Source of the DNA: Anaerolineales bacterium
Lineage (GTDB): Bacteria > Chloroflexota > Anaerolineae > Anaerolineales > UBA11579
Assembly: GCA_025808555.1 (NCBI GenBank)
Contig: CP075526.1
Coordinates: 1,755,064-1,819,063 of the forward strand
Direction of reading: 5' to 3'
DNA: 64,000 nt
The notes below the pieces were generated by a model. It did no database searches, had not been told where the DNA came from, and worked only from the letters and a program-made list of their open reading frames with translations. A program made the translations under genes and the position numbers. Positions 1 through 64,000 of the stretch are shown here, in pieces. Positions within the stretch are counted from its first letter, which is position 1. Every line of letters starts with the position of its first letter.

Positions 1-2351
1 TGCGCGCCCTCAGCTTCGATTGGGGCGAGATCACCCACCGCCAGTTGCGCGCCCAGTTGCCCTCGGCCGCCCAGGCCACTTCGGTAAATGCCATTGTGTT
101 GCAGGCCCTGCCCAATACCCTGGCGCTGGTCGGCATCGCCAGCCTGATCGTCTTCGTTGTTGGCCTGCCGCTGGCGCTCAACCTCTCGCGCAAGCCTGGC
201 TCGCGCCTCGATCGCATTGTTTCGCTGCTGGCGCCGCTCTCCACCTTTCCCAGCTGGGTCATCGGCCTGGTACTGGTGCTCATCTTTGCCATCCAGTTGC
301 GCTGGCTGCCTGCCTCTGGCATGCGCAGTGTATTGCCCACGGCTAGCCAGCTGGAGACCTTGCTCCACAATGCGCGCTACTTTGTGCTGCCGGTTACCGC
401 GATTGTGCTCAACCTGTTCTTCCAATTCGTCTACACCTGGCGCTCCTACCTGATCTCTTTTGCCGAAGAAGACTATGTAGAGCTGGCCAAGGCGCGCGGC
501 ATCCCCAATAGCCTGCTGGAGCGCCGCCACATCCTGCGCCCCTCGCTCTCCTTCATCATCACCAGCTTCATGCTCACCTTGGTGGGCTTCTGGCAAATGG
601 CCATTGCGCTTGAAGTGGTTTTTGAATGGCCCGGCATCGGCCTGCTCTATGTAGATTCGCTTCCTAACTTCTGGGGCGAATCCATGTTTGAGGGCGACAT
701 GGTCATTACGGTTGCCCTGGTCACCACCTTTGCCTACCTGCTGGGTATCACGGTTGTGGCGCTTGAGGTCATGTATGCCCTCATCGACCCGCGTGTGCGC
801 GTCGATGAGCCGCTGCGCTCGCGCCTGGTGCGCCCGCGCCGCTCCGCGGTGCCGGCTGAGCTGCGCCAGGCTGCCCGCCGAGCGCGCTCCGGCGCCGCTC
901 TCGGGCTCGGCGCCCAGATCGTCCAGGCCATAAGGGGCTTGCCTGCCGCGCTGCGCCGCGGCTATCAGGCCGTATGGGCCGTCGTGGTGCAGTTCCGGCG
1001 TTACCCGGCAGCCATGGCCGGCCTCGTCATCATCTCGTTTATGGTCGTGGGCTCGCTGTATGCCGCCATTGCGCTTCCGCTCAACAAGATCGGTGTGGAG
1101 TGGTACAGCAATTCCGTCACCGGGCGCACCTACCGCCCAAAAGTTGCCATGCCCAGCTGGCTCAACTGGTTCTCTGAGCGGCCGTATCTTTCCACAGTAG
1201 TGATGGACAGCCAGGATCCCGCCTCGGGTGCTATCAAGACCGTCAGCATTGACTCGAATGGCAACCGGCGCGTCAATATCACGTTCAATTTCGACTATTC
1301 GTACCAGGATGTGCCGCAAGAGATCTTCCTATACTTCACGCCAGACTATTCCGCCAAGCGTCCCTTCATTCTGTGGACCTGGCGCACGCCGGAGGGTCGC
1401 TCGGTGGAGCTTGTCTCCATGGGTGACCCCGGCTACCTGAAAGTTCCCCTGACCGATAAGGTCTTCACCGGCCCAACCGCCGTCGCCCGCGCCAGCAACT
1501 CGTACCCCGCATTGGCTGCCCTCAAGCCGGATGCGGTGCCGCTGTATTATCTGTTCTCCAATCCAGAAGAGCAGGGCAACCAACTGGTCACCGGCAGTTA
1601 CCAGCTGCATATTGAGGCCATGCTGTTCGAGCCTGACGCCGACATCGATGCCGAGCTCATCATGCTCGGCCAGGTCTTCGGCGCCGGCGGCACCGATGGC
1701 TACCGCCGCGATCTGCTTGTGCCGCTGGTGTGGGGCATGCCCTTCGCGCTGCTCTTCGGCATCGGCGCGGCTGTTTTTGCCGTCTTCGTCGCGCTGGCCT
1801 TAGGCGCAGCCTCCGTGTGGTACGGCGGCATTGTGGATTGGATCACCCAGCGCCTGTCTGACCTCAACATGGTCATGCCCGTGCTGGCTATCGGCGTGCT
1901 GTTCTTTGCCTTCTACGGCCTCAGCATCTGGGGCGTGCTCTTCGTCATCGTGCTCTTCAGCTCCTTCGGCAGCCCCGTCAAGACCTTCCGCTCAGCCTTC
2001 CTGCAGGTCAAAGCCTCTTCATACATCGAGGCGGCGCGCAGCTACGGCGCGTCTGACTGGCGCATCATCTTCAAGTACATGATCCCCAAGATCATGCCCT
2101 TGCTCATCCCCCAACTGATCTACCTCATCCCCACCTATATCTTCCTTGAAGCTACGCTGGGCATGTTCAACATCCGTATGATCTACCCCACCTGGGGTCG
2201 CATCATCTATGAGGCGCTGAATTCTGGCCTGGTGTACGGGTCGCGCTTCTGGGTCTTGCAGCCCTTGGCACTGGTGTTCCTCACTGGGTTGGCTTTCTCG
2301 ATGGTGGGTTTCGCACTGGATAAGATCCTGAACCCCAAGCTCAACGTCTAA
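1..2351 (+). CDS. Fused DppB-DppC-type peptide/nickel ABC transporter permease (5' partial)
   Basis: The reading frame is open from position 3 of the window, so the true start lies upstream. The protein carries two complete binding-protein-dependent permease halves in one chain. The first (about residues 1-270) has several membrane helices and an EAA-type cytoplasmic loop around LAKARGIPNSLLERR. The second begins with a membrane helix near residue 335 and ends in a permease domain from about residue 575, with its own EAA loop (EAARSYGASDWR). DppB and DppC are normally separate subunits forming a heterodimeric pore for oligopeptides or similar solutes. Between the first helix of the DppC half and its permease core lies an unusually long soluble stretch (about 220 residues) predicted to be extracytoplasmic. 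The binding protein and ATPase genes are not in view and may lie upstream. Confidence 0.9.
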   Translation, partial: RALSFDWGEITHRQLRAQLPSAAQATSVNAIVLQALPNTLALVGIASLIVFVVGLPLALNLSRKPGSRLDRIVSLLAPLSTFPSWVIGLVLVLIFAIQLRWLPASGMRSVLPTASQLETLLHNARYFVLPVTAIVLNLFFQFVYTWRSYLISFAEEDYVELAKARGIPNSLLERRHILRPSLSFIITSFMLTLVGFWQMAIALEVVFEWPGIGLLYVDSLPNFWGESMFEGDMVITVALVTTFAYLLGITVVALEVMYALIDPRVRVDEPLRSRLVRPRRSAVPAELRQAARRARSGAALGLGAQIVQAIRGLPAALRRGYQAVWAVVVQFRRYPAAMAGLVIISFMVVGSLYAAIALPLNKIGVEWYSNSVTGRTYRPKVAMPSWLNWFSERPYLSTVVMDSQDPASGAIKTVSIDSNGNRRVNITFNFDYSYQDVPQEIFLYFTPDYSAKRPFILWTWRTPEGRSVELVSMGDPGYLKVPLTDKVFTGPTAVARASNSYPALAALKPDAVPLYYLFSNPEEQGNQLVTGSYQLHIEAMLFEPDADIDAELIMLGQVFGAGGTDGYRRDLLVPLVWGMPFALLFGIGAAVFAVFVALALGAASVWYGGIVDWITQRLSDLNMVMPVLAIGVLFFAFYGLSIWGVLFVIVLFSSFGSPVKTFRSAFLQVKASSYIEAARSYGASDWRIIFKYMIPKIMPLLIPQLIYLIPTYIFLEATLGMFNIRMIYPTWGRIIYEALNSGLVYGSRFWVLQPLALVFLTGLAFSMVGFALDKILNPKLNV

Positions 2352-2361
2352 TATCGGCGCC

Positions 2362-3321
2362 ATGCGCTCACCGGTCGGCACTCCAACAGTAAGCATCATC
2401 ATCCCCACCTATAACCGCGCCGCGCTGGTGCAGCAGGCGATCGCCAGCGTGTTGGCGCAGACCTATGCGGATTTTGAGTGCATCGTCGTTGACGATGGCT
2501 CGCTGGATGATACAAGGGCTGCTTTGCAGCCTTTGATCGCGGGTGCACGCATCCACTACGCCCACCAGCCCAACGCTGGCTTGTCGGCCGCCCGCAATCA
2601 TGGGCTGCGCCTGGCGCGCGGCGCCTACATCTCCTTCCTGGATGATGATGACCTGTACGAGCCGCAAAAACTGGCTCGCCAGGTGGAGTACATGAAGGCC
2701 CATCCAGACGCCATGCTGGTGCACTGCTGGTTTCGGAAGTTCAGTGACGAAAATCCAGACCTGGGTCTGCGCAAGACTGATTGGTTCCAAGGCTGGATCT
2801 ACCCTCAGATGCTCTCTTACTGGCGCATGCTCATGGCCACGCCCTGCCTCATGTTCCGCCGTGAGCTGTTTGACGAGGTAGGCGTGTTTGACGAGAGTCT
2901 GCGTTACGCTGAAGACTTCGATATGTGGCGGCGCATTGCCCGCAAATACCCTTTCCATCTTGTGCCTGAGAGCCTGGTGCGCATCCGCCAGCAGGCGGTT
3001 AGTATGTCCAGCCACAAGGCCGGTTCCGCCGCCCACTTCCGCACCGTGCTGGAGAAGGCCTTCGCCGAAGATCCGCAGCTCACCCCGCGCCTGAAGGCAC
3101 GCGCCCTGGCTGCCATGTACACCTCGGTCGCCCAGAATCTGCTGGGCGAGGGCGGCCGGGCCGAGATCGCCGCCGCCCGCCAGCATCTGCGCAGCGCGCT
3201 GCGCCTGCAGCCGCTGGCGTCCGCCGCCTGGCTCACGCTGCTGGCCAGCCTGCTGCCGCGCGGCCTGCGCGGTACCCTGGCCGCCGCGCTGCGCCGCCTG
3301 CGCTTTCGCCGCCAGGCCTAG
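2362..3321 (+). CDS. Family 2 glycosyltransferase
   Basis: This 319-residue protein opens with the GT-A signature VSIIIPTYNRAALV. It is followed by the nucleotide-binding VVDDGS motif and a metal-binding DDDD cluster (around residue 95), the DXD equivalent. Such enzymes transfer a sugar from a nucleotide-sugar to a lipid, protein or polysaccharide acceptor at the cytoplasmic membrane face. The C-terminal ~90 residues are rich in Ala, Leu and Arg and look helical, without an obvious membrane span. It starts 10 nt after the permease stop and ends 2 nt before gluconokinase, so it is probably co-transcribed, although there is no evident functional link. The acceptor and sugar cannot be told from the sequence. 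Confidence 0.9.
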   Translation: MRSPVGTPTVSIIIPTYNRAALVQQAIASVLAQTYADFECIVVDDGSLDDTRAALQPLIAGARIHYAHQPNAGLSAARNHGLRLARGAYISFLDDDDLYEPQKLARQVEYMKAHPDAMLVHCWFRKFSDENPDLGLRKTDWFQGWIYPQMLSYWRMLMATPCLMFRRELFDEVGVFDESLRYAEDFDMWRRIARKYPFHLVPESLVRIRQQAVSMSSHKAGSAAHFRTVLEKAFAEDPQLTPRLKARALAAMYTSVAQNLLGEGGRAEIAAARQHLRSALRLQPLASAAWLTLLASLLPRGLRGTLAAALRRLRFRRQA

Positions 3322-3323
3322 CT

Positions 3324-3830
3324 ATGTCTGCAAGCATCGTGGTCATGGGAGTATCCGGCTCGGGCAAAACCCGCATCGGGCGGGCGCTGGCCCGCGCTCT
3401 GGGCGCCGCCTTCCTCGAGGGCGATAGGTTCCACCCCGCCGAGAACATTGCCAAAATGCGCAGCGGCCAGCCCCTCACCGATGCGGACCGCGCCCCCTGG
3501 CTGGCCGCCCTCAACGCAGCTTTGCAGGAGCACGCCGCCCGCGGCCAGCGCGCCGTCCTGGCCTGCTCGGCCTTGAAGCAAAACTATCGTGAGCAACTGG
3601 GGCAGGGTGGGTTGCCGTTACACTTCGTCTATCTCAAGGGCACGCCAGCCCTCATCGCCCGCCGCGTGCAGGGGCGCAAGCGTCACTTCATGCCCGTATC
3701 CCTGCTCGACAGCCAGTTCGATGCGCTCGAGGAGCCGGCTAACGCCATCATCGTCGACGCGGCCCAAAGCGTGGGCCGCACCGTTCGCCAGATCCTGGCC
3801 GCCCTCGGCGAAGATACTTCTAAAGACTAA
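3324..3830 (+). CDS. gntK: Gluconokinase
   Basis: The 168-residue product phosphorylates D-gluconate to 6-phosphogluconate with ATP, feeding the pentose phosphate or Entner-Doudoroff pathway in the cytoplasm. The P-loop GVSGSGKTRIG is at residues 9-19. It is followed by the family signatures GDRFHPAENIAKM and GQPLTDADRAPWL, then ACSALKQNYRE and GRKRHFMP, which are typical of the thermoresistant gluconokinase family. The length matches the family (about 165-175). The ATG lies 2 nt after the glycosyltransferase stop. No gluconate transporter or dehydrogenase is nearby. Confidence 0.93.
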   Translation: MSASIVVMGVSGSGKTRIGRALARALGAAFLEGDRFHPAENIAKMRSGQPLTDADRAPWLAALNAALQEHAARGQRAVLACSALKQNYREQLGQGGLPLHFVYLKGTPALIARRVQGRKRHFMPVSLLDSQFDALEEPANAIIVDAAQSVGRTVRQILAALGEDTSKD

Positions 3831-3927
3831 GCTCTCATCCACTAATAGGTCTAACACCTTTGTGAGCACCACTCAATCATCCAACGCGGGTCGCAGAGGA
3901 ATCTCCACACAATGCACAACCCACATG

Positions 3928-4004
3928 AGCGTCTGCGGAGGGGGCTCGGGGGAACCAACTTTGGTTCCCCCGACGGGGGCGCAGGGGCAGAGCCCCTGCA
4001 AAGG
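3928..4004. repeat. Dispersed double-hairpin repeat, copy 1
   Basis: A 12-bp stem (3947-3958 with 3961-3972) closes over a CT loop and is followed by a second stem (GCAGGGGC at 3981-3988 with GCCCCTGC at 3992-3999). A diverged copy in the same arrangement lies at 60926-60999. The first stem differs by a compensatory pair (A-T here, C-G there), which indicates a conserved structure. Confidence 0.75.
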
Positions 4005-4057
4005 GCATATGATGCAAACACCCGCAATTCATCACCGCGCGCCTTGCCCCCTCACTA

Positions 4058-4179
4058 CCCGTCATTGCGAGGGCTGCTGAAAGGTGCATATGCATGTACC
4101 CTTCAGCCCGAAGCAATCTGGTTTTTATCTCCATGGATACAAAAAAGACAGATTGCTTCGCTGCGCTCGCAATGACGGG
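4058..4179. repeat. MITE-like nested inverted repeat (GTCATTGCGAG family)
   Basis: Outer arms CCCGTCATTGCGAG (4058-4071) and CTCGCAATGACGGG (4166-4179) are perfect inverted repeats. Inside are a second pair built on GAAGCAATCTG / CAGATTGCTTC and a hairpin GGGCTG...CAGCCC. The whole element can fold into a branched structure of about 122 nt. It encodes nothing and resembles the widespread non-autonomous palindromic elements beginning GTCATTGCGA. Confidence 0.7.
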
Positions 4180-4232
4180 TGAGCCAGGGTCATAGCTCTT
4201 CCATACAGAGCAGGGAAGGCTCTTTCTCGTCC

Positions 4233-4787
4233 CTAGGCCTCACCATAAGCCTGCTTCAACCAATCCTTAACCTGCTTGTCAAACTCCTTGGCGCTGCCCA
4301 GGCGCACGCGGTGCGTGCACATGCCGCCCCACGCTTCCAGCCGTCCGCTGGCCGGCACACCTTTCAAGATCAGCCCCAGGTCCACGCGGTCCTTGCTGCT
4401 CACCTGCACGATCCCGAACTGCTTGTTGCGTCGCAGGCTCATATAGGTCTTCTTTGGCGCCAGCTCCACATCCTTGCCCAGCGCCTGGGCGGCCTTGACG
4501 ATCTGCGCGTACAGCGGCTGCATGGCCGCCTTGCTCCCGCTGAAATAGGCCGCTTGCACGTCATCGCCGCTGCTCGGGCCGCCGGCGGCCTGCTGCCGGT
4601 ACATGATCGCGATCGTGTTGGCAAAGCCATGTGAGACGCCGTACTCGCCCTTCAGCAGCTTCATGATCTCGCCGTGCGTTTCCAGGCCTTTGGTTTTGAT
4701 AAGCTTGAACCATTTCTCCAGGCTCTTGCCGGTCTTCTCCGGCATGTTGTTAACCATCGTTTGCAGTTGCTCTTCGGGGCTTGCCAT
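4233..4787 (-). CDS. DUF4287 / DUF5655 domain protein
   Basis: I place the start at the ATG at 4787, which has AGGAG 7 nt upstream; the longer open frame upstream is unlikely to be translated. The 184-residue product has an N-terminal helical segment of the DUF4287 type (about residues 1-65, containing the TGKSLEKWFKLI motif). The rest is of the DUF5655 type (about 80-180), with a predicted alpha/beta fold and conserved YMSLRRNKQFGIVQVS. Both domains commonly occur together in small cytoplasmic proteins of unknown function, and DUF5655 has been linked to DNA/RNA-associated contexts only loosely. It is monocistronic and divergent from the SDR gene. Confidence 0.8.
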   Translation of the reverse strand: MASPEEQLQTMVNNMPEKTGKSLEKWFKLIKTKGLETHGEIMKLLKGEYGVSHGFANTIAIMYRQQAAGGPSSGDDVQAAYFSGSKAAMQPLYAQIVKAAQALGKDVELAPKKTYMSLRRNKQFGIVQVSSKDRVDLGLILKGVPASGRLEAWGGMCTHRVRLGSAKEFDKQVKDWLKQAYGEA

Positions 4788-4959
4788 GTCTGTGTCTCCT
4801 CGCCGCCAGCGTAGCACAGCCTGCTTCTGCTTGCTTGCAAAAAATTTACCTGCATAACACGAAACATACCCGCAGAAGAACAAAGCGCCCAAAAACCCGA
4901 GTACATTTGCCTCTAGAGCCTTGTGTTGCCTGCGCCTATACTGTTCACAAGGAGGCACA

Positions 4960-5757
4960 ATGAAAATTCAAGACAAAGTGTTCGTAGTGACTGGCGGCGG
5001 CAGCGGCATTGGTCGCGCCCTAAGCCTGGCTTTATTGCAGCGCGGCGCCCGCGTAGCCGCGGTCGACATCAAAGAAGCAACCTTGAACGAGACCGCTCAG
5101 CTCGCCAACAGCGCGGCCCTCTCCACCCACATTGTGGACATTTCCAACAAGGCCCAGGTGGAAGCCCTCCTGCCCCAGGTGATCGAGAAGCACGGCATGG
5201 TGGACGGTTTAGTCAACAATGCTGGCATCATCCAGCCTTTCGTCAAGCTGGTTGACCTTGACTACCCGGCCATCGAGCGGGTGCTCAACGTCAATCTCTA
5301 TGGCACCATCTATATGCTCAAGACCTTTCTGCCCACGCTGCTCAAGCGCCCCGAGGCGCACGTGGTCAACATCTCCAGCATGGGCGGCTTCTTCCCCTTC
5401 CCGGGACAGACCCTGTACGGCGCCTCCAAAGCTGCGGTCAAGATCCTGACCGAAGGCCTGTACGCCGAGCTCATCGGCACAAATGTTGGCGTCAGCGTGG
5501 TGTTCCCAGGCGCCATTGCCACCAACATCAGCCAGAACTCCGGCCTGGCCATGCCTGAGACCGATGCTGAATCGGCCCCCATCAAGCCCACCTCACCCGA
5601 GGTGGCCGCTGAGACCATCATCACGGCCATCGAGAAGAACAAGCTGCAGGCCTACATCGGCCGGGATGCCGCCATGATGAACATCTTCTACAAGCTCAAC
5701 CCGCGCGGCGCCATCCACTTCATCACAAAACAAATGGAGTCACTGTTACCTAAGTAG
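4960..5757 (+). CDS. Short-chain dehydrogenase/reductase (classical SDR)
   Basis: The start is fixed by AAGGAGG at 4949-4955. The 265-residue product has the NAD(P)-binding TGGGSGIG motif (residues 11-18), the NNAG motif, the catalytic Ser in NISSMGG, and the YGASKAA (YxxxK) catalytic dyad. It should oxidise or reduce a secondary alcohol/ketone using NAD(P)H; Asp after the second beta strand (VDIKEA) favours NAD(H). The substrate is not predictable. A TATACT -10 box lies about 18 nt upstream of the start, and a hairpin terminator follows at 5835-5863. Confidence 0.9.
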   Translation: MKIQDKVFVVTGGGSGIGRALSLALLQRGARVAAVDIKEATLNETAQLANSAALSTHIVDISNKAQVEALLPQVIEKHGMVDGLVNNAGIIQPFVKLVDLDYPAIERVLNVNLYGTIYMLKTFLPTLLKRPEAHVVNISSMGGFFPFPGQTLYGASKAAVKILTEGLYAELIGTNVGVSVVFPGAIATNISQNSGLAMPETDAESAPIKPTSPEVAAETIITAIEKNKLQAYIGRDAAMMNIFYKLNPRGAIHFITKQMESLLPK

Positions 5758-5763
5758 GTCAGG

Positions 5764-5792
5764 TGTCGCCCTGAGCGTAGTGAAGGGCATTC
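5764..5792. repeat. Short palindromic repeat GTCGCCCTGAGCG, copy 1
   Basis: The core GTCGCCCTGAGCG...GAAGGGCA contains GCCCT...AGGGC arms. Related copies are at 10831-10856 and, interrupted by extra bases, 14689-14735. All are intergenic. Confidence 0.6.
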
Positions 5793-5834
5793 ATAGAGCT
5801 GGTGCATAAACCAAGCTTGCAGATAGAAGCACAT

Positions 5835-5863
5835 AAAGCGCCCATGAAAGTGGGCGCTTTATC
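5835..5863 (+). terminator. Terminator of the SDR gene
   Basis: A 10-bp perfect stem AAAGCGCCCA / TGGGCGCTTT surrounds a 6-nt loop and ends in a short T run. It lies 78 nt downstream of the SDR stop and could work in both directions. Confidence 0.7.
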
Positions 5864-5927
5864 ATCACGGCTTAATCCCCAGCCAGTATAGTCAAATAAT
5901 TAAACCCGCCATTTTCCCTGGAGAGAT

Positions 5928-6653
5928 ATGGATCGCCGAACAATCGCAATCATCGCAGTAACCGGCATTGTCGCCTTGGTGCTCGTCGGCGCCGCGGCCG
6001 CTTACGCCCTGCGCCCCAGCGCCGCACCCAGTGGGGAGCTGACCGCCATCCCCGTATTGCCCTCGCCGGTGGCCCAGCAGGCCACCAGCGCGCCCAACCA
6101 GCCGGCCGAGGCGGAGGGTAGCCTGGTCTTCGAGATCGACGGCGACCAAAGCGAAGCGCGCTTCCTCATCAATGAGGTCCTCAACGGCGCAGACAAGACC
6201 GTCGTTGGCGTCACCAACGCGGTAGCCGCCCAGATCGTGATCGATCCGGCCAGCCCGGCCGGCGTGCAGGTCGGCACGGTACAAGTGAATGCGCGCACCT
6301 TCATCACCGATAGCGGCAGCCGGAACCGCGCCATCCAGAACTTGATCCTGGAAACAAACACCTTCGAGTTCGTCACCTTTACCCCCACCGCCTACAGCGG
6401 CCTGCCCGCCAGTATCGCCGTCGGTGACACCTTCAGTTTTCAGATCACGGGCGATCTAGCCATTCGTGACATTACCAGCCTGGTTACTTTTGGCGTCACC
6501 GTCACTGTGGAATCCGAGTCCCGCATCAGCGGCCTGGCCAGCACCACGATTGACCGCGCCACCTATGACCTGCAGATCCCCAGCGTGCCGCAGGTCGCCT
6601 CGGTTGAGCCGACCCTGATCCTCGAGCTTGAGTTCGTCGCGCTGGCTCAATAG
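5928..6653 (+). CDS. YceI-family protein with N-terminal membrane anchor
   Basis: The 241-residue product begins with a single hydrophobic helix (residues 6-27), followed by a Pro/Ala-rich linker and a YceI-like beta-barrel lipocalin domain from about residue 65 (motifs FEIDGDQSEARFLINEVL, ARTFITDSGSRNRAIQ and FVTFTPTAY). YceI proteins bind isoprenoid or fatty-acid-like hydrophobic ligands in the periplasm or cell exterior. The ATG has GGAGAG 5 nt upstream. The anchor suggests surface exposure rather than secretion. It converges on mfd through a shared bidirectional terminator. Confidence 0.85.
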   Translation: MDRRTIAIIAVTGIVALVLVGAAAAYALRPSAAPSGELTAIPVLPSPVAQQATSAPNQPAEAEGSLVFEIDGDQSEARFLINEVLNGADKTVVGVTNAVAAQIVIDPASPAGVQVGTVQVNARTFITDSGSRNRAIQNLILETNTFEFVTFTPTAYSGLPASIAVGDTFSFQITGDLAIRDITSLVTFGVTVTVESESRISGLASTTIDRATYDLQIPSVPQVASVEPTLILELEFVALAQ

Positions 6654-6669
6654 CCCACGCACTACAACC

Positions 6670-6706
6670 AAAAAGGCGGCCTGCTTATGCAGGCCGCCTT
6701 TTTTTA
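6670..6706. terminator. Bidirectional terminator between yceI-like gene and mfd
   Basis: A 15-bp perfect stem (6670-6684 with 6689-6703) with loop TTAT carries A and T runs on both sides, so it can stop both convergent transcripts. It overlaps the mfd stop codon. Confidence 0.88.
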
Positions 6707-9700
6707 TTCCGTCTCGGCTGGCGCCGGCGCAACCGCGCCGGCTTTCTTCGTATTCCATTCCACCAACGCTTCCAACAGGCTCAGCAGCCGCTGGCGCCAA
6801 TCCACAGATTCCAGATTGCTCAGCCAGACCGTGTTCTTGCTGGTGCGTGTGCCTATGGGCAGCGGTTTGCCATCAAACAGGGCCGCAAAATCCATCGGTT
6901 GGTCCTTCTTGCGCGGCGGCGGGAAGCGCAGCGCCAACTGCTTGTTCTCGACATTGATCGTCGTCAGCCCGGTGCGCTCGGCCAGCACGCGCACATGCAG
7001 CTGGAACAGCAGGTTCTGCACCTCGACGGGTGGGGGGCCGAAGCGGTCACGGAACTCCTCCGCCAGCGCTTCGATCTCGCTCACATCGTGAATGTCCGCC
7101 AGTCGCCGGTACAGCTTCAGGCGCATGGCCTTGTCGCTCACATAACTGGCCGGGATGCCGACTTCGATGGGCAGATCCACATTGATCAGAGGGTGATACA
7201 GGGTGATATGCACCGCGCCGGCTTCGGCGCCAAAACCGCCGACGCGCTTGAGGTCATCCACCGCCTTGGAGAGCAGCCGCGTATACAGATGAAAGCCCAC
7301 CGCGGCGATCAGGCCGTGCTGGCGCACGCCCAGCAGGTCGCCCGCGCCGCGGATTTCGAGGTCGCGCATCGCCACCGAGAAGCCCGCGCCGTGCTGCGTG
7401 TTCTCGGCGATCGTTTCCAGGCGTTGGCGGCCCTCGTCGGTCATACCGTTTTGCGCATGGCGGAAGAAATACGCATACGCCCGCTGCGCCCCACGGCCCA
7501 CGCGCCCGCGCAGCTGGTACAGCTGCGCTAAGCCAAACGCGTCCGCTCGGTCAACGATCAGGGTATTGGCGTTCGGAATATCCAGGCCGGATTCAATAAT
7601 GGTGGTGGTCAGCAGCATGTCGATCTCGCCCCGCGAGAATTCGTTCATGCGCTCGGCCAGCTCGCGCTCGGCCATCTGGCCGTGCGCCACGCCGATGCGC
7701 ACCTCGGGCACCACGCGCTGCAGGTGTGCCCGCATGGCGTCGATGCTGTGCACGCGGTTATGCACGAAGAACATCTGCCCGCCGCGATCCAGCTCGCGCA
7801 GCACTGCCCGCCGTACCAGCTGTTCGGAGTAGGGGCCAACGTGGGTCACGATCGGCAGGCGCTCTTCCGGCGGCGTGTTGATCGTCGAAATATCCCGCAC
7901 GCCCGTCAGCGCCATGTACAGCGTGCGCGGGATCGGGGTGGCGGTCATGGTCAGCACGTCCACTTCGGTGCGCAGCTTCTTGAGGTGCTCTTTGTGCGCC
8001 ACGCCAAAGCGCTGCTCTTCGTCAATGATCACCAGCCCCAGGTCCTTGAACTTGACGTCGGCCTGCACCAGCCGGTGCGTGCCGATGACAATGTCCATGT
8101 CGCCCGCCGCCAGCTTGCGGATCGTGTCCTGCTGCTGCTTGGCATCCCGAAAGCGCGAAAGCATCTCGATCCGCACCGGGAACGCTGCCAGCCGCTGGCG
8201 GAACGTCTCGTAGTGCTGTTGCGCCAGCACGGTGGTCGGCACCAGCATCGCCACCTGCTTGCCGTCCATCACCGCTTTGAACGCCGCCCGCAGGGCGATC
8301 TCGGTCTTGCCGTAGCCCGCGTCGCCGCACACGAGGCGGTCCATCGGGCGCAGGTTCTGCATGTCCTGCTTCACTTCGGCCAGCACGCGCAGCTGGTCTT
8401 CGGTCTCCACGTACGGAAAGCTGGCCTCCAGCTCGTGCTGCCAGGGCGTATCCGGCGGGTAGGCGTGCCCCTGCGCCATTTCGCGCTTGGCATACAACTC
8501 CAGCAGGTCCTCGGCGATCGCTTCCACCGCCCGCCGCACGCGGGATTTCGTGCTGCGCCACTCCTGCCCGCCCAGGCGGCTCAGGGTCGGCGTCTCGCCG
8601 CGCGAGCCGATGTAGCGGCTTAGCCGGTCAGCCTGGTGCACCGGCACATACAGCTGGTCACCGCCGGCGTACTCCACTCGTAAAAATTCACGCGTCTTGC
8701 CTTCGATCTTGGCTTCCACCAAGCCGCGGAAGATGCCGATGCCGTGGTCAATATGCACCACCAGCTCTTCGTTCTGCAGGTCCACATACGGCGTTTCCGG
8801 AGCGGCGCTCTCTGGCCGTGGCTGGCGGCGCGGCTGTGGCCGCTCCCAGCCAAAGATCTCGCCATCCGTCAGTAGCTGCAGGCGCGGCTCCTTGGCCGAT
8901 TCCAAACTCCAGCCTTCGGCCAGGCTGCCTTCGGCGAACTGCGGGTCGGCCAGGTTGCCGGCGCCGTAGTTGCGCTCCGCCCACATGTCGCTCAGTCGCG
9001 GCGTCTGCCGCGAGACGATCAGCACTTCATCGCCCGCATCCAGATAGCGCTCCACCTGGTCCATCATCGGCTTCAGTTGGCCGCCAAAGCGCGGCCCCGG
9101 GCGGAACAAGCCGCTGATGCTGTGCGCGTCCTCGATCGCCAAGGTCGGCCCCAGCTCGATGACCGTGCGCTCGCCCAGCATCTCTTCCAGCTCAGACAGC
9201 GAGAGATACGGCGCGGGGTGCTCGGCCGCCAGGCTGCCGGCTTCCAGGTTCTCCTGGCGCAGTTGCAGCGCCTGCGTCTCCAGCTCGCTCACCTGCTCAC
9301 GCAAGGCGTCCATGTCATCGATCAAGATCAGCGCATCCTGCGGCAAATAGTCCAGCAGGCCAGCCGGCTCGGGGTGGAGCAGGGGGATGTGAAATTCATT
9401 CAAAGCACGTGCTTCCAGCCCTTCGGGCAGCGGCTCTTGTGCAATGTATTCGCGCGCTGGAGGGATCAGCAGGTCATCAATCGTATGGATCGTGCGCTGG
9501 GTGGCCGGGTCAAAGCGGCGCAGGCTGTCCAGCTCGTCGCCAAAATATTCCAGGCGGGCCGGCAGCTCGTCCTGCATCGGCCACAGGTCCAAAATGCCGC
9601 CGCGCCGCGCAAATTGGCCGGCCGCCACCACGTTCTGCGCCGCCTCATAGCCCAGCCGCGCCAGCTGCGCCGCCAGCTCGGCTGGCTGGCTGCGCGCCCC

Positions 9701-10141
9701 GCGTTGCACGCGCTGGGCCGCCGCGCTGAATTCGGCCGGCGCCAGCGTGCGCGCCATCAGCGCCCGCCCGCTGGCGGTGATGAACGGCGCGCCGCCTTCG
9801 CCTGCGGCGGGCAGGGTAAGCCGCGCCAGCACCGCAAGGCGCTCGCGCCGCGCTGTTTCGCTCCACGGCGCGTTCTCGTAGAACAACGAGCTGGGCTCAG
9901 GGAAGTACAGCCGCTCCATCGCCGGCGCCCAGAAGCCCAGCTCCTCAAAGTAGGCCAGCGCTCGGTCACGCCGCTGGCTCAATAGCAGGGTAGGTTGCTG
10001 AGTAGCAGCCGCTATAGCGGCTGCTACTGGCAACCTTGCCGAGCGGATCAGCCCCAATTGCCCCGGGCTGCCGGTTTGCAGGCGCGCCAATAGCTCTTGG
10101 AATGCGGGCTGGCGTTGGATGCGCGGCAGGATCTCGTTCAT
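6704..10141 (-). CDS. mfd: Transcription-repair coupling factor Mfd
   Basis: This 1145-residue superfamily 2 translocase removes stalled RNA polymerase from DNA lesions and recruits UvrA. In order it shows a UvrB-like N-terminal module, an RNA-polymerase-interacting CarD/RID-type domain near residue 500 (ELVVHIDHGIGIFRGL), and a helicase core with Walker A GDAGYGKTE and DEEQRFG (DEEQ box). It continues with motif III MTATPIPRT, the GRVGRG arginine motif and a C-terminal TRCF domain. Length is normal for the family (about 1150). It overlaps pth by 4 nt (ATGA), so the two are translationally coupled. A long perfect palindrome lies inside the coding sequence near codons 38-47. Confidence 0.97.
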   Translation of the reverse strand: MNEILPRIQRQPAFQELLARLQTGSPGQLGLIRSARLPVAAAIAAATQQPTLLLSQRRDRALAYFEELGFWAPAMERLYFPEPSSLFYENAPWSETARRERLAVLARLTLPAAGEGGAPFITASGRALMARTLAPAEFSAAAQRVQRGARSQPAELAAQLARLGYEAAQNVVAAGQFARRGGILDLWPMQDELPARLEYFGDELDSLRRFDPATQRTIHTIDDLLIPPAREYIAQEPLPEGLEARALNEFHIPLLHPEPAGLLDYLPQDALILIDDMDALREQVSELETQALQLRQENLEAGSLAAEHPAPYLSLSELEEMLGERTVIELGPTLAIEDAHSISGLFRPGPRFGGQLKPMMDQVERYLDAGDEVLIVSRQTPRLSDMWAERNYGAGNLADPQFAEGSLAEGWSLESAKEPRLQLLTDGEIFGWERPQPRRQPRPESAAPETPYVDLQNEELVVHIDHGIGIFRGLVEAKIEGKTREFLRVEYAGGDQLYVPVHQADRLSRYIGSRGETPTLSRLGGQEWRSTKSRVRRAVEAIAEDLLELYAKREMAQGHAYPPDTPWQHELEASFPYVETEDQLRVLAEVKQDMQNLRPMDRLVCGDAGYGKTEIALRAAFKAVMDGKQVAMLVPTTVLAQQHYETFRQRLAAFPVRIEMLSRFRDAKQQQDTIRKLAAGDMDIVIGTHRLVQADVKFKDLGLVIIDEEQRFGVAHKEHLKKLRTEVDVLTMTATPIPRTLYMALTGVRDISTINTPPEERLPIVTHVGPYSEQLVRRAVLRELDRGGQMFFVHNRVHSIDAMRAHLQRVVPEVRIGVAHGQMAERELAERMNEFSRGEIDMLLTTTIIESGLDIPNANTLIVDRADAFGLAQLYQLRGRVGRGAQRAYAYFFRHAQNGMTDEGRQRLETIAENTQHGAGFSVAMRDLEIRGAGDLLGVRQHGLIAAVGFHLYTRLLSKAVDDLKRVGGFGAEAGAVHITLYHPLINVDLPIEVGIPASYVSDKAMRLKLYRRLADIHDVSEIEALAEEFRDRFGPPPVEVQNLLFQLHVRVLAERTGLTTINVENKQLALRFPPPRKKDQPMDFAALFDGKPLPIGTRTSKNTVWLSNLESVDWRQRLLSLLEALVEWNTKKAGAVAPAPAETE
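9992..10036. repeat. Long palindrome inside mfd
   Basis: A perfect 28-nt palindrome (10001-10028, arms AGTAGCAGCCGCTA / TAGCGGCTGCTACT) is extended after small bulges by AGGTTGC (9992-9998) pairing with GCAACCT (10030-10036). It encodes the Mfd segment PVAAAIAAATQQP in frame. Confidence 0.85.
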
Positions 10142-10749
10142 TCAGTTCCGTTGTATTTGTTCATCGCCGCCACGATGCCCTCATTGATAAAGGTTTGCAC
10201 GGCGTCGCTGGCCCGTTTGAGCACGAACGCCAACGCCTGCCGCTCGGCGCGTGAGAAGTCTTGCAGCACATGGTTGGGCGTGCTCATCCGTCCCTTGGGC
10301 CGGCTGACGCCAATCCGCAGGCGCGCAAACTCCTGCGAGCCCAGCTTCTGGATGATGGACTTCATCCCGTTCTGCCCGCCGGAGCTGCCCTCGCTGCGCA
10401 AGCGCAGCGTCTCGAACGGCAGGTCCACATCGTCGTACACCACCAGCAGCTTCTCCAGCGGCACTTTGTAGAAGCGCACCAGCTGGCTCACCGAAACGCC
10501 CGAGTTGTTCATGTATGTGCGCGGCTTGGCCAGCACCACTCGGCCTTCGCCCGCGCCGGCCTGGGCGATCATCGCCTCGTTCTGCACCTTGCTGAACTTG
10601 ACCCCCAGCTCCTCGGCCAGCTTATCCACCACCATAAAGCCCACATTGTGGCGGTTCTCGCGGTACTCCGGCCCTGGGTTGCCCAGGCCCACGATCAGGT
10701 AGGGTGGGTTGTTGCTCTCGTGCTCTTTCGGTTTGCGCTTTCGAAACAT
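10138..10749 (-). CDS. pth: Peptidyl-tRNA hydrolase
   Basis: The 203-residue enzyme hydrolyses the ester bond of peptidyl-tRNA released from stalled ribosomes. The family core starts at about residue 17 (YLIVGLGNPGPEYRENRHNVG), containing the catalytic His of RHNVG and the Asn of GNPG. It is followed by KPRTYMNNSG and the GGHNG-equivalent GGQNGMKSI. The extra 15 basic N-terminal residues (FRKRKPKEHES) are not usual. AGAGGAACC precedes the ATG at 10749. It is the first gene of a pth-mfd pair. Confidence 0.96.
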   Translation of the reverse strand: MFRKRKPKEHESNNPPYLIVGLGNPGPEYRENRHNVGFMVVDKLAEELGVKFSKVQNEAMIAQAGAGEGRVVLAKPRTYMNNSGVSVSQLVRFYKVPLEKLLVVYDDVDLPFETLRLRSEGSSGGQNGMKSIIQKLGSQEFARLRIGVSRPKGRMSTPNHVLQDFSRAERQALAFVLKRASDAVQTFINEGIVAAMNKYNGTE

Positions 10750-10830
10750 GGTTCCTCTTAAACGACAGTAGCCACCGAAGCGAACGCTAGGGTGGTCGAG
10801 TTCAAGCTATTTTAGCATTTCAAGAGTCGT

Positions 10831-10856
10831 GTCGCCCTGAGCGAAGCGAAGGGCAA
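10831..10856. repeat. Short palindromic repeat GTCGCCCTGAGCG, copy 2
   Basis: This copy reads GTCGCCCTGAGCG followed by AAGCGAAGGGCAAC and lies upstream of pth. It matches copy 1 at 5764 apart from two substitutions in the loop-side bases. Confidence 0.6.
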
Positions 10857-10900
10857 CTATGTAGCCAGTTTAGAGGTGAACCATGAGGAAACACGAAACA

Positions 10901-10935
10901 AAAAAAAGCCCAGCCATATGGCTGGGCTTTTTTTT
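10901..10935. terminator. Bidirectional terminator
   Basis: The perfect palindrome AAAAAGCCCAGCCAT / ATGGCTGGGCTTTTT with A and T runs on both flanks lies just downstream (minus strand) of the 66-residue membrane protein gene. Confidence 0.85.
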
Positions 10936-10954
10936 GTACAACAATGATGCAGGA

Positions 10955-11155
10955 CTAGATGCCCTTCAGGGCAGTAGCCAGCGCCAGGATCACGAAACCG
11001 ATCGCAACCAGCGCGAAGGCCGAAACGCCAATGGCGAACACGCCAAAGTGGGCCAGCAGACCCAGGCCGCCGAAAATAACGGCAACAACCCAGGTCACTT
11101 CTTTCGGAGCGGAAAGTACCAGCCCCTTGTTGGTGGAACGCTTCTTCTTAGCCAT
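10955..11155 (-). CDS. Small two-helix membrane protein, unknown function
   Basis: I start this gene at the ATG at 11155, which follows AGGAGAG; the longer frame upstream adds an unlikely prefix. The 66-residue product has a basic N-terminus (MAKKKRSTNKG) and two hydrophobic helices (about residues 20-40 and 43-63), so it should be an inner-membrane protein with a cytoplasmic N-terminus. I do not recognise a family. It is monocistronic with its own terminator. Confidence 0.7.
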   Translation of the reverse strand: MAKKKRSTNKGLVLSAPKEVTWVVAVIFGGLGLLAHFGVFAIGVSAFALVAIGFVILALATALKGI

Positions 11156-11213
11156 TTCTTCTCTCCTTGGTACGGCGAATGACCTCATTGTAGCACCGGC
11201 TCACGCCACGGAT

Positions 11214-11228
11214 TACAATCCCTGCATG
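11214..11228 (+). promoter_or_regulatory. Leaderless-type promoter of the 5'-3' exonuclease gene
   Basis: TACAAT at 11214-11219 is followed by 6 nt and then the ATG, with no Shine-Dalgarno sequence. The predicted transcription start coincides with the start codon. Confidence 0.6.
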
Positions 11229-12101
11229 CATATCCACCTCGTTGATGGCACGTACGAGCTCTACCGTAACTATTTCGGCGCCCCGCCCAAGAAGGACCCC
11301 ACCGGGCGCGAGGTTGGCGCCGCCCTCGGCCTGTTGCGCAGCCTCATGGCGATGCTCGAGCGCCCCGAAGTTACCCATGTTGCCTATGCCTTCGACCACG
11401 TCATCGAATCCTTCCGCAATGGCCTCTACACCGGATACAAGACCGGCGAGGGCATCGAGCCGGAGCTCTGGAACCAGTTCCAGCTGGCCGAAGACCTCGT
11501 GGCCGCCTTCGGCGTCACCGTCTGGTCCATGGTCGATTTCGAGGCCGACGACGCCCTGGCGGCTGGCGCCGCCCGCTGGGCACCCGACCCCGCCGTCGAG
11601 CGCATCCTGCTCTGCTCGCCCGATAAGGATCTGATGCAAATGGTCGGCGGCAAAGTCGTCGCCTGGGACCGCCGCCGTGACCTCATCCTGGATGCTGACG
11701 CCGTGCAGGCCAAGTTCGGCGTGCCGCCCGTCAGCATCCCAGACTATCTCGCCCTGGTCGGCGACGCCGCCGACGGCTATCCCGGCCTGCCGGGCTGGGG
11801 CGCCAAGTCCGCCGCCGGCGTGCTGGCCGTCTATGGCAACATCGATGCCATACCGCCCGTCGCTACCCAGTGGCAGGTGCCTGGGCTCAGCGGCACGCGG
11901 GCGGCCAAGCTGGCCGCCACCCTCGAAGCCCAGCGGGCCGATGCGCTGCTTTTTCGCACCCTGGCCACCCTGCGCACGGATGTGCCCCTGCCCGAAACCC
12001 TGGCCGACCTCGAATGGCGCGGCGCTCACCCACAGTTGCGCGAACTGCTAGCCCAGCTCGACGCCAGCTCCATCGCCGAGCGCATCACCCGCTGGCAATG
12101 A
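11226..12101 (+). CDS. 5'-3' exonuclease (PolA N-terminal / FEN-like)
   Basis: The 291-residue product matches the stand-alone 5' nuclease domain of DNA polymerase I. It has metal-binding acidic residues in VDGTYELYR (Asp6), FEADDALAAG and SPDKDLMQMV, and a helix-three-turn-helix DNA-binding region (GDAADGYPGLPGWGAKSA). It should remove RNA primers or flaps during replication and repair. I chose the ATG at 11226 because the conserved N-terminus starts there and a TACAAT box lies 6 nt upstream; the longer open frame is not needed. The usual DYKAxR basic segment is replaced by TGYKTGEGIE. Confidence 0.9.
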   Translation: MHIHLVDGTYELYRNYFGAPPKKDPTGREVGAALGLLRSLMAMLERPEVTHVAYAFDHVIESFRNGLYTGYKTGEGIEPELWNQFQLAEDLVAAFGVTVWSMVDFEADDALAAGAARWAPDPAVERILLCSPDKDLMQMVGGKVVAWDRRRDLILDADAVQAKFGVPPVSIPDYLALVGDAADGYPGLPGWGAKSAAGVLAVYGNIDAIPPVATQWQVPGLSGTRAAKLAATLEAQRADALLFRTLATLRTDVPLPETLADLEWRGAHPQLRELLAQLDASSIAERITRWQ

Positions 12102-12142
12102 TCAAAACCAATCGATCAATTAATTAATCGATTGGTTTTGAT
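12101..12142 (+). terminator. A+T-rich 16-bp perfect inverted repeat after the exonuclease
   Basis: Arms ATCAAAACCAATCGAT (12101-12116) and ATCGATTGGTTTTGAT (12127-12142) flank a 10-nt loop. The stem begins at the exonuclease stop codon. It is probably a terminator, but there is no clean T run and it could instead be a protein-binding site. Confidence 0.6.
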
Positions 12143-12211
12143 TTCTTGTCCCTCATCCTTCCGCCTTCATCCTTGCCTTCTCAATATGGTATAGTCTCTT
12201 GCAGTATTGAT

Positions 12212-12586
12212 ATGGCCGATTCGCGTTCGACACTCATCAAGAACCGCCTTCGGGATCTGCAATCCACAGCCCCAGATATCATCGCCTCCGCAGTCGTCAC
12301 CGCCGACGGGCTTTCGCTTGCCTCGGCCCTGCCCTCAGACGTTGAGGAGGAGCGCGTCGCCGCCATGAGCGCCGCCATGCTCAGCCTGGGTGAGCGCATC
12401 GCCCAAGAGCTGCAACGCGGCAACATGGAAGAGGTCTACATCCGCGGCGATGAGGGCTTGGTGCTGCTTACCGCCGTCGGGCGAGATGCCGTGCTCACCA
12501 CCCTGGCCCGCAGCGAGGCCAAGCTCGGCCTCATGCTGATGGAGATGCGCCGCGCCGCCGCCGACCTGGAGCAATATGTCGCATAG
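12212..12586 (+). CDS. Roadblock/LC7 domain protein
   Basis: The 124-residue cytoplasmic protein has the roadblock fold, with the characteristic IIASAVVTADGLSLAS strand-turn-strand, followed by MSAAMLSLGERIAQEL and YIRGDEGLVLLTAVG. In bacteria such proteins are regulators of small Ras-like GTPases (MglB-like) or assemble into signalling scaffolds. No GTPase partner is next to it here. TATAGT at 12190-12195 lies 16 nt before the ATG and there is no Shine-Dalgarno sequence. The CATCCTT-rich block upstream (12150-12175) recurs upstream of eno. Confidence 0.88.
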   Translation: MADSRSTLIKNRLRDLQSTAPDIIASAVVTADGLSLASALPSDVEEERVAAMSAAMLSLGERIAQELQRGNMEEVYIRGDEGLVLLTAVGRDAVLTTLARSEAKLGLMLMEMRRAAADLEQYVA

Positions 12587-12642
12587 ATACGCAAGCGCAA
12601 TCGCTCTCGCCGCACCGCCACTCTACGGAGAGGGGCTCTTTC

Positions 12643-12857
12643 AAGACCCCTCTCCGTTTCGTTTAATCCATAGCGCGCCAATCAACCGGCGTTGCGTTAC
12701 TCGGCGTGAGCCGAGTAGCAAGGCCAACGCGTGGGCGCAGCCCACGCAACAAGACCCCTCTCCGTTTCGTTTAAGCCATAGCGCGCCAATCAACCGGCGT
12801 TGCGTTACTCGGCGTGAGCCGAGTAGCAAGGCCAACGCGTGGGCGCAGCCCACGCAA
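12643..12857. repeat. 108-bp tandem duplication upstream of pyrG
   Basis: The two units (12643-12750 and 12751-12857) are identical apart from one visible substitution (TTAATCC versus TTAAGCC). Each holds a two-hairpin element (ACTCGGC/GCCGAGT, then GCGTGGGC/GCCCACGC). The region between the roadblock gene and pyrG contains nothing else. Confidence 0.9.
12691..12750 (+). repeat. Two-hairpin dispersed repeat, copy 1
   Basis: GTTGCGT is followed by hairpin ACTCGGC/GCCGAGT and hairpin GCGTGGGC/GCCCACGC. Copy 2 is at 12799-12857 (tandem) and an inverted, diverged copy lies at 20017-20085. Confidence 0.75.
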
Positions 12858-12877
12858 TACACCAGAGGAGTCGTGTC

Positions 12878-14524
12878 ATGACGATCAAGTACATATTTGT
12901 TACCGGGGGCGTTGTCAGCTCCGTTGGCAAAGGCGTCACCACTGCGGCCATCGGCCGCCTCCTCAAAGAGCGCGGCTTCAAGGTCGCCGTGCAGAAACTC
13001 GACCCCTACATCAACGTTGACCCCGGCACCATGAGCCCCTACCAGCACGGCGAGGTCTACGTCCTCAACGACGGCTCCGAGACCGACCTTGACCTGGGCC
13101 ACTACGAACGCTTTGTAGATATCAACCTCACCAAGGTCAGCACCATCACCACCGGCCAGGTCTATGCCGAGGTCATCGCCAAGGAGCGCCGCGGCGACTA
13201 CCTCGGCGGCACGATCCAGGTGGTGCCCCAGATCACCGACGAGATCAAGCGCCGCATCGGCTTGGTACCCGAAGAGACCGGCGCCGAAGTCGTCTTCGTC
13301 GAGGTCGGCGGCACCGTCGGCGACATTGAGTCGCTGCCCTTCATCGAAGCCCTTCGCCAGATCCGCACCGATGTGGGCCGCGAGAACGTCTTCTACATCC
13401 ACACCACCTGGCTGCCGCACATCGGCGCCACCAACGAGCTCAAGACCAAGCCCACCCAGCACTCCGTGCGAGAACTCCGTTCCCTCGGCATCTCGCCGCA
13501 GATGATCATTGCCCGCGCCGACAAAACCATCACGCCCGATCTGACCGAGAAGATCGCCAAGTTCTGCGATGTCGACCGCCGCGGCGTGGTGCCGGTGCCC
13601 ACCATCGACGTGATGTACGAGATCCCGCTCCTGCTCGAGAAGCTGGGCGTGGCCGACTACATCATCGATACCCTCGGCCTGCAGGCCGCCAAAAAGCCCG
13701 ACCTCACCGCCTGGGAGGCCATCAGCAAGTCGGCCCACCGTGAGAAGCCGCCCGTGCGCATCGCCCTCGTGGGCAAATACGTGGAGCTGCACGACGCTTA
13801 CATGAGCGTCAAAGAGGCCCTCAAGCACGCCGGCCTCGCCCTCGGTGTGGAGGTCGAAATCGACTGGATCCACGCCAGCGAGGTGGAGAAGGGCCGCGGC
13901 TGGGATGAGATCCGCGCCGCTCACGGCATCCTGGTGCCCGGCGGCTTTGACAGCCGCGGCATCGAGGGCAAGATCGCCGCGGCCCAGTACGCCCGCGAGC
14001 ATAAGGTGCCGTACTTCGGCCTGTGCCTGGGCATGCAGATCATGGCCATCGAGTTTGCCCGCAACGTGCTGGGCTACAGCGAGGCCAACTCCACCGAATT
14101 CGACCCGGCTTCGCCGTACCCGGTCATCGACCTGATGCCTGACCAGCGTGGCATCGCCGAGAAGGGCGCCACCATGCGCCTGGGCGTGTACCCCTGCCAG
14201 TTGGAGCCCGGCAGCCTGGCCGCCGCGGCCTACGGCCAGCCCGTGATCGAGGAGCGCCACCGCCACCGCTTCGAGTTCAACAACGCCGCCCGTGAAGCCT
14301 TCGCCGAGCACGGAATGCGCTTCTCGGGCGTCTCGCCCGACAACCGCCTGGTCGAGATCATCGAGGTGGCCGAGCACCCGTACATGCTCGGCACCCAGTT
14401 CCACCCGGAGTTCCTCTCGCGCCCCACGCGCCCACACCCACTGTTCGTCGCCTTCGTGCGCGCCGCCGCCGAGCAGGCCGGCGCCCAGGTGCAGGCGCTC
14501 GTCACTGTAGATAGCGCCAGCTAG
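12878..14524 (+). CDS. pyrG: CTP synthase
   Basis: The 548-residue enzyme makes CTP from UTP, ATP and glutamine. The N-terminal synthase domain carries the P-loop GGVVSSVGKGVT (residues 10-21) and the UTP/CTP-binding region YINVDPGTMSPYQHGEV. The C-terminal class I glutaminase domain (from about 290) shows GLCLGMQ with the nucleophilic Cys, and HPEF with the catalytic His and Glu. AGAGGAG precedes the ATG at 12878. The family-typical SLGKG and TAASLG are SVGKG and TAAIG here, which are conservative changes. Its upstream region is the 108-bp tandem duplication. Confidence 0.98.
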   Translation: MTIKYIFVTGGVVSSVGKGVTTAAIGRLLKERGFKVAVQKLDPYINVDPGTMSPYQHGEVYVLNDGSETDLDLGHYERFVDINLTKVSTITTGQVYAEVIAKERRGDYLGGTIQVVPQITDEIKRRIGLVPEETGAEVVFVEVGGTVGDIESLPFIEALRQIRTDVGRENVFYIHTTWLPHIGATNELKTKPTQHSVRELRSLGISPQMIIARADKTITPDLTEKIAKFCDVDRRGVVPVPTIDVMYEIPLLLEKLGVADYIIDTLGLQAAKKPDLTAWEAISKSAHREKPPVRIALVGKYVELHDAYMSVKEALKHAGLALGVEVEIDWIHASEVEKGRGWDEIRAAHGILVPGGFDSRGIEGKIAAAQYAREHKVPYFGLCLGMQIMAIEFARNVLGYSEANSTEFDPASPYPVIDLMPDQRGIAEKGATMRLGVYPCQLEPGSLAAAAYGQPVIEERHRHRFEFNNAAREAFAEHGMRFSGVSPDNRLVEIIEVAEHPYMLGTQFHPEFLSRPTRPHPLFVAFVRAAAEQAGAQVQALVTVDSAS

Positions 14525-16277
<1,753 letters not shown>

Positions 16278-16326
16278 GGTCTAGCCGCCTAGTGCGCGTG
16301 TAATGCTAGTGAAGCCTAAAGATCTT

Positions 16327-16384
16327 GCGCATCGAGAGGAGCTAGGCTCCACTGACGAGTACCCGGGGTCCGGCCATACAGATA
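16327..16384 (+). pseudogene. Decayed duplicate of the eno 3' end
   Basis: CTTGCGCATCGAGAGGAGCT at 16328-16347 and the bases up to about 16384 align with eno 16211-16268 with one deletion and scattered substitutions, including the GACGAGTAC / GCCGAGTAC match. It is not translatable in the eno frame. It looks like a junction scar left by recombination or integration at the 3' end of eno. Confidence 0.65.
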
Positions 16385-16418
16385 TGAAACAAATTCTAGT
16401 TAGGAGAAGATACATAAA

Positions 16419-17087
16419 ATGACCATAACTTATTACTCTGTGAGGAGAGGGGGGGCAGAATCTAGACTCGAAGATAACCTGCTTGATGAGTTGCAGGATG
16501 CCTTTCCAGAGCGCAAATATAAGCAGTGGATGGGGGGAGCTTTTAATATTGGGGGTTCCTTCCCTGATATCGTCATAGTCTCCTATCGGCCCGAATTAAC
16601 TTGGCTTCAAGAAGAGGTTGCAGGGGCAGAGTTTATTCTTGCGTACTTACATAGAGTTAGTTCAGCGCGATTTGAGACTATACAAAAGAGGACGCTTATT
16701 GAAACGCGTCATTTGCGATTAAGTATTGACAAACTGATTGATGCAAAAGTTATACGAAAGAAAAAACAGGCCTATCATCTTGATAAAGCTTGGAGAGATA
16801 TTTTGCCTAGAATTATTACGATTGAGGCTAAAATTTCGAAATGGCGGATAGCAGTTGCTCAGGCCATGAATAACACTCTGTTTGCTCACTATTCTTATGT
16901 GGCAGTGCCACTAGATTTAGCAAAAAGAATAAGTAATGAGAGTGCATTCAACCAAAAAGGGATTGGTTTAATTGGCGTGGCTCAAGGCGCAGATTCATGC
17001 TTTGTAAAAAATGCGGTATCGAAGTATCCTTCTTTGTGGTCTTATTACTATTCGCTGGCTTCAACAATTGCCACTAACGGTGGCTAA
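16419..17087 (+). CDS. Predicted PD-(D/E)XK nuclease with inserted winged helix
   Basis: I do not recognise a named family. The 222-residue protein shows the core of a PD-(D/E)XK nuclease: Glu in an N-terminal helix (residues 14-18), PDIVIV with Asp50, then IEAK with Glu136 and Lys138, then Gln149 in a following helix (VAQAMNNTLFAHYSYVAVP) and a GIGLI strand. Between Asp50 and Glu136 lies a segment (about 70-122) that looks like a winged helix-turn-helix (TIQKRTLIETRHLRLSIDKL, then a beta hairpin). This suggests a DNA endonuclease with its own DNA-binding domain. Codon use is A+T-rich, unlike neighbours. It is the first gene of a three-gene operon, 2 nt before the kinase. Confidence 0.65.
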   Translation: MTITYYSVRRGGAESRLEDNLLDELQDAFPERKYKQWMGGAFNIGGSFPDIVIVSYRPELTWLQEEVAGAEFILAYLHRVSSARFETIQKRTLIETRHLRLSIDKLIDAKVIRKKKQAYHLDKAWRDILPRIITIEAKISKWRIAVAQAMNNTLFAHYSYVAVPLDLAKRISNESAFNQKGIGLIGVAQGADSCFVKNAVSKYPSLWSYYYSLASTIATNGG

Positions 17088-17089
17088 AA

Positions 17090-17935
17090 ATGGCCTTCCT
17101 TTTTCCGATTGAACGTGCTAGGAATTTTTTTCCAGATCTCGAATTTGTTGCTCCCTTGACGCCAAGTCAACAAAAGGCAGCGTTCCTGGTTCGCGACTCC
17201 GAAGGCCTAGAGCTCTGCCTAAAAATCATTTCTCCAGACTATCAGGCCGAGAGGCTTCAAAGAGAGTTGATTGCTCTTCAGAAGTTAGATCACCCCAATA
17301 TTGTTCGTTTTAGAGAGTATGCCCTAACTATCAAGTCAGGAGTTACTCTTAATTATATGATTGAAGAGTATATAAAGGGAAACGATCTAACCGATCTCTT
17401 GGGGCAAGAACATATATGGGATGCCAACAGGGCTACTAAATTCTTTGCCGAACTTTTTCGCGGCCTGGCCGCACTCTACCACGAAGGTATAGTTCATAGG
17501 GACTTGAAACCTTCAAACATACGAGTAAGAGAAAATACTTCCCCTGTAATTATTGATTTCGGTCTTGCTCGACACTTGAACTTGACTGACCTGACAAGAA
17601 CCGAAGAGGGAGCTGGTTTTGGTACACCAAAGTATTTTGCTCCTGAACAGTTTGTGGGTACCAAGTATGATATTGACCATAGAACTGACTTGTATGCGAC
17701 GGGGTTGTTGTTGTATGAAGCTCTAACTGGTGTCCATCCTTATTGGAAAGCTGATATGTCAATGAGCGACCTTAGAGAGGCAGCTCTCCGTTCAGATGAA
17801 TTTCTTAAAAATCCGGCATTTTTGACTCTTCCTAACAATATTACTTTGTTGGTATCCAGATTGCTGGCCAAGGAACGAGTAAACAGGCCAAGTAATGCCA
17901 ATTTAGCAGCAAGAATTATTTTAAAAGGCAGGTAA
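17090..17935 (+). CDS. Soluble Hanks-type Ser/Thr protein kinase
   Basis: The 281-residue protein is a kinase domain alone, without membrane helix or sensor domain. Catalytic features are present: Lys45 (ELCLKII), the helix-C Glu59, HRDLKPSN (136-143), DFG (156-158) and APE (184-186). The glycine-rich loop is degenerate: the expected GxGxxG region reads APLTPSQQKAAFLV without glycines, so ATP binding may be unusual, but all other motifs suggest activity. It probably phosphorylates a partner in the same operon. It starts 2 nt after the nuclease-like gene and ends 6 nt before the third gene. Base composition is A+T-rich, in keeping with horizontal transfer. Confidence 0.9.
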   Translation: MAFLFPIERARNFFPDLEFVAPLTPSQQKAAFLVRDSEGLELCLKIISPDYQAERLQRELIALQKLDHPNIVRFREYALTIKSGVTLNYMIEEYIKGNDLTDLLGQEHIWDANRATKFFAELFRGLAALYHEGIVHRDLKPSNIRVRENTSPVIIDFGLARHLNLTDLTRTEEGAGFGTPKYFAPEQFVGTKYDIDHRTDLYATGLLLYEALTGVHPYWKADMSMSDLREAALRSDEFLKNPAFLTLPNNITLLVSRLLAKERVNRPSNANLAARIILKGR

Positions 17936-17941
17936 GAATTT

Positions 17942-19147
17942 ATGAAGAGGGGTCCGTGGCATCAGCTCGGTAATCAAGGTCAAACAATTGCGCGTGAGCA
18001 TTTGCAGAACGGTATTGGAGTTGGCGTTGTAATTAGCGAAAAGGACTTGCCTTTTAATAGTGCCAAGGAATATTCAACTACTTTTAAAGAGTTGAACGCC
18101 GATGTCCTTGTTGATCATCAATTTTACAATTCAAGTTTTCGTCACAAGAATTTCGACACATATCCGGAAAAGGAATTCCGTGTAACTTTATCTAACATGG
18201 CAAATTTGTCCAGGATTGGTTTGTCTGGTTTGTCTAAAGCCTTGGAAGAAAACCTGAGACAGCTCTCTGTAACTGGTGTCATTGCTCCGGCAATGAAATA
18301 TCAGGCTGGCAGGAATGAGATTGTCGACGTTAACGCAAAACTTTTTTCCGCCGCAAAAGCAGTCGGTGATTCAATGGGACTTCCTACCTTTGTTACCGTG
18401 ACTGTTGACAGATCATCTTTGGATAGCTTTTCTGCGGTCGAGAGGATACTGTCTGATGTGACCTCTTTGAGTGGGGATGGATGGTATTTCTCAATTGAGT
18501 TTGGCGAAAGGAGAATTCCCGCTTCTTCTGAGAAGGTAAAAATGCTTTGTCGAGCAGGTCTTAAGCTTGCAATGACAGGGAAGCCTGTCATGCATGCATT
18601 TGCTGGCCCCATGTCACTGCTCTCTTATGGATTCGGCGCAACTGCAGCTGCAATTGGCCATAGTCATAATCTATGGCAGTTTTCAAACGAAAGGTGGCAG
18701 ATACTTTCGGCGCCACGAAAAGGCCCCAAAAAACCTCTCAGGAGGTTGTTCTCAAGTAACCTTTGGGGCACACTAGTTTATCCAAACGAAATTGTACGGA
18801 TGAATGCTAAGCTGCGCGCTGAAGCTCTTACATCGACGGAATACTCGCCTTCACTTGAAAACTTGGATGCAGTTTGGAAAAAAGGGCAGGCTGATAGACA
18901 CTTAGTTGCCTCTATTTGTCGAGAAATTGAAACTATTTCCAGGCTGGGAGGTGTATCAGAAGCAGCAAAGTATGCAATTAATAAACTCGCACATGCGGAA
19001 TCTTTGTACGGACGTATCAAGAATACCGTTGGTACTCTACGCGATAGTTCAAACGCTTACCATTCAAACTGGAAGGAGGCCTTGGAGAATCTTCTAATCG
19101 AGGGTAAAGACGATTTAGATTACCTGGAGATGATAGCTAGCGATTGA
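17942..19147 (+). CDS. Unrecognised protein, possible alpha/beta barrel
   Basis: I do not recognise this 401-residue protein. Its first ~250 residues alternate short hydrophobic strands with helices (GVGVVIS 26-32, ADVLVDHQFY 53-62, TGVIAPAMKY 111-120, PTFVTVTVD 148-156, WYFSIEFGE 181-189, KPVMHAFAG 214-222), followed by a glycine-rich GFGATAAAIGHSH (230-242). That rhythm fits a TIM-barrel-like fold, and the late Gly-rich strand could bind a phosphate or a base. A distant relation to tRNA-guanine transglycosylase-like barrels is possible but unproven. The last ~100 residues are helical. It has no signal peptide or membrane span. It is the last gene of the A+T-rich operon with the nuclease-like protein and kinase. 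Confidence 0.6.
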   Translation: MKRGPWHQLGNQGQTIAREHLQNGIGVGVVISEKDLPFNSAKEYSTTFKELNADVLVDHQFYNSSFRHKNFDTYPEKEFRVTLSNMANLSRIGLSGLSKALEENLRQLSVTGVIAPAMKYQAGRNEIVDVNAKLFSAAKAVGDSMGLPTFVTVTVDRSSLDSFSAVERILSDVTSLSGDGWYFSIEFGERRIPASSEKVKMLCRAGLKLAMTGKPVMHAFAGPMSLLSYGFGATAAAIGHSHNLWQFSNERWQILSAPRKGPKKPLRRLFSSNLWGTLVYPNEIVRMNAKLRAEALTSTEYSPSLENLDAVWKKGQADRHLVASICREIETISRLGGVSEAAKYAINKLAHAESLYGRIKNTVGTLRDSSNAYHSNWKEALENLLIEGKDDLDYLEMIASD

Positions 19148-19692
19148 TTTACTTAGTCTATTACTTCCCGCTTTCCATTTATTAATTTCTGTTGTCCCCC
19201 TTGACACCGCGCCCCAATCTGCCCGCCAGCTCACATTCCCTGCTATAAGCCTGCAGGAGTTTGCGCAGCAAACTCCATTAGCAGCGGCGCCAGCCGCTGC
19301 GTAGCTGCCTGGTTCGCGGGCTCCCGGCGGGCTGTTTGCGTGCGTAAGCCACTGCGTATCTTGTCAAGTTGGGGTGGGGGGCGAAGTTAAAACATGTAAA
19401 CAATTAATACATTAAGTACATTTCCTGTAGCTTAGCCGTCCTACAGATCATTTTTTGGCGGCAAATGTTTAACTTGGAGCTAAAAAGAGGGGGTCACTAA
19501 TGATGATTATTAAAACTTCTCGTCCCAGCGCGCCATGCGCATCAAACCACCTTGATGAGAATGACCAAAGCACACTCCCGCCAGCAGGTCATTCTCATCT
19601 CAACTTGACAGGGTCGCCATTCAAGCCTGGCGTTTGTAAGCGCAGAAGCGTCAGCGGCTGCGCACAAACGCCATTAGTAGCTGCGTCAGCAG
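19148..19692. other. 545-nt intergenic region with compound palindromes
   Basis: No convincing gene is present. Its first third is A+T-rich and then returns to host-like composition. It contains two related palindromic clusters (19257-19311 and 19629-19700) and a T/A-rich stretch between them (19390-19480). Confidence 0.55.
19257..19311. repeat. Compound palindromic repeat, copy 1
   Basis: GGAGTTTGC / GCAAACTCC (9-bp arms, 3-nt loop) is followed by CATTAGCAGC and AGCGGC / GCCGCT arms. The block CAAACTCCATTAGCAGC recurs as CAAACGCCATTAGTAGC at 19667. Confidence 0.65.
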
Positions 19693-19700
19693 CTACGTAC
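19629..19700. repeat. Compound palindromic repeat, copy 2
   Basis: GCGTTTGT...ACAAACGC arms enclose a further hairpin and are followed by CATTAGTAGCTGCG and CAGCAGCTACGTA. It is homologous to copy 1 at 19257-19311 but more extended, and it overlaps the end of the 99-residue membrane protein gene. Confidence 0.6.
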
Positions 19701-19992
19701 CGTGCTTTCTCTCGCTCTCCTCGATCGCTCGTAGCAGCGCCTCTTCCTCCAAGGTCAGCAAGTACTCTTCCTCCAGCGTGCGCTGCGGGCGCAGCAGGAT
19801 GTAGATGAGCACCCCCGGAATGAACAAGATCACCGAAAGCAGCACCGCCAGCAGCCGGCGGCTCGGCTCCCGCAGCCTGGCGGCCGCGTCCCGGTGGGTC
19901 CAGTACACCAGGCTCGCCCACAGGGCCAGCAGGAAGGTAGCCCCCCAAACAGTCAGTGCGGTGGCCAGGGTCTGCAATGTATTCGCATCCAT
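19693..19992 (-). CDS. Small membrane protein with two helices, unknown function
   Basis: The 99-residue product has two hydrophobic helices (about residues 5-28 and 47-66, the latter ending in GVLIYILLRP) and an acidic helical C-terminal tail (LEEEYLLTLEEEALLRAIEE). It resembles short PLDc_N/phospholipase-D nuclease N-terminal-like membrane proteins, but I would not assign it. The start at 19992 is chosen because TATAAT lies exactly 7 nt upstream on this strand, making it a leaderless gene; the ATG at 20001 would overlap that box. Confidence 0.65.
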   Translation of the reverse strand: MDANTLQTLATALTVWGATFLLALWASLVYWTHRDAAARLREPSRRLLAVLLSVILFIPGVLIYILLRPQRTLEEEYLLTLEEEALLRAIEESERKHGT

Positions 19993-20005
19993 GCCCGTCA
20001 TTATA
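19990..20005 (-). promoter_or_regulatory. Leaderless-type promoter of the 99-residue membrane protein
   Basis: On the minus strand TATAAT (20005-20000) is followed by GACGGGC and ATG (19992). There is no room for a ribosome binding site. Confidence 0.6.
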
Positions 20006-20016
20006 GTGCGCGGGCC

Positions 20017-20085
20017 GCGTGGGCATAGCCCACGCAACCCGCACATTTGGTGTTGCTGCTCGGCAAAGCCGAGCAACGCAACACC
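20017..20085 (-). repeat. Two-hairpin dispersed repeat, copy 3 (inverted)
   Basis: Read on the minus strand it is GTTGCGT, hairpin TGCTCGGC/GCCGAGCA, spacer, then hairpin GCGTGGGC/GCCCACGC, matching the copies upstream of pyrG. The pyrG copies have an A-T pair where this one has G-C (ACTCGGC/GCCGAGT versus GCTCGGC/GCCGAGC), a compensatory change. Confidence 0.75.
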
Positions 20086-20112
20086 ACTGTTGGGGATACT
20101 GCGCACGCCAAC

Positions 20113-20142
20113 AAAAACGGCCCGCCAGGGGCGGGCCGTTTT
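20113..20142 (-). terminator. rpsD terminator
   Basis: A 13-bp perfect stem (AAAACGGCCCGCC / GGCGGGCCGTTTT) with a 3-nt loop and a T run on the minus strand lies 20 nt after the rpsD stop. Confidence 0.88.
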
Positions 20143-20161
20143 GGGTTCTGCAATGTCCAGA

Positions 20162-20761
20162 CTAGCGGGAGTAGTACTCAACCACCTGGTTCACTTCACA
20201 AATGATCGGCACTTCCTGCAGCTCGGGCAGGCGCACATACTTCGCCGCCATGTTCTTTTTGTCCACGTCCAGATACGGCGGAATGTTGCCAATGCTCTCC
20301 AGCGCCTCAGTGAACGCCGGGATCTGGCGGCTCTTCTCGTGCACGGCGATCACGTCGCCCGGCTTCACCGAGTACGACGGAATGTTGATGCGCTCCCCGT
20401 TCACCGTGATGTGACGGTGCGAGACGAACTGGCGGGCCGCATAGATCGTGCGGGCGAAGCCAGAGCGCAGCACCAGCGCATCCAGGCGAGATTCCAGCAG
20501 CGTGATCAGCATTTCAGGCGTGCGGCCCTTGGAGCGCGAAGCCTTCTCCATGTAGCCGCGCATCTGCGCTTCACGAATGTTGTACTGGTGGCGCAGGCGC
20601 TGCTTCTGCAGCAGTTGCAGCTTATAGTCAGAGCTGCGGCGCCACTGGTTCTGGCTGCCGTGCTGGCCGGGCGGGTTCGGCCGGCGCTCCATGACTTTGA
20701 TGGCCTTCGGGGTCAGGGGGATGCCCAGCGCCCGAGAGCGTTTTACCTTCGATTCCTTCAT
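20162..20761 (-). CDS. rpsD: 30S ribosomal protein S4
   Basis: The 199-residue primary 16S rRNA-binding protein has the N-terminal RRPNPPGQHG motif and the S4 RNA-binding domain (SRLDALVLRSGFARTIYAAR...FVSHRHITVNGERINIPSY). It has no cysteine cluster at the N-terminus, so it is the zinc-independent (C-minus) form. The gene stands alone rather than in the alpha operon with rpsM, rpsK and rpoA, and is divergent from recA. GGAAACAGG precedes the ATG. A second, zinc-binding rpsD could exist elsewhere in the genome. Confidence 0.96.
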   Translation of the reverse strand: MKESKVKRSRALGIPLTPKAIKVMERRPNPPGQHGSQNQWRRSSDYKLQLLQKQRLRHQYNIREAQMRGYMEKASRSKGRTPEMLITLLESRLDALVLRSGFARTIYAARQFVSHRHITVNGERINIPSYSVKPGDVIAVHEKSRQIPAFTEALESIGNIPPYLDVDKKNMAAKYVRLPELQEVPIICEVNQVVEYYSR

Positions 20762-20930
20762 CCTGTTTCCTTTACATTTTTGTACTCAGCTACCAGTTTG
20801 CCGCGGAGCGCACCAATAGCCTGGACAAATGCACGATCGCTGAAAGGGGCGATTGCGCCGCAAGATGATACTTGCACTTGCCGCTTTTGGCTAGGGCACA
20901 ATCTCGCCGTATTTTGGCCCCTGCAAAGCC

Positions 20931-20957
20931 TTGACAAAGGAACGCTTGTTCTATAAT
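20931..20957 (+). promoter_or_regulatory. recA promoter with LexA (SOS) operator
   Basis: TTGACA (20931-20936) and TATAAT (20952-20957) form the promoter. Between them GAACGCTTGTTC (20940-20951) is a perfect match to the GAACNNNNGTTC LexA/DinR box known from Gram-positive bacteria. LexA bound here would block RNA polymerase. The 15-nt spacer to TATAAT is short, so a slightly shifted -10 (TAATAT) is possible. Confidence 0.85.
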
Positions 20958-20993
20958 ATAAGCGGAAATAGAACAGACTTTCTAGGAGACACA

Positions 20994-22079
20994 ATGGCCG
21001 CTCAAAAAGAACACAACGACGAAAAGATCAAGGTCCTCCAAAAGACCCTGGGTGAGATCACCAAACGCTACGGCGAGGGCAGCATCATGCGCCTCGGCGA
21101 AGCCCACGGCATGGCCGTCGAAGCCATCCCCACCAGCTCCCTCTCGCTCGATATCGCCCTCGGCGTCGGCGGCATCCCCCGCGGCCGCGTCACCGAGATC
21201 TACGGCCCCGAATCCTCCGGCAAGACCACCCTCTGCCAGCACATCGTCGCCGAGGTGCAGAAGCGCGGCGGCACCGCCGCCTTCATTGACATGGAGCACG
21301 CCCTCGATCCCAACTATGCCGCCAAATGCGGCGTGGACATCGAGAAGCTGCTCGTCGCCCAGCCTGACACCGGCGAGCAAGCCCTCGAGATCGCCGAAGC
21401 CCTCGTGCGCTCCGGCGCCATTGACCTCGTCGTGATCGACTCGGTCGCCGCCCTGGTCCCCCGCTCTGAGATCGAGGGCGACATGGGCGACGCCACCATG
21501 GGCATGCAGGCCCGCCTCATGTCGCAGGCCTTGCGCAAGATGTCCGGCGTCATCAAGCAGACCAATACCGCCGTCGTCTTCACCAACCAGCTGCGCCAGA
21601 AGATCGGCGTCATGTTCGGCAACCCCGAAACCACCACCGGCGGCATGGCCCTCAAGTTCTACGCCTCCGTGCGTATGGATGTGCGCCGCATCCAGTCCAT
21701 CAAGACCGGGCAGGATGTCGTCGGCAACCGCACGCGTGTGCGCGTCGTCAAGAACAAGGTTGCCGCACCCTTCCAGGTCGCCGAATTTGACATTATGTAT
21801 AATGAAGGCATCTCCAAGAGCGGAGACCTGCTCGACTTAGCGGTCAACTACGAGATCGTCGCCAAGCGCGGCTCCTTCTACAACTACGGTGACGACCGCC
21901 TGGGCCAGGGCCGCGAAACGGCCAAGGATTACCTGCGAGATCACCCCGAAGTAGCCGACGTCATCGAACAGCAGATCCGCGAGAAAGTGCTCACCCAAGA
22001 ACCCAGCGCCTATGCCGAGCCAGACGAAAGCCTCGCCTTTGAACCCGCCGAAGCAGAACTCGAGGCCGTTGAAGCGTAG
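20994..22079 (+). CDS. recA: Recombinase RecA
   Basis: The 361-residue ATPase forms filaments on single-stranded DNA, drives strand exchange and triggers LexA self-cleavage. Walker A is GPESSGKTT, Walker [11 protein letters not shown]; loop L1 is [10 protein letters not shown] and loop L2 [19 protein letters not shown] with [10 protein letters not shown]. The C-terminus is acidic ([20 protein letters not shown]). TAGGAGA precedes the ATG at 20994. The SOS box in its promoter indicates DNA-damage control. Two strong hairpins follow the stop. Confidence 0.98.
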
Positions 22080-22139
22080 CGAAAGACAAAAAGCGTCTTT
22101 CGCTTGGAGTTTCTGGCGTGCTACGCACGCCAAAACTCC
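22079..22139 (+). terminator. Tandem hairpins behind recA
   Basis: Stem 1 is GCGAAAGAC / GTCTTTCGC (22079-22103). Stem 2 pairs GGAGTTT.TGGCGTGC with GCACGCCA.AAACTCC (22106-22139) with one bulged C. Neither has a clear T run, so termination may be incomplete or the hairpins may act as a processing or stability element. Confidence 0.6.
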
Positions 22140-22170
22140 CGTCATAAATAAATATACGGCGATCCGCAAC

Positions 22171-22668
22171 GTGTTTTGGCTGCTGATCGCCGTATGTTTT
22201 CTGGCTGGATGCAGTAGGAGCGTACTCCCCGCTGACCAGGGCTACTTCATCGCACCCACCGTCGTCGGCAACTCGCAAGCCATCGTACTCGAGACGCCCA
22301 CGGCGATGCCCGCCACTGCCACCCCGGAATGCGAGAACAATCTCGTCTTCCTGCGCGATATCACCGTGCCCGATGGCACTCGTTTCGCCCCCGGCGCCCC
22401 CGTTGAAAAGAGCTGGGAGCTGCGCAACGACGGCACCTGCGCCTGGATCGTGGGCTACACCGTCGAGCTGCAGGCGGGCAGCATCGGGCTGGGGGCGGTG
22501 CCCCGCCACCCGCTGCCGCCCGCCCAGCCCGGCGAAAGCGTGGTGCTCACTATTCAATTTACCGCTCCCAGCGAGCCGGGCAGCTACCGCAGCCTGTGGA
22601 AGGCGCACGACTTTGCCGGCAACCCCTTCGGCGTGGGCTTCTATGTAGACATCACCGTTTCGGAGTAA
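22171..22668 (+). CDS. Lipoprotein with NBR1-like Ig domain
   Basis: The frame is open further upstream into recA, but the GTG at 22171 gives a short signal peptide ending in the lipobox FLAGC, so I start there. The mature protein has a linker (ETPTAMPATATPE) and a C-terminal domain (about residues 60-165) of the NBR1/next-to-BRCA1 Ig-like type, with KSWELRNDGTCAW, QPGESVVLTIQFTAP and GSYRSLWKAHDFAGNPFG. These immunoglobulin-like domains are frequent in surface lipoproteins of Chloroflexota, with unknown binding partners. It ends 3 nt before the YbaK gene, so both are co-transcribed. Confidence 0.75.
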   Translation: MFWLLIAVCFLAGCSRSVLPADQGYFIAPTVVGNSQAIVLETPTAMPATATPECENNLVFLRDITVPDGTRFAPGAPVEKSWELRNDGTCAWIVGYTVELQAGSIGLGAVPRHPLPPAQPGESVVLTIQFTAPSEPGSYRSLWKAHDFAGNPFGVGFYVDITVSE

Positions 22669-22671
22669 CGA

Positions 22672-23151
22672 ATGCGCGCCCCAACCAACGCCACCGCCAT
22701 CGCATTCCAGGACACTATTCGCCACCACGGCCTGCCCGGCCAAGTGGTCGAGTTCGAGATCACCACCCGCACCGCAGCTGATGCGGCTGCCGCCATCGGC
22801 TGCCAGCTGGGCCAGATCGTCAAATCGCTCATCTTCCGCTCTGCGGAAGATGAGGCTGTCATCATCCTGACCAGCGGCTGCAACCGGGTAGACGAGGCCC
22901 TGGTGGCCCAGGCCACCGGCGCCACCCTTGGCAAGGCTGACGCCGACTTCGTGCGCAACCTGACCGGCTACGCCATCGGCGGCGTGCCGCCCTTCGGTTA
23001 CAGCCACCCGGCGCACACCTATATTGACGAGGACCTGCTGCAGTACGCCGAGGTGTGGGCGGCCGCCGGCACCCCGCACGCGGTGTTCCCGCTGCCGCCG
23101 GATGCGCTGGTGCGCATCAGCGGCGGCAAGCTGCTACGCGTGCATGGCTAG
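22672..23151 (+). CDS. YbaK/ProX-type aminoacyl-tRNA deacylase
   Basis: The 159-residue protein is a free-standing editing domain of the YbaK/prolyl-tRNA synthetase-associated family. It shows the conserved Lys in GQIVKSLIF, TSGCNRVDE, FVRNLTGYAIGGVPPFGY (the GG(V/T)xPxG signature) and a C-terminal GGKLLRV. Such enzymes hydrolyse mischarged aminoacyl-tRNA (for example Cys- or Ala-tRNAPro) in the cytoplasm. Which mischarged tRNA it acts on cannot be told. It follows the NBR1-Ig lipoprotein gene by 3 nt, an unexpected pairing. Confidence 0.9.
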   Translation: MRAPTNATAIAFQDTIRHHGLPGQVVEFEITTRTAADAAAAIGCQLGQIVKSLIFRSAEDEAVIILTSGCNRVDEALVAQATGATLGKADADFVRNLTGYAIGGVPPFGYSHPAHTYIDEDLLQYAEVWAAAGTPHAVFPLPPDALVRISGGKLLRVHG

Positions 23152-23154
23152 ATA

Positions 23155-23186
23155 AAAAAAAGACCGGCGAAAGCCGGTCTTTTTGT
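23155..23186. terminator. Bidirectional terminator between ybaK-like gene and ahcY
   Basis: AAGACCGGC / GCCGGTCTT with a GAAA tetraloop and A/T runs on both sides lies between the two convergent genes. Confidence 0.9.
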
Positions 23187-23189
23187 TTC

Positions 23190-24455
<1,266 letters not shown>

Positions 24456-24486
24456 CTAGAACTCCATTCCTTTTATATAGGCGCAA

Positions 24487-25446
24487 TTATGCCAGTAGTG
24501 CTTGCAGCTTGCCGCCGTCGTCATAGTGCTCGCGATAGCGGGTGACGAAATCGGTGGTTGAGAAGTGGTGAGTTTGCGGGCCAGCCTGCTCGAGGCAGTA
24601 GGTGGCCGCCAGGGAGCCGAGGCGGCCACTGGTTTCCCAGTCGAGGCCCAAGCGGTAGCCTGTGAGGAAGCCGGCGCGGAAAGCATCGCCGCCGCCGGTG
24701 GGATCCACAATCGTGTCGGTGGGTACGGCTTCAACCCAGGTGATGCCATCCTTGGTGTGGATGTTGGCGCCCTTGGGGCCGAGGGTGACGACCATGTAAT
24801 CCAGGTGGGAAAGGATGGCCTTGTCATCCATGCCTGTCTTGTCTTTGACCAGTTCGAATTCGTATTCGTTCATGAACATGGCATGGGCGGTCTCGACGCC
24901 GGTGCGCAGGATTTCGCCATCAAAGCGCACGATCTGCTGGCTGGGGTCGTAGACATAGGGGATGTCGAGCTCTTTGCATTCAGCGACATACTGCTGCATG
25001 GCGCCGGGGTCGTTGGGCGAAATGATGACCAGTTCAGGCGTGCCGCCTTTGACGGCTTTCAGCGAAAGCTCGCTGGCGCGGGCCATGGCGCCAGGGTAGA
25101 AGCTGGCGACCTGGGCGTTGGACTTATCCGTAGTGGCGAAGTAGGAGGCGGTGTAGAGGCCCTCGATCACTTCCATATTGGTCGTGTCTACGCCGTGATC
25201 CTTTAGGAAGGCGCGGTATTCGGCAAAGTCTTCGCCGACGGCGGCCATGACGCGCGGCTTGCCGCCAAGCAGCGCCATGGTGTAGGCGATGTTGGGGGCG
25301 ATACCGCCGCGGCGGCGGTCTAACTTATCTACAAGAAATGAGAGGCTGATCTTTTCGAGGTGCTCTGCCAGCAGGTGCTCTTTGAAGAGCCCTGGGAAAG
25401 TCATGAGGTAATCGTAGGCTACTGAGCCCGTGATGAGTACATCCAT
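24487..25446 (-). CDS. PfkB-family carbohydrate/adenosine kinase
   Basis: The start at 25446 is preceded by AGGTGATGG and fits the conserved beginning VLITGSVAYDYLMTFPG. The 319-residue protein has the PfkB N-terminal glycine motif (RRRGGIAPNIAYTMALLGG) and the C-terminal signature DPTGGGDAFRAGF with the catalytic Asp. Because it directly precedes ahcY in an apparent operon, adenosine is the most likely substrate (adenosine to AMP). Ribokinase-like activity on another sugar is the alternative. A terminator of the upstream M23 gene lies in front of it. Confidence 0.88.
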   Translation of the reverse strand: MDVLITGSVAYDYLMTFPGLFKEHLLAEHLEKISLSFLVDKLDRRRGGIAPNIAYTMALLGGKPRVMAAVGEDFAEYRAFLKDHGVDTTNMEVIEGLYTASYFATTDKSNAQVASFYPGAMARASELSLKAVKGGTPELVIISPNDPGAMQQYVAECKELDIPYVYDPSQQIVRFDGEILRTGVETAHAMFMNEYEFELVKDKTGMDDKAILSHLDYMVVTLGPKGANIHTKDGITWVEAVPTDTIVDPTGGGDAFRAGFLTGYRLGLDWETSGRLGSLAATYCLEQAGPQTHHFSTTDFVTRYREHYDDGGKLQALLA

Positions 25447-25485
25447 TCCATCACCTGTATGGCGAAAATTTACCCTTACACACAA

Positions 25486-25513
25486 AAACGCCCTCGGGTT
25501 TTCGAGAGCGTTC
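25486..25513 (-). terminator. Terminator of the M23 peptidase operon
   Basis: On the minus strand AACGCTCTCG pairs with CGAGGGCGTT (one mismatch) over a 6-nt loop and is followed by TTTTTG. Confidence 0.75.
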
Positions 25514-25586
25514 TCCCGCGCGTGGCGTACGCAAGTTTAGCATGGTGGCAAGGGTTTGGGAAGGGCAGAAAAACAGGGGCGAGGCA

Positions 25587-26702
25587 CTAATCTGGCACGC
25601 CTACCAGAGGTGGGTCGGTGGGTAGCTCAAAACTGTAGCCGTCCCGCCCCATGAAATGAAAATAGGTCACGGCGCCGGGCTTGATCTCGATCTCGGTGCG
25701 CCACCAGATGGAATAAAGCGGGACGGCCACCTCGTACCGCCCGGCGGGCAGGTTGGTGAGCACCAGGTTCTCTTTGTAATAGGGGTCTGAGCGCAGGCGG
25801 AAGCCGGTGAAGTAGGTGTAATTGGTCCACAACTCGCCTGTGTCCAGCGAGCGCACCTCGGTAAGCCAGTTGAGCAGTAGCTGGTTGCGCTCATTGGCGA
25901 CGCGGCCAACCAGCACGCCATAGCCTTCAGGCGGGGCTAGCCATAGCTCCGGGTTGTAGGTGAAGTTGGTGGTGTTGGTGCCGGTGCGCACCTCGAAGTG
26001 CAGATGCGGGCCGGTGGAGAGGCCGGTGTTGCCCGAAAGGCCAATAAGCTCTCCCTGCTGCACCCGCTGGCCCATCTCCACGCTGACACTGCTCAGGTGA
26101 GCGTACACGGTCCACAGGCGGTCGCCGTTGTAGCCGAAATCATGACGGATGACGATGGAGATGCCGTAGGGATCATCCAGAAAATAGGGCGAGTTGTAGG
26201 TTTGGCCGTAGCTGGCCCACACAATGGTGCCGTCGCCCGCGGCGCGCACCGGGGTGCCAGCATCCAGACCAACATCCAAGCCCACATGCGGTTCGCGGCG
26301 GTTGGTGCCCGCCTCCTGCCGCACACCGTAGCGCTGGCTAGGGGAATAGAGGCCAAGGTGGGCGTTGGCGACAGGGAAGCTGAAATAAAAGTGATCGTAG
26401 GGGCTGAGGGCCACCGGCGCCTGGATGGCGGGGAAACCTTGCACTGCCGGCTGGGTGGGTGCCAGGTCTGCGGCGCCGAGCGGGAATGGCGCCAGGGTTG
26501 GAGCGGCATAGGTGGGCCATTCCAGAAGGGGCAGGGTGCTGGTTGGTGGCGGTGTATCGCTGGGCGGCAGCACTTGTGTGAGCGTGGGCAGCGGCGTGTG
26601 GGTGCTGGTTGCGGCGGGGCTGGCCGTGGTCGGCGCAGCGGTGCAGCCGGCAAGAGCTAAGAATGAAAGTGCTGCCAGCAGGCGAAGGCGCTTGAAGCTC
26701 AT
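25587..26702 (-). CDS. M23 (LytM) metallopeptidase lipoprotein
   Basis: The 371-residue protein has a lipoprotein signal peptide (lipobox LALAGC), a Thr/Pro-rich linker to about residue 70, and an M23 domain at about 125-255. Zinc ligands are the His and Asp of HVGLDVGLD and the final HLH of GPHLHFEV; AAGDGTIVWASYG and GLSGNTG are also typical. M23 enzymes cut peptide cross-bridges in peptidoglycan or act on other exported peptides. A C-terminal ~110-residue beta-rich domain is unassigned. It overlaps the TolB-like gene by 4 nt (ATGA). Confidence 0.92.
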   Translation of the reverse strand: MSFKRLRLLAALSFLALAGCTAAPTTASPAATSTHTPLPTLTQVLPPSDTPPPTSTLPLLEWPTYAAPTLAPFPLGAADLAPTQPAVQGFPAIQAPVALSPYDHFYFSFPVANAHLGLYSPSQRYGVRQEAGTNRREPHVGLDVGLDAGTPVRAAGDGTIVWASYGQTYNSPYFLDDPYGISIVIRHDFGYNGDRLWTVYAHLSSVSVEMGQRVQQGELIGLSGNTGLSTGPHLHFEVRTGTNTTNFTYNPELWLAPPEGYGVLVGRVANERNQLLLNWLTEVRSLDTGELWTNYTYFTGFRLRSDPYYKENLVLTNLPAGRYEVAVPLYSIWWRTEIEIKPGAVTYFHFMGRDGYSFELPTDPPLVGVPD

Positions 26703-28447
26703 GGCCGGGGGGCGCTGATCACTTCGGCGCTATACAGTTGAAGCATGGCGTCCTGCCAGCTTAGCCCGTCACGCAACACAAATTGATTGAACAGTGTGGA
26801 TGGGAAGAAGCTGCGCCAATTGGCCTGGGCGGGCAGACGCTCAAAGCCATAGTCTGCGGCCAGCGCGGTGAAATCGATCCAATAGCCGGCAGGCACTTCG
26901 TCCGCCAGCTGCCCACCCGCCTGGTAGCTGCTTTCTACGCCAGAATAACGCGCTGCAAAATCCCAGGGGTTTTGCGTGAGCGGCTGGCCCATCCCGCTGT
27001 CGGGGGCGGCGGTGCGCAGATAAATGCGCCAGTAGGTCTGCCCGCCAATGTCTTCGCGCACGGCAGCCAGCCAGCCCGCGTTCAGCAGGCCGCTGCGCAA
27101 GGCAAAGGCTCGGCCGGTGAGCAGCCAACTGTCGTACTGGCCGGGGGGCAAGGGTGTGCTTAGCGGCACCAGCGAATTTTCAAGGCTGGAGAGAGCGTCC
27201 CAGCCCAGGAGTTGCGCGGTGCGCTGACGCAGCGCTTCAAAAGGGGCGGCGGCGGCCGAACTGAGCGACGGGTTGGGTGAAAAGACATTGCTGAGCGGCA
27301 CGACCTGATAACTTTCGGCCAGCTGTGCCCAAGCGGCCTCAGGCTGGGCCGCGGCGGCCGCTTGCAGCAGGCCGGCCGGCGGGCTGGGCCATTCGCCGGC
27401 AGTCCAGGCCGCGCCGTGCACGCGGCCGGGCAAGGCTTGAGGCGCCAAGGCCAACTCGCCATCCAGCGTGTAGGCAGTCAGGTAGTGCTCCGTTTCGGTG
27501 TGGGTTTTGGCCAGGAGTACATCACCGGCCGGGCTCCACTGCGGCGCCTGGCCGCTGCCGATGTAGCGAGGCGGGTTGAGCATGTCGCTGACGTAGATGT
27601 TCCACATACCGGCGGGGTCCTGCTCGGCCCAGGCCAGCCAGCGGCCATCTGGCGACCAGGCCGGCGAAGCCTGCACGCCGCGCTCGGGCGCCAACTGGGC
27701 AAAGCGGGTGGCGCCCTCCTGCTCCAGATACAGCAGCCAGATGGCGGGTGCGCCGCCGCGGTCTGAGACGAAGGCAAGCTGCTGGGCGTGCGGGCGCCAG
27801 GCGGGCGAATGATCGCGGGCTGGCGAGAGGCTTACGTACAGCGGCTCCACCGAGCCATCCAGCGGACGGATGGCAATTTCAAGATCGTTGTTGTGATCGT
27901 GAGTGTAGGCCAGCCAACCATTGTCTGACCAGCTGGGTGAGCCATCGTAGGCGCTGTCGTGGGTGAGCTGGCTGGTAATGCCAGTAGCCAGCTCTAGCAC
28001 GTAAAGGTCCCAGTTGCCGTTGCGGTTGGAGGCGAAGGCCAGCAAGCCGGACTGGGACGAGAAGGCAGGCGAGACATCATCCCACTGGCCGTAGGTGAGG
28101 CGAGTGAGCGATTGGCCGATGAGCTGGTGGCTGAAGAGGCGCGCGTAGCCGTATTCGCTAAGGCTGAGCACGCGCAGGCCATCCAACGAGCGGCCCGCGC
28201 CCATCACCAATGGGGTGGCCTGGGGAGTGGGCATGACGGTGTGGGTGGGCAGGGCCGTGGGCTCCTGCGCGGCCAGCAGCGCGGTTGTGGGCGTGCTGGT
28301 GACGGCTTGTGGCGTGCCGGCCGAACCCAGCGAGCCGTTGGCGAGGATATAGAGCAGGACGATGCCGAGCAGCACGCCGGCGGCGATGAGGCGCAGCCAG
28401 TACCCCAGCGTGCGGCGCAGGGATGGAGTGACGGGGTCTGAGAGCAT
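26699..28447 (-). CDS. Membrane-anchored TolB-like beta-propeller protein
   Basis: The 582-residue protein has one membrane helix (about residues 18-38) and a Thr/Pro-rich linker. WD40-like/PD40 repeats follow, with recurring motifs such as DVSPAFSSQSGLLAFASNRNGNWDLYV, GSPSWSDNGWLAYTHD, HSPAWRPHAQQLAFVSDRGG and ASPAWSPDGRWLAWAEQD (about residues 115-350). The C-terminal ~230 residues are a different, unassigned domain. It is probably an extracytoplasmic scaffold working with the M23 peptidase it overlaps by 4 nt. Confidence 0.88.
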   Translation of the reverse strand: MLSDPVTPSLRRTLGYWLRLIAAGVLLGIVLLYILANGSLGSAGTPQAVTSTPTTALLAAQEPTALPTHTVMPTPQATPLVMGAGRSLDGLRVLSLSEYGYARLFSHQLIGQSLTRLTYGQWDDVSPAFSSQSGLLAFASNRNGNWDLYVLELATGITSQLTHDSAYDGSPSWSDNGWLAYTHDHNNDLEIAIRPLDGSVEPLYVSLSPARDHSPAWRPHAQQLAFVSDRGGAPAIWLLYLEQEGATRFAQLAPERGVQASPAWSPDGRWLAWAEQDPAGMWNIYVSDMLNPPRYIGSGQAPQWSPAGDVLLAKTHTETEHYLTAYTLDGELALAPQALPGRVHGAAWTAGEWPSPPAGLLQAAAAAQPEAAWAQLAESYQVVPLSNVFSPNPSLSSAAAAPFEALRQRTAQLLGWDALSSLENSLVPLSTPLPPGQYDSWLLTGRAFALRSGLLNAGWLAAVREDIGGQTYWRIYLRTAAPDSGMGQPLTQNPWDFAARYSGVESSYQAGGQLADEVPAGYWIDFTALAADYGFERLPAQANWRSFFPSTLFNQFVLRDGLSWQDAMLQLYSAEVISAPRP

Positions 28448-28485
28448 GGGAATGTGTGTATTAAAGCAAGAAACGGGTTGGCGTA

Positions 28486-28899
28486 CTACGCTTCGGGAAT
28501 GATGAAATCAACAGCGTGCTCGTGGATGATCTGCTTGGCCTTGCTCAGCAGGTCGCCCGAGCTGGCCTCGAGTGGGTTCTCGGTTTGCTGGGCTTCAATA
28601 TCGGCGTAGAAGACGCGGGCCTTGAGAGTGTAGCGCCCGGGTGTGCGCGGTTGGCGCAAGTGCATCACGAATTCCATGATCGGGTCGATCGCCTCGACCA
28701 CGCTGACGGTGGCCAGCGGCTGCCCGGCCTCGTTGGTGATGAGGGCTTCGACATTGGGGCGGCGCTGAAAGGGCGTGATATCAATGCGCACCTGGATGCG
28801 CTGGCCATCTGGCCGCGGCTGGGCTTCCAGCTCGCGGATGCGAACCTCGTTAGGCGGCACGGGGGCTTCGCCGGCTTCGGTGAAGAAGATGTCAGACAT
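28486..28899 (-). CDS. Conserved hypothetical protein, predicted beta-sandwich
   Basis: I do not recognise this 137-residue protein. It lacks a signal peptide and has alternating strands (RIQVRIDITPF, VEALITNEAG, TVSVVEAIDPIMEFVMHLR, GRYTLKARVFYADIE) suggesting an Ig-like or C2-like sandwich. A short helical C-terminus follows. It lies 38 nt upstream of the TolB-like gene on the same strand and may be co-transcribed. TATAAT 7 nt before the ATG indicates a leaderless start. Confidence 0.65.
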   Translation of the reverse strand: MSDIFFTEAGEAPVPPNEVRIRELEAQPRPDGQRIQVRIDITPFQRRPNVEALITNEAGQPLATVSVVEAIDPIMEFVMHLRQPRTPGRYTLKARVFYADIEAQQTENPLEASSGDLLSKAKQIIHEHAVDFIIPEA

Positions 28900-28912
28900 G
28901 CTAGGGATTATA
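28897..28912 (-). promoter_or_regulatory. Leaderless-type promoter of the 137-residue protein gene
   Basis: On the minus strand TATAAT (28912-28907) is followed by CCCTAGC and ATG (28899), without a Shine-Dalgarno sequence. Confidence 0.6.
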
Positions 28913-28984
28913 GCGTTGGGAAGACGGTGGGAAATTGGGAACTTGGTATTGGTTATTAGTTATTGGCTACTGGAGCTGCCAGTG

Positions 28985-31090
28985 TTACAGCCTGGCTCGG
29001 CGCAGCAGTTGGGCGTTTAGCGCCACGATGATGGTGCTGGCAGACATGAGCACTGCGCCCAACGCGGGCGAAAGCAGGATGCCCCGGCTAGCAAGCACCC
29101 CGGCGGCCAGCGGAATGGCAATGACGTTGTAGCCGGTGGCCCATAGCAGGTTCTGTACCATCTTGGCGTAACTGGCGCGGCTGAGGCGAAAAACCTTGAG
29201 TACGTCCTGCGGGTCATTATCCACCAGGATGATGCCAGCAGACTCTACGGCTACGTCTGTGCCGCTGCCGATGGCGATGCCCACATCGGCGCGGGCGAGA
29301 GCGGGCGCATCGTTGACGCCGTCACCCACCATGGCCACCTTGCGCCCTTGGGCTTGCAGCGCGGCAATTTTCTTTTCCTTGTCGGCGGGCAGCACCTCGG
29401 CAAAGAATTCAGTGATGCCCAGCTCGGCGGCGACCGCGGCCGCCACCGGCTCGCTGTCACCGGTGAGCATGGCCGCGCGGATGCCGAGCTGGCGCAGGCT
29501 ATCAATGACTAATTTGCTTTGTGGACGCAGCGCATCCGCAATGGCGAAGACGGCAATGGGCTGTGTGCCGGCCAGCAGGTAGATGGCGCTCTGGCCCTTG
29601 CGCCCGGAATCCTCGGCGAAGGCGGCCAGCTCCGGCGGCAGGCTGGCGTCGAGCTGCTGCAGCAAGCGTGGGCCGCCGAGATGGTAGGGCTGCCCGGCAA
29701 CGGTGGCCTGCACGCCCAAGCCCTTTAGGGCCTGGAAGTCTTCCACCGCCGGCGCGGCCAGACCGCGTTCGGCAGCGGAGGCGCGGATGGCGCGGGCCAG
29801 GCTGTGCTCGGAATCACCCTCCAGCCCCGCGGCCAGGCTCAGCACCTGGTCCTCGCTGTAGCCCTGCAGGGCGCGCAAAGCCACCACACCCATCTCTCCC
29901 TGAGTGAGCGTGCCGGTCTTGTCGAAAACGACTGTATCCACCAGGCGTGCTTCCTCCAGTGCCAGGCGGTCTTTCACCAGCAGGCCGTGGGAGGCGGCCT
30001 GAGCGGTGCTGATGGCAACCACCAGTGGAACGGCGAGACCGAGGGCGTGCGGGCAGGCGATGATGAGTACAGTCACCACGCGCTCGAGCACGAACAGATC
30101 CAGCCCGCGGGCCAGCCCCCAGGCCAGCGCGGTGAGCGCGGCGGCGACCAGGGCAATGGTGAACAGCCAGCCGGCAGCACGGTCTGCCAGGATCTGGGTG
30201 CGCGATTTGCTGAGCTGGGCCTGCTGTACCAGGCGCATGATGCCAGCCAGGGCGGTGGCGCCGCCCACAGCGGTGACGCGCACGCGCAGGCTCCCCTCGC
30301 CATTGATGGCGCCGGCAATCACCGCGTCGCCCGGCGCTTTGGATACCGGGCGGGATTCGCCGCTCAGCATCGATTCGTTGACTTGCGAATTGCCTTCGAC
30401 CACCTCACCATCGGCGGGGATGCTCGCGCCTGGGCGCACGAGGAACAAGTCGCCGGCGGCCAAGGCGGCGGCCGGCACGGTTTCGATGCGGCCGTCGGCG
30501 CCGATGCGCTCGGCCTGGTCTGGAAGCAGCTTGGCAAGCTCGTCGAGGCTGCTGGAGGCGCGGCGTACGCTGCGCATCTCCAGCCAGTGGCCGAGCAGCA
30601 TGATGTCTATCAGGGTTGCCAATTCCCAGTAGAAACCCTCGCCGAGATTGAATACGAAAGCAGCTGTGCTATAGAGGAAGGATACGGAGATGGCCAGGCT
30701 GATGAGCATCATCATGCCCGGCTGGCGCGCCCGCAGCTCTGGCACGGCCATTTGCAGGAAGGGTAGACCGCCGTAGAAGAAGATAACGGCGGCGAACAGC
30801 GGTGCGATGAATTGCGAGCCGGGGAATGATGGCGGCGAAATGCCCAGCCAGTGCTGGGTCATTTCGCTGTAGAGGATGACTGGGATGGTGAGCACGAGCG
30901 ACACGAAGAAGCGCGTGCGGAACATCTGCTCGTGGCCACTATGGTGCGCAGCTACGCTGCGCGAGGCCGATGCATGGTGAGCAGAGTGTCCAGCAGGTCT
31001 GTGCGCAGCTGCGCTGTGCAGCCCGACTGCGTCGGGCTGTGGGTGGTGCGCGGCGTGCTGATGGCGCTCGTGCTGGTCGTACTCGCTCAT
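28985..31090 (-). CDS. copB: CopB-type copper-translocating P1B ATPase
   Basis: The 701-residue pump has a His-rich cytoplasmic N-terminus (about residues 1-55) instead of a CxxC metal-binding domain and eight predicted helices. It carries the ion-binding CPH motif (IIACPHALG), phosphorylation site [14 protein letters not shown] and [13 protein letters not shown]. The CPH motif together with the His-rich tail is typical of the CopB group, which exports copper (reported for Cu(II) or Cu(I)/Ag(I)). It starts 14 nt after the cupredoxin gene, forming a copper-handling operon. The His-rich segment is encoded partly by palindromic DNA (30946-30962, 31003-31039). Confidence 0.93.
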
Positions 31091-31104
31091 CCCAGCCTCT
31101 TGTA

Positions 31105-31563
31105 CTAAGGAACTACACTGACTTTAGTGAACATGCCGGCGGCATAGTGGCCGGGCAGGTAGCAGCCAAATTCGTATTCGCCGGGTTCCGTGAACGCGTA
31201 CTCAATCATGACAGTCGCGCCGGGGGTCAACTGGCTTTCGCCGACATGCAACATCCCGTCCACGTCCTCAGCGTCGTGGCCTGATTCGCCGTGCCCATGC
31301 TCGCCTTCGGCGTCATCGTGGCCGTGCTCGCCTTCGGCTTGCATGTGATGCTCTTCACCCTCGGCTAGCAGCACAAACTCATGGTTGATGGCGCCGGGGT
31401 TGGTGATGATGAAACGGTAAGGTGTGCCCACCTTGAAGACCGTGATGGGCGACTCGATGGCGAATTCGGTGAGCTCAATCGGCACCACCTGGGCAACTGT
31501 GGGGCGGCTGCCGCAGGCGCTGGTGAGGAGAGCCAGTACCAAAATTACGGCCATTCTGTACAT
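31105..31563 (-). CDS. Cupredoxin-like copper-binding lipoprotein with His-rich insert
   Basis: The start at 31563 has AAGGAG nearby and opens a signal peptide with lipobox LLTSAC. The 152-residue protein is a plastocyanin-like domain: His in INHEFVLL, and Cys, His and Met in [14 protein letters not shown] as type 1 copper ligands. Between them lies a His/Glu/Asp-rich loop ([20 protein letters not shown] and more) that probably binds extra metal ions. It should hold or deliver copper outside the membrane, and is the first gene of the operon with the CopB ATPase. Confidence 0.9.
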
Positions 31564-31585
31564 GAAGCGTTTCTCCTTTGTCGGA

Positions 31586-31644
31586 TACCCTCCCCCTATG
31601 GGAGGGGTTACCTTGACTCTAAAACCTTTGGGGATAACAGTCAA
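31586..31644 (-). promoter_or_regulatory. Promoter of the copper operon with CsoR-like operator
   Basis: On the minus strand TTGACT (31644-31639), 17 nt and TAGAGT (31621-31616) form a promoter. Just downstream, TACCCTCCC...GGGAGGGG (31586-31610, plus strand) is a G/C palindrome flanked by TA, similar to operators of the copper sensor CsoR. No csoR gene is in the window. Confidence 0.55.
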
Positions 31645-31718
31645 TGAAGAGGAGAATGAGAGGGATTGATGCCAAAAGCGGTCGGGTTCCACGGATTACA
31701 ATCGTGGCAGGAGCAAGA

Positions 31719-32864
31719 ATGCCAGATAAATTTGAAACCCTTGCCATTCACGCCGGTCAGCAGCCCGACCCCAGCACCGGCGCGGTGATGACGCCGATCT
31801 ACCAGACCAGCACCTTCGTGCAGGACGCAGTAGGCGTGCACAAAGGCTACGAATACTCGCGCAGCGGCAACCCCACCCGCACCGCGCTGCAGGACTGTTT
31901 TGCGGCGCTGGAAGGCGCCAAACACGGCTTGGCCTTTGCCTCCGGTCTGGCCGCCACAGACACGATCATCCGCCAATATTCACCGGGTGACCACATCCTG
32001 GTGGGCAGCGATGTGTATGGCGGCACCTTCCGCCTGTTCGAGCGCGAGTACAAGGACTTTGGCATCGAGTTCAGTTATGTGGACGTGGATGACCTGGCTG
32101 CCGTGCAGGCTGGCTTGCGCGCCAACACCAAGCTGGTGTGGCTGGAGACGCCAACGAATCCGTACCTGGGCCTGGCCGATATTGCCGCCATTTCTGCCAT
32201 CTTGAAGGCGCAAGCCAGCAAGCCGCTGTTCGCGGTGGACAATACCTTCGCCTCGCCGTACCTGCAACAGCCGCTGGCCCTGGGGGCGGACATCGTGATC
32301 CATTCGGCCACCAAGTACCTGGGCGGCCACTCCGACGTGGTGCTGGGCCTGGTAGCGGTGAACGACCCGGCGCTCGCAGAGCGGCTGGCGTTCACCCAGA
32401 ACGCGGCCGGGGCCGTGCCTGGGCCGATGGACAGCTTTCTAGTGCTGCGCGGCATCAAGACCCTGCACCTGCGCATGGACCGCCATGGCGAGAATGCCGC
32501 GGCGATTGCCGAATACTTGGTCAAGCACCCCAAAGTGAGCCAGATCTATTATCCGTTTCACGCTTCGCACCCGCAGCACGAGCTGGCGCGCAAACAGATG
32601 CGCAACGGCGGCGGCATGCTTTCGTTTGAACTGAAGGGCGGCGAAGCCGCCGCCCGCAGTGTGGCCGAGAGCACGCGGCTGTTCGCCCTGGCGGAGTCGC
32701 TGGGCGGGGTAGAGTCGCTGATCGAGGTGCCGGCGGTGATGACGCACTTGTCCGTGGCCAACTCGCCGCTGGCGGTGGACCCGGGGCTGGTGCGCCTCTC
32801 GGTAGGGGTAGAGCACGTGGACGACCTGATTGCAGATCTGGAACAAGCGCTGGCCAAGGCCTAG
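31719..32864 (+). CDS. Cystathionine gamma-lyase / gamma-synthase family PLP enzyme
   Basis: The 381-residue protein belongs to the Cys/Met-metabolism PLP family: TLAIHAGQ at the N-terminus, YEYSRSGNPTR, the conserved Tyr and Arg, and the PLP lysine in HSATKYLGGHSDV. It either makes cystathionine from an activated homoserine and cysteine or cleaves cystathionine to cysteine. The nearby cystathionine beta-synthase favours the lyase role (reverse transsulfuration). The start at 31719 follows AGGAG at 31709-31713; TACAAT (31697-31702) is the likely -10. The 116-residue gene follows 14 nt downstream. Confidence 0.9.
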   Translation: MPDKFETLAIHAGQQPDPSTGAVMTPIYQTSTFVQDAVGVHKGYEYSRSGNPTRTALQDCFAALEGAKHGLAFASGLAATDTIIRQYSPGDHILVGSDVYGGTFRLFEREYKDFGIEFSYVDVDDLAAVQAGLRANTKLVWLETPTNPYLGLADIAAISAILKAQASKPLFAVDNTFASPYLQQPLALGADIVIHSATKYLGGHSDVVLGLVAVNDPALAERLAFTQNAAGAVPGPMDSFLVLRGIKTLHLRMDRHGENAAAIAEYLVKHPKVSQIYYPFHASHPQHELARKQMRNGGGMLSFELKGGEAAARSVAESTRLFALAESLGGVESLIEVPAVMTHLSVANSPLAVDPGLVRLSVGVEHVDDLIADLEQALAKA

Positions 32865-32878
32865 CGCAGGAGGTTGTA

Positions 32879-33229
32879 ATGGCTAAGAAAGGCAAACGCG
32901 ACAAGAGCCCGGATGCAATGAACGCGGCCTCCGAAGGCATGGGCTACCCCATCGGCGGGCTGGAAACCAGCTCGGCCGAGTTCACAGAGTTTCTGGCCGC
33001 AGTGATCAAGGAATTCAAGGAAGACTCGCCGGGCCTGACCCTGCGGGACGCTGCCCGGATCGTGGTCGAGCGCGAGGGGCTGGAGCAGTTCGCGGATCGC
33101 GTGGCCGACATCCAAGTCTTTTTGAAAGCTTTCCTGGGCGGCAAGAATACCGAGTGGGACGAATTGGTTGCCGAGGATGCTCGCCGCCGTTTGGAGATCG
33201 ACAAGACCTTGGGCGGTACGCCGGGCTGA
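32879..33229 (+). CDS. Small conserved hypothetical protein
   Basis: I do not recognise this 116-residue soluble protein. After a basic N-terminus (MAKKGKRDK) and a GMGYPIGGLET segment it is mostly helical (FLAAVIKEFKED, LRDAARIVVEREGLEQFADRVADIQVFLKAFLG). AGGAGG lies 6 nt before the ATG, and it follows the cystathionine gamma-lyase-like gene by 14 nt, so it is probably in the same transcript. Confidence 0.65.
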   Translation: MAKKGKRDKSPDAMNAASEGMGYPIGGLETSSAEFTEFLAAVIKEFKEDSPGLTLRDAARIVVEREGLEQFADRVADIQVFLKAFLGGKNTEWDELVAEDARRRLEIDKTLGGTPG

Positions 33230-33267
33230 GAATGGGTAAAGGATGAAGACGCAGATGAGGAGGGACT

Positions 33268-33663
33268 ATGCCGCTATCACTAATTCTTGCATGTAAGGAC
33301 GTTGCTGCGGCCATTGAGTACTACACCAGGAAGCTGGGCTTTGTATTGGCCTGGCAAATGCCGCCCAACGACAAAGGCGAGATCGAATTTGCCGGCGTAA
33401 AGCTGGGGGATGCAGAAATCCTGCTTGGCGTCACTACGGGATTCGTAGCCGATGAGAATATGGATAAGCGCGGCACCGGCGTGCAGCTCTACGTCAACCT
33501 GGGCGCAGACCACGACATTGATGCGCTCTACCAGGCGGCACAGTCCAGCGGCGCAAGGATTACAAAGCAAATAGAGACGCGTGATTGGGGAGAGCGGGCT
33601 TTCAATGCCAGCGACCTGGACGGCTACAGTCTGATGTTCGCTCAGGCAGCCAAGAAAGAATAG
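33268..33663 (+). CDS. VOC-superfamily (glyoxalase/bleomycin-resistance-like) protein
   Basis: The 131-residue protein has the two-module vicinal oxygen chelate pattern: LILACKDVAAAIEYYTRKLGF in the first half and GTGVQLYVNLGADHDIDALY...ASDLDGYSLMFAQ in the second. Members include glyoxalase I, dioxygenases and drug-binding resistance proteins. The metal-binding positions are only partly conserved, so the function is open. GAGGAGG precedes the ATG by 6 nt. Confidence 0.85.
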   Translation: MPLSLILACKDVAAAIEYYTRKLGFVLAWQMPPNDKGEIEFAGVKLGDAEILLGVTTGFVADENMDKRGTGVQLYVNLGADHDIDALYQAAQSSGARITKQIETRDWGERAFNASDLDGYSLMFAQAAKKE

Positions 33664-33745
33664 AAAGACTTTCGTACACGTGAATAACAACCTGTGGGAG
33701 CTTTGAAGTGAAGTCTCCTGCAAGCTTGAATTCAACTCAGACTAT

Positions 33746-33774
33746 GTAAGGGCCGGTCTTAGACCGGCCCTTAC
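33746..33774. terminator. Hairpin between the VOC and SerK-like genes
   Basis: GTAAGGGCCGGTC / GACCGGCCCTTAC is a 13-bp perfect stem with a TTA loop between convergent genes. It lacks a T run, so it may be a factor-assisted terminator or a repeat. Confidence 0.55.
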
Positions 33775-33845
33775 GCGCTCAGTGTAAAGAGTTTGCCAGT
33801 TGGCGGAAATTCAGTCCGGTGTGAATGAAGAGCCAGCCGATGGAC

Positions 33846-34682
33846 TCACTCGTCGTACAGCACGGTGGGCTCGGCGTAGTAGCGCACGCCCTTGCGGGCC
33901 GTGCGCTCGTTGACCCAGCGCTGCAGCGCCTCGTTCTTTTCTTCCAGCGACTTATTGGCCGAAAGCTCTTCCAGCGGGTAATTGACGCGCAGGGCGCGCG
34001 GCGAAACAGTGAAGCGGGTGATGCCGGGGGGCAGCAGCACGCCGGCGGCGCACAGTTCCAGCACTTCGCTGACTTTGAAGGGGGGATAGACCACGATGGC
34101 GGTCAGGTTGTCATACTTGCCGTGCAGCTCGCGCACTTGCTGGGCGGTGGTGCGGTCCACCGCCGCTTTTTTGGCATACAACTCGGCAATCCTGTTAAGC
34201 GCCTGCGTGCGGCTGGCCAGGTCGCCCGGCACGCTGCGGGCGATGTGGGCCTTGCCATCCTGCGTCTGCACCCATACCAGAGTCTTGATGGGCCAGCGGC
34301 TCTGTGGGCGTTTGACCGTGGGGTCAATAGCCTGCATGGTCACATCCGGCAGTTGGCCTAGCGCCTGCAGAAACTCGGCGCCATCCCAATCCCACAATAC
34401 GTGGTTCCAGGTGTGCAGGTCCAGCCCTTCGTAGTCCGCCTCCACCACCTGCACCAGAGCGTGGGGGATGCCCATGTGGTTGAGAGCGCTGGTGCGGTTG
34501 GCGCCATCCAGCACCATGTAACGCCCGCTGCCATCCGGCAGCGGCGTGACCATGGGCGGGTTGCGTAGCACGCCGCTGGCGCGCAGCCGCTCGATGAGCG
34601 GCAGGCTGCGCTGGTCGTCGTGCCACTCGTGTGGCACGAGATCAGGCGAAGGGACGATGCGTAGCGTGGGCAGGTTGGCCAT
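33846..34682 (-). CDS. ParB/Srx-fold SerK/SbnI-like protein (putative free-serine kinase)
   Basis: The 278-residue protein has a ParB-like N-terminal domain: PSPDLVPHEWHDDQRSLPLI with Glu31, and the phosphate-binding VLDGANRTSAL (Asp59-Gly-Ala-Asn-Arg63). In the SerK/SbnI family this fold phosphorylates free L-serine to O-phosphoserine with ADP or ATP, using an equivalent Glu and DGxxR motif. There is no helix-turn-helix as in chromosome-partitioning ParB. It follows the cystathionine beta-synthase gene by 11 nt on the same strand, and O-phosphoserine would be a natural substrate for such a PLP enzyme. The kinase activity is inferred from family and context only. Confidence 0.7.
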   Translation of the reverse strand: MANLPTLRIVPSPDLVPHEWHDDQRSLPLIERLRASGVLRNPPMVTPLPDGSGRYMVLDGANRTSALNHMGIPHALVQVVEADYEGLDLHTWNHVLWDWDGAEFLQALGQLPDVTMQAIDPTVKRPQSRWPIKTLVWVQTQDGKAHIARSVPGDLASRTQALNRIAELYAKKAAVDRTTAQQVRELHGKYDNLTAIVVYPPFKVSEVLELCAAGVLLPPGITRFTVSPRALRVNYPLEELSANKSLEEKNEALQRWVNERTARKGVRYYAEPTVLYDE

Positions 34683-34693
34683 CAGCCGGTGGG

Positions 34694-36100
34694 TTATCCG
34701 TTGATGAAGTCGAGTACGTCGATCTTGGTGAGGATGCCGACCACACGGCCGCCGTCGTTGACCAGTACGGCGTTGTTGCGCACGATCTCTTGCATGGCGT
34801 CAGGCAGCAGGGTGCTGGCGGGCAGGCTGTTGGGCGCCGGCTGCAGCAGGGCGGCTACGCTGTCTTCGCCCGGGCGGCCGTTCTTGGATTCCAGCAGGTG
34901 GGTCAGCAGGTCGCCTTCGCGTACGATGCCGCTCACCTGGCCGTCGGCATCCACCACGGGCAACTGCGAGATGCCGAACTCCTTCATCTTGCTGACCACA
35001 TCAGCAATGCGATCCTCGGCTGAGGCCGAGATGAGCTCGCTCATGCTCTTGCCGCCCAGCACCTCGCGCAGGGTGGCTTCGCTCCATTCGGAGTCCAGGA
35101 AGCCATTCTCGCGCATCCACTTGTCGTCGAACAGTTTGGTGAGGTAGCGGTTGCCCGAGTCGGGCAGGATCACGACTGCGACGCGGTCAGCCGGCAGGTC
35201 TTGCAAATATTTGAGCGCCCCAGCGACGGCGGCGCCGGAGGAGCCGCCGGCGAAGATGCCTTCCTGGCTCACCAGCTGGCGGGTGAGGATGAAGCACTCT
35301 TTGTCGGTCACGCGGATGATGTCGTCCACCACGCTCATATCAGTGGTGCCGGGCAGGAAATCTTCACCGATGCCTTCAACCTTGTATGTGATGGCCTCAA
35401 CGCCGGGCGGGATCTTGCCCTTGTTCTCCCAGATCTCTTTGAGGATCGAGCCTACCGGGTCCACACCAATGATGCGAATATTGGGGTTCTTTTCCTTCAA
35501 ATATTTGCCGACGCCGCTGATGGTGCCGCCGGTGCCCATCGAGATGATGACATCGGTCACCTTGCCGCCGGTCTGCTCCCAGATCTCCGGTCCGGTGGTC
35601 AGGTAGTGGCTGCGCGGGTTCTCAGGGTTGTAGTACTGGTTGGCAAGGATGGTGTTGGGAGTCTCGGCGGCCAGGCGGTTGGCGACCTTGTAATACGAGC
35701 GCGGGTCTTCGGGAGCAACGGCGGTGGGGGTGATTACCACTTTGGCGCCGAAGGCGCGCAGCAGTTGGATCTTCTCCTGGCTCATCTTGTCTGGCATGAC
35801 GAAGATGCACTTGTAGCCGCGGATGGCGGCCACGATGGCCAGGCCCACGCCGGTATTGCCGGAGGTGGCCTCCACGATGGTCCCGCCGGGCTTGAGCCGC
35901 CCGCTGGCTTCGGCCTCGTCGATGATGTTCTTGCCGATGCGGTCTTTGACCGAGCCGCCGGGGTTGAAGAATTCCACCTTGGCGTACAGCGGGGCTTTGA
36001 GGCCCTTGGTGACCTTGTTCAGGCGCACCAGCGGCGTATGGCCCATGGTGCCAATGATGTCGTTATAGACGCGCAGGTCTTGGGATTCTTGCAGGCTCAT
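34694..36100 (-). CDS. Cystathionine beta-synthase with C-terminal CBS pair
   Basis: The 468-residue protein combines a fold-type II PLP domain (about 1-330) with two CBS domains (about 345-468). The PLP lysine is in NPGGSVKDRIG, SGNTG binds the substrate carboxylate and GTGGTISG holds the PLP phosphate. The usual product is cystathionine from serine and homocysteine. Cysteine synthase activity on O-acetyl- or O-phosphoserine is the alternative. The CBS pair may sense S-adenosylmethionine or an adenine nucleotide. TACACT lies 6 nt before the ATG, so translation is probably leaderless. It is co-directional with the SerK-like gene 11 nt downstream. Confidence 0.93.
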   Translation of the reverse strand: MSLQESQDLRVYNDIIGTMGHTPLVRLNKVTKGLKAPLYAKVEFFNPGGSVKDRIGKNIIDEAEASGRLKPGGTIVEATSGNTGVGLAIVAAIRGYKCIFVMPDKMSQEKIQLLRAFGAKVVITPTAVAPEDPRSYYKVANRLAAETPNTILANQYYNPENPRSHYLTTGPEIWEQTGGKVTDVIISMGTGGTISGVGKYLKEKNPNIRIIGVDPVGSILKEIWENKGKIPPGVEAITYKVEGIGEDFLPGTTDMSVVDDIIRVTDKECFILTRQLVSQEGIFAGGSSGAAVAGALKYLQDLPADRVAVVILPDSGNRYLTKLFDDKWMRENGFLDSEWSEATLREVLGGKSMSELISASAEDRIADVVSKMKEFGISQLPVVDADGQVSGIVREGDLLTHLLESKNGRPGEDSVAALLQPAPNSLPASTLLPDAMQEIVRNNAVLVNDGGRVVGILTKIDVLDFING

Positions 36101-36112
36101 GGATTAAGTGTA
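36098..36112 (-). promoter_or_regulatory. Leaderless-type promoter of the cystathionine beta-synthase gene
   Basis: On the minus strand TACACT (36112-36107) is followed by TAATCC and ATG (36100). The same ACTTAATCCATG context recurs at ruvX. Confidence 0.6.
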
Positions 36113-36137
36113 ACAGAGGGGCAGAGAGCGCTGAGGC

Positions 36138-37253
36138 CTAATGGCAATTGTTTGCCACATGCTCCTCATACGTCACCGCGAACAGATGCGCTCCGGAGCC
36201 ATCGCAAGCCGCCTGGAAATAGTAATAGGGCGAAGCCGCGGGGAAGGCGACCGCCTGCAGCGCCTCGCCGCTGGGGGCGGCGATGGGGCTGGGCGGCAGG
36301 CCCGCGTAGAGGTACGTGTTGTAGGGCGAGTCTGTTTGCAGATCCGCGCCCGTCAGCGGGCTGGGCCACCATTGGCCGCGGCCATCCAGACCCACGGCGT
36401 ACTGCACAGTGGGGTCGGCTTGCAGCTTCATGCCAATATCCAGCCGGTTGTGGAACACCGAAGCGATCAGCGCCATCTCCGAGTTGATGACCGATTCGCG
36501 CTCCACGATGGAGGCCAGGATCAGCGCGTCGTAGATACTGAGGTTTTGCGCCTGGAAGCCGGCCACCAACTCAGGCGTCATCTGGTTCGAGAACACATCG
36601 CTTTGCAGCAGGGTCAGCAGCAGGGCGATGCCGTCCGCCTCGCGCGGGATCTCGTAGCTGCCGGGCAGCAGGAAGCCCTCCAACGTGGAGCCGATCGGCA
36701 TCTCCGCGTACAGCGCCAGCTCGTTGGGCGTGGAGGTCGCCAGGCGAATGAACTCTTCGGGCGAGACATTCACGCCGGCGCTGGGCAGGCTGGCGGCGAT
36801 CTCCTCCAGCCGCCAGCCGGGCAGGATGACCAGGGTCACGTGCTCCGGCGTGGGGTCGAGCAGGGCATCGGCGAGCTCGACCGAGCTCATCGCTGCGCTG
36901 AGTTGAAAGGTGCCCGCTTGCAGCTGGGTGTCTTTGCCGGTGTAAAAGAGATAGTTGCTGAACAGCTGGCCCTCATGGATCAGATCGTCGTGCCACAGGC
37001 GTGAGACGATCTGGCTGGTCGCTTCGCCCTGTGGGATGGTGAAGCGCACCGGCGCGGCGGCCGGGTCCACGGGGCGGCGCAAGGCTTCGGCGCGCCAGCC
37101 TAGCTCCAGGCCAATGCGCACGCGCTGGAAGGTGGTGAGGCTGGGCGCGGGCGGGCCGAACAAATCTTCGGCGCGGGCCAGCAAGGTGCTGCCGCCGAGG
37201 AAGGCCAGGAAAGCGAGGAGGGCTACGAAACCGAGGACAATGAAGGTACGCAT
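36138..37253 (-). CDS. mltG: Endolytic transglycosylase MltG
   Basis: The 371-residue protein has an N-terminal membrane helix (about residues 5-26), a LysM-like segment and a YceG/MltG catalytic domain. Signatures are FLLPGSYEIP, the catalytic Glu in ASIVERES, ASVFHNRLDIGMKLQADPTVQYA and SPYNTYLYAGLPPSPIAAP. MltG cuts nascent glycan strands at the outer face of the membrane and so sets strand length. It lies 4 nt behind ruvX in an operon, a common bacterial pairing. Confidence 0.95.
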   Translation of the reverse strand: MRTFIVLGFVALLAFLAFLGGSTLLARAEDLFGPPAPSLTTFQRVRIGLELGWRAEALRRPVDPAAAPVRFTIPQGEATSQIVSRLWHDDLIHEGQLFSNYLFYTGKDTQLQAGTFQLSAAMSSVELADALLDPTPEHVTLVILPGWRLEEIAASLPSAGVNVSPEEFIRLATSTPNELALYAEMPIGSTLEGFLLPGSYEIPREADGIALLLTLLQSDVFSNQMTPELVAGFQAQNLSIYDALILASIVERESVINSEMALIASVFHNRLDIGMKLQADPTVQYAVGLDGRGQWWPSPLTGADLQTDSPYNTYLYAGLPPSPIAAPSGEALQAVAFPAASPYYYFQAACDGSGAHLFAVTYEEHVANNCH

Positions 37254-37257
37254 CTTT

Positions 37258-37671
37258 TTACCCGTTGATCGATTGTTTTTGGTTATCCAGATAGTCTTGC
37301 AAGATTACTGCCGCGGCGCTGGCGTCAATGTCGTGCGTACCTGCACCCAACGCCCGGCGGGCCGCCAGCGCTTCCTGCGTGCTGTAGCTCTCTTCCCATA
37401 ATTGCACCGGGATGCTGGTGGCCGCCCGCAGAGCGCCGGCCAACCGGGCCGCTTTGCGCCCGCTGTAGTTGGGCTGGCCGTCCTCACCGAAGGCCTGGCC
37501 CACGATGATGCGCTCGGCGGCGTGCTGCGCCGCCAGGGCGGCGATGTGGGCCGCATCGCCGCTGCGGCTCTCGTGCGCCAGCACTTGTAAGGGGCTGGCG
37601 ATGGTGCCGCTGGCATCGCTCAGCGCGATGCCGATACGCCTGTCACCGGGGTCTACGGCCAGAATCCGCAT
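37258..37671 (-). CDS. ruvX: YqgF/RuvX-type nuclease (pre-16S rRNA processing / Holliday junction)
   Basis: The 137-residue RNase H-fold protein has the conserved ILAVDPGDRRIGIALSD with the first catalytic Asp, then IIVGQAFGEDGQPN, LWEESYSTQEA with the catalytic Glu, and DIDASAAAVILQDYL with the final Asp. Family members mature the 5' end of 16S rRNA and may resolve Holliday junctions. It precedes mltG by 4 nt. TATACT lies 6 nt before the ATG (leaderless). Confidence 0.94.
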   Translation of the reverse strand: MRILAVDPGDRRIGIALSDASGTIASPLQVLAHESRSGDAAHIAALAAQHAAERIIVGQAFGEDGQPNYSGRKAARLAGALRAATSIPVQLWEESYSTQEALAARRALGAGTHDIDASAAAVILQDYLDNQKQSING

Positions 37672-37683
37672 GGATTAAGTATA
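37669..37683 (-). promoter_or_regulatory. Leaderless-type promoter of ruvX-mltG
   Basis: On the minus strand TATACT (37683-37678) is followed by TAATCC and ATG (37671). Confidence 0.6.
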
Positions 37684-37773
37684 CAAGCAGAGAATCCACG
37701 GATGAGCGCAGATAACACTGCGGATGAATGGACTTCTGATGTACCGCTTTTTACATCTGTATGTATCTGTGGG

Positions 37774-38157
37774 CTATTCCATCCCCGTAAATTTTGCCCT
37801 GCGCTCCTCGGCCATGATGCGTAAATAGATGCCTTCCATGGTCAAGGCCGGTTTGGGCATGCTGACCTTGGGCGGCAGGTCCCAGCTCTCCTTACGGGCG
37901 ATGCGCGCATTGGCAAAGGTGGGGATGCCAAATTCCTCGGCTAGCAGGCGGATGTCCGCCTTGCTGGTGACCAGCGCCAGCGGCACGCGCAGGCGCAGGC
38001 AGCGGCGGGCGGCCAGCTGCAGCACCAGCCGCGGCGCACGCGGCTCGCCGCGCTCGGGCCACAGCAGGATGACGCGGCCCTGCGCCCCGCCGCGGATACG
38101 CGCCAGGGCGGCGCGCCAATCGCCACTGGCCGGCAGCTGGATCTGGGAGGTCTTCAC
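37774..38157 (-). CDS. Conserved hypothetical protein (Rossmann-like segment)
   Basis: I do not recognise this 127-residue protein. It has GRVILLWPERGEPRAP, LRLRVPLALVTSKADIRLLAEEFGIPTFANARIARK and a short basic tail, a pattern compatible with a small alpha/beta domain. I start at the GTG at 38157 because TATACT lies exactly 6 nt upstream on this strand; the longer frame (ATG at 38190) would overlap that box. Similar segments occur at the N-terminus of larger Chloroflexota proteins, so this could be a stand-alone domain. Confidence 0.6.
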   Translation of the reverse strand: MKTSQIQLPASGDWRAALARIRGGAQGRVILLWPERGEPRAPRLVLQLAARRCLRLRVPLALVTSKADIRLLAEEFGIPTFANARIARKESWDLPPKVSMPKPALTMEGIYLRIMAEERRAKFTGME

Positions 38158-38169
38158 GCCATCAGTATA
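38155..38169 (-). promoter_or_regulatory. Leaderless-type promoter with GTG start
   Basis: On the minus strand TATACT (38169-38164) is followed by GATGGC and GTG (38157). Confidence 0.5.
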
Positions 38170-38265
38170 GGCAAGGGCGGCACGCGCCACAAACGCGAAC
38201 GAGCGCCAGCTTGGCTTAACAAAAAATGCGCCGCAGCTGCGGCGTATTTTTACATTGATATGCGG

Positions 38266-39396
38266 CTACTTGGCCTTCGCCAAAATCTCGCGGATGGCGG
38301 CCAGCACCAGGGTGACGTACTCCCGGCGGCTGCTGTGGCCCATCAGGCCAATGCGCCAGATCTGGCCCTTCAGCGGGCCAAGGCCGGCGCCAACCTCGAT
38401 GCCGTAATCCGCCAGCAGGTGGTTCTTCACATGGTCGTGCGAGGCGGTGGGGGGCACTTTGACGGCGGTCACGGTGGGCAGGCGGTGCTCACGCGCCACC
38501 AGCATCTCCATATCCAGGTCTTCCACACCCTTCCACAAGTCCTCGGCGTTCTGCTTGTGGCGAGCGAATCGCGCCTCCAAGCCTTCTTCAGCCACGATGC
38601 GCAGCGCTTCGCGCATGGCGTAGTTCAATTGGATGGGGGCGGTGTGATGGTAGGTGCGCTCCTTGCCCCAATACTTGTGCACTTCGTCCAGCGAGAGATA
38701 CCAGTTGCCCACGCCCACCTTGCGGTCGGCCAGGGCCTTCTCAGCGCGCGGGCCAAAAGTGAGCGGCGCCAAGCCGGGCGAGGCGGAGATGGCCTTCTGC
38801 GAACCGCTGAAGGCCGCGTCCACGTCCCACTCGTCCACCTGCACCGGCACGCCGCCCAACGAAGCCACCGTGTCGAGCACAAACAGGGTGCCGGCCTCGT
38901 GGGCTGCGGCAGCCAGTTCTTTGATGTGCGGCTGTTGTGCGCCGCTGGAAGTTTCGCCGTGCACTACGGCCAGCAGCTTGTACTTGTGCTGGCTGAGCTG
39001 CTTCTTGACCGCGTCCACGTCCAGCACCTGGCCCCAGGGAGCCTCAATGCGATCCACTGTGGCGCCATAGCGGCCGGCCATGTTGAACATTCGCTCACCG
39101 AAATAGCCGATGATGCCGATCAGCACGCGGTCGCCGGGCTCGATCAGGTTGCTGAGTGCAGCCTCCATGCCGGCGCTGCCGGTGCCGGAGACCGGAATGG
39201 TGAGGCGGTTCTGGGTTTGGAAGACGAAGCGCAGCAGCTCCTGCACATCATCCATGATCTGCAAAAAGGCCGGGTCCAGGTGGCCGATGACCGGCATGGC
39301 CATCGCCTGCAATACGCGGGCCGGCATCTCGCTGGGGCCGGGGCCTAAGAGAATTCGTTCGGGGGTGTCCAGATCGTGGAAGCGTTTGGGGTCCAT
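38266..39396 (-). CDS. Class V aminotransferase (alanine/serine-glyoxylate type)
   Basis: The start at 39396 follows AAGGAGAAG. The 376-residue PLP enzyme begins with the family-typical RILLGPGPSEMPARVLQAM, has PVSGTGSAGMEAAL, GETSSG, LDTVASLGG with the PLP-pyridine Asp, and the PLP lysine in SGSQKAIS. It closes with WRIGLMGHSS. It should transfer amino groups between alanine or serine and glyoxylate or pyruvate, linking glycine and serine metabolism. The exact pair is not certain. It is divergent from the PBP-like gene. Confidence 0.92.
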   Translation of the reverse strand: MDPKRFHDLDTPERILLGPGPSEMPARVLQAMAMPVIGHLDPAFLQIMDDVQELLRFVFQTQNRLTIPVSGTGSAGMEAALSNLIEPGDRVLIGIIGYFGERMFNMAGRYGATVDRIEAPWGQVLDVDAVKKQLSQHKYKLLAVVHGETSSGAQQPHIKELAAAAHEAGTLFVLDTVASLGGVPVQVDEWDVDAAFSGSQKAISASPGLAPLTFGPRAEKALADRKVGVGNWYLSLDEVHKYWGKERTYHHTAPIQLNYAMREALRIVAEEGLEARFARHKQNAEDLWKGVEDLDMEMLVAREHRLPTVTAVKVPPTASHDHVKNHLLADYGIEVGAGLGPLKGQIWRIGLMGHSSRREYVTLVLAAIREILAKAK

Positions 39397-39485
39397 GCAC
39401 TTCTCCTTCTGCAGGTATTTTACACCCTTGTAATTTATGCCGCGAATCACCGCGTTGGCCCGCCAAATATGCGAGAATCGGCGGC

Positions 39486-41828
39486 GTGTCACAGCCCCCG
39501 TTGATATTGCAGGTTGTACAGCTGGTCAAGCGCCGCCGCTCTCGCCGCCAGGCAGCTAGGCGCAGTCCCAGCGCGGTGGCGTCGCGCGCCGCCGGCTGGC
39601 TGCTGGCGGCGGCCAGCCTGCTGCTCGCCTTGCTGGCGGCCGCGGCGTTGCCGGCCTATCGCTATCTCACCTATGACCTGCCTGACGCGGGCATGCTGCC
39701 CGTGCTGATGGACCCGAAGCGCGGCTTGTTGCTGCAGCCCACCCGTTTGCAGGACCGTACGGGCATGCAAACGCTGGCGCAGCTTGTGCCAACCGCCGCG
39801 CCGCGCGAATTTATTGCGCTGGGCCAGGCGCCTTCTGTAGAGCAAGCGCTCATCGCCAGCAGCGACCCGCGCTTCTGGCAGCACAGCGGGGCGGGCTGGC
39901 TGCAAGGCCAGCCTGAGCCACATACGCTGGCCGAGCGCCTGGCAGCCGACTTGCTGCTGGCGGCCGAGCCGGAAGGTTGGCGCAAAGCGCTGCGCGCACG
40001 CGTGCTGGCCAGCGAGCTGACCGCCCGCTACGGGCAGCAGCAGGTGCTGGCCTGGGCCGTGAACAGTACGCATTTCGGACACTGGACCTTTGGCGCGCAG
40101 AGCGCGGCGCAGTTCTATTTTGACGTGCCGGCCAGCCAGCTTACGCTGGCGCAGGCCGCCGCCCTGCCGGCGATAGCCAACGCGCCTGAGCTGGACGCGC
40201 TGGCCACGCCCGCCGCGATCCAACCGCTGGCGCATCTGGTGCTGGTGAGCATGCACAGCCAGGGCATGATCGATGATGCGCAACTTGCTGCCGCGCAGTC
40301 GGAGTCGTTGCAATTCGCGCCGGATGCTGTGCCGCTGGCGCTGGACGCGTTTGCGCAACTGGCGCTGGAGCAGGCCACGCAGGCGTTGGGCGCGGCGCGC
40401 CTGGCCCGCGGTGGCCTGTCCCTGATCACCACCCAGGATGCGGATATGCAAGCTGCTTTTGCAGACCAGGGCAAAGCCGCCCTGGCTCTGGACGCACTGA
40501 ATGGCCGCGTGCTGGCGCTGGCGGGCGATGCGCAAGCAGGGCAGGTCGCTGGGAATGTGTTGCTCCCGTTTGTATACCTGGATTCGTTCGCGGCGGGCAA
40601 TGCCCCCGCCAGCCTGACCTGGAATTTTGACGCTGCAGCGCCCGCCGGGTTGCGCGGCCCGCTGAGCATGCGCACCGCCCTGGTGAACGGGCTGGCGCAG
40701 CCGGCGGAGGCCGCCTTGCAGCAAACCGGCCCGCTCCACACGGCCGGCGTGCTGGCCGCCGCCGGCCTGGACGCGTTTCGCAGCACACTCAGCGCGCCGC
40801 AGGCCGCCGAGCAGATCCTGAGTGCGGCCGCGGCCAGCCCGCTGGAGCTGGCCGCGGCGTATGCCAGCCTGAGCAGCGGCCAGCTGAGCGGCCAGTGGCT
40901 GGGCGGCCGGCTTCAGCCAGCCAGCCTGCTGTTCGCCACCGATGAGATGGGCGGCGTGGTTCTGGATTGGAGCCAGCCGCAATACGAAGCGCTGGCCAGC
41001 GCAGAGCTGGCCTTTCTGGTGAGCAATACCCTGAGCGATGTCAGCGTGCGCCCAGCACAAACGCGCCAGCGCATGCTGGCCCTGGGCCGCCCGGCCGCAT
41101 TGGCGCCCGAAGATGCGGGCGACTGGCAGTTGGGCTATTCGCCGCAGCGTGTGGTGCTGAGCCTTGAAGCGGCCGACTGGCCCGCCCTGTTCGCCGCCGC
41201 TCACGCCAACCTGCCCATCCGCGATTGGCAGGCGCCCGGCGGCTTGAGCTCGGTGATGGTGTGTGTGCCCTCCGGCCAATTGCCGGATGAGGACTGCCCG
41301 CAGACGCGCCGCGAATACTTCGTCATCGGCACCGAGCCGCGCTTTGCAGACACGCTATATGAACGCCTCGCAGTGAATTCGCTCAACGGCCGCCTGGCGA
41401 CCGTCTTCACGCCCGCCGAATTCGTGCACGAGGCTTTGTTTATGCGCGTGCCCACCGCGCAGCAGGCAGCCGCCCTGGCGGCCGACGTGCCGCTGCCGCC
41501 GGAGGATTTTGACAGCGTGCCCGCATACCCGGCAGGCGGCGCAGCGAGCCTGCTGCAGCCGGAGCGCTTCAGCGCGGTGAGCGAGACGGTGCTGGTGCGC
41601 GGCCAGGCAGATGCGCAAGCAGCTGGCTGGGATCTGCAAGTGGGGCAGGGCCTCTACCCGCGCCGCTGGCTGCAACTGGCCAGCGGCGGCAGCATGCAGC
41701 CGCGCGCCCAATGGGATACGCGTGGCCTGAGCGGCCTGTGGGTGATCCAGTTACAAGTCTGGGATGAGGATGGCGCGGTCAGCCGAGCCTATACGGTTGT
41801 GACCATAGAAAACAAAACGGACCAGTAG
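39486..41828 (+). CDS. Catalytically dead class A penicillin-binding protein homologue
   Basis: The 780-residue protein has one membrane helix (about 34-58), a GT51-like region (about 115-240), a transpeptidase-like region (about 300-600) and a C-terminal beta-sandwich (about 690-775). The fold-level pattern is clear: FGAQSAAQFYFDVPASQLTL matches the GT51 AAxxYF...LTLAEAA motif. Every catalytic motif is lost: the ED dyad reads SD (Ser126-Asp127), the second GT51 Glu is Ala189, SxxK reads NVLL (357-360), SxN reads GLA and KTG reads RPA. It is therefore probably a pseudo-enzyme with a scaffolding or regulatory role in wall synthesis. GTG start, with GAGAAT 7 nt upstream. Confidence 0.8.
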   Translation: MSQPPLILQVVQLVKRRRSRRQAARRSPSAVASRAAGWLLAAASLLLALLAAAALPAYRYLTYDLPDAGMLPVLMDPKRGLLLQPTRLQDRTGMQTLAQLVPTAAPREFIALGQAPSVEQALIASSDPRFWQHSGAGWLQGQPEPHTLAERLAADLLLAAEPEGWRKALRARVLASELTARYGQQQVLAWAVNSTHFGHWTFGAQSAAQFYFDVPASQLTLAQAAALPAIANAPELDALATPAAIQPLAHLVLVSMHSQGMIDDAQLAAAQSESLQFAPDAVPLALDAFAQLALEQATQALGAARLARGGLSLITTQDADMQAAFADQGKAALALDALNGRVLALAGDAQAGQVAGNVLLPFVYLDSFAAGNAPASLTWNFDAAAPAGLRGPLSMRTALVNGLAQPAEAALQQTGPLHTAGVLAAAGLDAFRSTLSAPQAAEQILSAAAASPLELAAAYASLSSGQLSGQWLGGRLQPASLLFATDEMGGVVLDWSQPQYEALASAELAFLVSNTLSDVSVRPAQTRQRMLALGRPAALAPEDAGDWQLGYSPQRVVLSLEAADWPALFAAAHANLPIRDWQAPGGLSSVMVCVPSGQLPDEDCPQTRREYFVIGTEPRFADTLYERLAVNSLNGRLATVFTPAEFVHEALFMRVPTAQQAAALAADVPLPPEDFDSVPAYPAGGAASLLQPERFSAVSETVLVRGQADAQAAGWDLQVGQGLYPRRWLQLASGGSMQPRAQWDTRGLSGLWVIQLQVWDEDGAVSRAYTVVTIENKTDQ

Positions 41829-41845
41829 CACTGGTCCGTTTTGTT
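41811..41845. terminator. Bidirectional terminator
   Basis: AACAAAACGGACCAGT / ACTGGTCCGTTTTGTT is a 16-bp perfect stem with AGC loop. It lies between the convergent PBP-like and ABC exporter genes and contains the PBP-like stop codon. Confidence 0.88.
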
Positions 41846-41863
41846 CTAAATGCATGCGCTGCG

Positions 41864-43864
41864 TTATTGGTTTGCCATTTCTTCTTGCTTCTTGAACTGA
41901 CTCATATACAAGTCGTAGTAAAAGCCCTTCTTCTCCAGCAATTCAGCGTGCTTGCCGCGCTCGATGATCTCGCCAGCTTTGAGCACCAGGATCACATCCG
42001 CGTTGCGGATGGTGCTGAGGCGGTGAGCAATCACAAAGCTCGTGCGCCCAGCCAGCAGCTTCTCCAGCGCGCTCTGGATCAGGCGCTCGGTGCGCGTGTC
42101 CACGCTGCTGGTCGCTTCGTCCAGGATGAGGATGCGCGGGTCGGCCAGGGCCGCACGCGCGATCGCCAGCAGCTGGCGCTGGCCCTGGCTCAAGCCAGAG
42201 CCGCGCTCGCCCAGCACGGTGTTGTACTTTTCCGGCAGGCGCTCGATGAAACTGTCGGCATGCGCCAGCCTGGCGGCCGCCATCACTTCGTCATCGGTGG
42301 CTTGCGGGCGGCCAAAGCGGATGTTCTCCATCACTGTGGTGCTGAACAAGAAGGTGTCTTGCAGCACAATGCCGATCTGCTGGCGCAGCGATTGCTGCGT
42401 GACGTCACGCACATCGGTGCCGTCGATCCTGACCGAGCCGCCGGTGACATCATAGAAGCGCGGGATCAAATTGATGATCGTGGTCTTGCCAGCGCCGGTG
42501 GGGCCGACGATGGCCACGGTCTGGCCCGGGTTGGCATAGAAGTTCACGTTGCGTAGCACCGGCTCGCCGGGCTTGTACTCCGCGCTCACATTGTCCAGCT
42601 CCACTTTGCCTTCGATCGCGCCCATCACCTTGGCGCCGGGCTTGTCTTGAATGTTCGGCTCCACATCCAGTAGGCCAAAGATGCGCTCGGCGCCGGCCAC
42701 CGCGCTCTGGATGTTGCCCCACAGCACGGCGATCTGCTGGATGGGCTGGTTGAAGCGCTGCACATAGCCCAGGAAGGTGATCACCAGACCGATGGAAACG
42801 GCCGTGCCGCCCAGCGAAGAGCCGTTGAGCAGCGCCAGGCCGCCGGCCACGGTGACGATGGCCAGCGCCAGGTAGCTCAGCGCCTCCAGCACCGGGGCCA
42901 GCGCCGAGGTGAAGGCTACCGCGCGCACATTGGCGTCACGGTTGGCGGCGTTGGTAGCGCGGAAGTGTTCGATGTTCTCCTCGGCGCGGTTGAAGGCTTG
43001 GGACTCGCGCACTGCCGAGATGCTCTCTTGCAAATTGGCGTTGACCGAGCCCATCTCCACCCGCGTCTTGCGGAAGGCTTTGCGCGCCTGCTCTGAGAAC
43101 CACCAGGTGGCGATCGCCATCAGCGGAGCGATGGCCATGCTCAGCAGAGCGAATTGCACATTTTTGCTCAGCATGTTGTAGGCAGTCCAGCCCAGCAGCA
43201 ATGCGCCGCTGATGACATTCACCAGGGCGAAGCTCATCGCCTGCTGGATGGTGTCGCTGTCGTTGGTGATGCGGCTCATCAGGTCGCCCACCTCGTTCTC
43301 GGCGTAGTAACCGACCGGCAGGCTATGCATATGGCGGAACAACTGGGCGCGCACATCCCGCAGCACGTGTTGGCCTGCCCAGCTCATTGAGAAGAAGGTC
43401 AAGCCGGTCAGGAAGGAAGCGATGATGAACAGCACGATCAATATCGCGATCAGCTGGCCCAGGCCGACCACGCGCTCTGCGTTGGTCAGGCTAGCCGGGT
43501 CGCTTGGCAAGTTGAAGTTAGCCAGCGCAAACGCGCCTTTGATGATGCGCTGGGTGGTCGTGCTTGGCTCCACGCCGCTGGCCAGCCAGCAGTTACTCTC
43601 GGCTGCCTCGCTGGCCTCGCCTGCCAGCGGCGAGGCCTCGCCGCCGAAGCTGGCGGCCGCGGCCGGGGTCAGGTAACAGTCGACGATCTGGCCAGTGAGC
43701 TCCGGCGTGGTGACTGAGGCCCAGGTGGAAATGATGACAAAGATGCCCGCCAGCAACAGGGCATACCAGAAGGGTTTGAAGTAAACCGCCAGGCGGCCCA
43801 GCGTCTCACTGGTCCGTTTGGGTTTCAGGGCTTCCTGGTCAAGTAATGCGCGGGTATTGAACAT
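41864..43864 (-). CDS. ABC exporter half-transporter, canonical-site subunit
   Basis: The 666-residue protein has six predicted membrane helices (about 30-390) and an ATPase domain. Walker A is GPTGAGKTT, signature LSQGQ, Walker B plus catalytic Glu ILILDEATSSVD, and H-loop IAHRLST. A ~70-residue Ala/Ser/Glu-rich loop sits between helices 1 and 2 (about 65-130), predicted outside. It lies 14 nt behind a second half-transporter gene with which it should form a heterodimer. Its own Walker motifs are intact, while its signature (LSQGQ instead of LSGGQ) faces the degenerate site of the partner. The substrate is unknown (drug or lipid). Confidence 0.93.
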   Translation of the reverse strand: MFNTRALLDQEALKPKRTSETLGRLAVYFKPFWYALLLAGIFVIISTWASVTTPELTGQIVDCYLTPAAAASFGGEASPLAGEASEAAESNCWLASGVEPSTTTQRIIKGAFALANFNLPSDPASLTNAERVVGLGQLIAILIVLFIIASFLTGLTFFSMSWAGQHVLRDVRAQLFRHMHSLPVGYYAENEVGDLMSRITNDSDTIQQAMSFALVNVISGALLLGWTAYNMLSKNVQFALLSMAIAPLMAIATWWFSEQARKAFRKTRVEMGSVNANLQESISAVRESQAFNRAEENIEHFRATNAANRDANVRAVAFTSALAPVLEALSYLALAIVTVAGGLALLNGSSLGGTAVSIGLVITFLGYVQRFNQPIQQIAVLWGNIQSAVAGAERIFGLLDVEPNIQDKPGAKVMGAIEGKVELDNVSAEYKPGEPVLRNVNFYANPGQTVAIVGPTGAGKTTIINLIPRFYDVTGGSVRIDGTDVRDVTQQSLRQQIGIVLQDTFLFSTTVMENIRFGRPQATDDEVMAAARLAHADSFIERLPEKYNTVLGERGSGLSQGQRQLLAIARAALADPRILILDEATSSVDTRTERLIQSALEKLLAGRTSFVIAHRLSTIRNADVILVLKAGEIIERGKHAELLEKKGFYYDLYMSQFKKQEEMANQ

Positions 43865-43878
43865 AGCTCTCCTGCAGC

Positions 43879-45861
43879 CTAGGCTGCATCCTCGGGGCGA
43901 GTGTCGCCAGCCCCATCGCCTACCAGCTGCGAGTTGTAAATATCGGCATAGATCTCGCTCTCTTCCAGCAGTTGGGCATGTTTGCCGCTGGCGATGATCT
44001 TGCCTTTGTCCAGCACCAGGATCTGGTTCGCGTTGATCACCGTACTGATGCGTTGGGCGATCACGAACGAGGTGCGCCCCTGCATCAGCTGGTCCAGCGC
44101 GGCCTGGATCTGGCTCTCGGTCTGCAAGTCCACGCTGGAGGTCGAGTCATCCAGGATCAGGATGCGCGGGTTGAGCAGCAAAGCACGCGCAATGGCGATG
44201 CGCTGCTTTTGCCCGCCGCTCAGCGTGGTGCCGCGCTCGCCCACTGGCGTGTCGTAACCCTGCGAGAAGGTCATGATGAAGTCATGCGCCGCGGCCGCCT
44301 TGGCAGCGGCTTCCACTTCCGCCTGGGTGGCCTCGGGCTTGCCGAAGGCGATGTTGTCGCGAATGTTGCCGCTGAACAACGTAGTCTCCTGCAGCACAAT
44401 GCCGATCTGACTGCGTAGAGACTCAAGGGTCACATCGCGCAGGTCGTGGCCATCCACAGTGACGCGGCCTTCGGAGGGGTCATAGAAGCGCGGGATCAGA
44501 TTGATGATGGTGGTCTTGCCGGAGCCTGTGGCGCCCAGCAGGGCCACCGTTTGCCCGGGTTCAGCAGTGAAGCTCACATTATCCAGCACCGGGTCGCCCC
44601 CGCCGAAATAGCGGAAGGTGACATCTTCAAAGCGCACCTGGCCTTTGACCGCTGGCAGGGCCGGCGCGCCGGGTTTATCGGTCACGTCTGACTTGGCGTC
44701 CAGGATCTCAAAGATGCGCCCGGCCGAAGCCATGGCCTGGCCGAACTGGCTGATGATGAAGCCGAACTGGGCCAATGGAATGAACAGATAGATGAGATAC
44801 AGGCTGAACTCCTGCCACTCGCCCAGGCTGAGCGTGCCGGCAATGATCTGCTGGCCGCCCGCGTTGAGGGTTGTCGCCTGGCCGAGGTTCGCCACCAGAA
44901 AGATGAGCGGGAACAGGAAGGTGAAGATGCGCGCAATGCGGATCTGCTCGTTCATCAGCGTGTTGACCGATTCGTCAAACTTGCGCTGCTCGTTTTGCTC
45001 ACGCGTGAACGCCTTGACCACTTTGATGCCCGCCAAATTCTCTTGCAGGATGGTGTTGAGCGCGGCCAGGCGCATCTGCAGTTTCATGAACAGCGGCTGG
45101 CTGATGCTGCCAAAGATGAAGAACAGCGCCAGCGCCACCGGCAGGATCCATAGGGTTACCAGGGCCAGCTGCACATTGGTGGTGAACAGAATAATCAGCG
45201 TGGCGCTCAGCAGCACCACCGCGCTGACCAGCTGCACCAGACCTTGCCCAAGGAACAGGCGCACCTTTTCCACATCGTCCGTAGCACGGATCATCAGTTG
45301 GCCGGTTTGGTTGCGGTCATGATACGAGAACGACAGGCGCTGGATCTTGGCGTAAAGCTCGTTGCGCATGTCAAAGGACACACTCTGCGAGTTGCGCTCT
45401 GCCCAGTAGGACTGCAAGAACGCGAACAGGCCGCGCAGCACGGCGAACACCACGATGAAAATGCCGGCGCGCACCAGCAGCTCGGGCGCGGCTGTCTGAT
45501 CCGCGGTGAGTTGCATGACCAGTTGCTCCTGCGTGGTGCTTGGCGCGTAATTCAGGAACTCCAGAATGCGCGGCAAAGCCTGACCCACGAATGCAGCCGG
45601 GATGTTTTGCAAACCATCCAGCACCTGGGTGGCGATGACGCCTTGGGTGACGGCATCGATCATGTTGCGGATCAGGCGCGGCACGGCCAGCTGGGCCAGC
45701 GTGGCCACGAGCAGGAAGATGTAGGGCAGGGCGGCTTCCCACTTGTAACGGAACAGATAGCGCACGGCGCGTGGAAACACGCCTTTGGGCAGTCGGGGGC
45801 GATTGGCCGCGCCAGCCGCACGCTTGGAACGCTCCCGACCCTGGGTTTGGGTTGCTTGCAC
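43879..45861 (-). CDS. ABC exporter half-transporter, degenerate-site subunit
   Basis: The 660-residue protein has a basic N-terminus, six predicted helices (about 45-390) and an ATPase domain with Walker A GATGSGKTT and signature LSGGQ. Its Walker B ends in Asp instead of the catalytic Glu (ILILDDSTSSVD) and the H-loop reads IAQRIST, with Gln replacing His. This is the pattern of heterodimeric exporters such as TM287/288 or TmrAB, where one ATP site is non-hydrolytic. It is the first gene of the pair, with a GTG start after AAAGGA. Confidence 0.93.
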   Translation of the reverse strand: MQATQTQGRERSKRAAGAANRPRLPKGVFPRAVRYLFRYKWEAALPYIFLLVATLAQLAVPRLIRNMIDAVTQGVIATQVLDGLQNIPAAFVGQALPRILEFLNYAPSTTQEQLVMQLTADQTAAPELLVRAGIFIVVFAVLRGLFAFLQSYWAERNSQSVSFDMRNELYAKIQRLSFSYHDRNQTGQLMIRATDDVEKVRLFLGQGLVQLVSAVVLLSATLIILFTTNVQLALVTLWILPVALALFFIFGSISQPLFMKLQMRLAALNTILQENLAGIKVVKAFTREQNEQRKFDESVNTLMNEQIRIARIFTFLFPLIFLVANLGQATTLNAGGQQIIAGTLSLGEWQEFSLYLIYLFIPLAQFGFIISQFGQAMASAGRIFEILDAKSDVTDKPGAPALPAVKGQVRFEDVTFRYFGGGDPVLDNVSFTAEPGQTVALLGATGSGKTTIINLIPRFYDPSEGRVTVDGHDLRDVTLESLRSQIGIVLQETTLFSGNIRDNIAFGKPEATQAEVEAAAKAAAAHDFIMTFSQGYDTPVGERGTTLSGGQKQRIAIARALLLNPRILILDDSTSSVDLQTESQIQAALDQLMQGRTSFVIAQRISTVINANQILVLDKGKIIASGKHAQLLEESEIYADIYNSQLVGDGAGDTRPEDAA

Positions 45862-46100
45862 TGGTTTTCCTTTCTATTGCTACCGGTAAGAGCACAGGGT
45901 TTGGATCGCTCCCTTGCTCATCTTCCTTGGAAGACGAATGTGGGGCTTAAATATTGTGTAGAGTGAGATGCTGGATTTGCAGCTCCCACATCGGTCCAAC
46001 GCCCTGTTTGTAAAAAGCGGATAAGTGTAACGGGGTGTGGGTAAACGTCAAGGAACAATTTGCCCATCCCGGGCGTTACTGGGAGTGACAGGAGGTAACT

Positions 46101-46511
46101 ATGAAAACGATTCTTATTATGGCCATGCTGGGCGCGATCTTGCTGTCTGCATGCGCCGCCACACCCCAATCCCCAGCACTGGGTGGCGGCGCTTGGGTCC
46201 TGACCAGCCTGGATGGCAACAGCCAGGTGGGCAGCGCCGCCGGCGGCAACGACATTACCTTGCAATTTGGCGAGGATGGCCGCGCCGGTGGCAGCGGCGG
46301 TTGTAACCAATACGGCGCCGGCTACACCGTATCCGGCAATTCCGTCAGTTTTGAACAGCCCGTCTCCACCCTGATGTATTGCGAGCCTGACCAGGTCATG
46401 CAGAACGAAGCCGCCTACTTGCAGGCGCTCACCATGGTGGGCGAATGGCAGATCTCTGGCAACACGCTGACCCTGACTGGCAGCGGCCACACGTTGGTCT
46501 TCACCCGCTAA
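46101..46511 (+). CDS. META-domain lipoprotein
   Basis: The 136-residue protein has a signal peptide with lipobox LLSAC and a META/HslJ-like domain: WVLTSLDGN, ITLQFGEDGRAGGSGGCNQYGAGY and the STLMYC segment. META domains occur in heat-inducible HslJ and in many envelope lipoproteins; their biochemical role is unclear. AGGAGG lies 6 nt before the ATG. A strong terminator follows. Confidence 0.9.
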   Translation: MKTILIMAMLGAILLSACAATPQSPALGGGAWVLTSLDGNSQVGSAAGGNDITLQFGEDGRAGGSGGCNQYGAGYTVSGNSVSFEQPVSTLMYCEPDQVMQNEAAYLQALTMVGEWQISGNTLTLTGSGHTLVFTR

Positions 46512-46525
46512 CCTGAAGGCAAGAC

Positions 46526-46559
46526 AAAAAAGAGGCGCACATTGTGCGCCTCTTTTTTT
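46526..46559. terminator. Bidirectional terminator
   Basis: AAAAAAGAGGCGCAC / GTGCGCCTCTTTTTT (15 bp, loop ATT) separates the convergent META and nuclease-like genes. Confidence 0.9.
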
Positions 46560-46574
46560 GAGCTTGGTGTCAGC

Positions 46575-47156
46575 TTACGGAACGGAGTTGAACAAGCGCT
46601 CGCAAGCGGAATTGGGGGCTTCGGGAGAAGCCCATGCATTGCCTTGCTGCAGCAGGCGCAGATTGACAAAGGTCTCGCCCACTATCACATAGCGTAAATA
46701 GCGGCCATATTCGTCAGTGTCGCCTTCATCGGCAACCAGCACAACCTGCTGGTTCTCAACCAGGGCGCGGTTGGCTTCGGTAGATTGGGGGCTGTCGCCG
46801 TCATCAATGCCGATGTAGCGAACGCCGTAATCGACGCCATCAACCCGCACCACAATGCTGTCGCCGGTGTAGACCTCGACAACCGTGCCTACCGAGCGGT
46901 CGGTGCCCAGCGGCACGCAGCTGGCCTCAGCCGGCAGGCCGGGGATGCTTGCTGCCGTCGGCAGCAGCGGACCCTGGTTGCCCGTGTCCACCGGGGCTTC
47001 TTCGGCCGGCGCCTGGGTGGCGTCGGCCGGGGCAGGGGCTTGCTGGGTCAGTAGGGCGGCCACGGCGGTTTGCACCGCCGTGTCATCGGTGCTGGGCGCC
47101 GGGGCGCAGGCAGCCAGCAGGATAGTTATCAGAGTTAATGCAAGGGCTTTTTTCAT
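46575..47156 (-). CDS. Thermonuclease-like (SNase domain) lipoprotein
   Basis: The 193-residue protein has a signal peptide with lipobox LLAAC, a Pro/Ala-rich linker (to about residue 85) and a C-terminal SNase-like OB-fold domain: GTVVEVYTGDSIVVRVDG, VRYIGIDDGD, STEANRALVENQQVVLVADEGDTDEYGRYLRYV. The positions equivalent to staphylococcal nuclease Arg35, Glu43 and Arg87 appear kept (VRYIG, STEAN, EYGRYLR). A surface nuclease for extracellular DNA or RNA is likely. Confidence 0.85.
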   Translation of the reverse strand: MKKALALTLITILLAACAPAPSTDDTAVQTAVAALLTQQAPAPADATQAPAEEAPVDTGNQGPLLPTAASIPGLPAEASCVPLGTDRSVGTVVEVYTGDSIVVRVDGVDYGVRYIGIDDGDSPQSTEANRALVENQQVVLVADEGDTDEYGRYLRYVIVGETFVNLRLLQQGNAWASPEAPNSACERLFNSVP

Positions 47157-47207
47157 AACACCTCTTCTTGAGGCACATAGTATAGCGGCACTAGTTTTAG
47201 AGGGAAA

Positions 47208-47717
47208 TTAGTTTTCGGTGGCGTAGGGGGCCTTGCCGTGCTGGTCGCCCACATAAGTCGCTAAGCCGGTATGTCCCAGCATCTGGCGAATGGCCTGACT
47301 CTCACCCAGGTGATACCAGTAATGGTGGCGCACGCGTAACAGGTAAGACCCGGTGCTCTCGCGGTAGGGCGTGCCGTCCTCCTGTGTGAAATGCTTGGTG
47401 AGCTGTTTGCTGGTAAGCGTATCCAGCCACGCATTGCTGGCGGTGGTGATCGTCTTCCAGGCCTTCCAGGCGTAGGCCAGCGTAGGTGTGCTGGCCGGTG
47501 CGCCGTTGGCCTGGTCACGCACCTCGGGCACTGGCATCAAGCCTTGTGCTCGGGTAAGCCAGTACAGCTGTTCCTGCCAGGCCATATGGGCAATGATCCA
47601 ACTGATGCTGTTCATGCGGCCAAAACGCTTCTGGCCGTCCGCCTCGGAGAGGTTCTTGAGCCCGCGCTGGAACTCTTTGCGGGTAAAACGCAGTTGTTCA
47701 ACCAGTGGGTGGGCCAT
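47208..47717 (-). CDS. DinB-superfamily protein
   Basis: The 169-residue protein has the four-helix DinB/YfiT pattern with metal-binding histidines in SWIIAHMAWQEQ and in HHYWYHLGE. Such proteins bind a divalent metal, and some are thiol S-transferases (bacillithiol or mycothiol dependent). I start at 47717 because TATACT lies exactly 6 nt upstream; the longer frame runs into intergenic repeat-like DNA. Confidence 0.85.
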   Translation of the reverse strand: MAHPLVEQLRFTRKEFQRGLKNLSEADGQKRFGRMNSISWIIAHMAWQEQLYWLTRAQGLMPVPEVRDQANGAPASTPTLAYAWKAWKTITTASNAWLDTLTSKQLTKHFTQEDGTPYRESTGSYLLRVRHHYWYHLGESQAIRQMLGHTGLATYVGDQHGKAPYATEN

Positions 47718-47729
47718 GCGAGCAGTATA
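47715..47729 (-). promoter_or_regulatory. Leaderless-type promoter of the DinB-like gene
   Basis: On the minus strand TATACT (47729-47724) is followed by GCTCGC and ATG (47717). Confidence 0.6.
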
Positions 47730-47836
47730 CAAAAAAGAACGCACCATAGGTGCGCTCTTTTTGTTCTTCGTCATTGCGAGGCGCAGGCTTGCATGCGCAC
47801 GAAGTAATCGAAGATTGCACAATCCCCAGGCTGGGG

Positions 47837-49300
47837 TTAAGCCTCCCGCGGAATCTCACAACACAACACCAACTGCCGCGCCGCTTTGACCTCGTCCATG
47901 CGGCCGTACTTCGTCGTGTGCGGCGCCTGCTGCAGCACCTCGGGCGTGGTGTGGGCTTCCTCAGCGATCTTGAGCATGGCGTCCACAAACGCGTCCAGCA
48001 CTTCCTTGCTCTCCGTCTCGGTGGGCTCGATCATCAGCGCTTCGCGCACGATCAGCGGGAAGTAGTTGGTGGGCGGGTGAAAGCCAAAGTCCATCAGGCG
48101 TTTGGCAATGTCCAGCGCGTGCACATCCGACGCGTCGGCCCAGCGGCCCTCCAGCACCACCTCATGCATGCATACGCGGTCGTAAGGCACTTTGTAGGCG
48201 CCCTGCAGCTTGACCCGCAGGTAGTTGCCGTTGAGCACGGCGTGCTCGGCCACCGAGCGCAGGCCTTCGGCGCCTTGCATCAAGATGTAAGTGAAGGCGC
48301 GTACATGCATGCCAAACTGGCCGTGGAACGCCTTCAGGCGGCCGATGCTCTTGGGCGGCTGGTGCCAGCCGTAGACCGGGCCAATTTCCTCCGTGCCCTC
48401 TTCCTCAATGCCCACGATGGGGCCGGGCAGAAAGTCAGCCAGGTGGGCGGCTACGCCTACCGGGCCGGAGCCAGGCCCGCCGCCGCCGTGTGGCGTAGTG
48501 AAGGTCTTGTGCAGGTTGTAGTGCAGCACATCCACGCCCAGATCGCCCGGGCGGGCAATGCCCAGCAAGGCGTTCATGTTGGCGCCGTCGCCGTACACCA
48601 GGCCGCCGGCGGCGTGCACCGCCTCGATGGCCTCCTTCACCTGTTCTTCGAACAGGCCCAGGGTGTTGGGATTGGTCAGCATCAGCGCCGCCAGCGTGTC
48701 ATCGCATTCCGCTTTGAGGGCGGCGAGGTCAATGTTGCCGCGCGCGTCCGATGGGATCTCGACCACGCGGTAGCCGGACATGGCGCTGGTGGCGGGGTTG
48801 GTGCCGTGCGCCGAGTCAGGGATCAGCACCTTGTTGCGCTTTGTGTCGCCGCGGCTGGCATGGTAGGCGCGGATCATCAGCACGCCGGCCAGTTCGCCTT
48901 GGGCGCCGGCGGCCGGCTGCAGGGATGCGGCGGCAAAGCCGCCGATCTCCTTCAGCCATTCCTGCAGGTGATACATGATGGCCAGGCTGCCCTGCATCAT
49001 CTCGGCCGGTTGCAGCGGGTGGGCGTGCGCAAAGCCGCCCAGGCGCGCGGTTTCCTCGTTGATGATGGGGTTGTACTTCATCGTGCACGAGCCCAGCGGA
49101 TAGAAGCCGGTGAGGATGCTGTGATTGAGCTGCGAGAGGCGCGTAAAGTGGCGCAGCGCCTCCAGCTCGCCTAGTTCCGGAAGAGGGAGGTCACCACGTA
49201 CAAGGCCACTCGGCAAGTCCGCTAAAGGGACATCCGGAACAGGCATCTGCACGCCGGTGCGGCCGGGCGCGCCCAGGTCGTAGATTAATGGCTCAGACAT
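47837..49300 (-). CDS. gcvPB: Glycine dehydrogenase (decarboxylating) subunit 2
   Basis: The 487-residue PLP subunit of the split P-protein decarboxylates glycine and passes the aminomethyl group to lipoyl-GcvH. It shows LGSCTMKYNP, QPAAGAQGELAG, DSAHGTNPATSAMSGY and the PLP lysine in NLHKTFTTPHGGGGPG. The start at 49300 has GGAGG upstream and overlaps the gcvPA stop by 8 nt. It is the last gene of gcvH-gcvPA-gcvPB. Confidence 0.97.
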   Translation of the reverse strand: MSEPLIYDLGAPGRTGVQMPVPDVPLADLPSGLVRGDLPLPELGELEALRHFTRLSQLNHSILTGFYPLGSCTMKYNPIINEETARLGGFAHAHPLQPAEMMQGSLAIMYHLQEWLKEIGGFAAASLQPAAGAQGELAGVLMIRAYHASRGDTKRNKVLIPDSAHGTNPATSAMSGYRVVEIPSDARGNIDLAALKAECDDTLAALMLTNPNTLGLFEEQVKEAIEAVHAAGGLVYGDGANMNALLGIARPGDLGVDVLHYNLHKTFTTPHGGGGPGSGPVGVAAHLADFLPGPIVGIEEEGTEEIGPVYGWHQPPKSIGRLKAFHGQFGMHVRAFTYILMQGAEGLRSVAEHAVLNGNYLRVKLQGAYKVPYDRVCMHEVVLEGRWADASDVHALDIAKRLMDFGFHPPTNYFPLIVREALMIEPTETESKEVLDAFVDAMLKIAEEAHTTPEVLQQAPHTTKYGRMDEVKAARQLVLCCEIPREA

Positions 49301-50639
49301 GCGCCACCTCCGCCAGGGTTTGTACAAGGTAGTCGATTTCTTCCTTGCTGTTCAGCTCAGTTACGGCCAGCAGGCTGCAGTCCGCCAGGGCCGGGTAATC
49401 GTTGCCCAGGTCGTAGCCGCCGATGATGCCGCGCTCCAGCAGGCGCAGGTTGAGCTCGGCAGCTGGGATGGGGCTCTGCGTCACGAACTCATGGAAGAAC
49501 GCATCCTTGAACTTGAGGCCAAAGCCCTTGAGCTTGCTGATCTCGGCCGCGGCATAGTGCGCTTTGTGATAGCAGCTCTCGGCCACTTGGCGCAGGCCGC
49601 TCTTGCCCAGCAGGCTCATGTAGGTCGTGGCCGCCAGCATCATCAGCCCTTGGTTGGTGCAGATGTTGGAGCTGGCCTTCTCGCGCTTGATGTGCTGCTC
49701 GCGGGTGCTCAGCGTCAGTACGAAGCCGCGTTGGCCGCGGCTGTCTACCGTTTCGCCCACCAGGCGGCCGGCGATCTGGCGCACGTATTGGTTGCGGGTG
49801 GTGAGGATGCCGAGGTACGGCCCGCCGAACGAGAGCGGGATACCCAGCGGCTGGCCCTCGCCGGTGACGATGTCCGCGCCCATCTCGCCGGGCGGTTTAA
49901 GCAGCCCGAGCGCGGTGGGGTTCACGGAGACCGCCAGTAGGGCGCCCTTGGCGTGAGCGGCCTCGGCCAGCTTGGTGTAATCGTATACCCGGCCAAAGAA
50001 ATCGGGATAGGCCACGCACACCAGCCCGGTCTGCTCATCGATCATGTCGATGAGCGCGTCGGGGCCGGCGCTCAGGTCCAGGTCTTCTCCCACGAACTGC
50101 AGGTCGCCGCCGTCCTCGTAGGTGTGCACTACGGCGCGGTACTGCGGGTGGATGCCGGGCGAGAGGATGATCTTGTTGCGCGCCCCGCGGTGGATGGCGC
50201 GGCTCATGTTGACCGCTTCGGCCAGCGCGGTAGCCCCATCGTAGTGCGAGGCGTTACTGACTTCCATGCCGGTCAGCGCAACGATCAGGCTCTGATATTC
50301 GAAGATGGCCTGCAGCGTGCCCTGCGAGATCTCCGGCTGGTACGGCGTGTAGGCCGTGTAGTACTCGCCGCGGCGCAAGATGCTGTCGACGCCGGCGGGG
50401 ATGTAGTGATGGTACGCGCCCGCGCCCAGGAAGCTCACCAGGTCATCCGCGCTCTCATTGGCATCCGCGATGCCTTTGAGCTCGCCCAGCGCTTCCATCT
50501 CAGTGAGCGGGGCGGGCAGGTTGAGTTTCGGGAAACGGAACTTTTGCGGAACCGCGGCGAAGAGATCGGCAATGCTCTTGACGCCGATCGCCTCCAGCAT
50601 TTGCTGGCGGTCGCTGTCCGTGTGCGGGACGAAGGTCAC
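49293..50639 (-). CDS. gcvPA: Glycine dehydrogenase (decarboxylating) subunit 1
   Basis: The 448-residue partner subunit of GcvPB shows the N-terminal FVPHTDSDRQQMLEAIG, YHHYIPAGVDSILRRGEYYTAYTPYQPE, EVSNASHYDGATALAEA and SFGGPYLGI. It starts with GTG in a 4-nt overlap (GTGA) with gcvH and overlaps gcvPB by 8 nt, so the three are translationally coupled. Confidence 0.97.
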   Translation of the reverse strand: MTFVPHTDSDRQQMLEAIGVKSIADLFAAVPQKFRFPKLNLPAPLTEMEALGELKGIADANESADDLVSFLGAGAYHHYIPAGVDSILRRGEYYTAYTPYQPEISQGTLQAIFEYQSLIVALTGMEVSNASHYDGATALAEAVNMSRAIHRGARNKIILSPGIHPQYRAVVHTYEDGGDLQFVGEDLDLSAGPDALIDMIDEQTGLVCVAYPDFFGRVYDYTKLAEAAHAKGALLAVSVNPTALGLLKPPGEMGADIVTGEGQPLGIPLSFGGPYLGILTTRNQYVRQIAGRLVGETVDSRGQRGFVLTLSTREQHIKREKASSNICTNQGLMMLAATTYMSLLGKSGLRQVAESCYHKAHYAAAEISKLKGFGLKFKDAFFHEFVTQSPIPAAELNLRLLERGIIGGYDLGNDYPALADCSLLAVTELNSKEEIDYLVQTLAEVAHV

Positions 50640-51028
50640 GCCGAACGCTCCTTGCAGTAGGCTTCATAGGCCGCCGCATCCAGCAACGCATCAAGCTGGG
50701 CCGGGTTGGTCAGCTTGATCTTGGCCAGCCAGGCTTCGCCATACGGGTCGCTGTTGATCGCCTCGGGCTTTTGCGCCAGGCCGCTGTTGACCTCGATCAC
50801 TTCGCCGTCCACCGGCATGTAGATGTCTGCCGCGGCCTTCACGGACTCCACGCTGGCAAACGTGGCGCCCTGCGCCACGTTTGCGCCGGGCGCCGCGCTG
50901 AAGTCAACGTACACAATATCAGAAAGCTGGTCCTGGGCGTAATCGCTGATGCCCACAACGGCGCTGTCGCCCTCCACGCGGACCCATTCGTCGTTCTTGG
51001 TGTACTTCACATCGCTCGGATATTTCAT
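50636..51028 (-). CDS. gcvH: Glycine cleavage system H protein
   Basis: The 130-residue lipoyl carrier shuttles the aminomethyl intermediate between P, T and L proteins. The lipoylated lysine is in SVESVKAAADIYMPVDGEV, with GISDYAQDQLSDIVYVD before it. It is the first gene of the operon, preceded by GAGGAGATAAC and by a tandem glycine riboswitch. The aminomethyltransferase gene gcvT is not in this window. Confidence 0.97.
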   Translation of the reverse strand: MKYPSDVKYTKNDEWVRVEGDSAVVGISDYAQDQLSDIVYVDFSAAPGANVAQGATFASVESVKAAADIYMPVDGEVIEVNSGLAQKPEAINSDPYGEAWLAKIKLTNPAQLDALLDAAAYEAYCKERSA

Positions 51029-51057
51029 CGTTATCTCCTCGTGACACTCGTATTAAC

Positions 51058-51094
51058 GAAAAGGCGCACACGAAATAAACGTGTGCGCCTCTGT
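51058..51094 (-). terminator. Expression-platform terminator of the glycine riboswitch
   Basis: On the minus strand AGGCGCACACG pairs with CGTGTGCGCCT (11 bp, 7-nt loop) and is followed by TTTTCGTT. It sits between the aptamers and gcvH, so transcription is probably attenuated unless glycine is bound. Confidence 0.8.
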
Positions 51095-51318
51095 TGGGGA
51101 CCTGAGAGTTTCATCGCGGCATGGGTTTCGCCGCAACTTGCACCGTCGGTTTCAGGTATCTGCACCGGCTTTAGCCGGTGTTGGTAGCCTGAATTTCCAG
51201 AGGAGTATGCGAGCGCAGGGTCCTTTTTACCTGAGAGTTTCTTGTGCCGTGGTGTGCGACACAATTGCACCTTCGGTCCCTTCACTAAAGAAGGCGTCTT
51301 CCCGGTACTCGTTTTTTG
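51095..51318 (-). promoter_or_regulatory. Tandem glycine riboswitch
   Basis: Two consecutive glycine aptamers are visible on the minus strand upstream of gcvH. Each contains the conserved AACTCTCAGG core (complement at 51101-51110 and 51230-51239) and a CCGAAGG-like or CCGACGG purine segment (complement at 51143-51149 and 51270-51276). The tandem order followed by a terminator is the classic cooperative glycine switch controlling glycine cleavage genes. Confidence 0.9.
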
Positions 51319-51434
51319 ATGATTCTAAAAGGGGCGGGGCAGTCCGTCAAGCGGTGCAGGGCAGGTTTTGACCTGCATGTCGTGTGGGACCAAGCATGCT
51401 TCGCCCCTAGTTCCAGAATGACAGACCGGGCTAA
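51319..51434. other. Intergenic region with decayed repeat
   Basis: The promoter of the gcv operon should lie at the start of this stretch. Around 51383-51423 there is TTCCAGAATGACAG, a fragment resembling the GTCATTCCGA palindromic family at 57021-57152. Confidence 0.4.
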
Positions 51435-51815
51435 CTAGCCGTTCAGCGCCTCAAAGTAGGCTTCCACCTCAGGGTCGGTGTACATCGTCAGCGACAGAAT
51501 GCCGATGACGCCCGAGACCACGTTCAGGTAGAGGAAGGTAATGATCTGGGCGATGGCGATCGCCTTGGAGGGTTTGACCGGCTGGGGCGGGTTGGCCATC
51601 AGCTTCACGCCGTACAGCACCTCGAACACGCCCAGCACCGCGGGCGCAATCGTAAGCGGTAGGCACACCACGCCGAGGAACAGCGTGCCGAGCACGATAC
51701 TGATGGTGAGGCCGCCGCCCACCAGAATGTTGATGGCGCCGCTGACCAGGTTCATTACGCCAATCGCGTTGACGTTGCTGGGTTTCTCAGGGAGAGCTTT
51801 CTTTTTGCTTGGCAT
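51435..51815 (-). CDS. Small membrane protein, unknown function
   Basis: The 126-residue protein has a basic N-terminus (MPSKKKALPEK) and predicted helices at about 18-45, 48-70 and 85-110. I do not recognise a family. TAGAAT lies 7 nt before the chosen ATG at 51815 with AAGGT between, so the transcript is leaderless or nearly so. It lies behind the DUF4870-like gene on the same strand, but a terminator separates the two. Confidence 0.65.
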   Translation of the reverse strand: MPSKKKALPEKPSNVNAIGVMNLVSGAINILVGGGLTISIVLGTLFLGVVCLPLTIAPAVLGVFEVLYGVKLMANPPQPVKPSKAIAIAQIITFLYLNVVSGVIGILSLTMYTDPEVEAYFEALNG

Positions 51816-51830
51816 ACCTTGCATTCTAAC

Positions 51831-51864
51831 AAAAACGCCCGTGCAATTCTGCACGGGCGTTTTT
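51831..51864. terminator. Bidirectional terminator
   Basis: AAAAACGCCCGTGCA / TGCACGGGCGTTTTT with ATTC loop lies 20 nt after the DUF4870-like gene. Confidence 0.88.
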
Positions 51865-51883
51865 TCTTATACAGCTTGCGGGG

Positions 51884-52201
51884 TTAGGCCCAGCCCTGGT
51901 TCTTCACGAAATCAGTGATGACCGGGATAACCACATCCTTGCCATTGTATGCCTGGATACCCCAGTAAATGGCAACTACCCACATAACCAGGCCAGGCAG
52001 GCCGCACATGATGGAGCCAAGGCCATATCCGAGCACAATGCTCAGCACGCCCCATACCAGCGCCTGCGCGTTGTGCTGCTTGATGAATGGACGGTTCTTC
52101 TTGTCCTCCATCAGCAACAGGATGATGGGCACCAGTGGGCTAAATACATAGGCCAGTAAAGCCAACAGCTTGTCGTTATCCGTTACAGTACCTTGAGCCA
52201 T
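51884..52201 (-). CDS. DUF4870/Tic20-like membrane protein
   Basis: The 105-residue protein has three to four hydrophobic segments and the DUF4870 pattern: DKLLALLAYVFSPLVPIILLLMEDKKNRPFIKQHNAQALVW, then LGYGLGSI and a C-terminal VVAIYWGIQAYNGKDVVIPV. Function is unknown; distant Tic20 relatives are membrane channels. AAAGGAGA precedes the ATG by 6-7 nt. Confidence 0.85.
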   Translation of the reverse strand: MAQGTVTDNDKLLALLAYVFSPLVPIILLLMEDKKNRPFIKQHNAQALVWGVLSIVLGYGLGSIMCGLPGLVMWVVAIYWGIQAYNGKDVVIPVITDFVKNQGWA

Positions 52202-52324
52202 GTGAAATCTCCTTTAGATGATTGCAAATCTAGGATGCATTGTAGTGCTGTCCAGCGAGCAACACAAGAGCCATAACGTACTAGTTGTCAATTAGTTACT
52301 AAAAGCACGCATGCGCCTGCATGC

Positions 52325-52342
52325 TAAAATGCCACCGAGATG
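52325..52342 (+). promoter_or_regulatory. Short-leader promoter of fmt
   Basis: TGCTAAAAT (extended -10, hexamer 52325-52330) lies 9 nt before the ATG with no Shine-Dalgarno sequence, giving a leader of about 2-3 nt. Confidence 0.5.
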
Positions 52343-53269
52343 CAAAACCCCCCGCTCCGCATCGTATTCATGGGCTCGCCGGAGTTTGCCCTGCCCAGCT
52401 TGCAAGCCCTGGCGGCCTGGCCCACTGCCCAACTGGTCGGCGTCGTGACCCAGCCTGATCGTCCGGCCGGCCGCGGCCGCCAGCTGACCCCGCCGCCGGT
52501 CAAGACCCTGGCCCAGAAGCTCAATATCCCCGTCATCCAACCCGAACGCCTGCGCGAAAAGGCCGCCATGCAGCAGTTGCAGGCCTGGGCGCCTGATCTC
52601 ATTGTGGTGGCTGCCTATGGCCAGATCCTGCGCCCGGCTGTGCTGGATCTGCCGCCGCACGGCTGCGTCAACGTGCACGCCTCGCTCCTGCCGCGCTGGC
52701 GTGGCGCTTCACCCATCGTGGCCGCCATCCTGCATGGTGACGCCGAAGCCGGCGTCACCATCATGCGCATGGACCCAGGCATGGATACCGGCCCCATGCT
52801 CAGCCGGCGCAGCATCCCCATCCAGCCGGATGACACCGCCGCCAGCCTGAGCGACAAGCTCAGTGTGCTGGGCGCCGACCTGCTGGTGGAAACGCTGCCA
52901 GGCTACCTTGATGGCAGCCTGCAGCCCAAGCCCCAGCCAGAAGAGGGCGTGACCCTGGCCCCTCTGCTGGAGAAGAGCGCCGGCCTGCTTGATTTCAATG
53001 AACCAGCCGCGTTGCTTGCACGCAAGGTGCGCGCCTACAACCCCTGGCCTGTCGCCAGCCTGCCCTGGAAGGGCGGCCCGTTGCGCGTGTTGCGCGCGGA
53101 AGCTGCATCGGGCAACGGCGCGGCTGGCCGCCGTATGATTGTGAATGGCCTGCCTGCAATCGTGACCTCGCAGGGGACGTTGGTGTTAGAGCAAGTGCAG
53201 CCCGCCGGCAAAAGGCCCATGACCGGGCGGGAATTTCTGCAAGGCGCACGCGATTGGGCTTCTGCCTAG
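52340..53269 (+). CDS. fmt: Methionyl-tRNA formyltransferase
   Basis: The 309-residue enzyme formylates initiator Met-tRNA with 10-formyltetrahydrofolate. It shows RIVFMGSPEFALPSL, VVTQPDRPAGRG, the catalytic Asn and His in GCVNVHASLLPRWRGASPI, and Asp in MRMDPGMDTGPML. The C-terminal tRNA-binding domain contains KVRAYNPWPVA. It converges with the arsR-arsC fusion and overlaps it by 4 nt at their 3' ends. The usual partner def is not adjacent. Confidence 0.96.
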   Translation: MQNPPLRIVFMGSPEFALPSLQALAAWPTAQLVGVVTQPDRPAGRGRQLTPPPVKTLAQKLNIPVIQPERLREKAAMQQLQAWAPDLIVVAAYGQILRPAVLDLPPHGCVNVHASLLPRWRGASPIVAAILHGDAEAGVTIMRMDPGMDTGPMLSRRSIPIQPDDTAASLSDKLSVLGADLLVETLPGYLDGSLQPKPQPEEGVTLAPLLEKSAGLLDFNEPAALLARKVRAYNPWPVASLPWKGGPLRVLRAEAASGNGAAGRRMIVNGLPAIVTSQGTLVLEQVQPAGKRPMTGREFLQGARDWASA

Positions 53270-54009
53270 CGGTTCACCATCATCAGAAAGTAGTTGATGC
53301 GTTGCATCAACCCTTGTGCAACATCTTCAAATGCCTTTAGTTGATTTGCTTTGGTTCCCTGCACTGCACTGGGGTCGGGGAAACTCCAGTGTATCTGTTC
53401 CGGCGCTCCCGGAAAGATCGGGCAACTGTCTTTTGCGCGGTCGCATACTGTGATTACGTAATCAAAGTGCTCGCCTAAAAAGCCATTCATGGATTTGGAT
53501 TGCTGGCTGCGGATGTCGATACCCAGCCCATCCATCGCTTCAATCGCCAACGGGTGCACGTCTGAGGGTTCTGTCCCCGCGCTGAACACCTCAATATGGC
53601 TGCCGCCCTTCGCGCGCAACAGGCCTTCGGCCATTTGCGAGCGGGCGCTGTTGTGCGTACATAGGAACAAGACGCGCAGTCCCTCGTTGCGCTCGGCGGC
53701 AGCATCCTCCGGGTTGGGCGTCAGGGCCGGGTGCAGGCTTCCGCCGCTGGAGAAGAACAGGCGCTGCAGGGTTGCCATGTTGAGGCTGTAATACGTCTCG
53801 CGGCCGTCCGCAATGCTGGCCGTTTCCTTTACCAGCTTGGCCTTCTTGAGTTTGCCCAAGTGGTACGACACAAGGTTTTGTTTTCCGTGCACCCGTTGCT
53901 GCAATTCGTTGACGCTGAAATCGCCTCGCACCAGCGCAGAGACGAGCTTCCATCGCATGTCATTTCCCAGCAGGCTAAACAATTGTGGGGCATATGTGGC
54001 GGCTCGCAT
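53266..54009 (-). CDS. ArsR-type repressor fused to LMW-PTP-type arsenate reductase
   Basis: The 247-residue protein joins an ArsR-type winged helix domain (about 1-90; LFSLLGNDMRWKLVSALVRGDFSVNELQQRVH) to a thioredoxin-coupled arsenate reductase domain (about 108-247). The reductase has the P-loop FLCTHNSARSQMAEGLL with nucleophilic Cys and Arg. It also carries two further cysteines in VCDRAKDSC, equivalent to the Cys82/Cys89 relay of S. aureus ArsC. It would sense arsenic and reduce arsenate to arsenite. It is divergent from an aquaporin gene and faces an ArsR-like operator at 54026-54043. Confidence 0.9.
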   Translation of the reverse strand: MRAATYAPQLFSLLGNDMRWKLVSALVRGDFSVNELQQRVHGKQNLVSYHLGKLKKAKLVKETASIADGRETYYSLNMATLQRLFFSSGGSLHPALTPNPEDAAAERNEGLRVLFLCTHNSARSQMAEGLLRAKGGSHIEVFSAGTEPSDVHPLAIEAMDGLGIDIRSQQSKSMNGFLGEHFDYVITVCDRAKDSCPIFPGAPEQIHWSFPDPSAVQGTKANQLKAFEDVAQGLMQRINYFLMMVNR

Positions 54010-54025
54010 ATATCAATCCTTTTTG

Positions 54026-54043
54026 TATCAAAATGTATTGATA
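54026..54043. promoter_or_regulatory. ArsR-type operator in divergent ars promoter region
   Basis: TATCAA-6 nt-TTGATA is a clean inverted repeat in the form bound by ArsR/SmtB repressors. A wider pair TATATCAAT (54009-54017) / ATTGATATA (54037-54045) overlaps it. It lies 17 nt from the arsR-arsC start and about 90 nt from the aquaporin start. Confidence 0.75.
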
Positions 54044-54135
54044 TAATATCACAAGCTTGAAATTTATTCAACTGGCTCAGGCAGACTAGAATAAGTTCCT
54101 GAAAGCAACAACGAACTGAGTACAAAGGAGAGAGT

Positions 54136-54768
54136 ATGAAAACAAGAGTTTGGCTCGCTGAATTCATTGGCACCGCTGCACTTATCTTTGTCGGCGCCGG
54201 CGCGGGTGCGCTTGGTATTGGCGGCCTGGTGGGCGTGGCCTTGGCGCACGGTCTCGTGCTGGTGGGCCTCGCCTACACCTATGGCAGTGTATCGGGTACG
54301 CACATCAACCCGGCCGTCACCCTGGCCGTCACCCTGGCTGGCAAGCTCAAGTGGGCGCAGGCCGTCCGCTACTGGCTGGCCCAGATGCTGGGCGGCGCGC
54401 TGGGCGCCGGCCTGCTGTACGTCGCCCTCGGCGGCGCCAGCAGCGGCCTGGGCGCCACGCTGCCGGCCGGCGGCGTGACCGTCGTGCAGGCCCTCGTGGT
54501 GGAAGCGGTGCTGACCTTCCTGCTCGCCAGTGTCGTGCTGCGCACGGCAGTGCAGAAGGACGGCACTCCGTTCGCCGGCGTCGCCATCGGTCTCACGCTG
54601 GCCGCGCTCATTCTGATGGGCGGGCCGCTAACAGGCGCCTCGCTCAACCCGGCCCGCAGCTTTGGTCCGGCGCTGTTCACCGGTAACCTGGCTTCGCTAT
54701 GGATCTATATCGTTGGCCCGTTTGCAGGCGCAGCGCTGGCCGCTTGGTCGCAGCGCTTTCTCAAGTAG
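54136..54768 (+). CDS. Aquaporin/aquaglyceroporin, probable arsenite channel
   Basis: The 210-residue MIP-family protein has six membrane helices and two NPA loops (THINPAVTLAV and ASLNPARSFGP). It is divergently transcribed from the arsR-arsC fusion. Aquaglyceroporins in ars operons (AqpS type) let arsenite leave the cell down its gradient after arsenate reduction, replacing ArsB or Acr3. An ordinary water/glycerol channel is the alternative. AAAGGAGAGAG precedes the ATG. The DUF3052 gene follows by 2 nt. Confidence 0.92.
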   Translation: MKTRVWLAEFIGTAALIFVGAGAGALGIGGLVGVALAHGLVLVGLAYTYGSVSGTHINPAVTLAVTLAGKLKWAQAVRYWLAQMLGGALGAGLLYVALGGASSGLGATLPAGGVTVVQALVVEAVLTFLLASVVLRTAVQKDGTPFAGVAIGLTLAALILMGGPLTGASLNPARSFGPALFTGNLASLWIYIVGPFAGAALAAWSQRFLK

Positions 54769-54770
54769 TA

Positions 54771-55190
54771 ATGGCTGGGTACTCAGGCACACCGCTGATC
54801 AAAAAGCTTGGCCTGAAAGCCGGGCAGCGCGCGTGTATCATTGGCGCGCCGCCAGGCTTTCTTGCATCATTGGGTCAACTGCCCGCGGATATCACGATTG
54901 GTGCCCGCTTGGGCAAGCCGCAGAGTCTGGATTTTGTTCACTTTTTTGCCTTGCATTTCAGCCAACTCCAGATAAAATTTGCCGAATTAAAAGTGGCTTT
55001 ACGCTTTGACGGCAGCTTGTGGATTTCCTGGCCTAAAAAGGCATCCCAGGTTAAAAGCGATCTTGATGAGAACCTCGTGCGCCAGATTGGCCTCGATAAT
55101 GGGTTGGTGGATGTCAAGGTGATCGCTGTGGATGAAACCTGGTCCGCATTGAAGTTCGTCTATCGCTTAATGGATCGCCCCAAACGATAA
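54771..55190 (+). CDS. DUF3052 family protein
   Basis: The 139-residue soluble protein shows the DUF3052 pattern: GTPLIKKLGLKAGQRACIIGAP, LDFVHFF, LRFDGSLWISWPKKAS, VRQIGLDNGLVDVKVIAVDETWSALKFVYR. Its function is not established; the family is also found in actinobacteria. The ATG at 54771 follows the aquaporin stop by 2 nt, so it belongs to that transcript. Confidence 0.9.
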   Translation: MAGYSGTPLIKKLGLKAGQRACIIGAPPGFLASLGQLPADITIGARLGKPQSLDFVHFFALHFSQLQIKFAELKVALRFDGSLWISWPKKASQVKSDLDENLVRQIGLDNGLVDVKVIAVDETWSALKFVYRLMDRPKR

Positions 55191-55238
55191 CCGAGCGAAA
55201 CTAAGAAGCGAAACCGCTACGCAAATAGAGGTTGCGCT

Positions 55239-55904
55239 ATGTATGAATTTATTTTGTTGCGGCATGCCGAATCGCAGGGCAATCTAGACAAGAAGCACCA
55301 GGGTCAGGCCGAGTTTCCGCTGACTGAACTCGGCCGCCAGCAGGCCGCCGCGCTCGGCGAGCGCTGGCGTTCCGAGAACGTGCAGTTCACGCGTATCTTC
55401 TCCAGCCCTTTGCAGCGCGCCCGCCAGACCGCCGAGATCGTGAACGAAGCGCTGGGCGCGCCCCTGGAGCTTGAGCCCATGCTGGCCGAGCGCCACCTGG
55501 GCGAGCTGACCGGCCTCACCCACGACATTGCCAGCCAGCAAGTGCCGCCGCCGCCCTTCCTCACTCCATATGAACCATACGGCAACACGGGCGAGGGGCA
55601 ATGGCAGCTCTTTCTGCGGGCCGGCCAGATGCTGCACCATCTACTCAGCCAGCCGCGCGGCAAGTACCTGGTGGTTTCGCATCGCGGCTTCCTGGGCATG
55701 CTCATGTATGCCATTCTGGGCATCAACCCGCACGCCAATTTCCAGGGCCCGCGCTTCCATTTCCAGAATACTGGTTTTGCCCGTCTGACCTACGATACCC
55801 ATAATCACCAGTGGCGGCTCTTCGCCTTCAATGATCTAGGCCACCTTGGGGAGCTGCCGGTTAGTTCACTGCTGGTACCGGTGCCAGCTCACAACAGCAA
55901 GTAG
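55239..55904 (+). CDS. Histidine phosphatase family protein
   Basis: The 221-residue protein has the phosphoglycerate-mutase-like catalytic motif LLRHAESQGN with the phospho-accepting His, then FSSPLQRARQTAEI, the acid residue in MLAERHLGELTG, and the second His in VVSHRGFLGML. It hydrolyses a phosphomonoester or pyrophosphate; the substrate is unknown. GAGGT lies 7 nt before the ATG. Confidence 0.92.
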   Translation: MYEFILLRHAESQGNLDKKHQGQAEFPLTELGRQQAAALGERWRSENVQFTRIFSSPLQRARQTAEIVNEALGAPLELEPMLAERHLGELTGLTHDIASQQVPPPPFLTPYEPYGNTGEGQWQLFLRAGQMLHHLLSQPRGKYLVVSHRGFLGMLMYAILGINPHANFQGPRFHFQNTGFARLTYDTHNHQWRLFAFNDLGHLGELPVSSLLVPVPAHNSK

Positions 55905-55905
55905 C

Positions 55906-55934
55906 AAAAATGCGGCGCAAGCCGCATTTTTATT
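55906..55934 (+). terminator. Terminator of the histidine phosphatase gene
   Basis: AAAAATGCGGC / GCCGCATTTTT with a GCAA tetraloop is followed by further T residues. The complement also has a T run. Confidence 0.88.
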
Positions 55935-56036
55935 TTCGTTCTTACACAATTTATATGAATAATGCATTACCCTATACTAATCAGCAGCCTTGCTGAGTCG
56001 CAGCGGCGCCTCCGCTGACTATACCAGGAGGACCCA

Positions 56037-56969
56037 ATGGATTTCTTTTCCACAATTGGCACGTACGCATTCTGGCTCGTCGTACTGCTGATCCTTGTTC
56101 CCAGCACCATCTTCACGGTGCAGCAGCAAACCGCCGTCATTGTGCAGCGCTTCGGTAAGTTTACGCGTATCTACCGGGCCGGTCTTAACTTCAAGATCCC
56201 GCTGATCGAGCAGATCGCCGGCCGCGTGAACCTGCGTCTTCAACAGCTGGATGTAGAGATCGAAACCAAGACCAAGGACAACGTCTTCGTACGCATGACG
56301 GTTTCCGTCCAGTACCTGATCCGCGAGGATAAGGTTTTTGACGCCTTCTACCGTCTGCAGGATCCGCACACCCAGATCCGCTCCTTTGTCTTTGACGTGG
56401 TGCGCGCCAATGTGCCCAAGATGCCCCTCGATGAGGTCTTCGAAAATAAAGAAGACATCGCCACTGCCGTGCGCACCGAACTGTCGGACGCCATGGAAGA
56501 CTTTGGCTACGACATTCGCCAGACCCTGATCACCGATATCGACCCGGATGCCAAGGTGAAGCAGGCCATGAACGAGATCAACACCCAGGAGCGCCTGCGC
56601 CTGGCCGCCGCCCAAAAGGCTGAGGCCGAATACATCCTGACGGTCAAAGCAGCTGAAGGTGAAGCCGAAAGCAAGCGTCTGCAGGGTGTGGGTATCGCTA
56701 ACCAGCGTAAGGAGATCGCTCAAGGTCTGAGCAGCGCCGTTGGCGACTTCCAGAAGGAGATTCCCAGCGTCTCGCCGCAGACGGTAATGGACCTGCTGAT
56801 GGTTACCCAGCACTTCGACATGCTCAAGGACATCGGCGCTCACGCGGGCAGCAAGGTGGTGCTGATCCCCTATAGCCCCAACGCCGTTGGCGACCTGACC
56901 GACCAGATGCGCAACGCGATCTACGTCGGCAACGAGATGACCGGGGACGAAGGCCCTCAGGGCAAGTAG
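56037..56969 (+). CDS. SPFH/Band 7 (stomatin-like) membrane protein
   Basis: The 310-residue protein has an N-terminal membrane helix (about 8-28) and an SPFH domain (about 30-210: QQQTAVIVQRFGKFTRIYRAGLNFKIPLIE, ETKTKDNVFVRMTVSVQYLI). A helical coiled-coil stretch rich in Ala/Glu/Lys follows (NTQERLRLAAAQKAEAEY). It should oligomerise on the membrane and organise microdomains or protease control, as in HflC or QmcA. No NfeD partner is adjacent. AGGAGG precedes the ATG. Confidence 0.95.
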   Translation: MDFFSTIGTYAFWLVVLLILVPSTIFTVQQQTAVIVQRFGKFTRIYRAGLNFKIPLIEQIAGRVNLRLQQLDVEIETKTKDNVFVRMTVSVQYLIREDKVFDAFYRLQDPHTQIRSFVFDVVRANVPKMPLDEVFENKEDIATAVRTELSDAMEDFGYDIRQTLITDIDPDAKVKQAMNEINTQERLRLAAAQKAEAEYILTVKAAEGEAESKRLQGVGIANQRKEIAQGLSSAVGDFQKEIPSVSPQTVMDLLMVTQHFDMLKDIGAHAGSKVVLIPYSPNAVGDLTDQMRNAIYVGNEMTGDEGPQGK

Positions 56970-56986
56970 TTCCGCGATCTGTAATC

Positions 56987-57016
56987 AAAGAGCCGTCCAA
57001 TTGGGCGGCTCTTTTT
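56987..57016 (+). terminator. Terminator of the SPFH gene
   Basis: AAAGAGCCGTCCAA / TTGGGCGGCTCTTT (one G-T mismatch) followed by TTG and T residues. Confidence 0.85.
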
Positions 57017-57020
57017 GTTT

Positions 57021-57152
57021 GTCATTCCGACAAACCAGAATGACAGCCTATCTTCACTAAAAGTCATTCCGAGGCGGGATTCCTCGCTTCGCTCGGGTTT
57101 CAAGTCATGTTGTCATTCCGAACGAGGCCACAAGGCCGAGGAGGAATCCGTT
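57021..57152. repeat. GTCATTCCGA palindromic repeat cluster
   Basis: GTCATTCCGA occurs at 57021, 57063 and 57112, each with nearby complementary parts (CCAGAATGAC, CCGAGGAGGAATCC). This resembles widespread MITE-like repeats that carry GTCATTCCGA ends. It encodes nothing. Confidence 0.65.
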
Positions 57153-57207
57153 AAGGGTAAGGTTCCCAGCTAGCCATTCTGTGGCAACTCCCTTACAAGT
57201 AACACCC

Positions 57208-58035
57208 TCAATTCACAAAACTCGGATACGCACGCCCTGCCCACCACACAAACAGCGCGGCTACCAGGATCAGTACTGCAAAATCGGTTCCCAGGCCAAA
57301 ATGGCTTTGGCCGCCATCCAGCATGAATGTGCGCAAAGCATCCACCACATACGTTAGCGGGTTGAAGCGCGAGATCGCCTGCAACCAGCCCGGCATGATC
57401 TCGATCGGGTAGATCGCATTACTGGCAAAGAACAGCGGCATGGTCATGAATTGGCCAATGCCCATGAAACGCTCGCGCGTCTTCACCTTGATCGCTACCA
57501 GCAGTGAGAAGGTCGAGAACAGCACCGCGCCCATCAGCACCGTGAACAGCGTGCCCAGCAGAGCGAAGATGTTGAAATCCAGCTTGACGCCCATGATGTA
57601 CGCCAGCGGATAAATAATGAAGGTTTGCGAAATACCGCGCACCCCGGCCGAGAGCCCCTTGCCCAGCACCAGCGAAGCACGCGGCGCCGGCCCTGCCAGG
57701 AACTTGTGAATGATGCCCAGGTCGCGCTCCCAGATGATCGAGATACCGTAGAAGATCGAGATGAACAGCATGCTCTGCGCCAGGATGCCCGGCGCCATGA
57801 ACTCGATATAGCCAAACTCACCGGTGGGGATGGCGCGCACGCCAGCCAGCACCTGGCCGAAGATAAGAATCCATAGCACCGGCTGAGCAGCCCGCGTCAG
57901 CAGGTCCAGCGGCTCGTGGCGTAGTTTGCGCATCTCCATTTCAGCGATGTTGAGCGTCTTGCGGATGAAAAAAGCTACCGCAGTGAAAGGCCGTAGCCAG
58001 GCGGCCGGGGGAGTGACAATGTCTGTGTGGGTCAT
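57208..58035 (-). CDS. ABC-2 type (DrrB-like) transporter permease
   Basis: The start at 58035 has GGAG 6 nt upstream. The 275-residue protein has six predicted helices and the DrrB-type ABC2 motif (WERDLGIIHKFLAGPAPRASLVLGKGLSAGVRG), with the final FNPLTYVVDALRTFML. With the DrrA-like ATPase two genes upstream it should form an exporter of a drug, lipid or polysaccharide. In the intact version of the preceding epimerase gene the stop would overlap this ATG by 4 nt (ATGA). Confidence 0.92.
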   Translation of the reverse strand: MTHTDIVTPPAAWLRPFTAVAFFIRKTLNIAEMEMRKLRHEPLDLLTRAAQPVLWILIFGQVLAGVRAIPTGEFGYIEFMAPGILAQSMLFISIFYGISIIWERDLGIIHKFLAGPAPRASLVLGKGLSAGVRGISQTFIIYPLAYIMGVKLDFNIFALLGTLFTVLMGAVLFSTFSLLVAIKVKTRERFMGIGQFMTMPLFFASNAIYPIEIMPGWLQAISRFNPLTYVVDALRTFMLDGGQSHFGLGTDFAVLILVAALFVWWAGRAYPSFVN

Positions 58036-58774
58036 TCGGTCTCCATACGAAAGGCAGGGTTCCAGCCCAGTTCGGCGATAGCTTAGCGCTGGATACTGTG
58101 CCGTCTTGCTCTGCAATGTTGTAGATGCCGGCGGCGCCGTGGGTGAGCGCTCGCCTGGCTGCGTCTGCGGCGGCGTGCACATGCACCGCGCCGCCCGCCG
58201 GTGCCTGGTCTGCTCCGCTGCCCGCGCCGTAGAATTTGCCGTAGCGCAGCACCAAGCTCTCAAACGGGCCGCCCAGTACTTGCTGCTCTAGGCTGGCCAC
58301 GGCCCGGGCCGTCTGGCCGCGCTGGGCGTCGTCTACCGCTAGCGCGGCATCTTCCTTGTAAGGTCGCGGGCCGGGTGCGTAAGCGAAAGCGATGCTTTGC
58401 GCCACCATGCGCCGGGCGCCTGCAGCGGCGGCCGCCGCCACCAGGCTGCGAGTCCCCTCTTCGCGCAGGCGCGCATTTTGCGCTAGCACGGTGCTGATTT
58501 GCTGCGGGTCAGTGAGGCCGCTCAGGTCAGTGAGTTGGTGCACAACTATTTCAGGCGCCGCGTGCAGCATATGCTCCCGCAACGCGGCCTCGTCGTATAC
58601 ATCCACGATCACTGGCAGCACGCCCAAGCCCTTCAGCAGCTCGGCTTTATGGGCTGACCGCGTGGTTCCGCTCACTTGCCAGCCCTCACTGACCAGCAGG
58701 CGGCACAGGCTGCGGCCCACCACGCCGCTGGCTCCCGCTATGAAAACACGACCCTTAGCGGACTCGGTTGGCAT
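57941..58774 (-). CDS. NAD(P)-dependent epimerase/dehydratase, frameshifted near its 3' end
   Basis: The start is the ATG at 58774. The protein has a Rossmann motif (FIAGASGVVGRSLCRLL), HQLTDLSGLTDP, SIAFAYAPGPRPYKED and LRYGKFYGAG, as in extended SDR sugar or terpenoid-modifying enzymes. The frame as written runs to 57941 with a nonsense tail after VSSAK. A single missing base at about 58082-58084 explains this: restoring one G gives KAIAELGWNPAFRMETE and a stop at 58032, overlapping the permease start by 4 nt. It lies inside the exporter operon, starting within the end of the ATPase gene. Whether the shift is real or a sequence error cannot be told. Confidence 0.8.
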   Translation of the reverse strand: MPTESAKGRVFIAGASGVVGRSLCRLLVSEGWQVSGTTRSAHKAELLKGLGVLPVIVDVYDEAALREHMLHAAPEIVVHQLTDLSGLTDPQQISTVLAQNARLREEGTRSLVAAAAAAGARRMVAQSIAFAYAPGPRPYKEDAALAVDDAQRGQTARAVASLEQQVLGGPFESLVLRYGKFYGAGSGADQAPAGGAVHVHAAADAARRALTHGAAGIYNIAEQDGTVSSAKLSPNWAGTLPFVWRPNDPHRHCHSPGRLATAFHCGSFFHPQDAQHR

Positions 58775-59549
58775 TGATGCGCGTGCGTGATGTTTCGAGA
58801 TAGGAGCCGGGCGCCTCCAAAGCCGCTCCGGCGTAATGGCTGAATACATCGTTCAGGTTCGCGCCGCCGTTCACCGAAGCCTTGAGCTCCTCCGGCGAGC
58901 CGATCGCAGCCAGCTGCCCCTGATGCATGATGGCGATGCGCTGGCACAGGCCGTCCGCCTCGTCCATGTAATGAGTGGTCAGCAGGATCGTGGTGTTGAA
59001 CTCATCCCTCAGGCGTTTGATGTGCTCCCACACCGAAGCACGCGCGATCGGGTCCAGGCCCACCGTAGGCTCATCCAGGAACAGGACCCGCGGCCGGTGA
59101 ATGACCGACTGGGCGATCTCCAGCTTGCGGATCATCCCGCCGGAGTAGGTCTTGACCATGCGCCCGGCCGCCTCTTGCAGGCCCATCATCTCCAGCAGGC
59201 GCTGGATGCGCTCTTCGCGCACATTCGTGGGCAGGTCAAAGATCTTGGCGAAGATGAGCAGGTTCTCGTAGCCGGTCATGTTGCCGTCAGCTGAGAGCAG
59301 CTGCGGCACATAGCCGGTCGAGCGGCGCACCAGGGCCGATTGGGTCACGATGTCGTAGCCCGCCACGCTGGCGCTGCCGCCGCTGGGCGGCAGCAGCGTA
59401 GTGAGCATCTTGATCATCGTGGTTTTGCCGGCGCCGTTCGGCCCCAGCAGGCCAAAGATCTCGCCTTCTTGCAGGGCTAACGAGACGCCGTTCACGGCCA
59501 TAAAGGCGCCGAACTGGCGCGTAAGCTGGTGAGTTTCAATCACATTCAT
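58755..59549 (-). CDS. DrrA-like ABC transporter ATP-binding protein
   Basis: The 264-residue protein has Walker A GPNGAGKTT, signature YSGGM, Walker B VLFLDEPTVGLDP and H-loop TTHYMDEAD, with the LNDVF segment near the C-terminus as in DrrA-type ATPases. It energises the ABC-2 permease encoded downstream. It lies 10 nt behind the marR-like gene and overlaps the epimerase gene by 20 nt. Confidence 0.95.
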   Translation of the reverse strand: MNVIETHQLTRQFGAFMAVNGVSLALQEGEIFGLLGPNGAGKTTMIKMLTTLLPPSGGSASVAGYDIVTQSALVRRSTGYVPQLLSADGNMTGYENLLIFAKIFDLPTNVREERIQRLLEMMGLQEAAGRMVKTYSGGMIRKLEIAQSVIHRPRVLFLDEPTVGLDPIARASVWEHIKRLRDEFNTTILLTTHYMDEADGLCQRIAIMHQGQLAAIGSPEELKASVNGGANLNDVFSHYAGAALEAPGSYLETSRTRINANRVR

Positions 59550-59559
59550 GGGTTGCGTA

Positions 59560-60027
59560 CTACTCCTTCTTTGATTCCGAGAGCTGCCCGGAGGGTAGGC
59601 TGCCGAACGCGTCCTTCAGGATCTGCATGGCGCTGATCACGGCGTCCTGCTCTTTCTGGCTCAGGTGGGCCAGTTGCTCTGCCAAAAATTCACGCGTATG
59701 CTCGCGCACGGTGTGGATGCTCTTCTGCCCCTTGGGCAGCACGCTCAATTGCACACGCCGGCGGTCGCCGGCATGTGCTTCACGCTTGGCCAGCCCGCGC
59801 TGCACCAGGCTCTCCACCAGTTTTGAAGCCGCGGGGGCCTCCACGCCTACGAACTCGGCCAGTTCGGTCAGCCCGCAACCGGCGTTGCGGTTGATATAGG
59901 CCAGGGCGCGGAACTCCGGCAGGGTCAGATCGGGGTCACGCCGGGCGCGGAAATTGCGCCGGATGATGCGCATCACCATCGGGATGGTTTCAAGTACTTC
60001 GCTGGGGGCGGTCTTCTTCTCGGGCAT
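59560..60027 (-). CDS. MarR-family transcriptional regulator
   Basis: The 155-residue protein has the MarR winged helix-turn-helix: LTLPEFRALAYINRNAGCGLTELAEFVGVEAPAASKLVESLVQRGLAKREAHAGDRRRVQLSV. As the first gene before the DrrA-epimerase-DrrB genes it probably represses the exporter operon and is relieved by the exported compound. The region upstream (60028-60075) is A+T-rich and may contain its operator, but I see no clean palindrome. No Shine-Dalgarno sequence is evident at 60027. Confidence 0.9.
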   Translation of the reverse strand: MPEKKTAPSEVLETIPMVMRIIRRNFRARRDPDLTLPEFRALAYINRNAGCGLTELAEFVGVEAPAASKLVESLVQRGLAKREAHAGDRRRVQLSVLPKGQKSIHTVREHTREFLAEQLAHLSQKEQDAVISAMQILKDAFGSLPSGQLSESKKE

Positions 60028-60133
60028 TAGTTGCTTTTGGAAACTATTTGATAGGGAATATATCTTGTATCGGCCGGCGAGTCAAGCCGTTGGTGATTCT
60101 CAGCCCGCACACGGTTCACCCTCCAATCTCTAC

Positions 60134-60149
60134 TAAAATATCCCTCATG
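60134..60149 (+). promoter_or_regulatory. Leaderless-type promoter of the methyltransferase gene
   Basis: TAAAAT (60134-60139) lies 7 nt before the ATG at 60147 with no Shine-Dalgarno sequence. Confidence 0.6.
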
Positions 60150-60818
60150 TCCGATGAGCTTTTTGCCCAACAGTTGGCCTACTACAACGCCCGCGCCCAG
60201 GAGTACGACGAATCAGTGCAGCAAACCGGGCGCTACACCGGCCCCGGCATCCCCGAAGTGGACACCGAATGGCAGTACATTGCCCGCCGCCTGCATGAAG
60301 TGCCGCAGGTGCATCACACCCTGGAGCTGGCCTGCGGCACGGGCTTGTGGACGCAGGAGCTGCTCGACATCTCGGAGCACATCACTGCCGTAGACGGCGC
60401 GCCGGAGATGCTGGCCACCAACAAGGCCAAGCTCAAGAACCCGCGTGTGCGCTACCAGCAAGCCGACCTGTTCGCTTGGCAACCTGTGGGCGTTTATGAT
60501 CTTGTATTCTTCGCGTTCTGGATTTCGCACGTGCCGCCAGAGCGGCTTGCCGCCTTCATCCAGCAGGCCGCCGCGGCCGTGAAGCCCGGCGGGCGAATCT
60601 TCATCGCCGATGAACCGGGCGGCGGCAGGCAGCTCTCTGGCCCGGTTGAAAATGAGATGGAACAAACCCGCACCCTGCACAACGGACATACCTATCGCAT
60701 CGTCAAGGTCTATCACGCGCCCGAAGGTCTGCAGACGCAACTGCAAGCTCTGGGCTTCACTGATGTCGATTTGTGGGTGGGCGACTATTTCTTCTGGCTG
60801 ACAGCGGTCAAGCAATAG
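60147..60818 (+). CDS. Class I SAM-dependent methyltransferase
   Basis: The 223-residue protein has the SAM-binding motif I TLELACGTGLWTQELL, acidic residue in VDGAPEM, motif II-like YDLVFFAFWISHVPP and post-motif VKPGGRIFIAD. It belongs to the methyltransferase type 11/25 group; the acceptor is unknown. The N-terminus (YYNARAQEYDESVQQTG) is typical of small-molecule methyltransferases. The start at 60147 is supported by the -10 box directly upstream. Confidence 0.9.
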   Translation: MSDELFAQQLAYYNARAQEYDESVQQTGRYTGPGIPEVDTEWQYIARRLHEVPQVHHTLELACGTGLWTQELLDISEHITAVDGAPEMLATNKAKLKNPRVRYQQADLFAWQPVGVYDLVFFAFWISHVPPERLAAFIQQAAAAVKPGGRIFIADEPGGGRQLSGPVENEMEQTRTLHNGHTYRIVKVYHAPEGLQTQLQALGFTDVDLWVGDYFFWLTAVKQ

Positions 60819-60925
60819 CAGCTTGGGCCATTATTGAGGCGTAACCATAAGTATAGAAAATCAGCATAGAGTATCAACTTTCAACGAGGGGCATAGCGGA
60901 GCCGATCTCGAATGCAATCCCCGAT

Positions 60926-60999
60926 GTCCGTTTGCGGAGGGGGTTTGGGGGCACCAACTTTGGTGCCCCCAGCGGGGTCAGGGGCAGAGCCCCTGAAAG
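60926..60999. repeat. Dispersed double-hairpin repeat, copy 2
   Basis: GGGGGCACCAA / TTGGTGCCCCC followed by CAGGGGC / GCCCCTG, homologous to 3928-4004. The A-T to C-G compensatory change in the first stem keeps the pairing. Confidence 0.75.
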
Positions 61000-61063
61000 A
61001 AGAAAAAAGAAATAGCTGAACTGGGTAATGTACTCCTTTCACATCCCCATCACCTTCGCCCAT

Positions 61064-61078
61064 TACAATTAACCCATG
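61064..61078 (+). promoter_or_regulatory. Leaderless-type promoter of the acyl-CoA synthetase gene
   Basis: TACAAT (61064-61069), 6 nt, then ATG at 61076; no Shine-Dalgarno sequence. Confidence 0.6.
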
Positions 61079-63034
61079 CCAGAAGACTTCGCCTCAGGCC
61101 CCATTGTCTGGCGGCCCAGCGCAGACTATATAGACAATGCCCGCCTGACCGCGTTCATGCGCGCCCACAACATCGCCAGCTTTGATGAGCTCATGCAGCG
61201 CTCCACTGCCGATGTGGCCTGGTTCACCGATGCAGTCTTCAAATTCCTCCACATTCAGCTCTACAAGCCCTATAGCAACGTCGTAGACCTTAGCAAGGGC
61301 ATCGCCTGGCCGCAGTGGTGTATCGACGGCCAGATGAACATCGTCCATAACTGCCTCGATAAGTACATTGATACGCCGCATGCCAGCCAACCCGCCCTGG
61401 TCTGGGAGGGCGAAGACGGCGCGTCACGCACGCTCAGCTACGCTGAACTGAACGCCCAGGTCTGCCAGGCCGCCAATGCCCTGCGTTCGCTGGGCATTGG
61501 CAAAGGCGATGCCGTCGGCATCTTCATGCCCATGGTGCCCGAGATCGCCGTGGCCTTGCTGGCCATTGCCAAAGTGGGCGGCATCATCCTGCCGCTCTTC
61601 TCCGGCTACGGCGTCGACGCGGTGGTCAGCCGCCTGGCGGACGGCGGCGCCAAGGCGCTCTTCACCGCCGATGGCTTCCCGCGCCGCGGCAAACCGGTCG
61701 AGATGAAATCCACAGCCGATGCGGCCGCCGCTCAGTTGCCCGATCTGCAGCACATCATCGTGCTCGATCATGCCAAGCTGCCCGTGCCGTTCCAACAGGG
61801 GCGTGACCATTGGTGGCATGAACTGGTCAGTACCCAGGCCGCCCAGTCGCCCACCGAGATCACCAGTGCGGAAGACCCGCTGATGATCATCTACACCTCC
61901 GGTACCACCGGGCGACCCAAGGGCGCCGTGCATACCCATTGCGGCTTTCCGGTCAAGGCCGCCCAGGATATGGCCTTCGGCACCGATGTACGCCCGGGCC
62001 ACCTCATCTACTGGATGACCGATATGGGCTGGATGATGGGTCCCTGGCTGGTCTTTGGCAGCCTGTTGTTGGGTGCAACCTTCTTTCTATACGATGGCGC
62101 GCCTGACTTCCCGCAGCCTGACCGCACCTGGGCCCAGGTGGCCCGCCACCACATCACCACCCTGGGCGTTTCGCCCACCCTGGTGCGCACGCTCATGCCC
62201 CTCGGCGACCAGCTGCCCAAAGCGCACGATCTTGCCAGCCTGCGCTTCTTCGCTTCCACGGGCGAGCCGTGGAACCCTGACCCATGGCTGTGGCTTTTCA
62301 ACGTAGTGGGCGAGGGCAAGCGGCCCATCATCAATTATTCCGGCGGCACCGAGATCTCCGGCGGCATCGTGATGGGCAATCCCATCCTGCCCCTCAAAGC
62401 CACCGCCTTTGCCGGCCCGTGCCCGGGCATCGCCGCAGATGTCTACGACGAACATGGCAACTCGGTCACCGGCCAGGTGGGCGAGCTGGTCATCAAAGCG
62501 CCGTGGATCGGCATGACCCGCGGCTTCTGGCAAGACCCGCAGCGTTATGAAGAAACCTATTGGTCACGCTGGCCCGGCGTATGGGTGCATGGCGACTGGG
62601 CCGCTCGCGATGAAGACGGCCAGTGGTACATCCTCGGCCGCTCGGATGACACGATCAAGATCGCCGGCAAGCGCCTCGGCCCGGCCGAGGTCGAGTCGGT
62701 GTTGGTGGCGCACGCCGCCGTCGTCGAAGCCGCCGCCATCGCCGTGCCGGATGAGCTCAAGGGCAGCGCCCTGGTCGTCTTCTGCGTGCTGGCGCCGCAG
62801 GCGGCCGCCGGCGATGACGCCCTCGCCACCGAGCTGCGCTCGCTGCTGGCCGCCGCCCTCGGCAAGCCGCTGGCGCCCAAGGCCGTCCACTTCGTGCCCG
62901 ACCTGCCCAAGACCCGCAACGCCAAGGTGATGCGCCGTATGGTGCGTGCCGCCTACCTTGGCTTGGATGCCGGCGACACGTCTTCCCTGGTTAATCCAGA
63001 CGCGGTGGAGCATATTCGCAAGGTACAGCGTTAA
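61076..63034 (+). CDS. Acetyl-CoA synthetase-like AMP-forming acyl-CoA synthetase
   Basis: The 652-residue protein is an ANL-superfamily ligase. It has the ACS N-terminal region, the P-loop-like IYTSGTTGRPKGAVHTH, YWMTDMGWMMGPW, NYSGGTEISGG, HGDWAARDEDGQWYILGRSDDTIKIAGKRLGPAEVE (A8 hinge) and the catalytic Lys in KTRNAKVMRR near the C-terminus. It activates acetate or another short-chain acid to acyl-CoA via an acyl-adenylate. Segment order is closer to acetoacetyl- or propionyl-like relatives than to classical Acs, so the substrate is uncertain. Confidence 0.93.
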   Translation: MPEDFASGPIVWRPSADYIDNARLTAFMRAHNIASFDELMQRSTADVAWFTDAVFKFLHIQLYKPYSNVVDLSKGIAWPQWCIDGQMNIVHNCLDKYIDTPHASQPALVWEGEDGASRTLSYAELNAQVCQAANALRSLGIGKGDAVGIFMPMVPEIAVALLAIAKVGGIILPLFSGYGVDAVVSRLADGGAKALFTADGFPRRGKPVEMKSTADAAAAQLPDLQHIIVLDHAKLPVPFQQGRDHWWHELVSTQAAQSPTEITSAEDPLMIIYTSGTTGRPKGAVHTHCGFPVKAAQDMAFGTDVRPGHLIYWMTDMGWMMGPWLVFGSLLLGATFFLYDGAPDFPQPDRTWAQVARHHITTLGVSPTLVRTLMPLGDQLPKAHDLASLRFFASTGEPWNPDPWLWLFNVVGEGKRPIINYSGGTEISGGIVMGNPILPLKATAFAGPCPGIAADVYDEHGNSVTGQVGELVIKAPWIGMTRGFWQDPQRYEETYWSRWPGVWVHGDWAARDEDGQWYILGRSDDTIKIAGKRLGPAEVESVLVAHAAVVEAAAIAVPDELKGSALVVFCVLAPQAAAGDDALATELRSLLAAALGKPLAPKAVHFVPDLPKTRNAKVMRRMVRAAYLGLDAGDTSSLVNPDAVEHIRKVQR

Positions 63035-63085
63035 ATTTAGTGGTTAAATTCCATCGCAAATTCAATAGAAAGCATCGTGGTGAAC

Positions 63086-63562
63086 ATGACCAATCAGTAT
63101 ATGGAAGTGCGCAAGTCGCCCATCCACCGCTATGGCGGTTTTGCGCTGAAGAAGATCCGCAAAGGCACGCGCATCATTGAGTATCAGGGCGAACGTATCA
63201 GCCCCAAAGAAGCCGATGAGCGTTACGCCAACGCCGGCCCCAAGAGCATTGTGGTGCTCTTCAACGTGGACAAAAAGACCACCATTGACGCCGGCGTCAA
63301 TGGCAACGATGCCCGCTTCATCAACCACTCCTGCGATCCTAACTGCGAGGCGGTGGATGACAAGGGCCGCATCTATATCGAAGCCACCCGCACCATTCAG
63401 AAGGGCGAGGAGTTCTTCTACGATTACAACCTGACCCGCAGCAAGGATGATGCCCCGGATGTGGACAAGCTCTACCTGTGCCGCTGCGGCGCAGACAACT
63501 GCCGCGGTAGCATGCTGGAGCCGCGCAAGACCAAGCCGAAAGCAACCAAGCGCAAGAAATAA
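63086..63562 (+). CDS. SET-domain protein lysine methyltransferase
   Basis: I start at the ATG at 63086; GTG at 63077 is possible. The 158-residue protein is a compact SET domain. It shows IHRYGGFALKKIRKGTRIIEYQGE, RFINHSCDPNCEA (SAM and substrate site), GEEFFYDYN with the catalytic Tyr, and a post-SET zinc cluster CRCGADNCRG that uses the Cys of NHSCDPNC. A basic tail (KTKPKATKRKK) follows. SET enzymes methylate lysines of histones in eukaryotes; bacterial ones modify histone-like or ribosomal proteins or host histones in pathogens. The target here is unknown. Confidence 0.92.
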   Translation: MTNQYMEVRKSPIHRYGGFALKKIRKGTRIIEYQGERISPKEADERYANAGPKSIVVLFNVDKKTTIDAGVNGNDARFINHSCDPNCEAVDDKGRIYIEATRTIQKGEEFFYDYNLTRSKDDAPDVDKLYLCRCGADNCRGSMLEPRKTKPKATKRKK

Positions 63563-63572
63563 CAGGAAACCT

Positions 63573-64000
63573 ATGGCCTTCGACCCCCAAACCCTTGCAG
63601 GCAAGTTCAGCGGCGAGATCATTCTCCCCGGCGCTGACGGCTATGCCGCTGCCGCCAACACCTACGGCGGCCCGGGCGCGCCTGCTGCCGTGTTGCAGCC
63701 GCGCACGCCGCAAGACGTAGCCACTGCCCTGGCGGCTGCCCGCAGCCAAGGGCTGCAGGTCAGCGTGCGCGGCGGCGGGCACAACACCGCCGGCGTAAGC
63801 ACCAACCGCGGCGGCGTGGTCATCAGCCTGCGCAACCTGAACAGCATCGAAGTGCTCGACGCCGCCAGCGGCGCGGTGCGCATTGGCGCCGGCGCCGTAT
63901 GGGGCGATGTGGCCGCCGTGCTGGGCCAGCACGGGCTGGCGATCTCATCCGGCGATACCCGCACGGTAGGGGTGGGCGGTCTCACCCTCGGCGGCGGCAT
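63573..64000 (+). CDS. BBE-type FAD-linked oxidoreductase (3' partial)
   Basis: The ATG at 63573 with AGGAAA upstream opens a frame that runs off the window. The visible ~142 residues form the PCMH-type FAD-binding domain: VLQPRTPQDVATALAAARSQGLQVSVRGGGHNTAG, with the His of GGGHN where FAD is covalently linked in relatives, then VRIGAGAVWGDV and VGVGGLTLGGG. Berberine-bridge-like oxidases oxidise sugars or aromatic compounds. It follows the SET gene by 10 nt. Confidence 0.9.
   Translation, partial: MAFDPQTLAGKFSGEIILPGADGYAAAANTYGGPGAPAAVLQPRTPQDVATALAAARSQGLQVSVRGGGHNTAGVSTNRGGVVISLRNLNSIEVLDAASGAVRIGAGAVWGDVAAVLGQHGLAISSGDTRTVGVGGLTLGGG

What the first reader, a model, noticed from the sequence alone, without database searches (positions are those of the whole stretch)
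16419..19147. A+T-rich three-gene operon: nuclease-like, Ser/Thr kinase and unrecognised barrel-like protein
Three tightly packed genes (gaps of 2 and 6 nt) with codon use unlike all neighbours encode a predicted PD-(D/E)XK nuclease, a soluble Hanks kinase and a 401-residue protein I cannot place. Seen: the motifs and the composition break. Inference: a nuclease held in check or triggered by phosphorylation, with the third protein as sensor, DNA modifier or effector, would fit an anti-phage defence system. No known defence family with this set of three comes to mind.
Basis: partly seen in the sequence, partly recalled or inferred. Interest (0 to 1): 0.8.

Follow-up and report, generated by a model that had tools for sequence, protein, structure and literature searches.

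The report
Mobile kinase–nuclease–barrel defence cassette
Three foreign-looking genes in this Chloroflexota-type genome form a cassette (a DNA-cutting enzyme, a protein kinase and an unnamed barrel protein shaped like tRNA-guanine transglycosylase) that travels as a unit among distant bacteria and archaea, often beside anti-virus systems, and is probably an undescribed microbial immune system.

Summary
Three adjacent ORFs (16419-19147; gaps 2 and 6 nt; GC 43% against 61.5% for the window; GC3 37-40% against 75-89%) encode (1) a PD-(D/E)XK nuclease fold with an inserted winged helix, (2) an intact Hanks kinase, and (3) a barrel protein that matches no family model. The AlphaFold model of (3) is a TIM barrel closest to tRNA-guanine transglycosylases (Z 18-19.6). 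By motif matching it lacks the transglycosylase nucleophile and zinc cysteines.

The trio is not a chance cluster. All three genes occur together at 21 loci analysed, in Chloroflexota, Elusimicrobia, Planctomycetota, Acidobacteriota, haloarchaea and a proteobacterial plasmid. Nuclease catalytic residues are invariant, the kinases form one 100%-supported clade, and the three gene trees correlate (r 0.67-0.81; 0 of 2000 permutations). Nine loci lie beside known defence genes (restriction, BREX, CBASS, Argonaute, SAVED); in one the trio sits inside a BREX operon. The window copy sits at an enolase 3'-end cargo hotspot.

Best reading: a mobile anti-phage system with the barrel as sensor or nucleobase-handling enzyme, the kinase as relay and the nuclease as effector. 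The cassette is well supported; mechanism and phage defence are inferred. I found no description in the papers searched.

The parts
16209..16277 (+). 3' end of eno (enolase), the segment that is duplicated; marks the insertion hotspot
   Evidence: a degenerate second copy lies at 16320-16367; G002 has an equivalent downstream eno-tail remnant (72 bp, 83%)
16320..16367 (+). partial duplicate of the eno 3' end (49 columns, 82%), an attachment-site-like scar just before the cassette
   Evidence: E=1.6e-7 against the 64-kb window; the next best hit has E=0.15
16402..16406 (+). putative ribosome-binding site AGGAG before gene 1
   Evidence: read directly from the sequence
16419..17087 (+). gene 1: PD-(D/E)XK nuclease fold, 222 aa; predicted catalytic E14, D50, E136, K138, Q148
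   Evidence: 3dnx Z 12.7 over 127 residues; PaqCI 8em1 Z 11.6 over 132; D50, E136, K138, Q148 23/23; E14 22/23
16626..16781 (+). inserted winged-helix domain of gene 1 (about residues 70-121), between core strands 2 and 3
   Evidence: secondary structure; MarR/HxlR/ArsR-type matches Z 10-11; Pfam HTH_34 only at E=0.11
17090..17935 (+). gene 2: soluble Hanks-type Ser/Thr kinase, 281 aa, catalytic motifs intact
   Evidence: PF00069 E=2.5e-39
17942..19147 (+). gene 3: TIM-barrel protein of TGT-like fold, 401 aa; conserved S32, D58, Q60, P116, G239, N243
   Evidence: no family model in Pfam, NCBIfam, PADLOC or PHROGs

Best explanation
A horizontally mobile three-gene immune (anti-phage or anti-plasmid) cassette. 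Shown: the three genes are inherited together across phyla, keep intact kinase and nuclease motifs, and often sit in defence loci. Inferred: the TGT-like TIM barrel, whose conserved residues (S32, D58, Q60, N243) map to strand ends on the usual active face, binds or processes a nucleobase, nucleotide or nucleic-acid signal made during infection; the kinase relays that state by phosphorylating the barrel and/or the nuclease; and the PD-(D/E)XK nuclease, in several clades with its own winged helix, then cuts DNA, either the invader's or the host's in an abortive response. The direction of phosphorylation control (release or restraint) is not known.
For: Co-occurrence: all three genes at 21 loci analysed, plus a decayed copy on a Bradyrhizobium plasmid; incomplete cases of the main family are at contig ends. 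In one phylum sample all 8 genomes with a barrel gene have the nuclease within a few kb (7 also with the kinase), although the nuclease family occurs in only 15 of 246 genomes. Co-evolution: patristic-distance correlation kinase-barrel 0.81, barrel-nuclease 0.72, kinase-nuclease 0.67, 0/2000 permutations each. Trio kinases form one clade, 100% support, against 23 other kinases of the same genomes. Catalytic residues conserved. Defence context at 9 loci: type IIG restriction (L004, L013), type I restriction (L012, L060, L069), BREX genes flanking and co-directional with the trio (L062), CBASS (L063), Argonaute (L009), SAVED gene (L005). Recent acquisition at a cargo hotspot.
Against: No functional data exist; defence is argued from association. 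No matched control for the defence-gene frequency near random genes was run. More than half of the loci have no recognised defence gene among the neighbours tested. The signal path and the barrel's ligand are guesses. The winged helix is absent from the L012 and L017 nucleases, so it is not essential. One divergent locus (L066) has barrel and nuclease without a detected kinase, and distant barrel cousins (L072-L075) stand alone, two of them beside fatty-acid metabolism genes.
Confidence: 0.55

Rival explanations
1. A Dpd-like restriction-modification system: the TGT-like protein inserts a modified base (for example a 7-deazaguanine) into host DNA, the nuclease cuts unmodified DNA, and the kinase regulates it.
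For: The barrel's closest solved folds are all transglycosylases; TGT homologues are the DNA-modifying core of Dpd and occur in BREX-related capture systems (PMC12839542); D58 lies where TGT has D102 by motif matching.
Against: The position matching the TGT nucleophile (Z. mobilis D280) is A237 here and non-acidic in relatives; no conserved zinc Cys motif; no Pfam TGT match in 29 relatives; no DpdB/DpdC-like partner gene lies in the cassette.
Confidence: 0.13
2. A regulatory or toxin-antitoxin-like module that controls neighbouring defence operons: the winged-helix nuclease-fold protein acts on promoters or as a toxin under kinase control, as CapK-CapS (kinase and repressor) or KKP (kinases and phosphatase) do.
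For: Winged helix in protein 1; the trio lies between PglX and BrxH genes at L062; kinase-controlled immune regulators and kinase toxins exist (CapKS PMC13373217; KKP PMC11341870).
Against: Nuclease catalytic residues are conserved while the winged helix is dispensable; the window copy has no downstream defence operon to regulate; no phosphatase or other antitoxin-like partner in the cassette.
Confidence: 0.17
3. A metabolic or housekeeping cluster of unknown role (for example nucleobase salvage) without immune function.
For: Distant barrel cousins stand beside fatty-acid oxidation genes.
Against: Sporadic distribution (about 1-5% of genomes sampled), plasmid carriage, recent transfer, defence neighbours and a constant nuclease partner.
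Confidence: 0.07

Closest known systems
PglW of type 2 BREX, and a subset of DndF (nuclease plus S/T/Y kinase; PMC12839542)
   Same: PD-(D/E)XK-type nuclease (NERD) coupled to an active Ser/Thr kinase and, in PglW, winged helices, in a defence setting
   Different: Single 1400-1600-residue PglW protein with pseudokinase and ATPase-like domains in a BREX operon; here three separate genes, a TGT-like barrel and usually no BREX
Dpd system (DpdA, a TGT homologue) and BREX-Related Capture systems
   Same: A TGT-fold protein in a defence locus with nucleases
   Different: DpdA is a DNA-modifying transglycosylase with many partner genes; this barrel lacks the matched nucleophile and zinc site, and its constant partners are a kinase and one nuclease
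tRNA-guanine transglycosylase (PF01702)
   Same: Overall TIM-barrel fold over about 300 residues, Z 18-19.6; Asp at the end of strand 3
   Different: No sequence-profile similarity, no zinc cysteines, no matched D280; the genome has its own ordinary TGT elsewhere
KKP (kinase-kinase-phosphatase), PD-T4-6 kinase defence, CapK-CapS
   Same: Kinase signalling in anti-phage immunity; PADLOC PD-T4-6 models score the trio kinase (E=2.5e-47, kinase domain only)
   Different: No second kinase, phosphatase or STAS protein; here a nuclease and a TGT-like barrel
3dnx (SPO1766, PD-(D/E)XK-like protein) and type IIS enzyme PaqCI
   Same: Nuclease core fold (Z 12.7 and 11.6)
   Different: Winged helix inserted between core strands 2 and 3 in the window's protein; constant kinase and barrel partners

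Membership tests
PD-(D/E)XK nuclease superfamily | Core alpha/beta nuclease fold | tested here: met
   Model pLDDT 82.3; VIA 3dnx Z 12.7 (127 residues, 3.0 A), PaqCI Z 11.6 (132 residues, 3.1 A). Foldseek alone ranked mainly winged-helix hits, all at E>0.01, and three of the five models were of low confidence.
PD-(D/E)XK nuclease superfamily | Catalytic Asp, Glu-x-Lys (and helix Glu/Gln) | tested here: met
   D50, E136, K138, Q148 in 23/23, E14 in 22/23
PD-(D/E)XK nuclease superfamily | Nuclease activity | not testable with these tools
   needs biochemistry
Hanks-type Ser/Thr kinase | Pkinase domain with K, E, HRD, N and DFG residues | tested here: met
   PF00069 E=2.5e-39; motif residues 22/22 to 23/23
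tRNA-guanine transglycosylase / DpdA | TGT TIM-barrel fold | tested here: met
   All 50 top VIA rows are TGTs, Z 18-19.6, about 300 residues; Foldseek E 4e-6. TGT entries are very many in the PDB, so other barrels may be crowded out.
tRNA-guanine transglycosylase / DpdA | Sequence match to the TGT family model | tested here: not met
   No PF01702 hit in 29 members; profile-profile E 0.28
tRNA-guanine transglycosylase / DpdA | Nucleophilic Asp (Z. mobilis D280) | tested here: inconclusive
   Motif-matched position A237 is not acidic in relatives; but the match was made by eye on strand motifs, not from superposed coordinates
tRNA-guanine transglycosylase / DpdA | Zinc site CxCxxC...H | tested here: not met
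   No conserved cysteines in 28 members
Dpd system | dpdA with dpdB/dpdC and preQ0 genes | tested here: inconclusive
   None recognised among neighbours tested, but not every neighbour was scanned and the rest of the genome was not searched
BREX (PglW-type) | PglX, PglZ, BrxC etc. in the same operon | tested here: not met
   Window flanks are housekeeping genes; only L062 among the loci tested was shown to lie among BREX genes
KKP kinase defence | Two kinases plus phosphatase | tested here: not met
   Only one kinase and no phosphatase in the window cassette
Anti-phage defence system | Genomic association with defence genes | tested here: met
   9 loci with recognised defence genes nearby; no matched random control
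Anti-phage defence system | Protection against phage or plasmid | not testable with these tools
   needs phage challenge

The most novel reading that the evidence does not exclude
A previously undescribed, cross-domain immune system in which a catalytically re-purposed TGT-like barrel senses a nucleobase or nucleotide cue of infection and a dedicated Hanks kinase converts it into activation of a winged-helix restriction-type nuclease, i.e. nucleobase-sensing phospho-signalling immunity.
Probability: 0.35. Interest if true: 0.88.

Novelty: new variant of a known kind. Interest (0 to 1): 0.72.

Why it matters
It would add a compact immune system found in both bacteria and archaea, with a core protein family that has no entry in Pfam, PADLOC or PHROGs. 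It would link protein phosphorylation, still little understood in prokaryotic immunity, to a restriction-type nuclease through a TGT-like fold. The three genes are small (2.7 kb), so testing in a laboratory host is straightforward.

Tried and rejected
HMMER and profile-profile searches did not link the barrel to TGT, so that link rests on structure. Weak Pfam/NCBIfam hits to protein 3 (phage minor capsid, nitrile hydratase accessory, GldL) were judged chance. The first genome-contig scan with the single protein found nothing; the alignment scan worked. Phage genomes: no match; the one IMG/VR locus (L014) gives the same scores as a Chloroflexota chromosome locus (L018), so I take it as the same sequence and no evidence for phage carriage. 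Foldseek against viral models gave only weak, mixed TIM barrels. Literature: searches for kinase + nuclease + TGT/TIM-barrel defence found no such trio; the library holds only open-licence PMC papers and no bioRxiv, and supplements could not be searched, so earlier description cannot be excluded. CapK-CapS and KKP were read and set aside (no shared parts beyond a kinase). The other kinases used in the clade test were the strongest PF00069 hits, a biased sample. A prophage origin was dropped: no integrase or phage gene was seen beside the window copy.

Full report
Observation. GC is 42.9% against 61.5% for the window, GC3 0.37-0.40 against 0.75-0.89 in nine neighbours, and codon adaptation to neighbours 0.20-0.22 against 0.58-0.76. 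The flanks are ordinary chromosomal genes (mfd, pth, pyrG, eno upstream; rpsD, recA downstream, names from my reading of the sequences).

Insertion site. The last 69 nt of eno (16209-16277) have a degenerate second copy at 16320-16367 (E=1.6e-7; next hit 0.15), just before gene 1. Eight same-genus genomes were searched with eno; seven gave the gene, and one of these (G002) also has a downstream eno-tail remnant. Downstream of eno these genomes carry different cargo, in several cases A+T-rich (AAA ATPase, HicAB-like, zinc-ribbon/DnaJ-like ORFs; my reading). The eno 3' end thus looks like a cargo hotspot, and the trio is one occupant. In G002 the trio sits elsewhere (L006), so the two same-genus copies are not at one ancestral site.

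Protein 1. Pfam gives only a sub-threshold winged helix. The AlphaFold model (pLDDT 82.3, pTM 0.77; two of five models confident) has an alpha-beta-beta-[winged helix]-beta-alpha-beta order. VIA-align puts it with 3dnx (Z 12.7, 127 residues) and the type IIS enzyme PaqCI (Z 11.6, 132 residues), then many MarR/HxlR/ArsR winged helices through the insert. Foldseek alone ranked mainly the winged helix. In 23 family members D50, E136, K138, Q148, A149 and G183 are invariant and E14 is 22/23. The relatives from L012 and L017 lack the insert, so the nuclease core is the constant part.

Protein 2. A soluble Hanks kinase (PF00069 E=2.5e-39) with all catalytic residues kept in the family. PADLOC's best kinase hit is PD-T4-6 (E=2.5e-47), kinase domain only.

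Protein 3. No credible model in Pfam, NCBIfam or PADLOC, and none beyond chance in Pfam, PADLOC or PHROGs for any of 29 relatives. The AlphaFold model (pLDDT 84.6, pTM 0.87) is a TIM barrel with C-terminal helices. Foldseek's top hits are tRNA-guanine transglycosylases (E 4e-6 to 4e-5), and all 50 VIA rows are TGTs (Z 18.0-19.6, about 300 residues). Profile-profile comparison with Chloroflexota TGTs found nothing (E 0.28). Matching strands by motif (my own alignment, not from coordinates), D58 falls at TGT D102, while TGT's nucleophile D280 falls at A237, which is not acidic in relatives; no cysteine is conserved. Conserved residues are S32, D58 and P116 (28/28), G239 (27/27), Q8 (27/28), Q60 (23/28) and N243 (22/27). 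So it has the fold of a TGT but fails the sequence and zinc tests of TGT membership, and probably lacks the nucleophile; whether it is an enzyme of another kind or a binder is open.

The cassette elsewhere. Protein 3 relatives were found in a same-genus genome (46% identity), Natribaculum breve and Bradyrhizobium plasmids, Elusimicrobia, Verrucomicrobiota, Thermoanaerobaculia, Planctomycetota and Chitinispirillaceae, a Polaromonas plasmid, and by whole-genome search in 3 of 400 genomes of the window's phylum, 5 of 247 and 8 of 246 genomes of two other phyla, and 11 of 199 of a fourth, of which five are strong hits (those phyla are inferred from the named centre genomes Natribaculum, Planctomycetota and Thermoanaerobaculia). 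Kinase and nuclease models then found both partners beside the barrel at 20 loci besides the window (counted). L009, L010 and L013 are cut by contig ends, L063 has a kinase fragment at the contig end, L005 is broken by frameshifts. Exceptions: L066 (divergent barrel plus nuclease, no kinase) and stand-alone cousins L072-L075, of which L073 and L075 lie beside beta-oxidation genes. In one phylum sample 15 of 246 genomes have the nuclease family, and all 8 genomes with the barrel are among them. Gene order varies: in some clades the nuclease follows the barrel or is on the other strand (L012, L061, L063, L064, L069, L071), as expected of partners kept by function and not by one frozen operon.

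Co-evolution. The 23 trio kinases form one clade with 100% support against 23 other kinases of the same genomes. Those others were the strongest Pkinase matches, a biased sample. Patristic distances correlate: kinase-barrel 0.81, barrel-nuclease 0.72, kinase-nuclease 0.67, with 0 of 2000 permutations reaching the observed value. The window's copy groups with copies from an Elusimicrobia genome and a Planctomycetota-phylum genome and not with the other Chloroflexota copy L019, which groups with L062 and L067: the trio moves between phyla as a unit.

Context. Recognised defence genes close to the trio: type IIG restriction-methylase (L004; L013, read from sequence), type I restriction (L012, read from sequence; L060; L069), BREX PglXI, BrxH and PglZ on both sides and the same strand as the trio (L062), CBASS cyclase and phospholipase (L063), Argonaute (L009), a SAVED-domain gene (L005). 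Other neighbours scanned one by one gave no or weak matches. I ran no matched control, so this is association and not a measured enrichment.

Mechanism. Shown: unit inheritance, intact kinase and nuclease motifs, an unusual TGT-like barrel, defence neighbours, mobility. Inferred: immunity; barrel as sensor or nucleobase-handling enzyme; kinase as relay; nuclease as effector. A nuclease plus kinase is the known grammar of PglW and some DndF proteins, and TGT homologues occur in Dpd and BREX-related capture systems (PMC12839542), but those are different assemblies. The Dpd-like modification reading is weakened by the probably missing nucleophile and the missing zinc site; the regulatory reading by the dispensable winged helix and the conserved nuclease residues.

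Novelty. In nine literature searches I found no description of this trio; the library lacks bioRxiv and most subscription journals, so it may have been named elsewhere. I rate it a new variant of a known kind (multi-gene nuclease-based defence), with a core protein family that is itself unnamed.

Noticed in passing
window 16209-16367 and L076-L082: The enolase 3' end is a variable cargo site in this genus: sister genomes carry an AAA ATPase, HicAB-like pairs and other foreign ORFs there, and the last eno codons differ between genomes.
   Followed up: partly
L072-L075 (Acidobacteriota-phylum genomes), barrel ORFs about 405-525 aa: Distant stand-alone cousins of the TGT-like barrel (motif LVDPKTxxxQFEGYMSM) without kinase or nuclease; L073 and L075 lie beside fatty-acid beta-oxidation genes. 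They may show an older, non-immune role of the barrel.
   Followed up: partly
L062:4020-14490: The trio is embedded between PglX and BrxH/PglZ genes, all on one strand, as if it were an added module of a BREX operon.
   Followed up: partly
L013:8249-8848: A 200-aa gene with a possible E-x-K motif lies upstream of the kinase in a Chitinispirillaceae genome that has three barrel loci (G489); its fold was not tested.
   Followed up: no
L004:9198-9884: A metallophosphoesterase-like gene directly follows the haloarchaeal trio on the same strand; a possible phosphatase partner.
   Followed up: no
L005:6512-8867: On a Bradyrhizobium plasmid the trio is decayed by frameshifts in all three genes, near a SAVED-domain gene.
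   Followed up: partly
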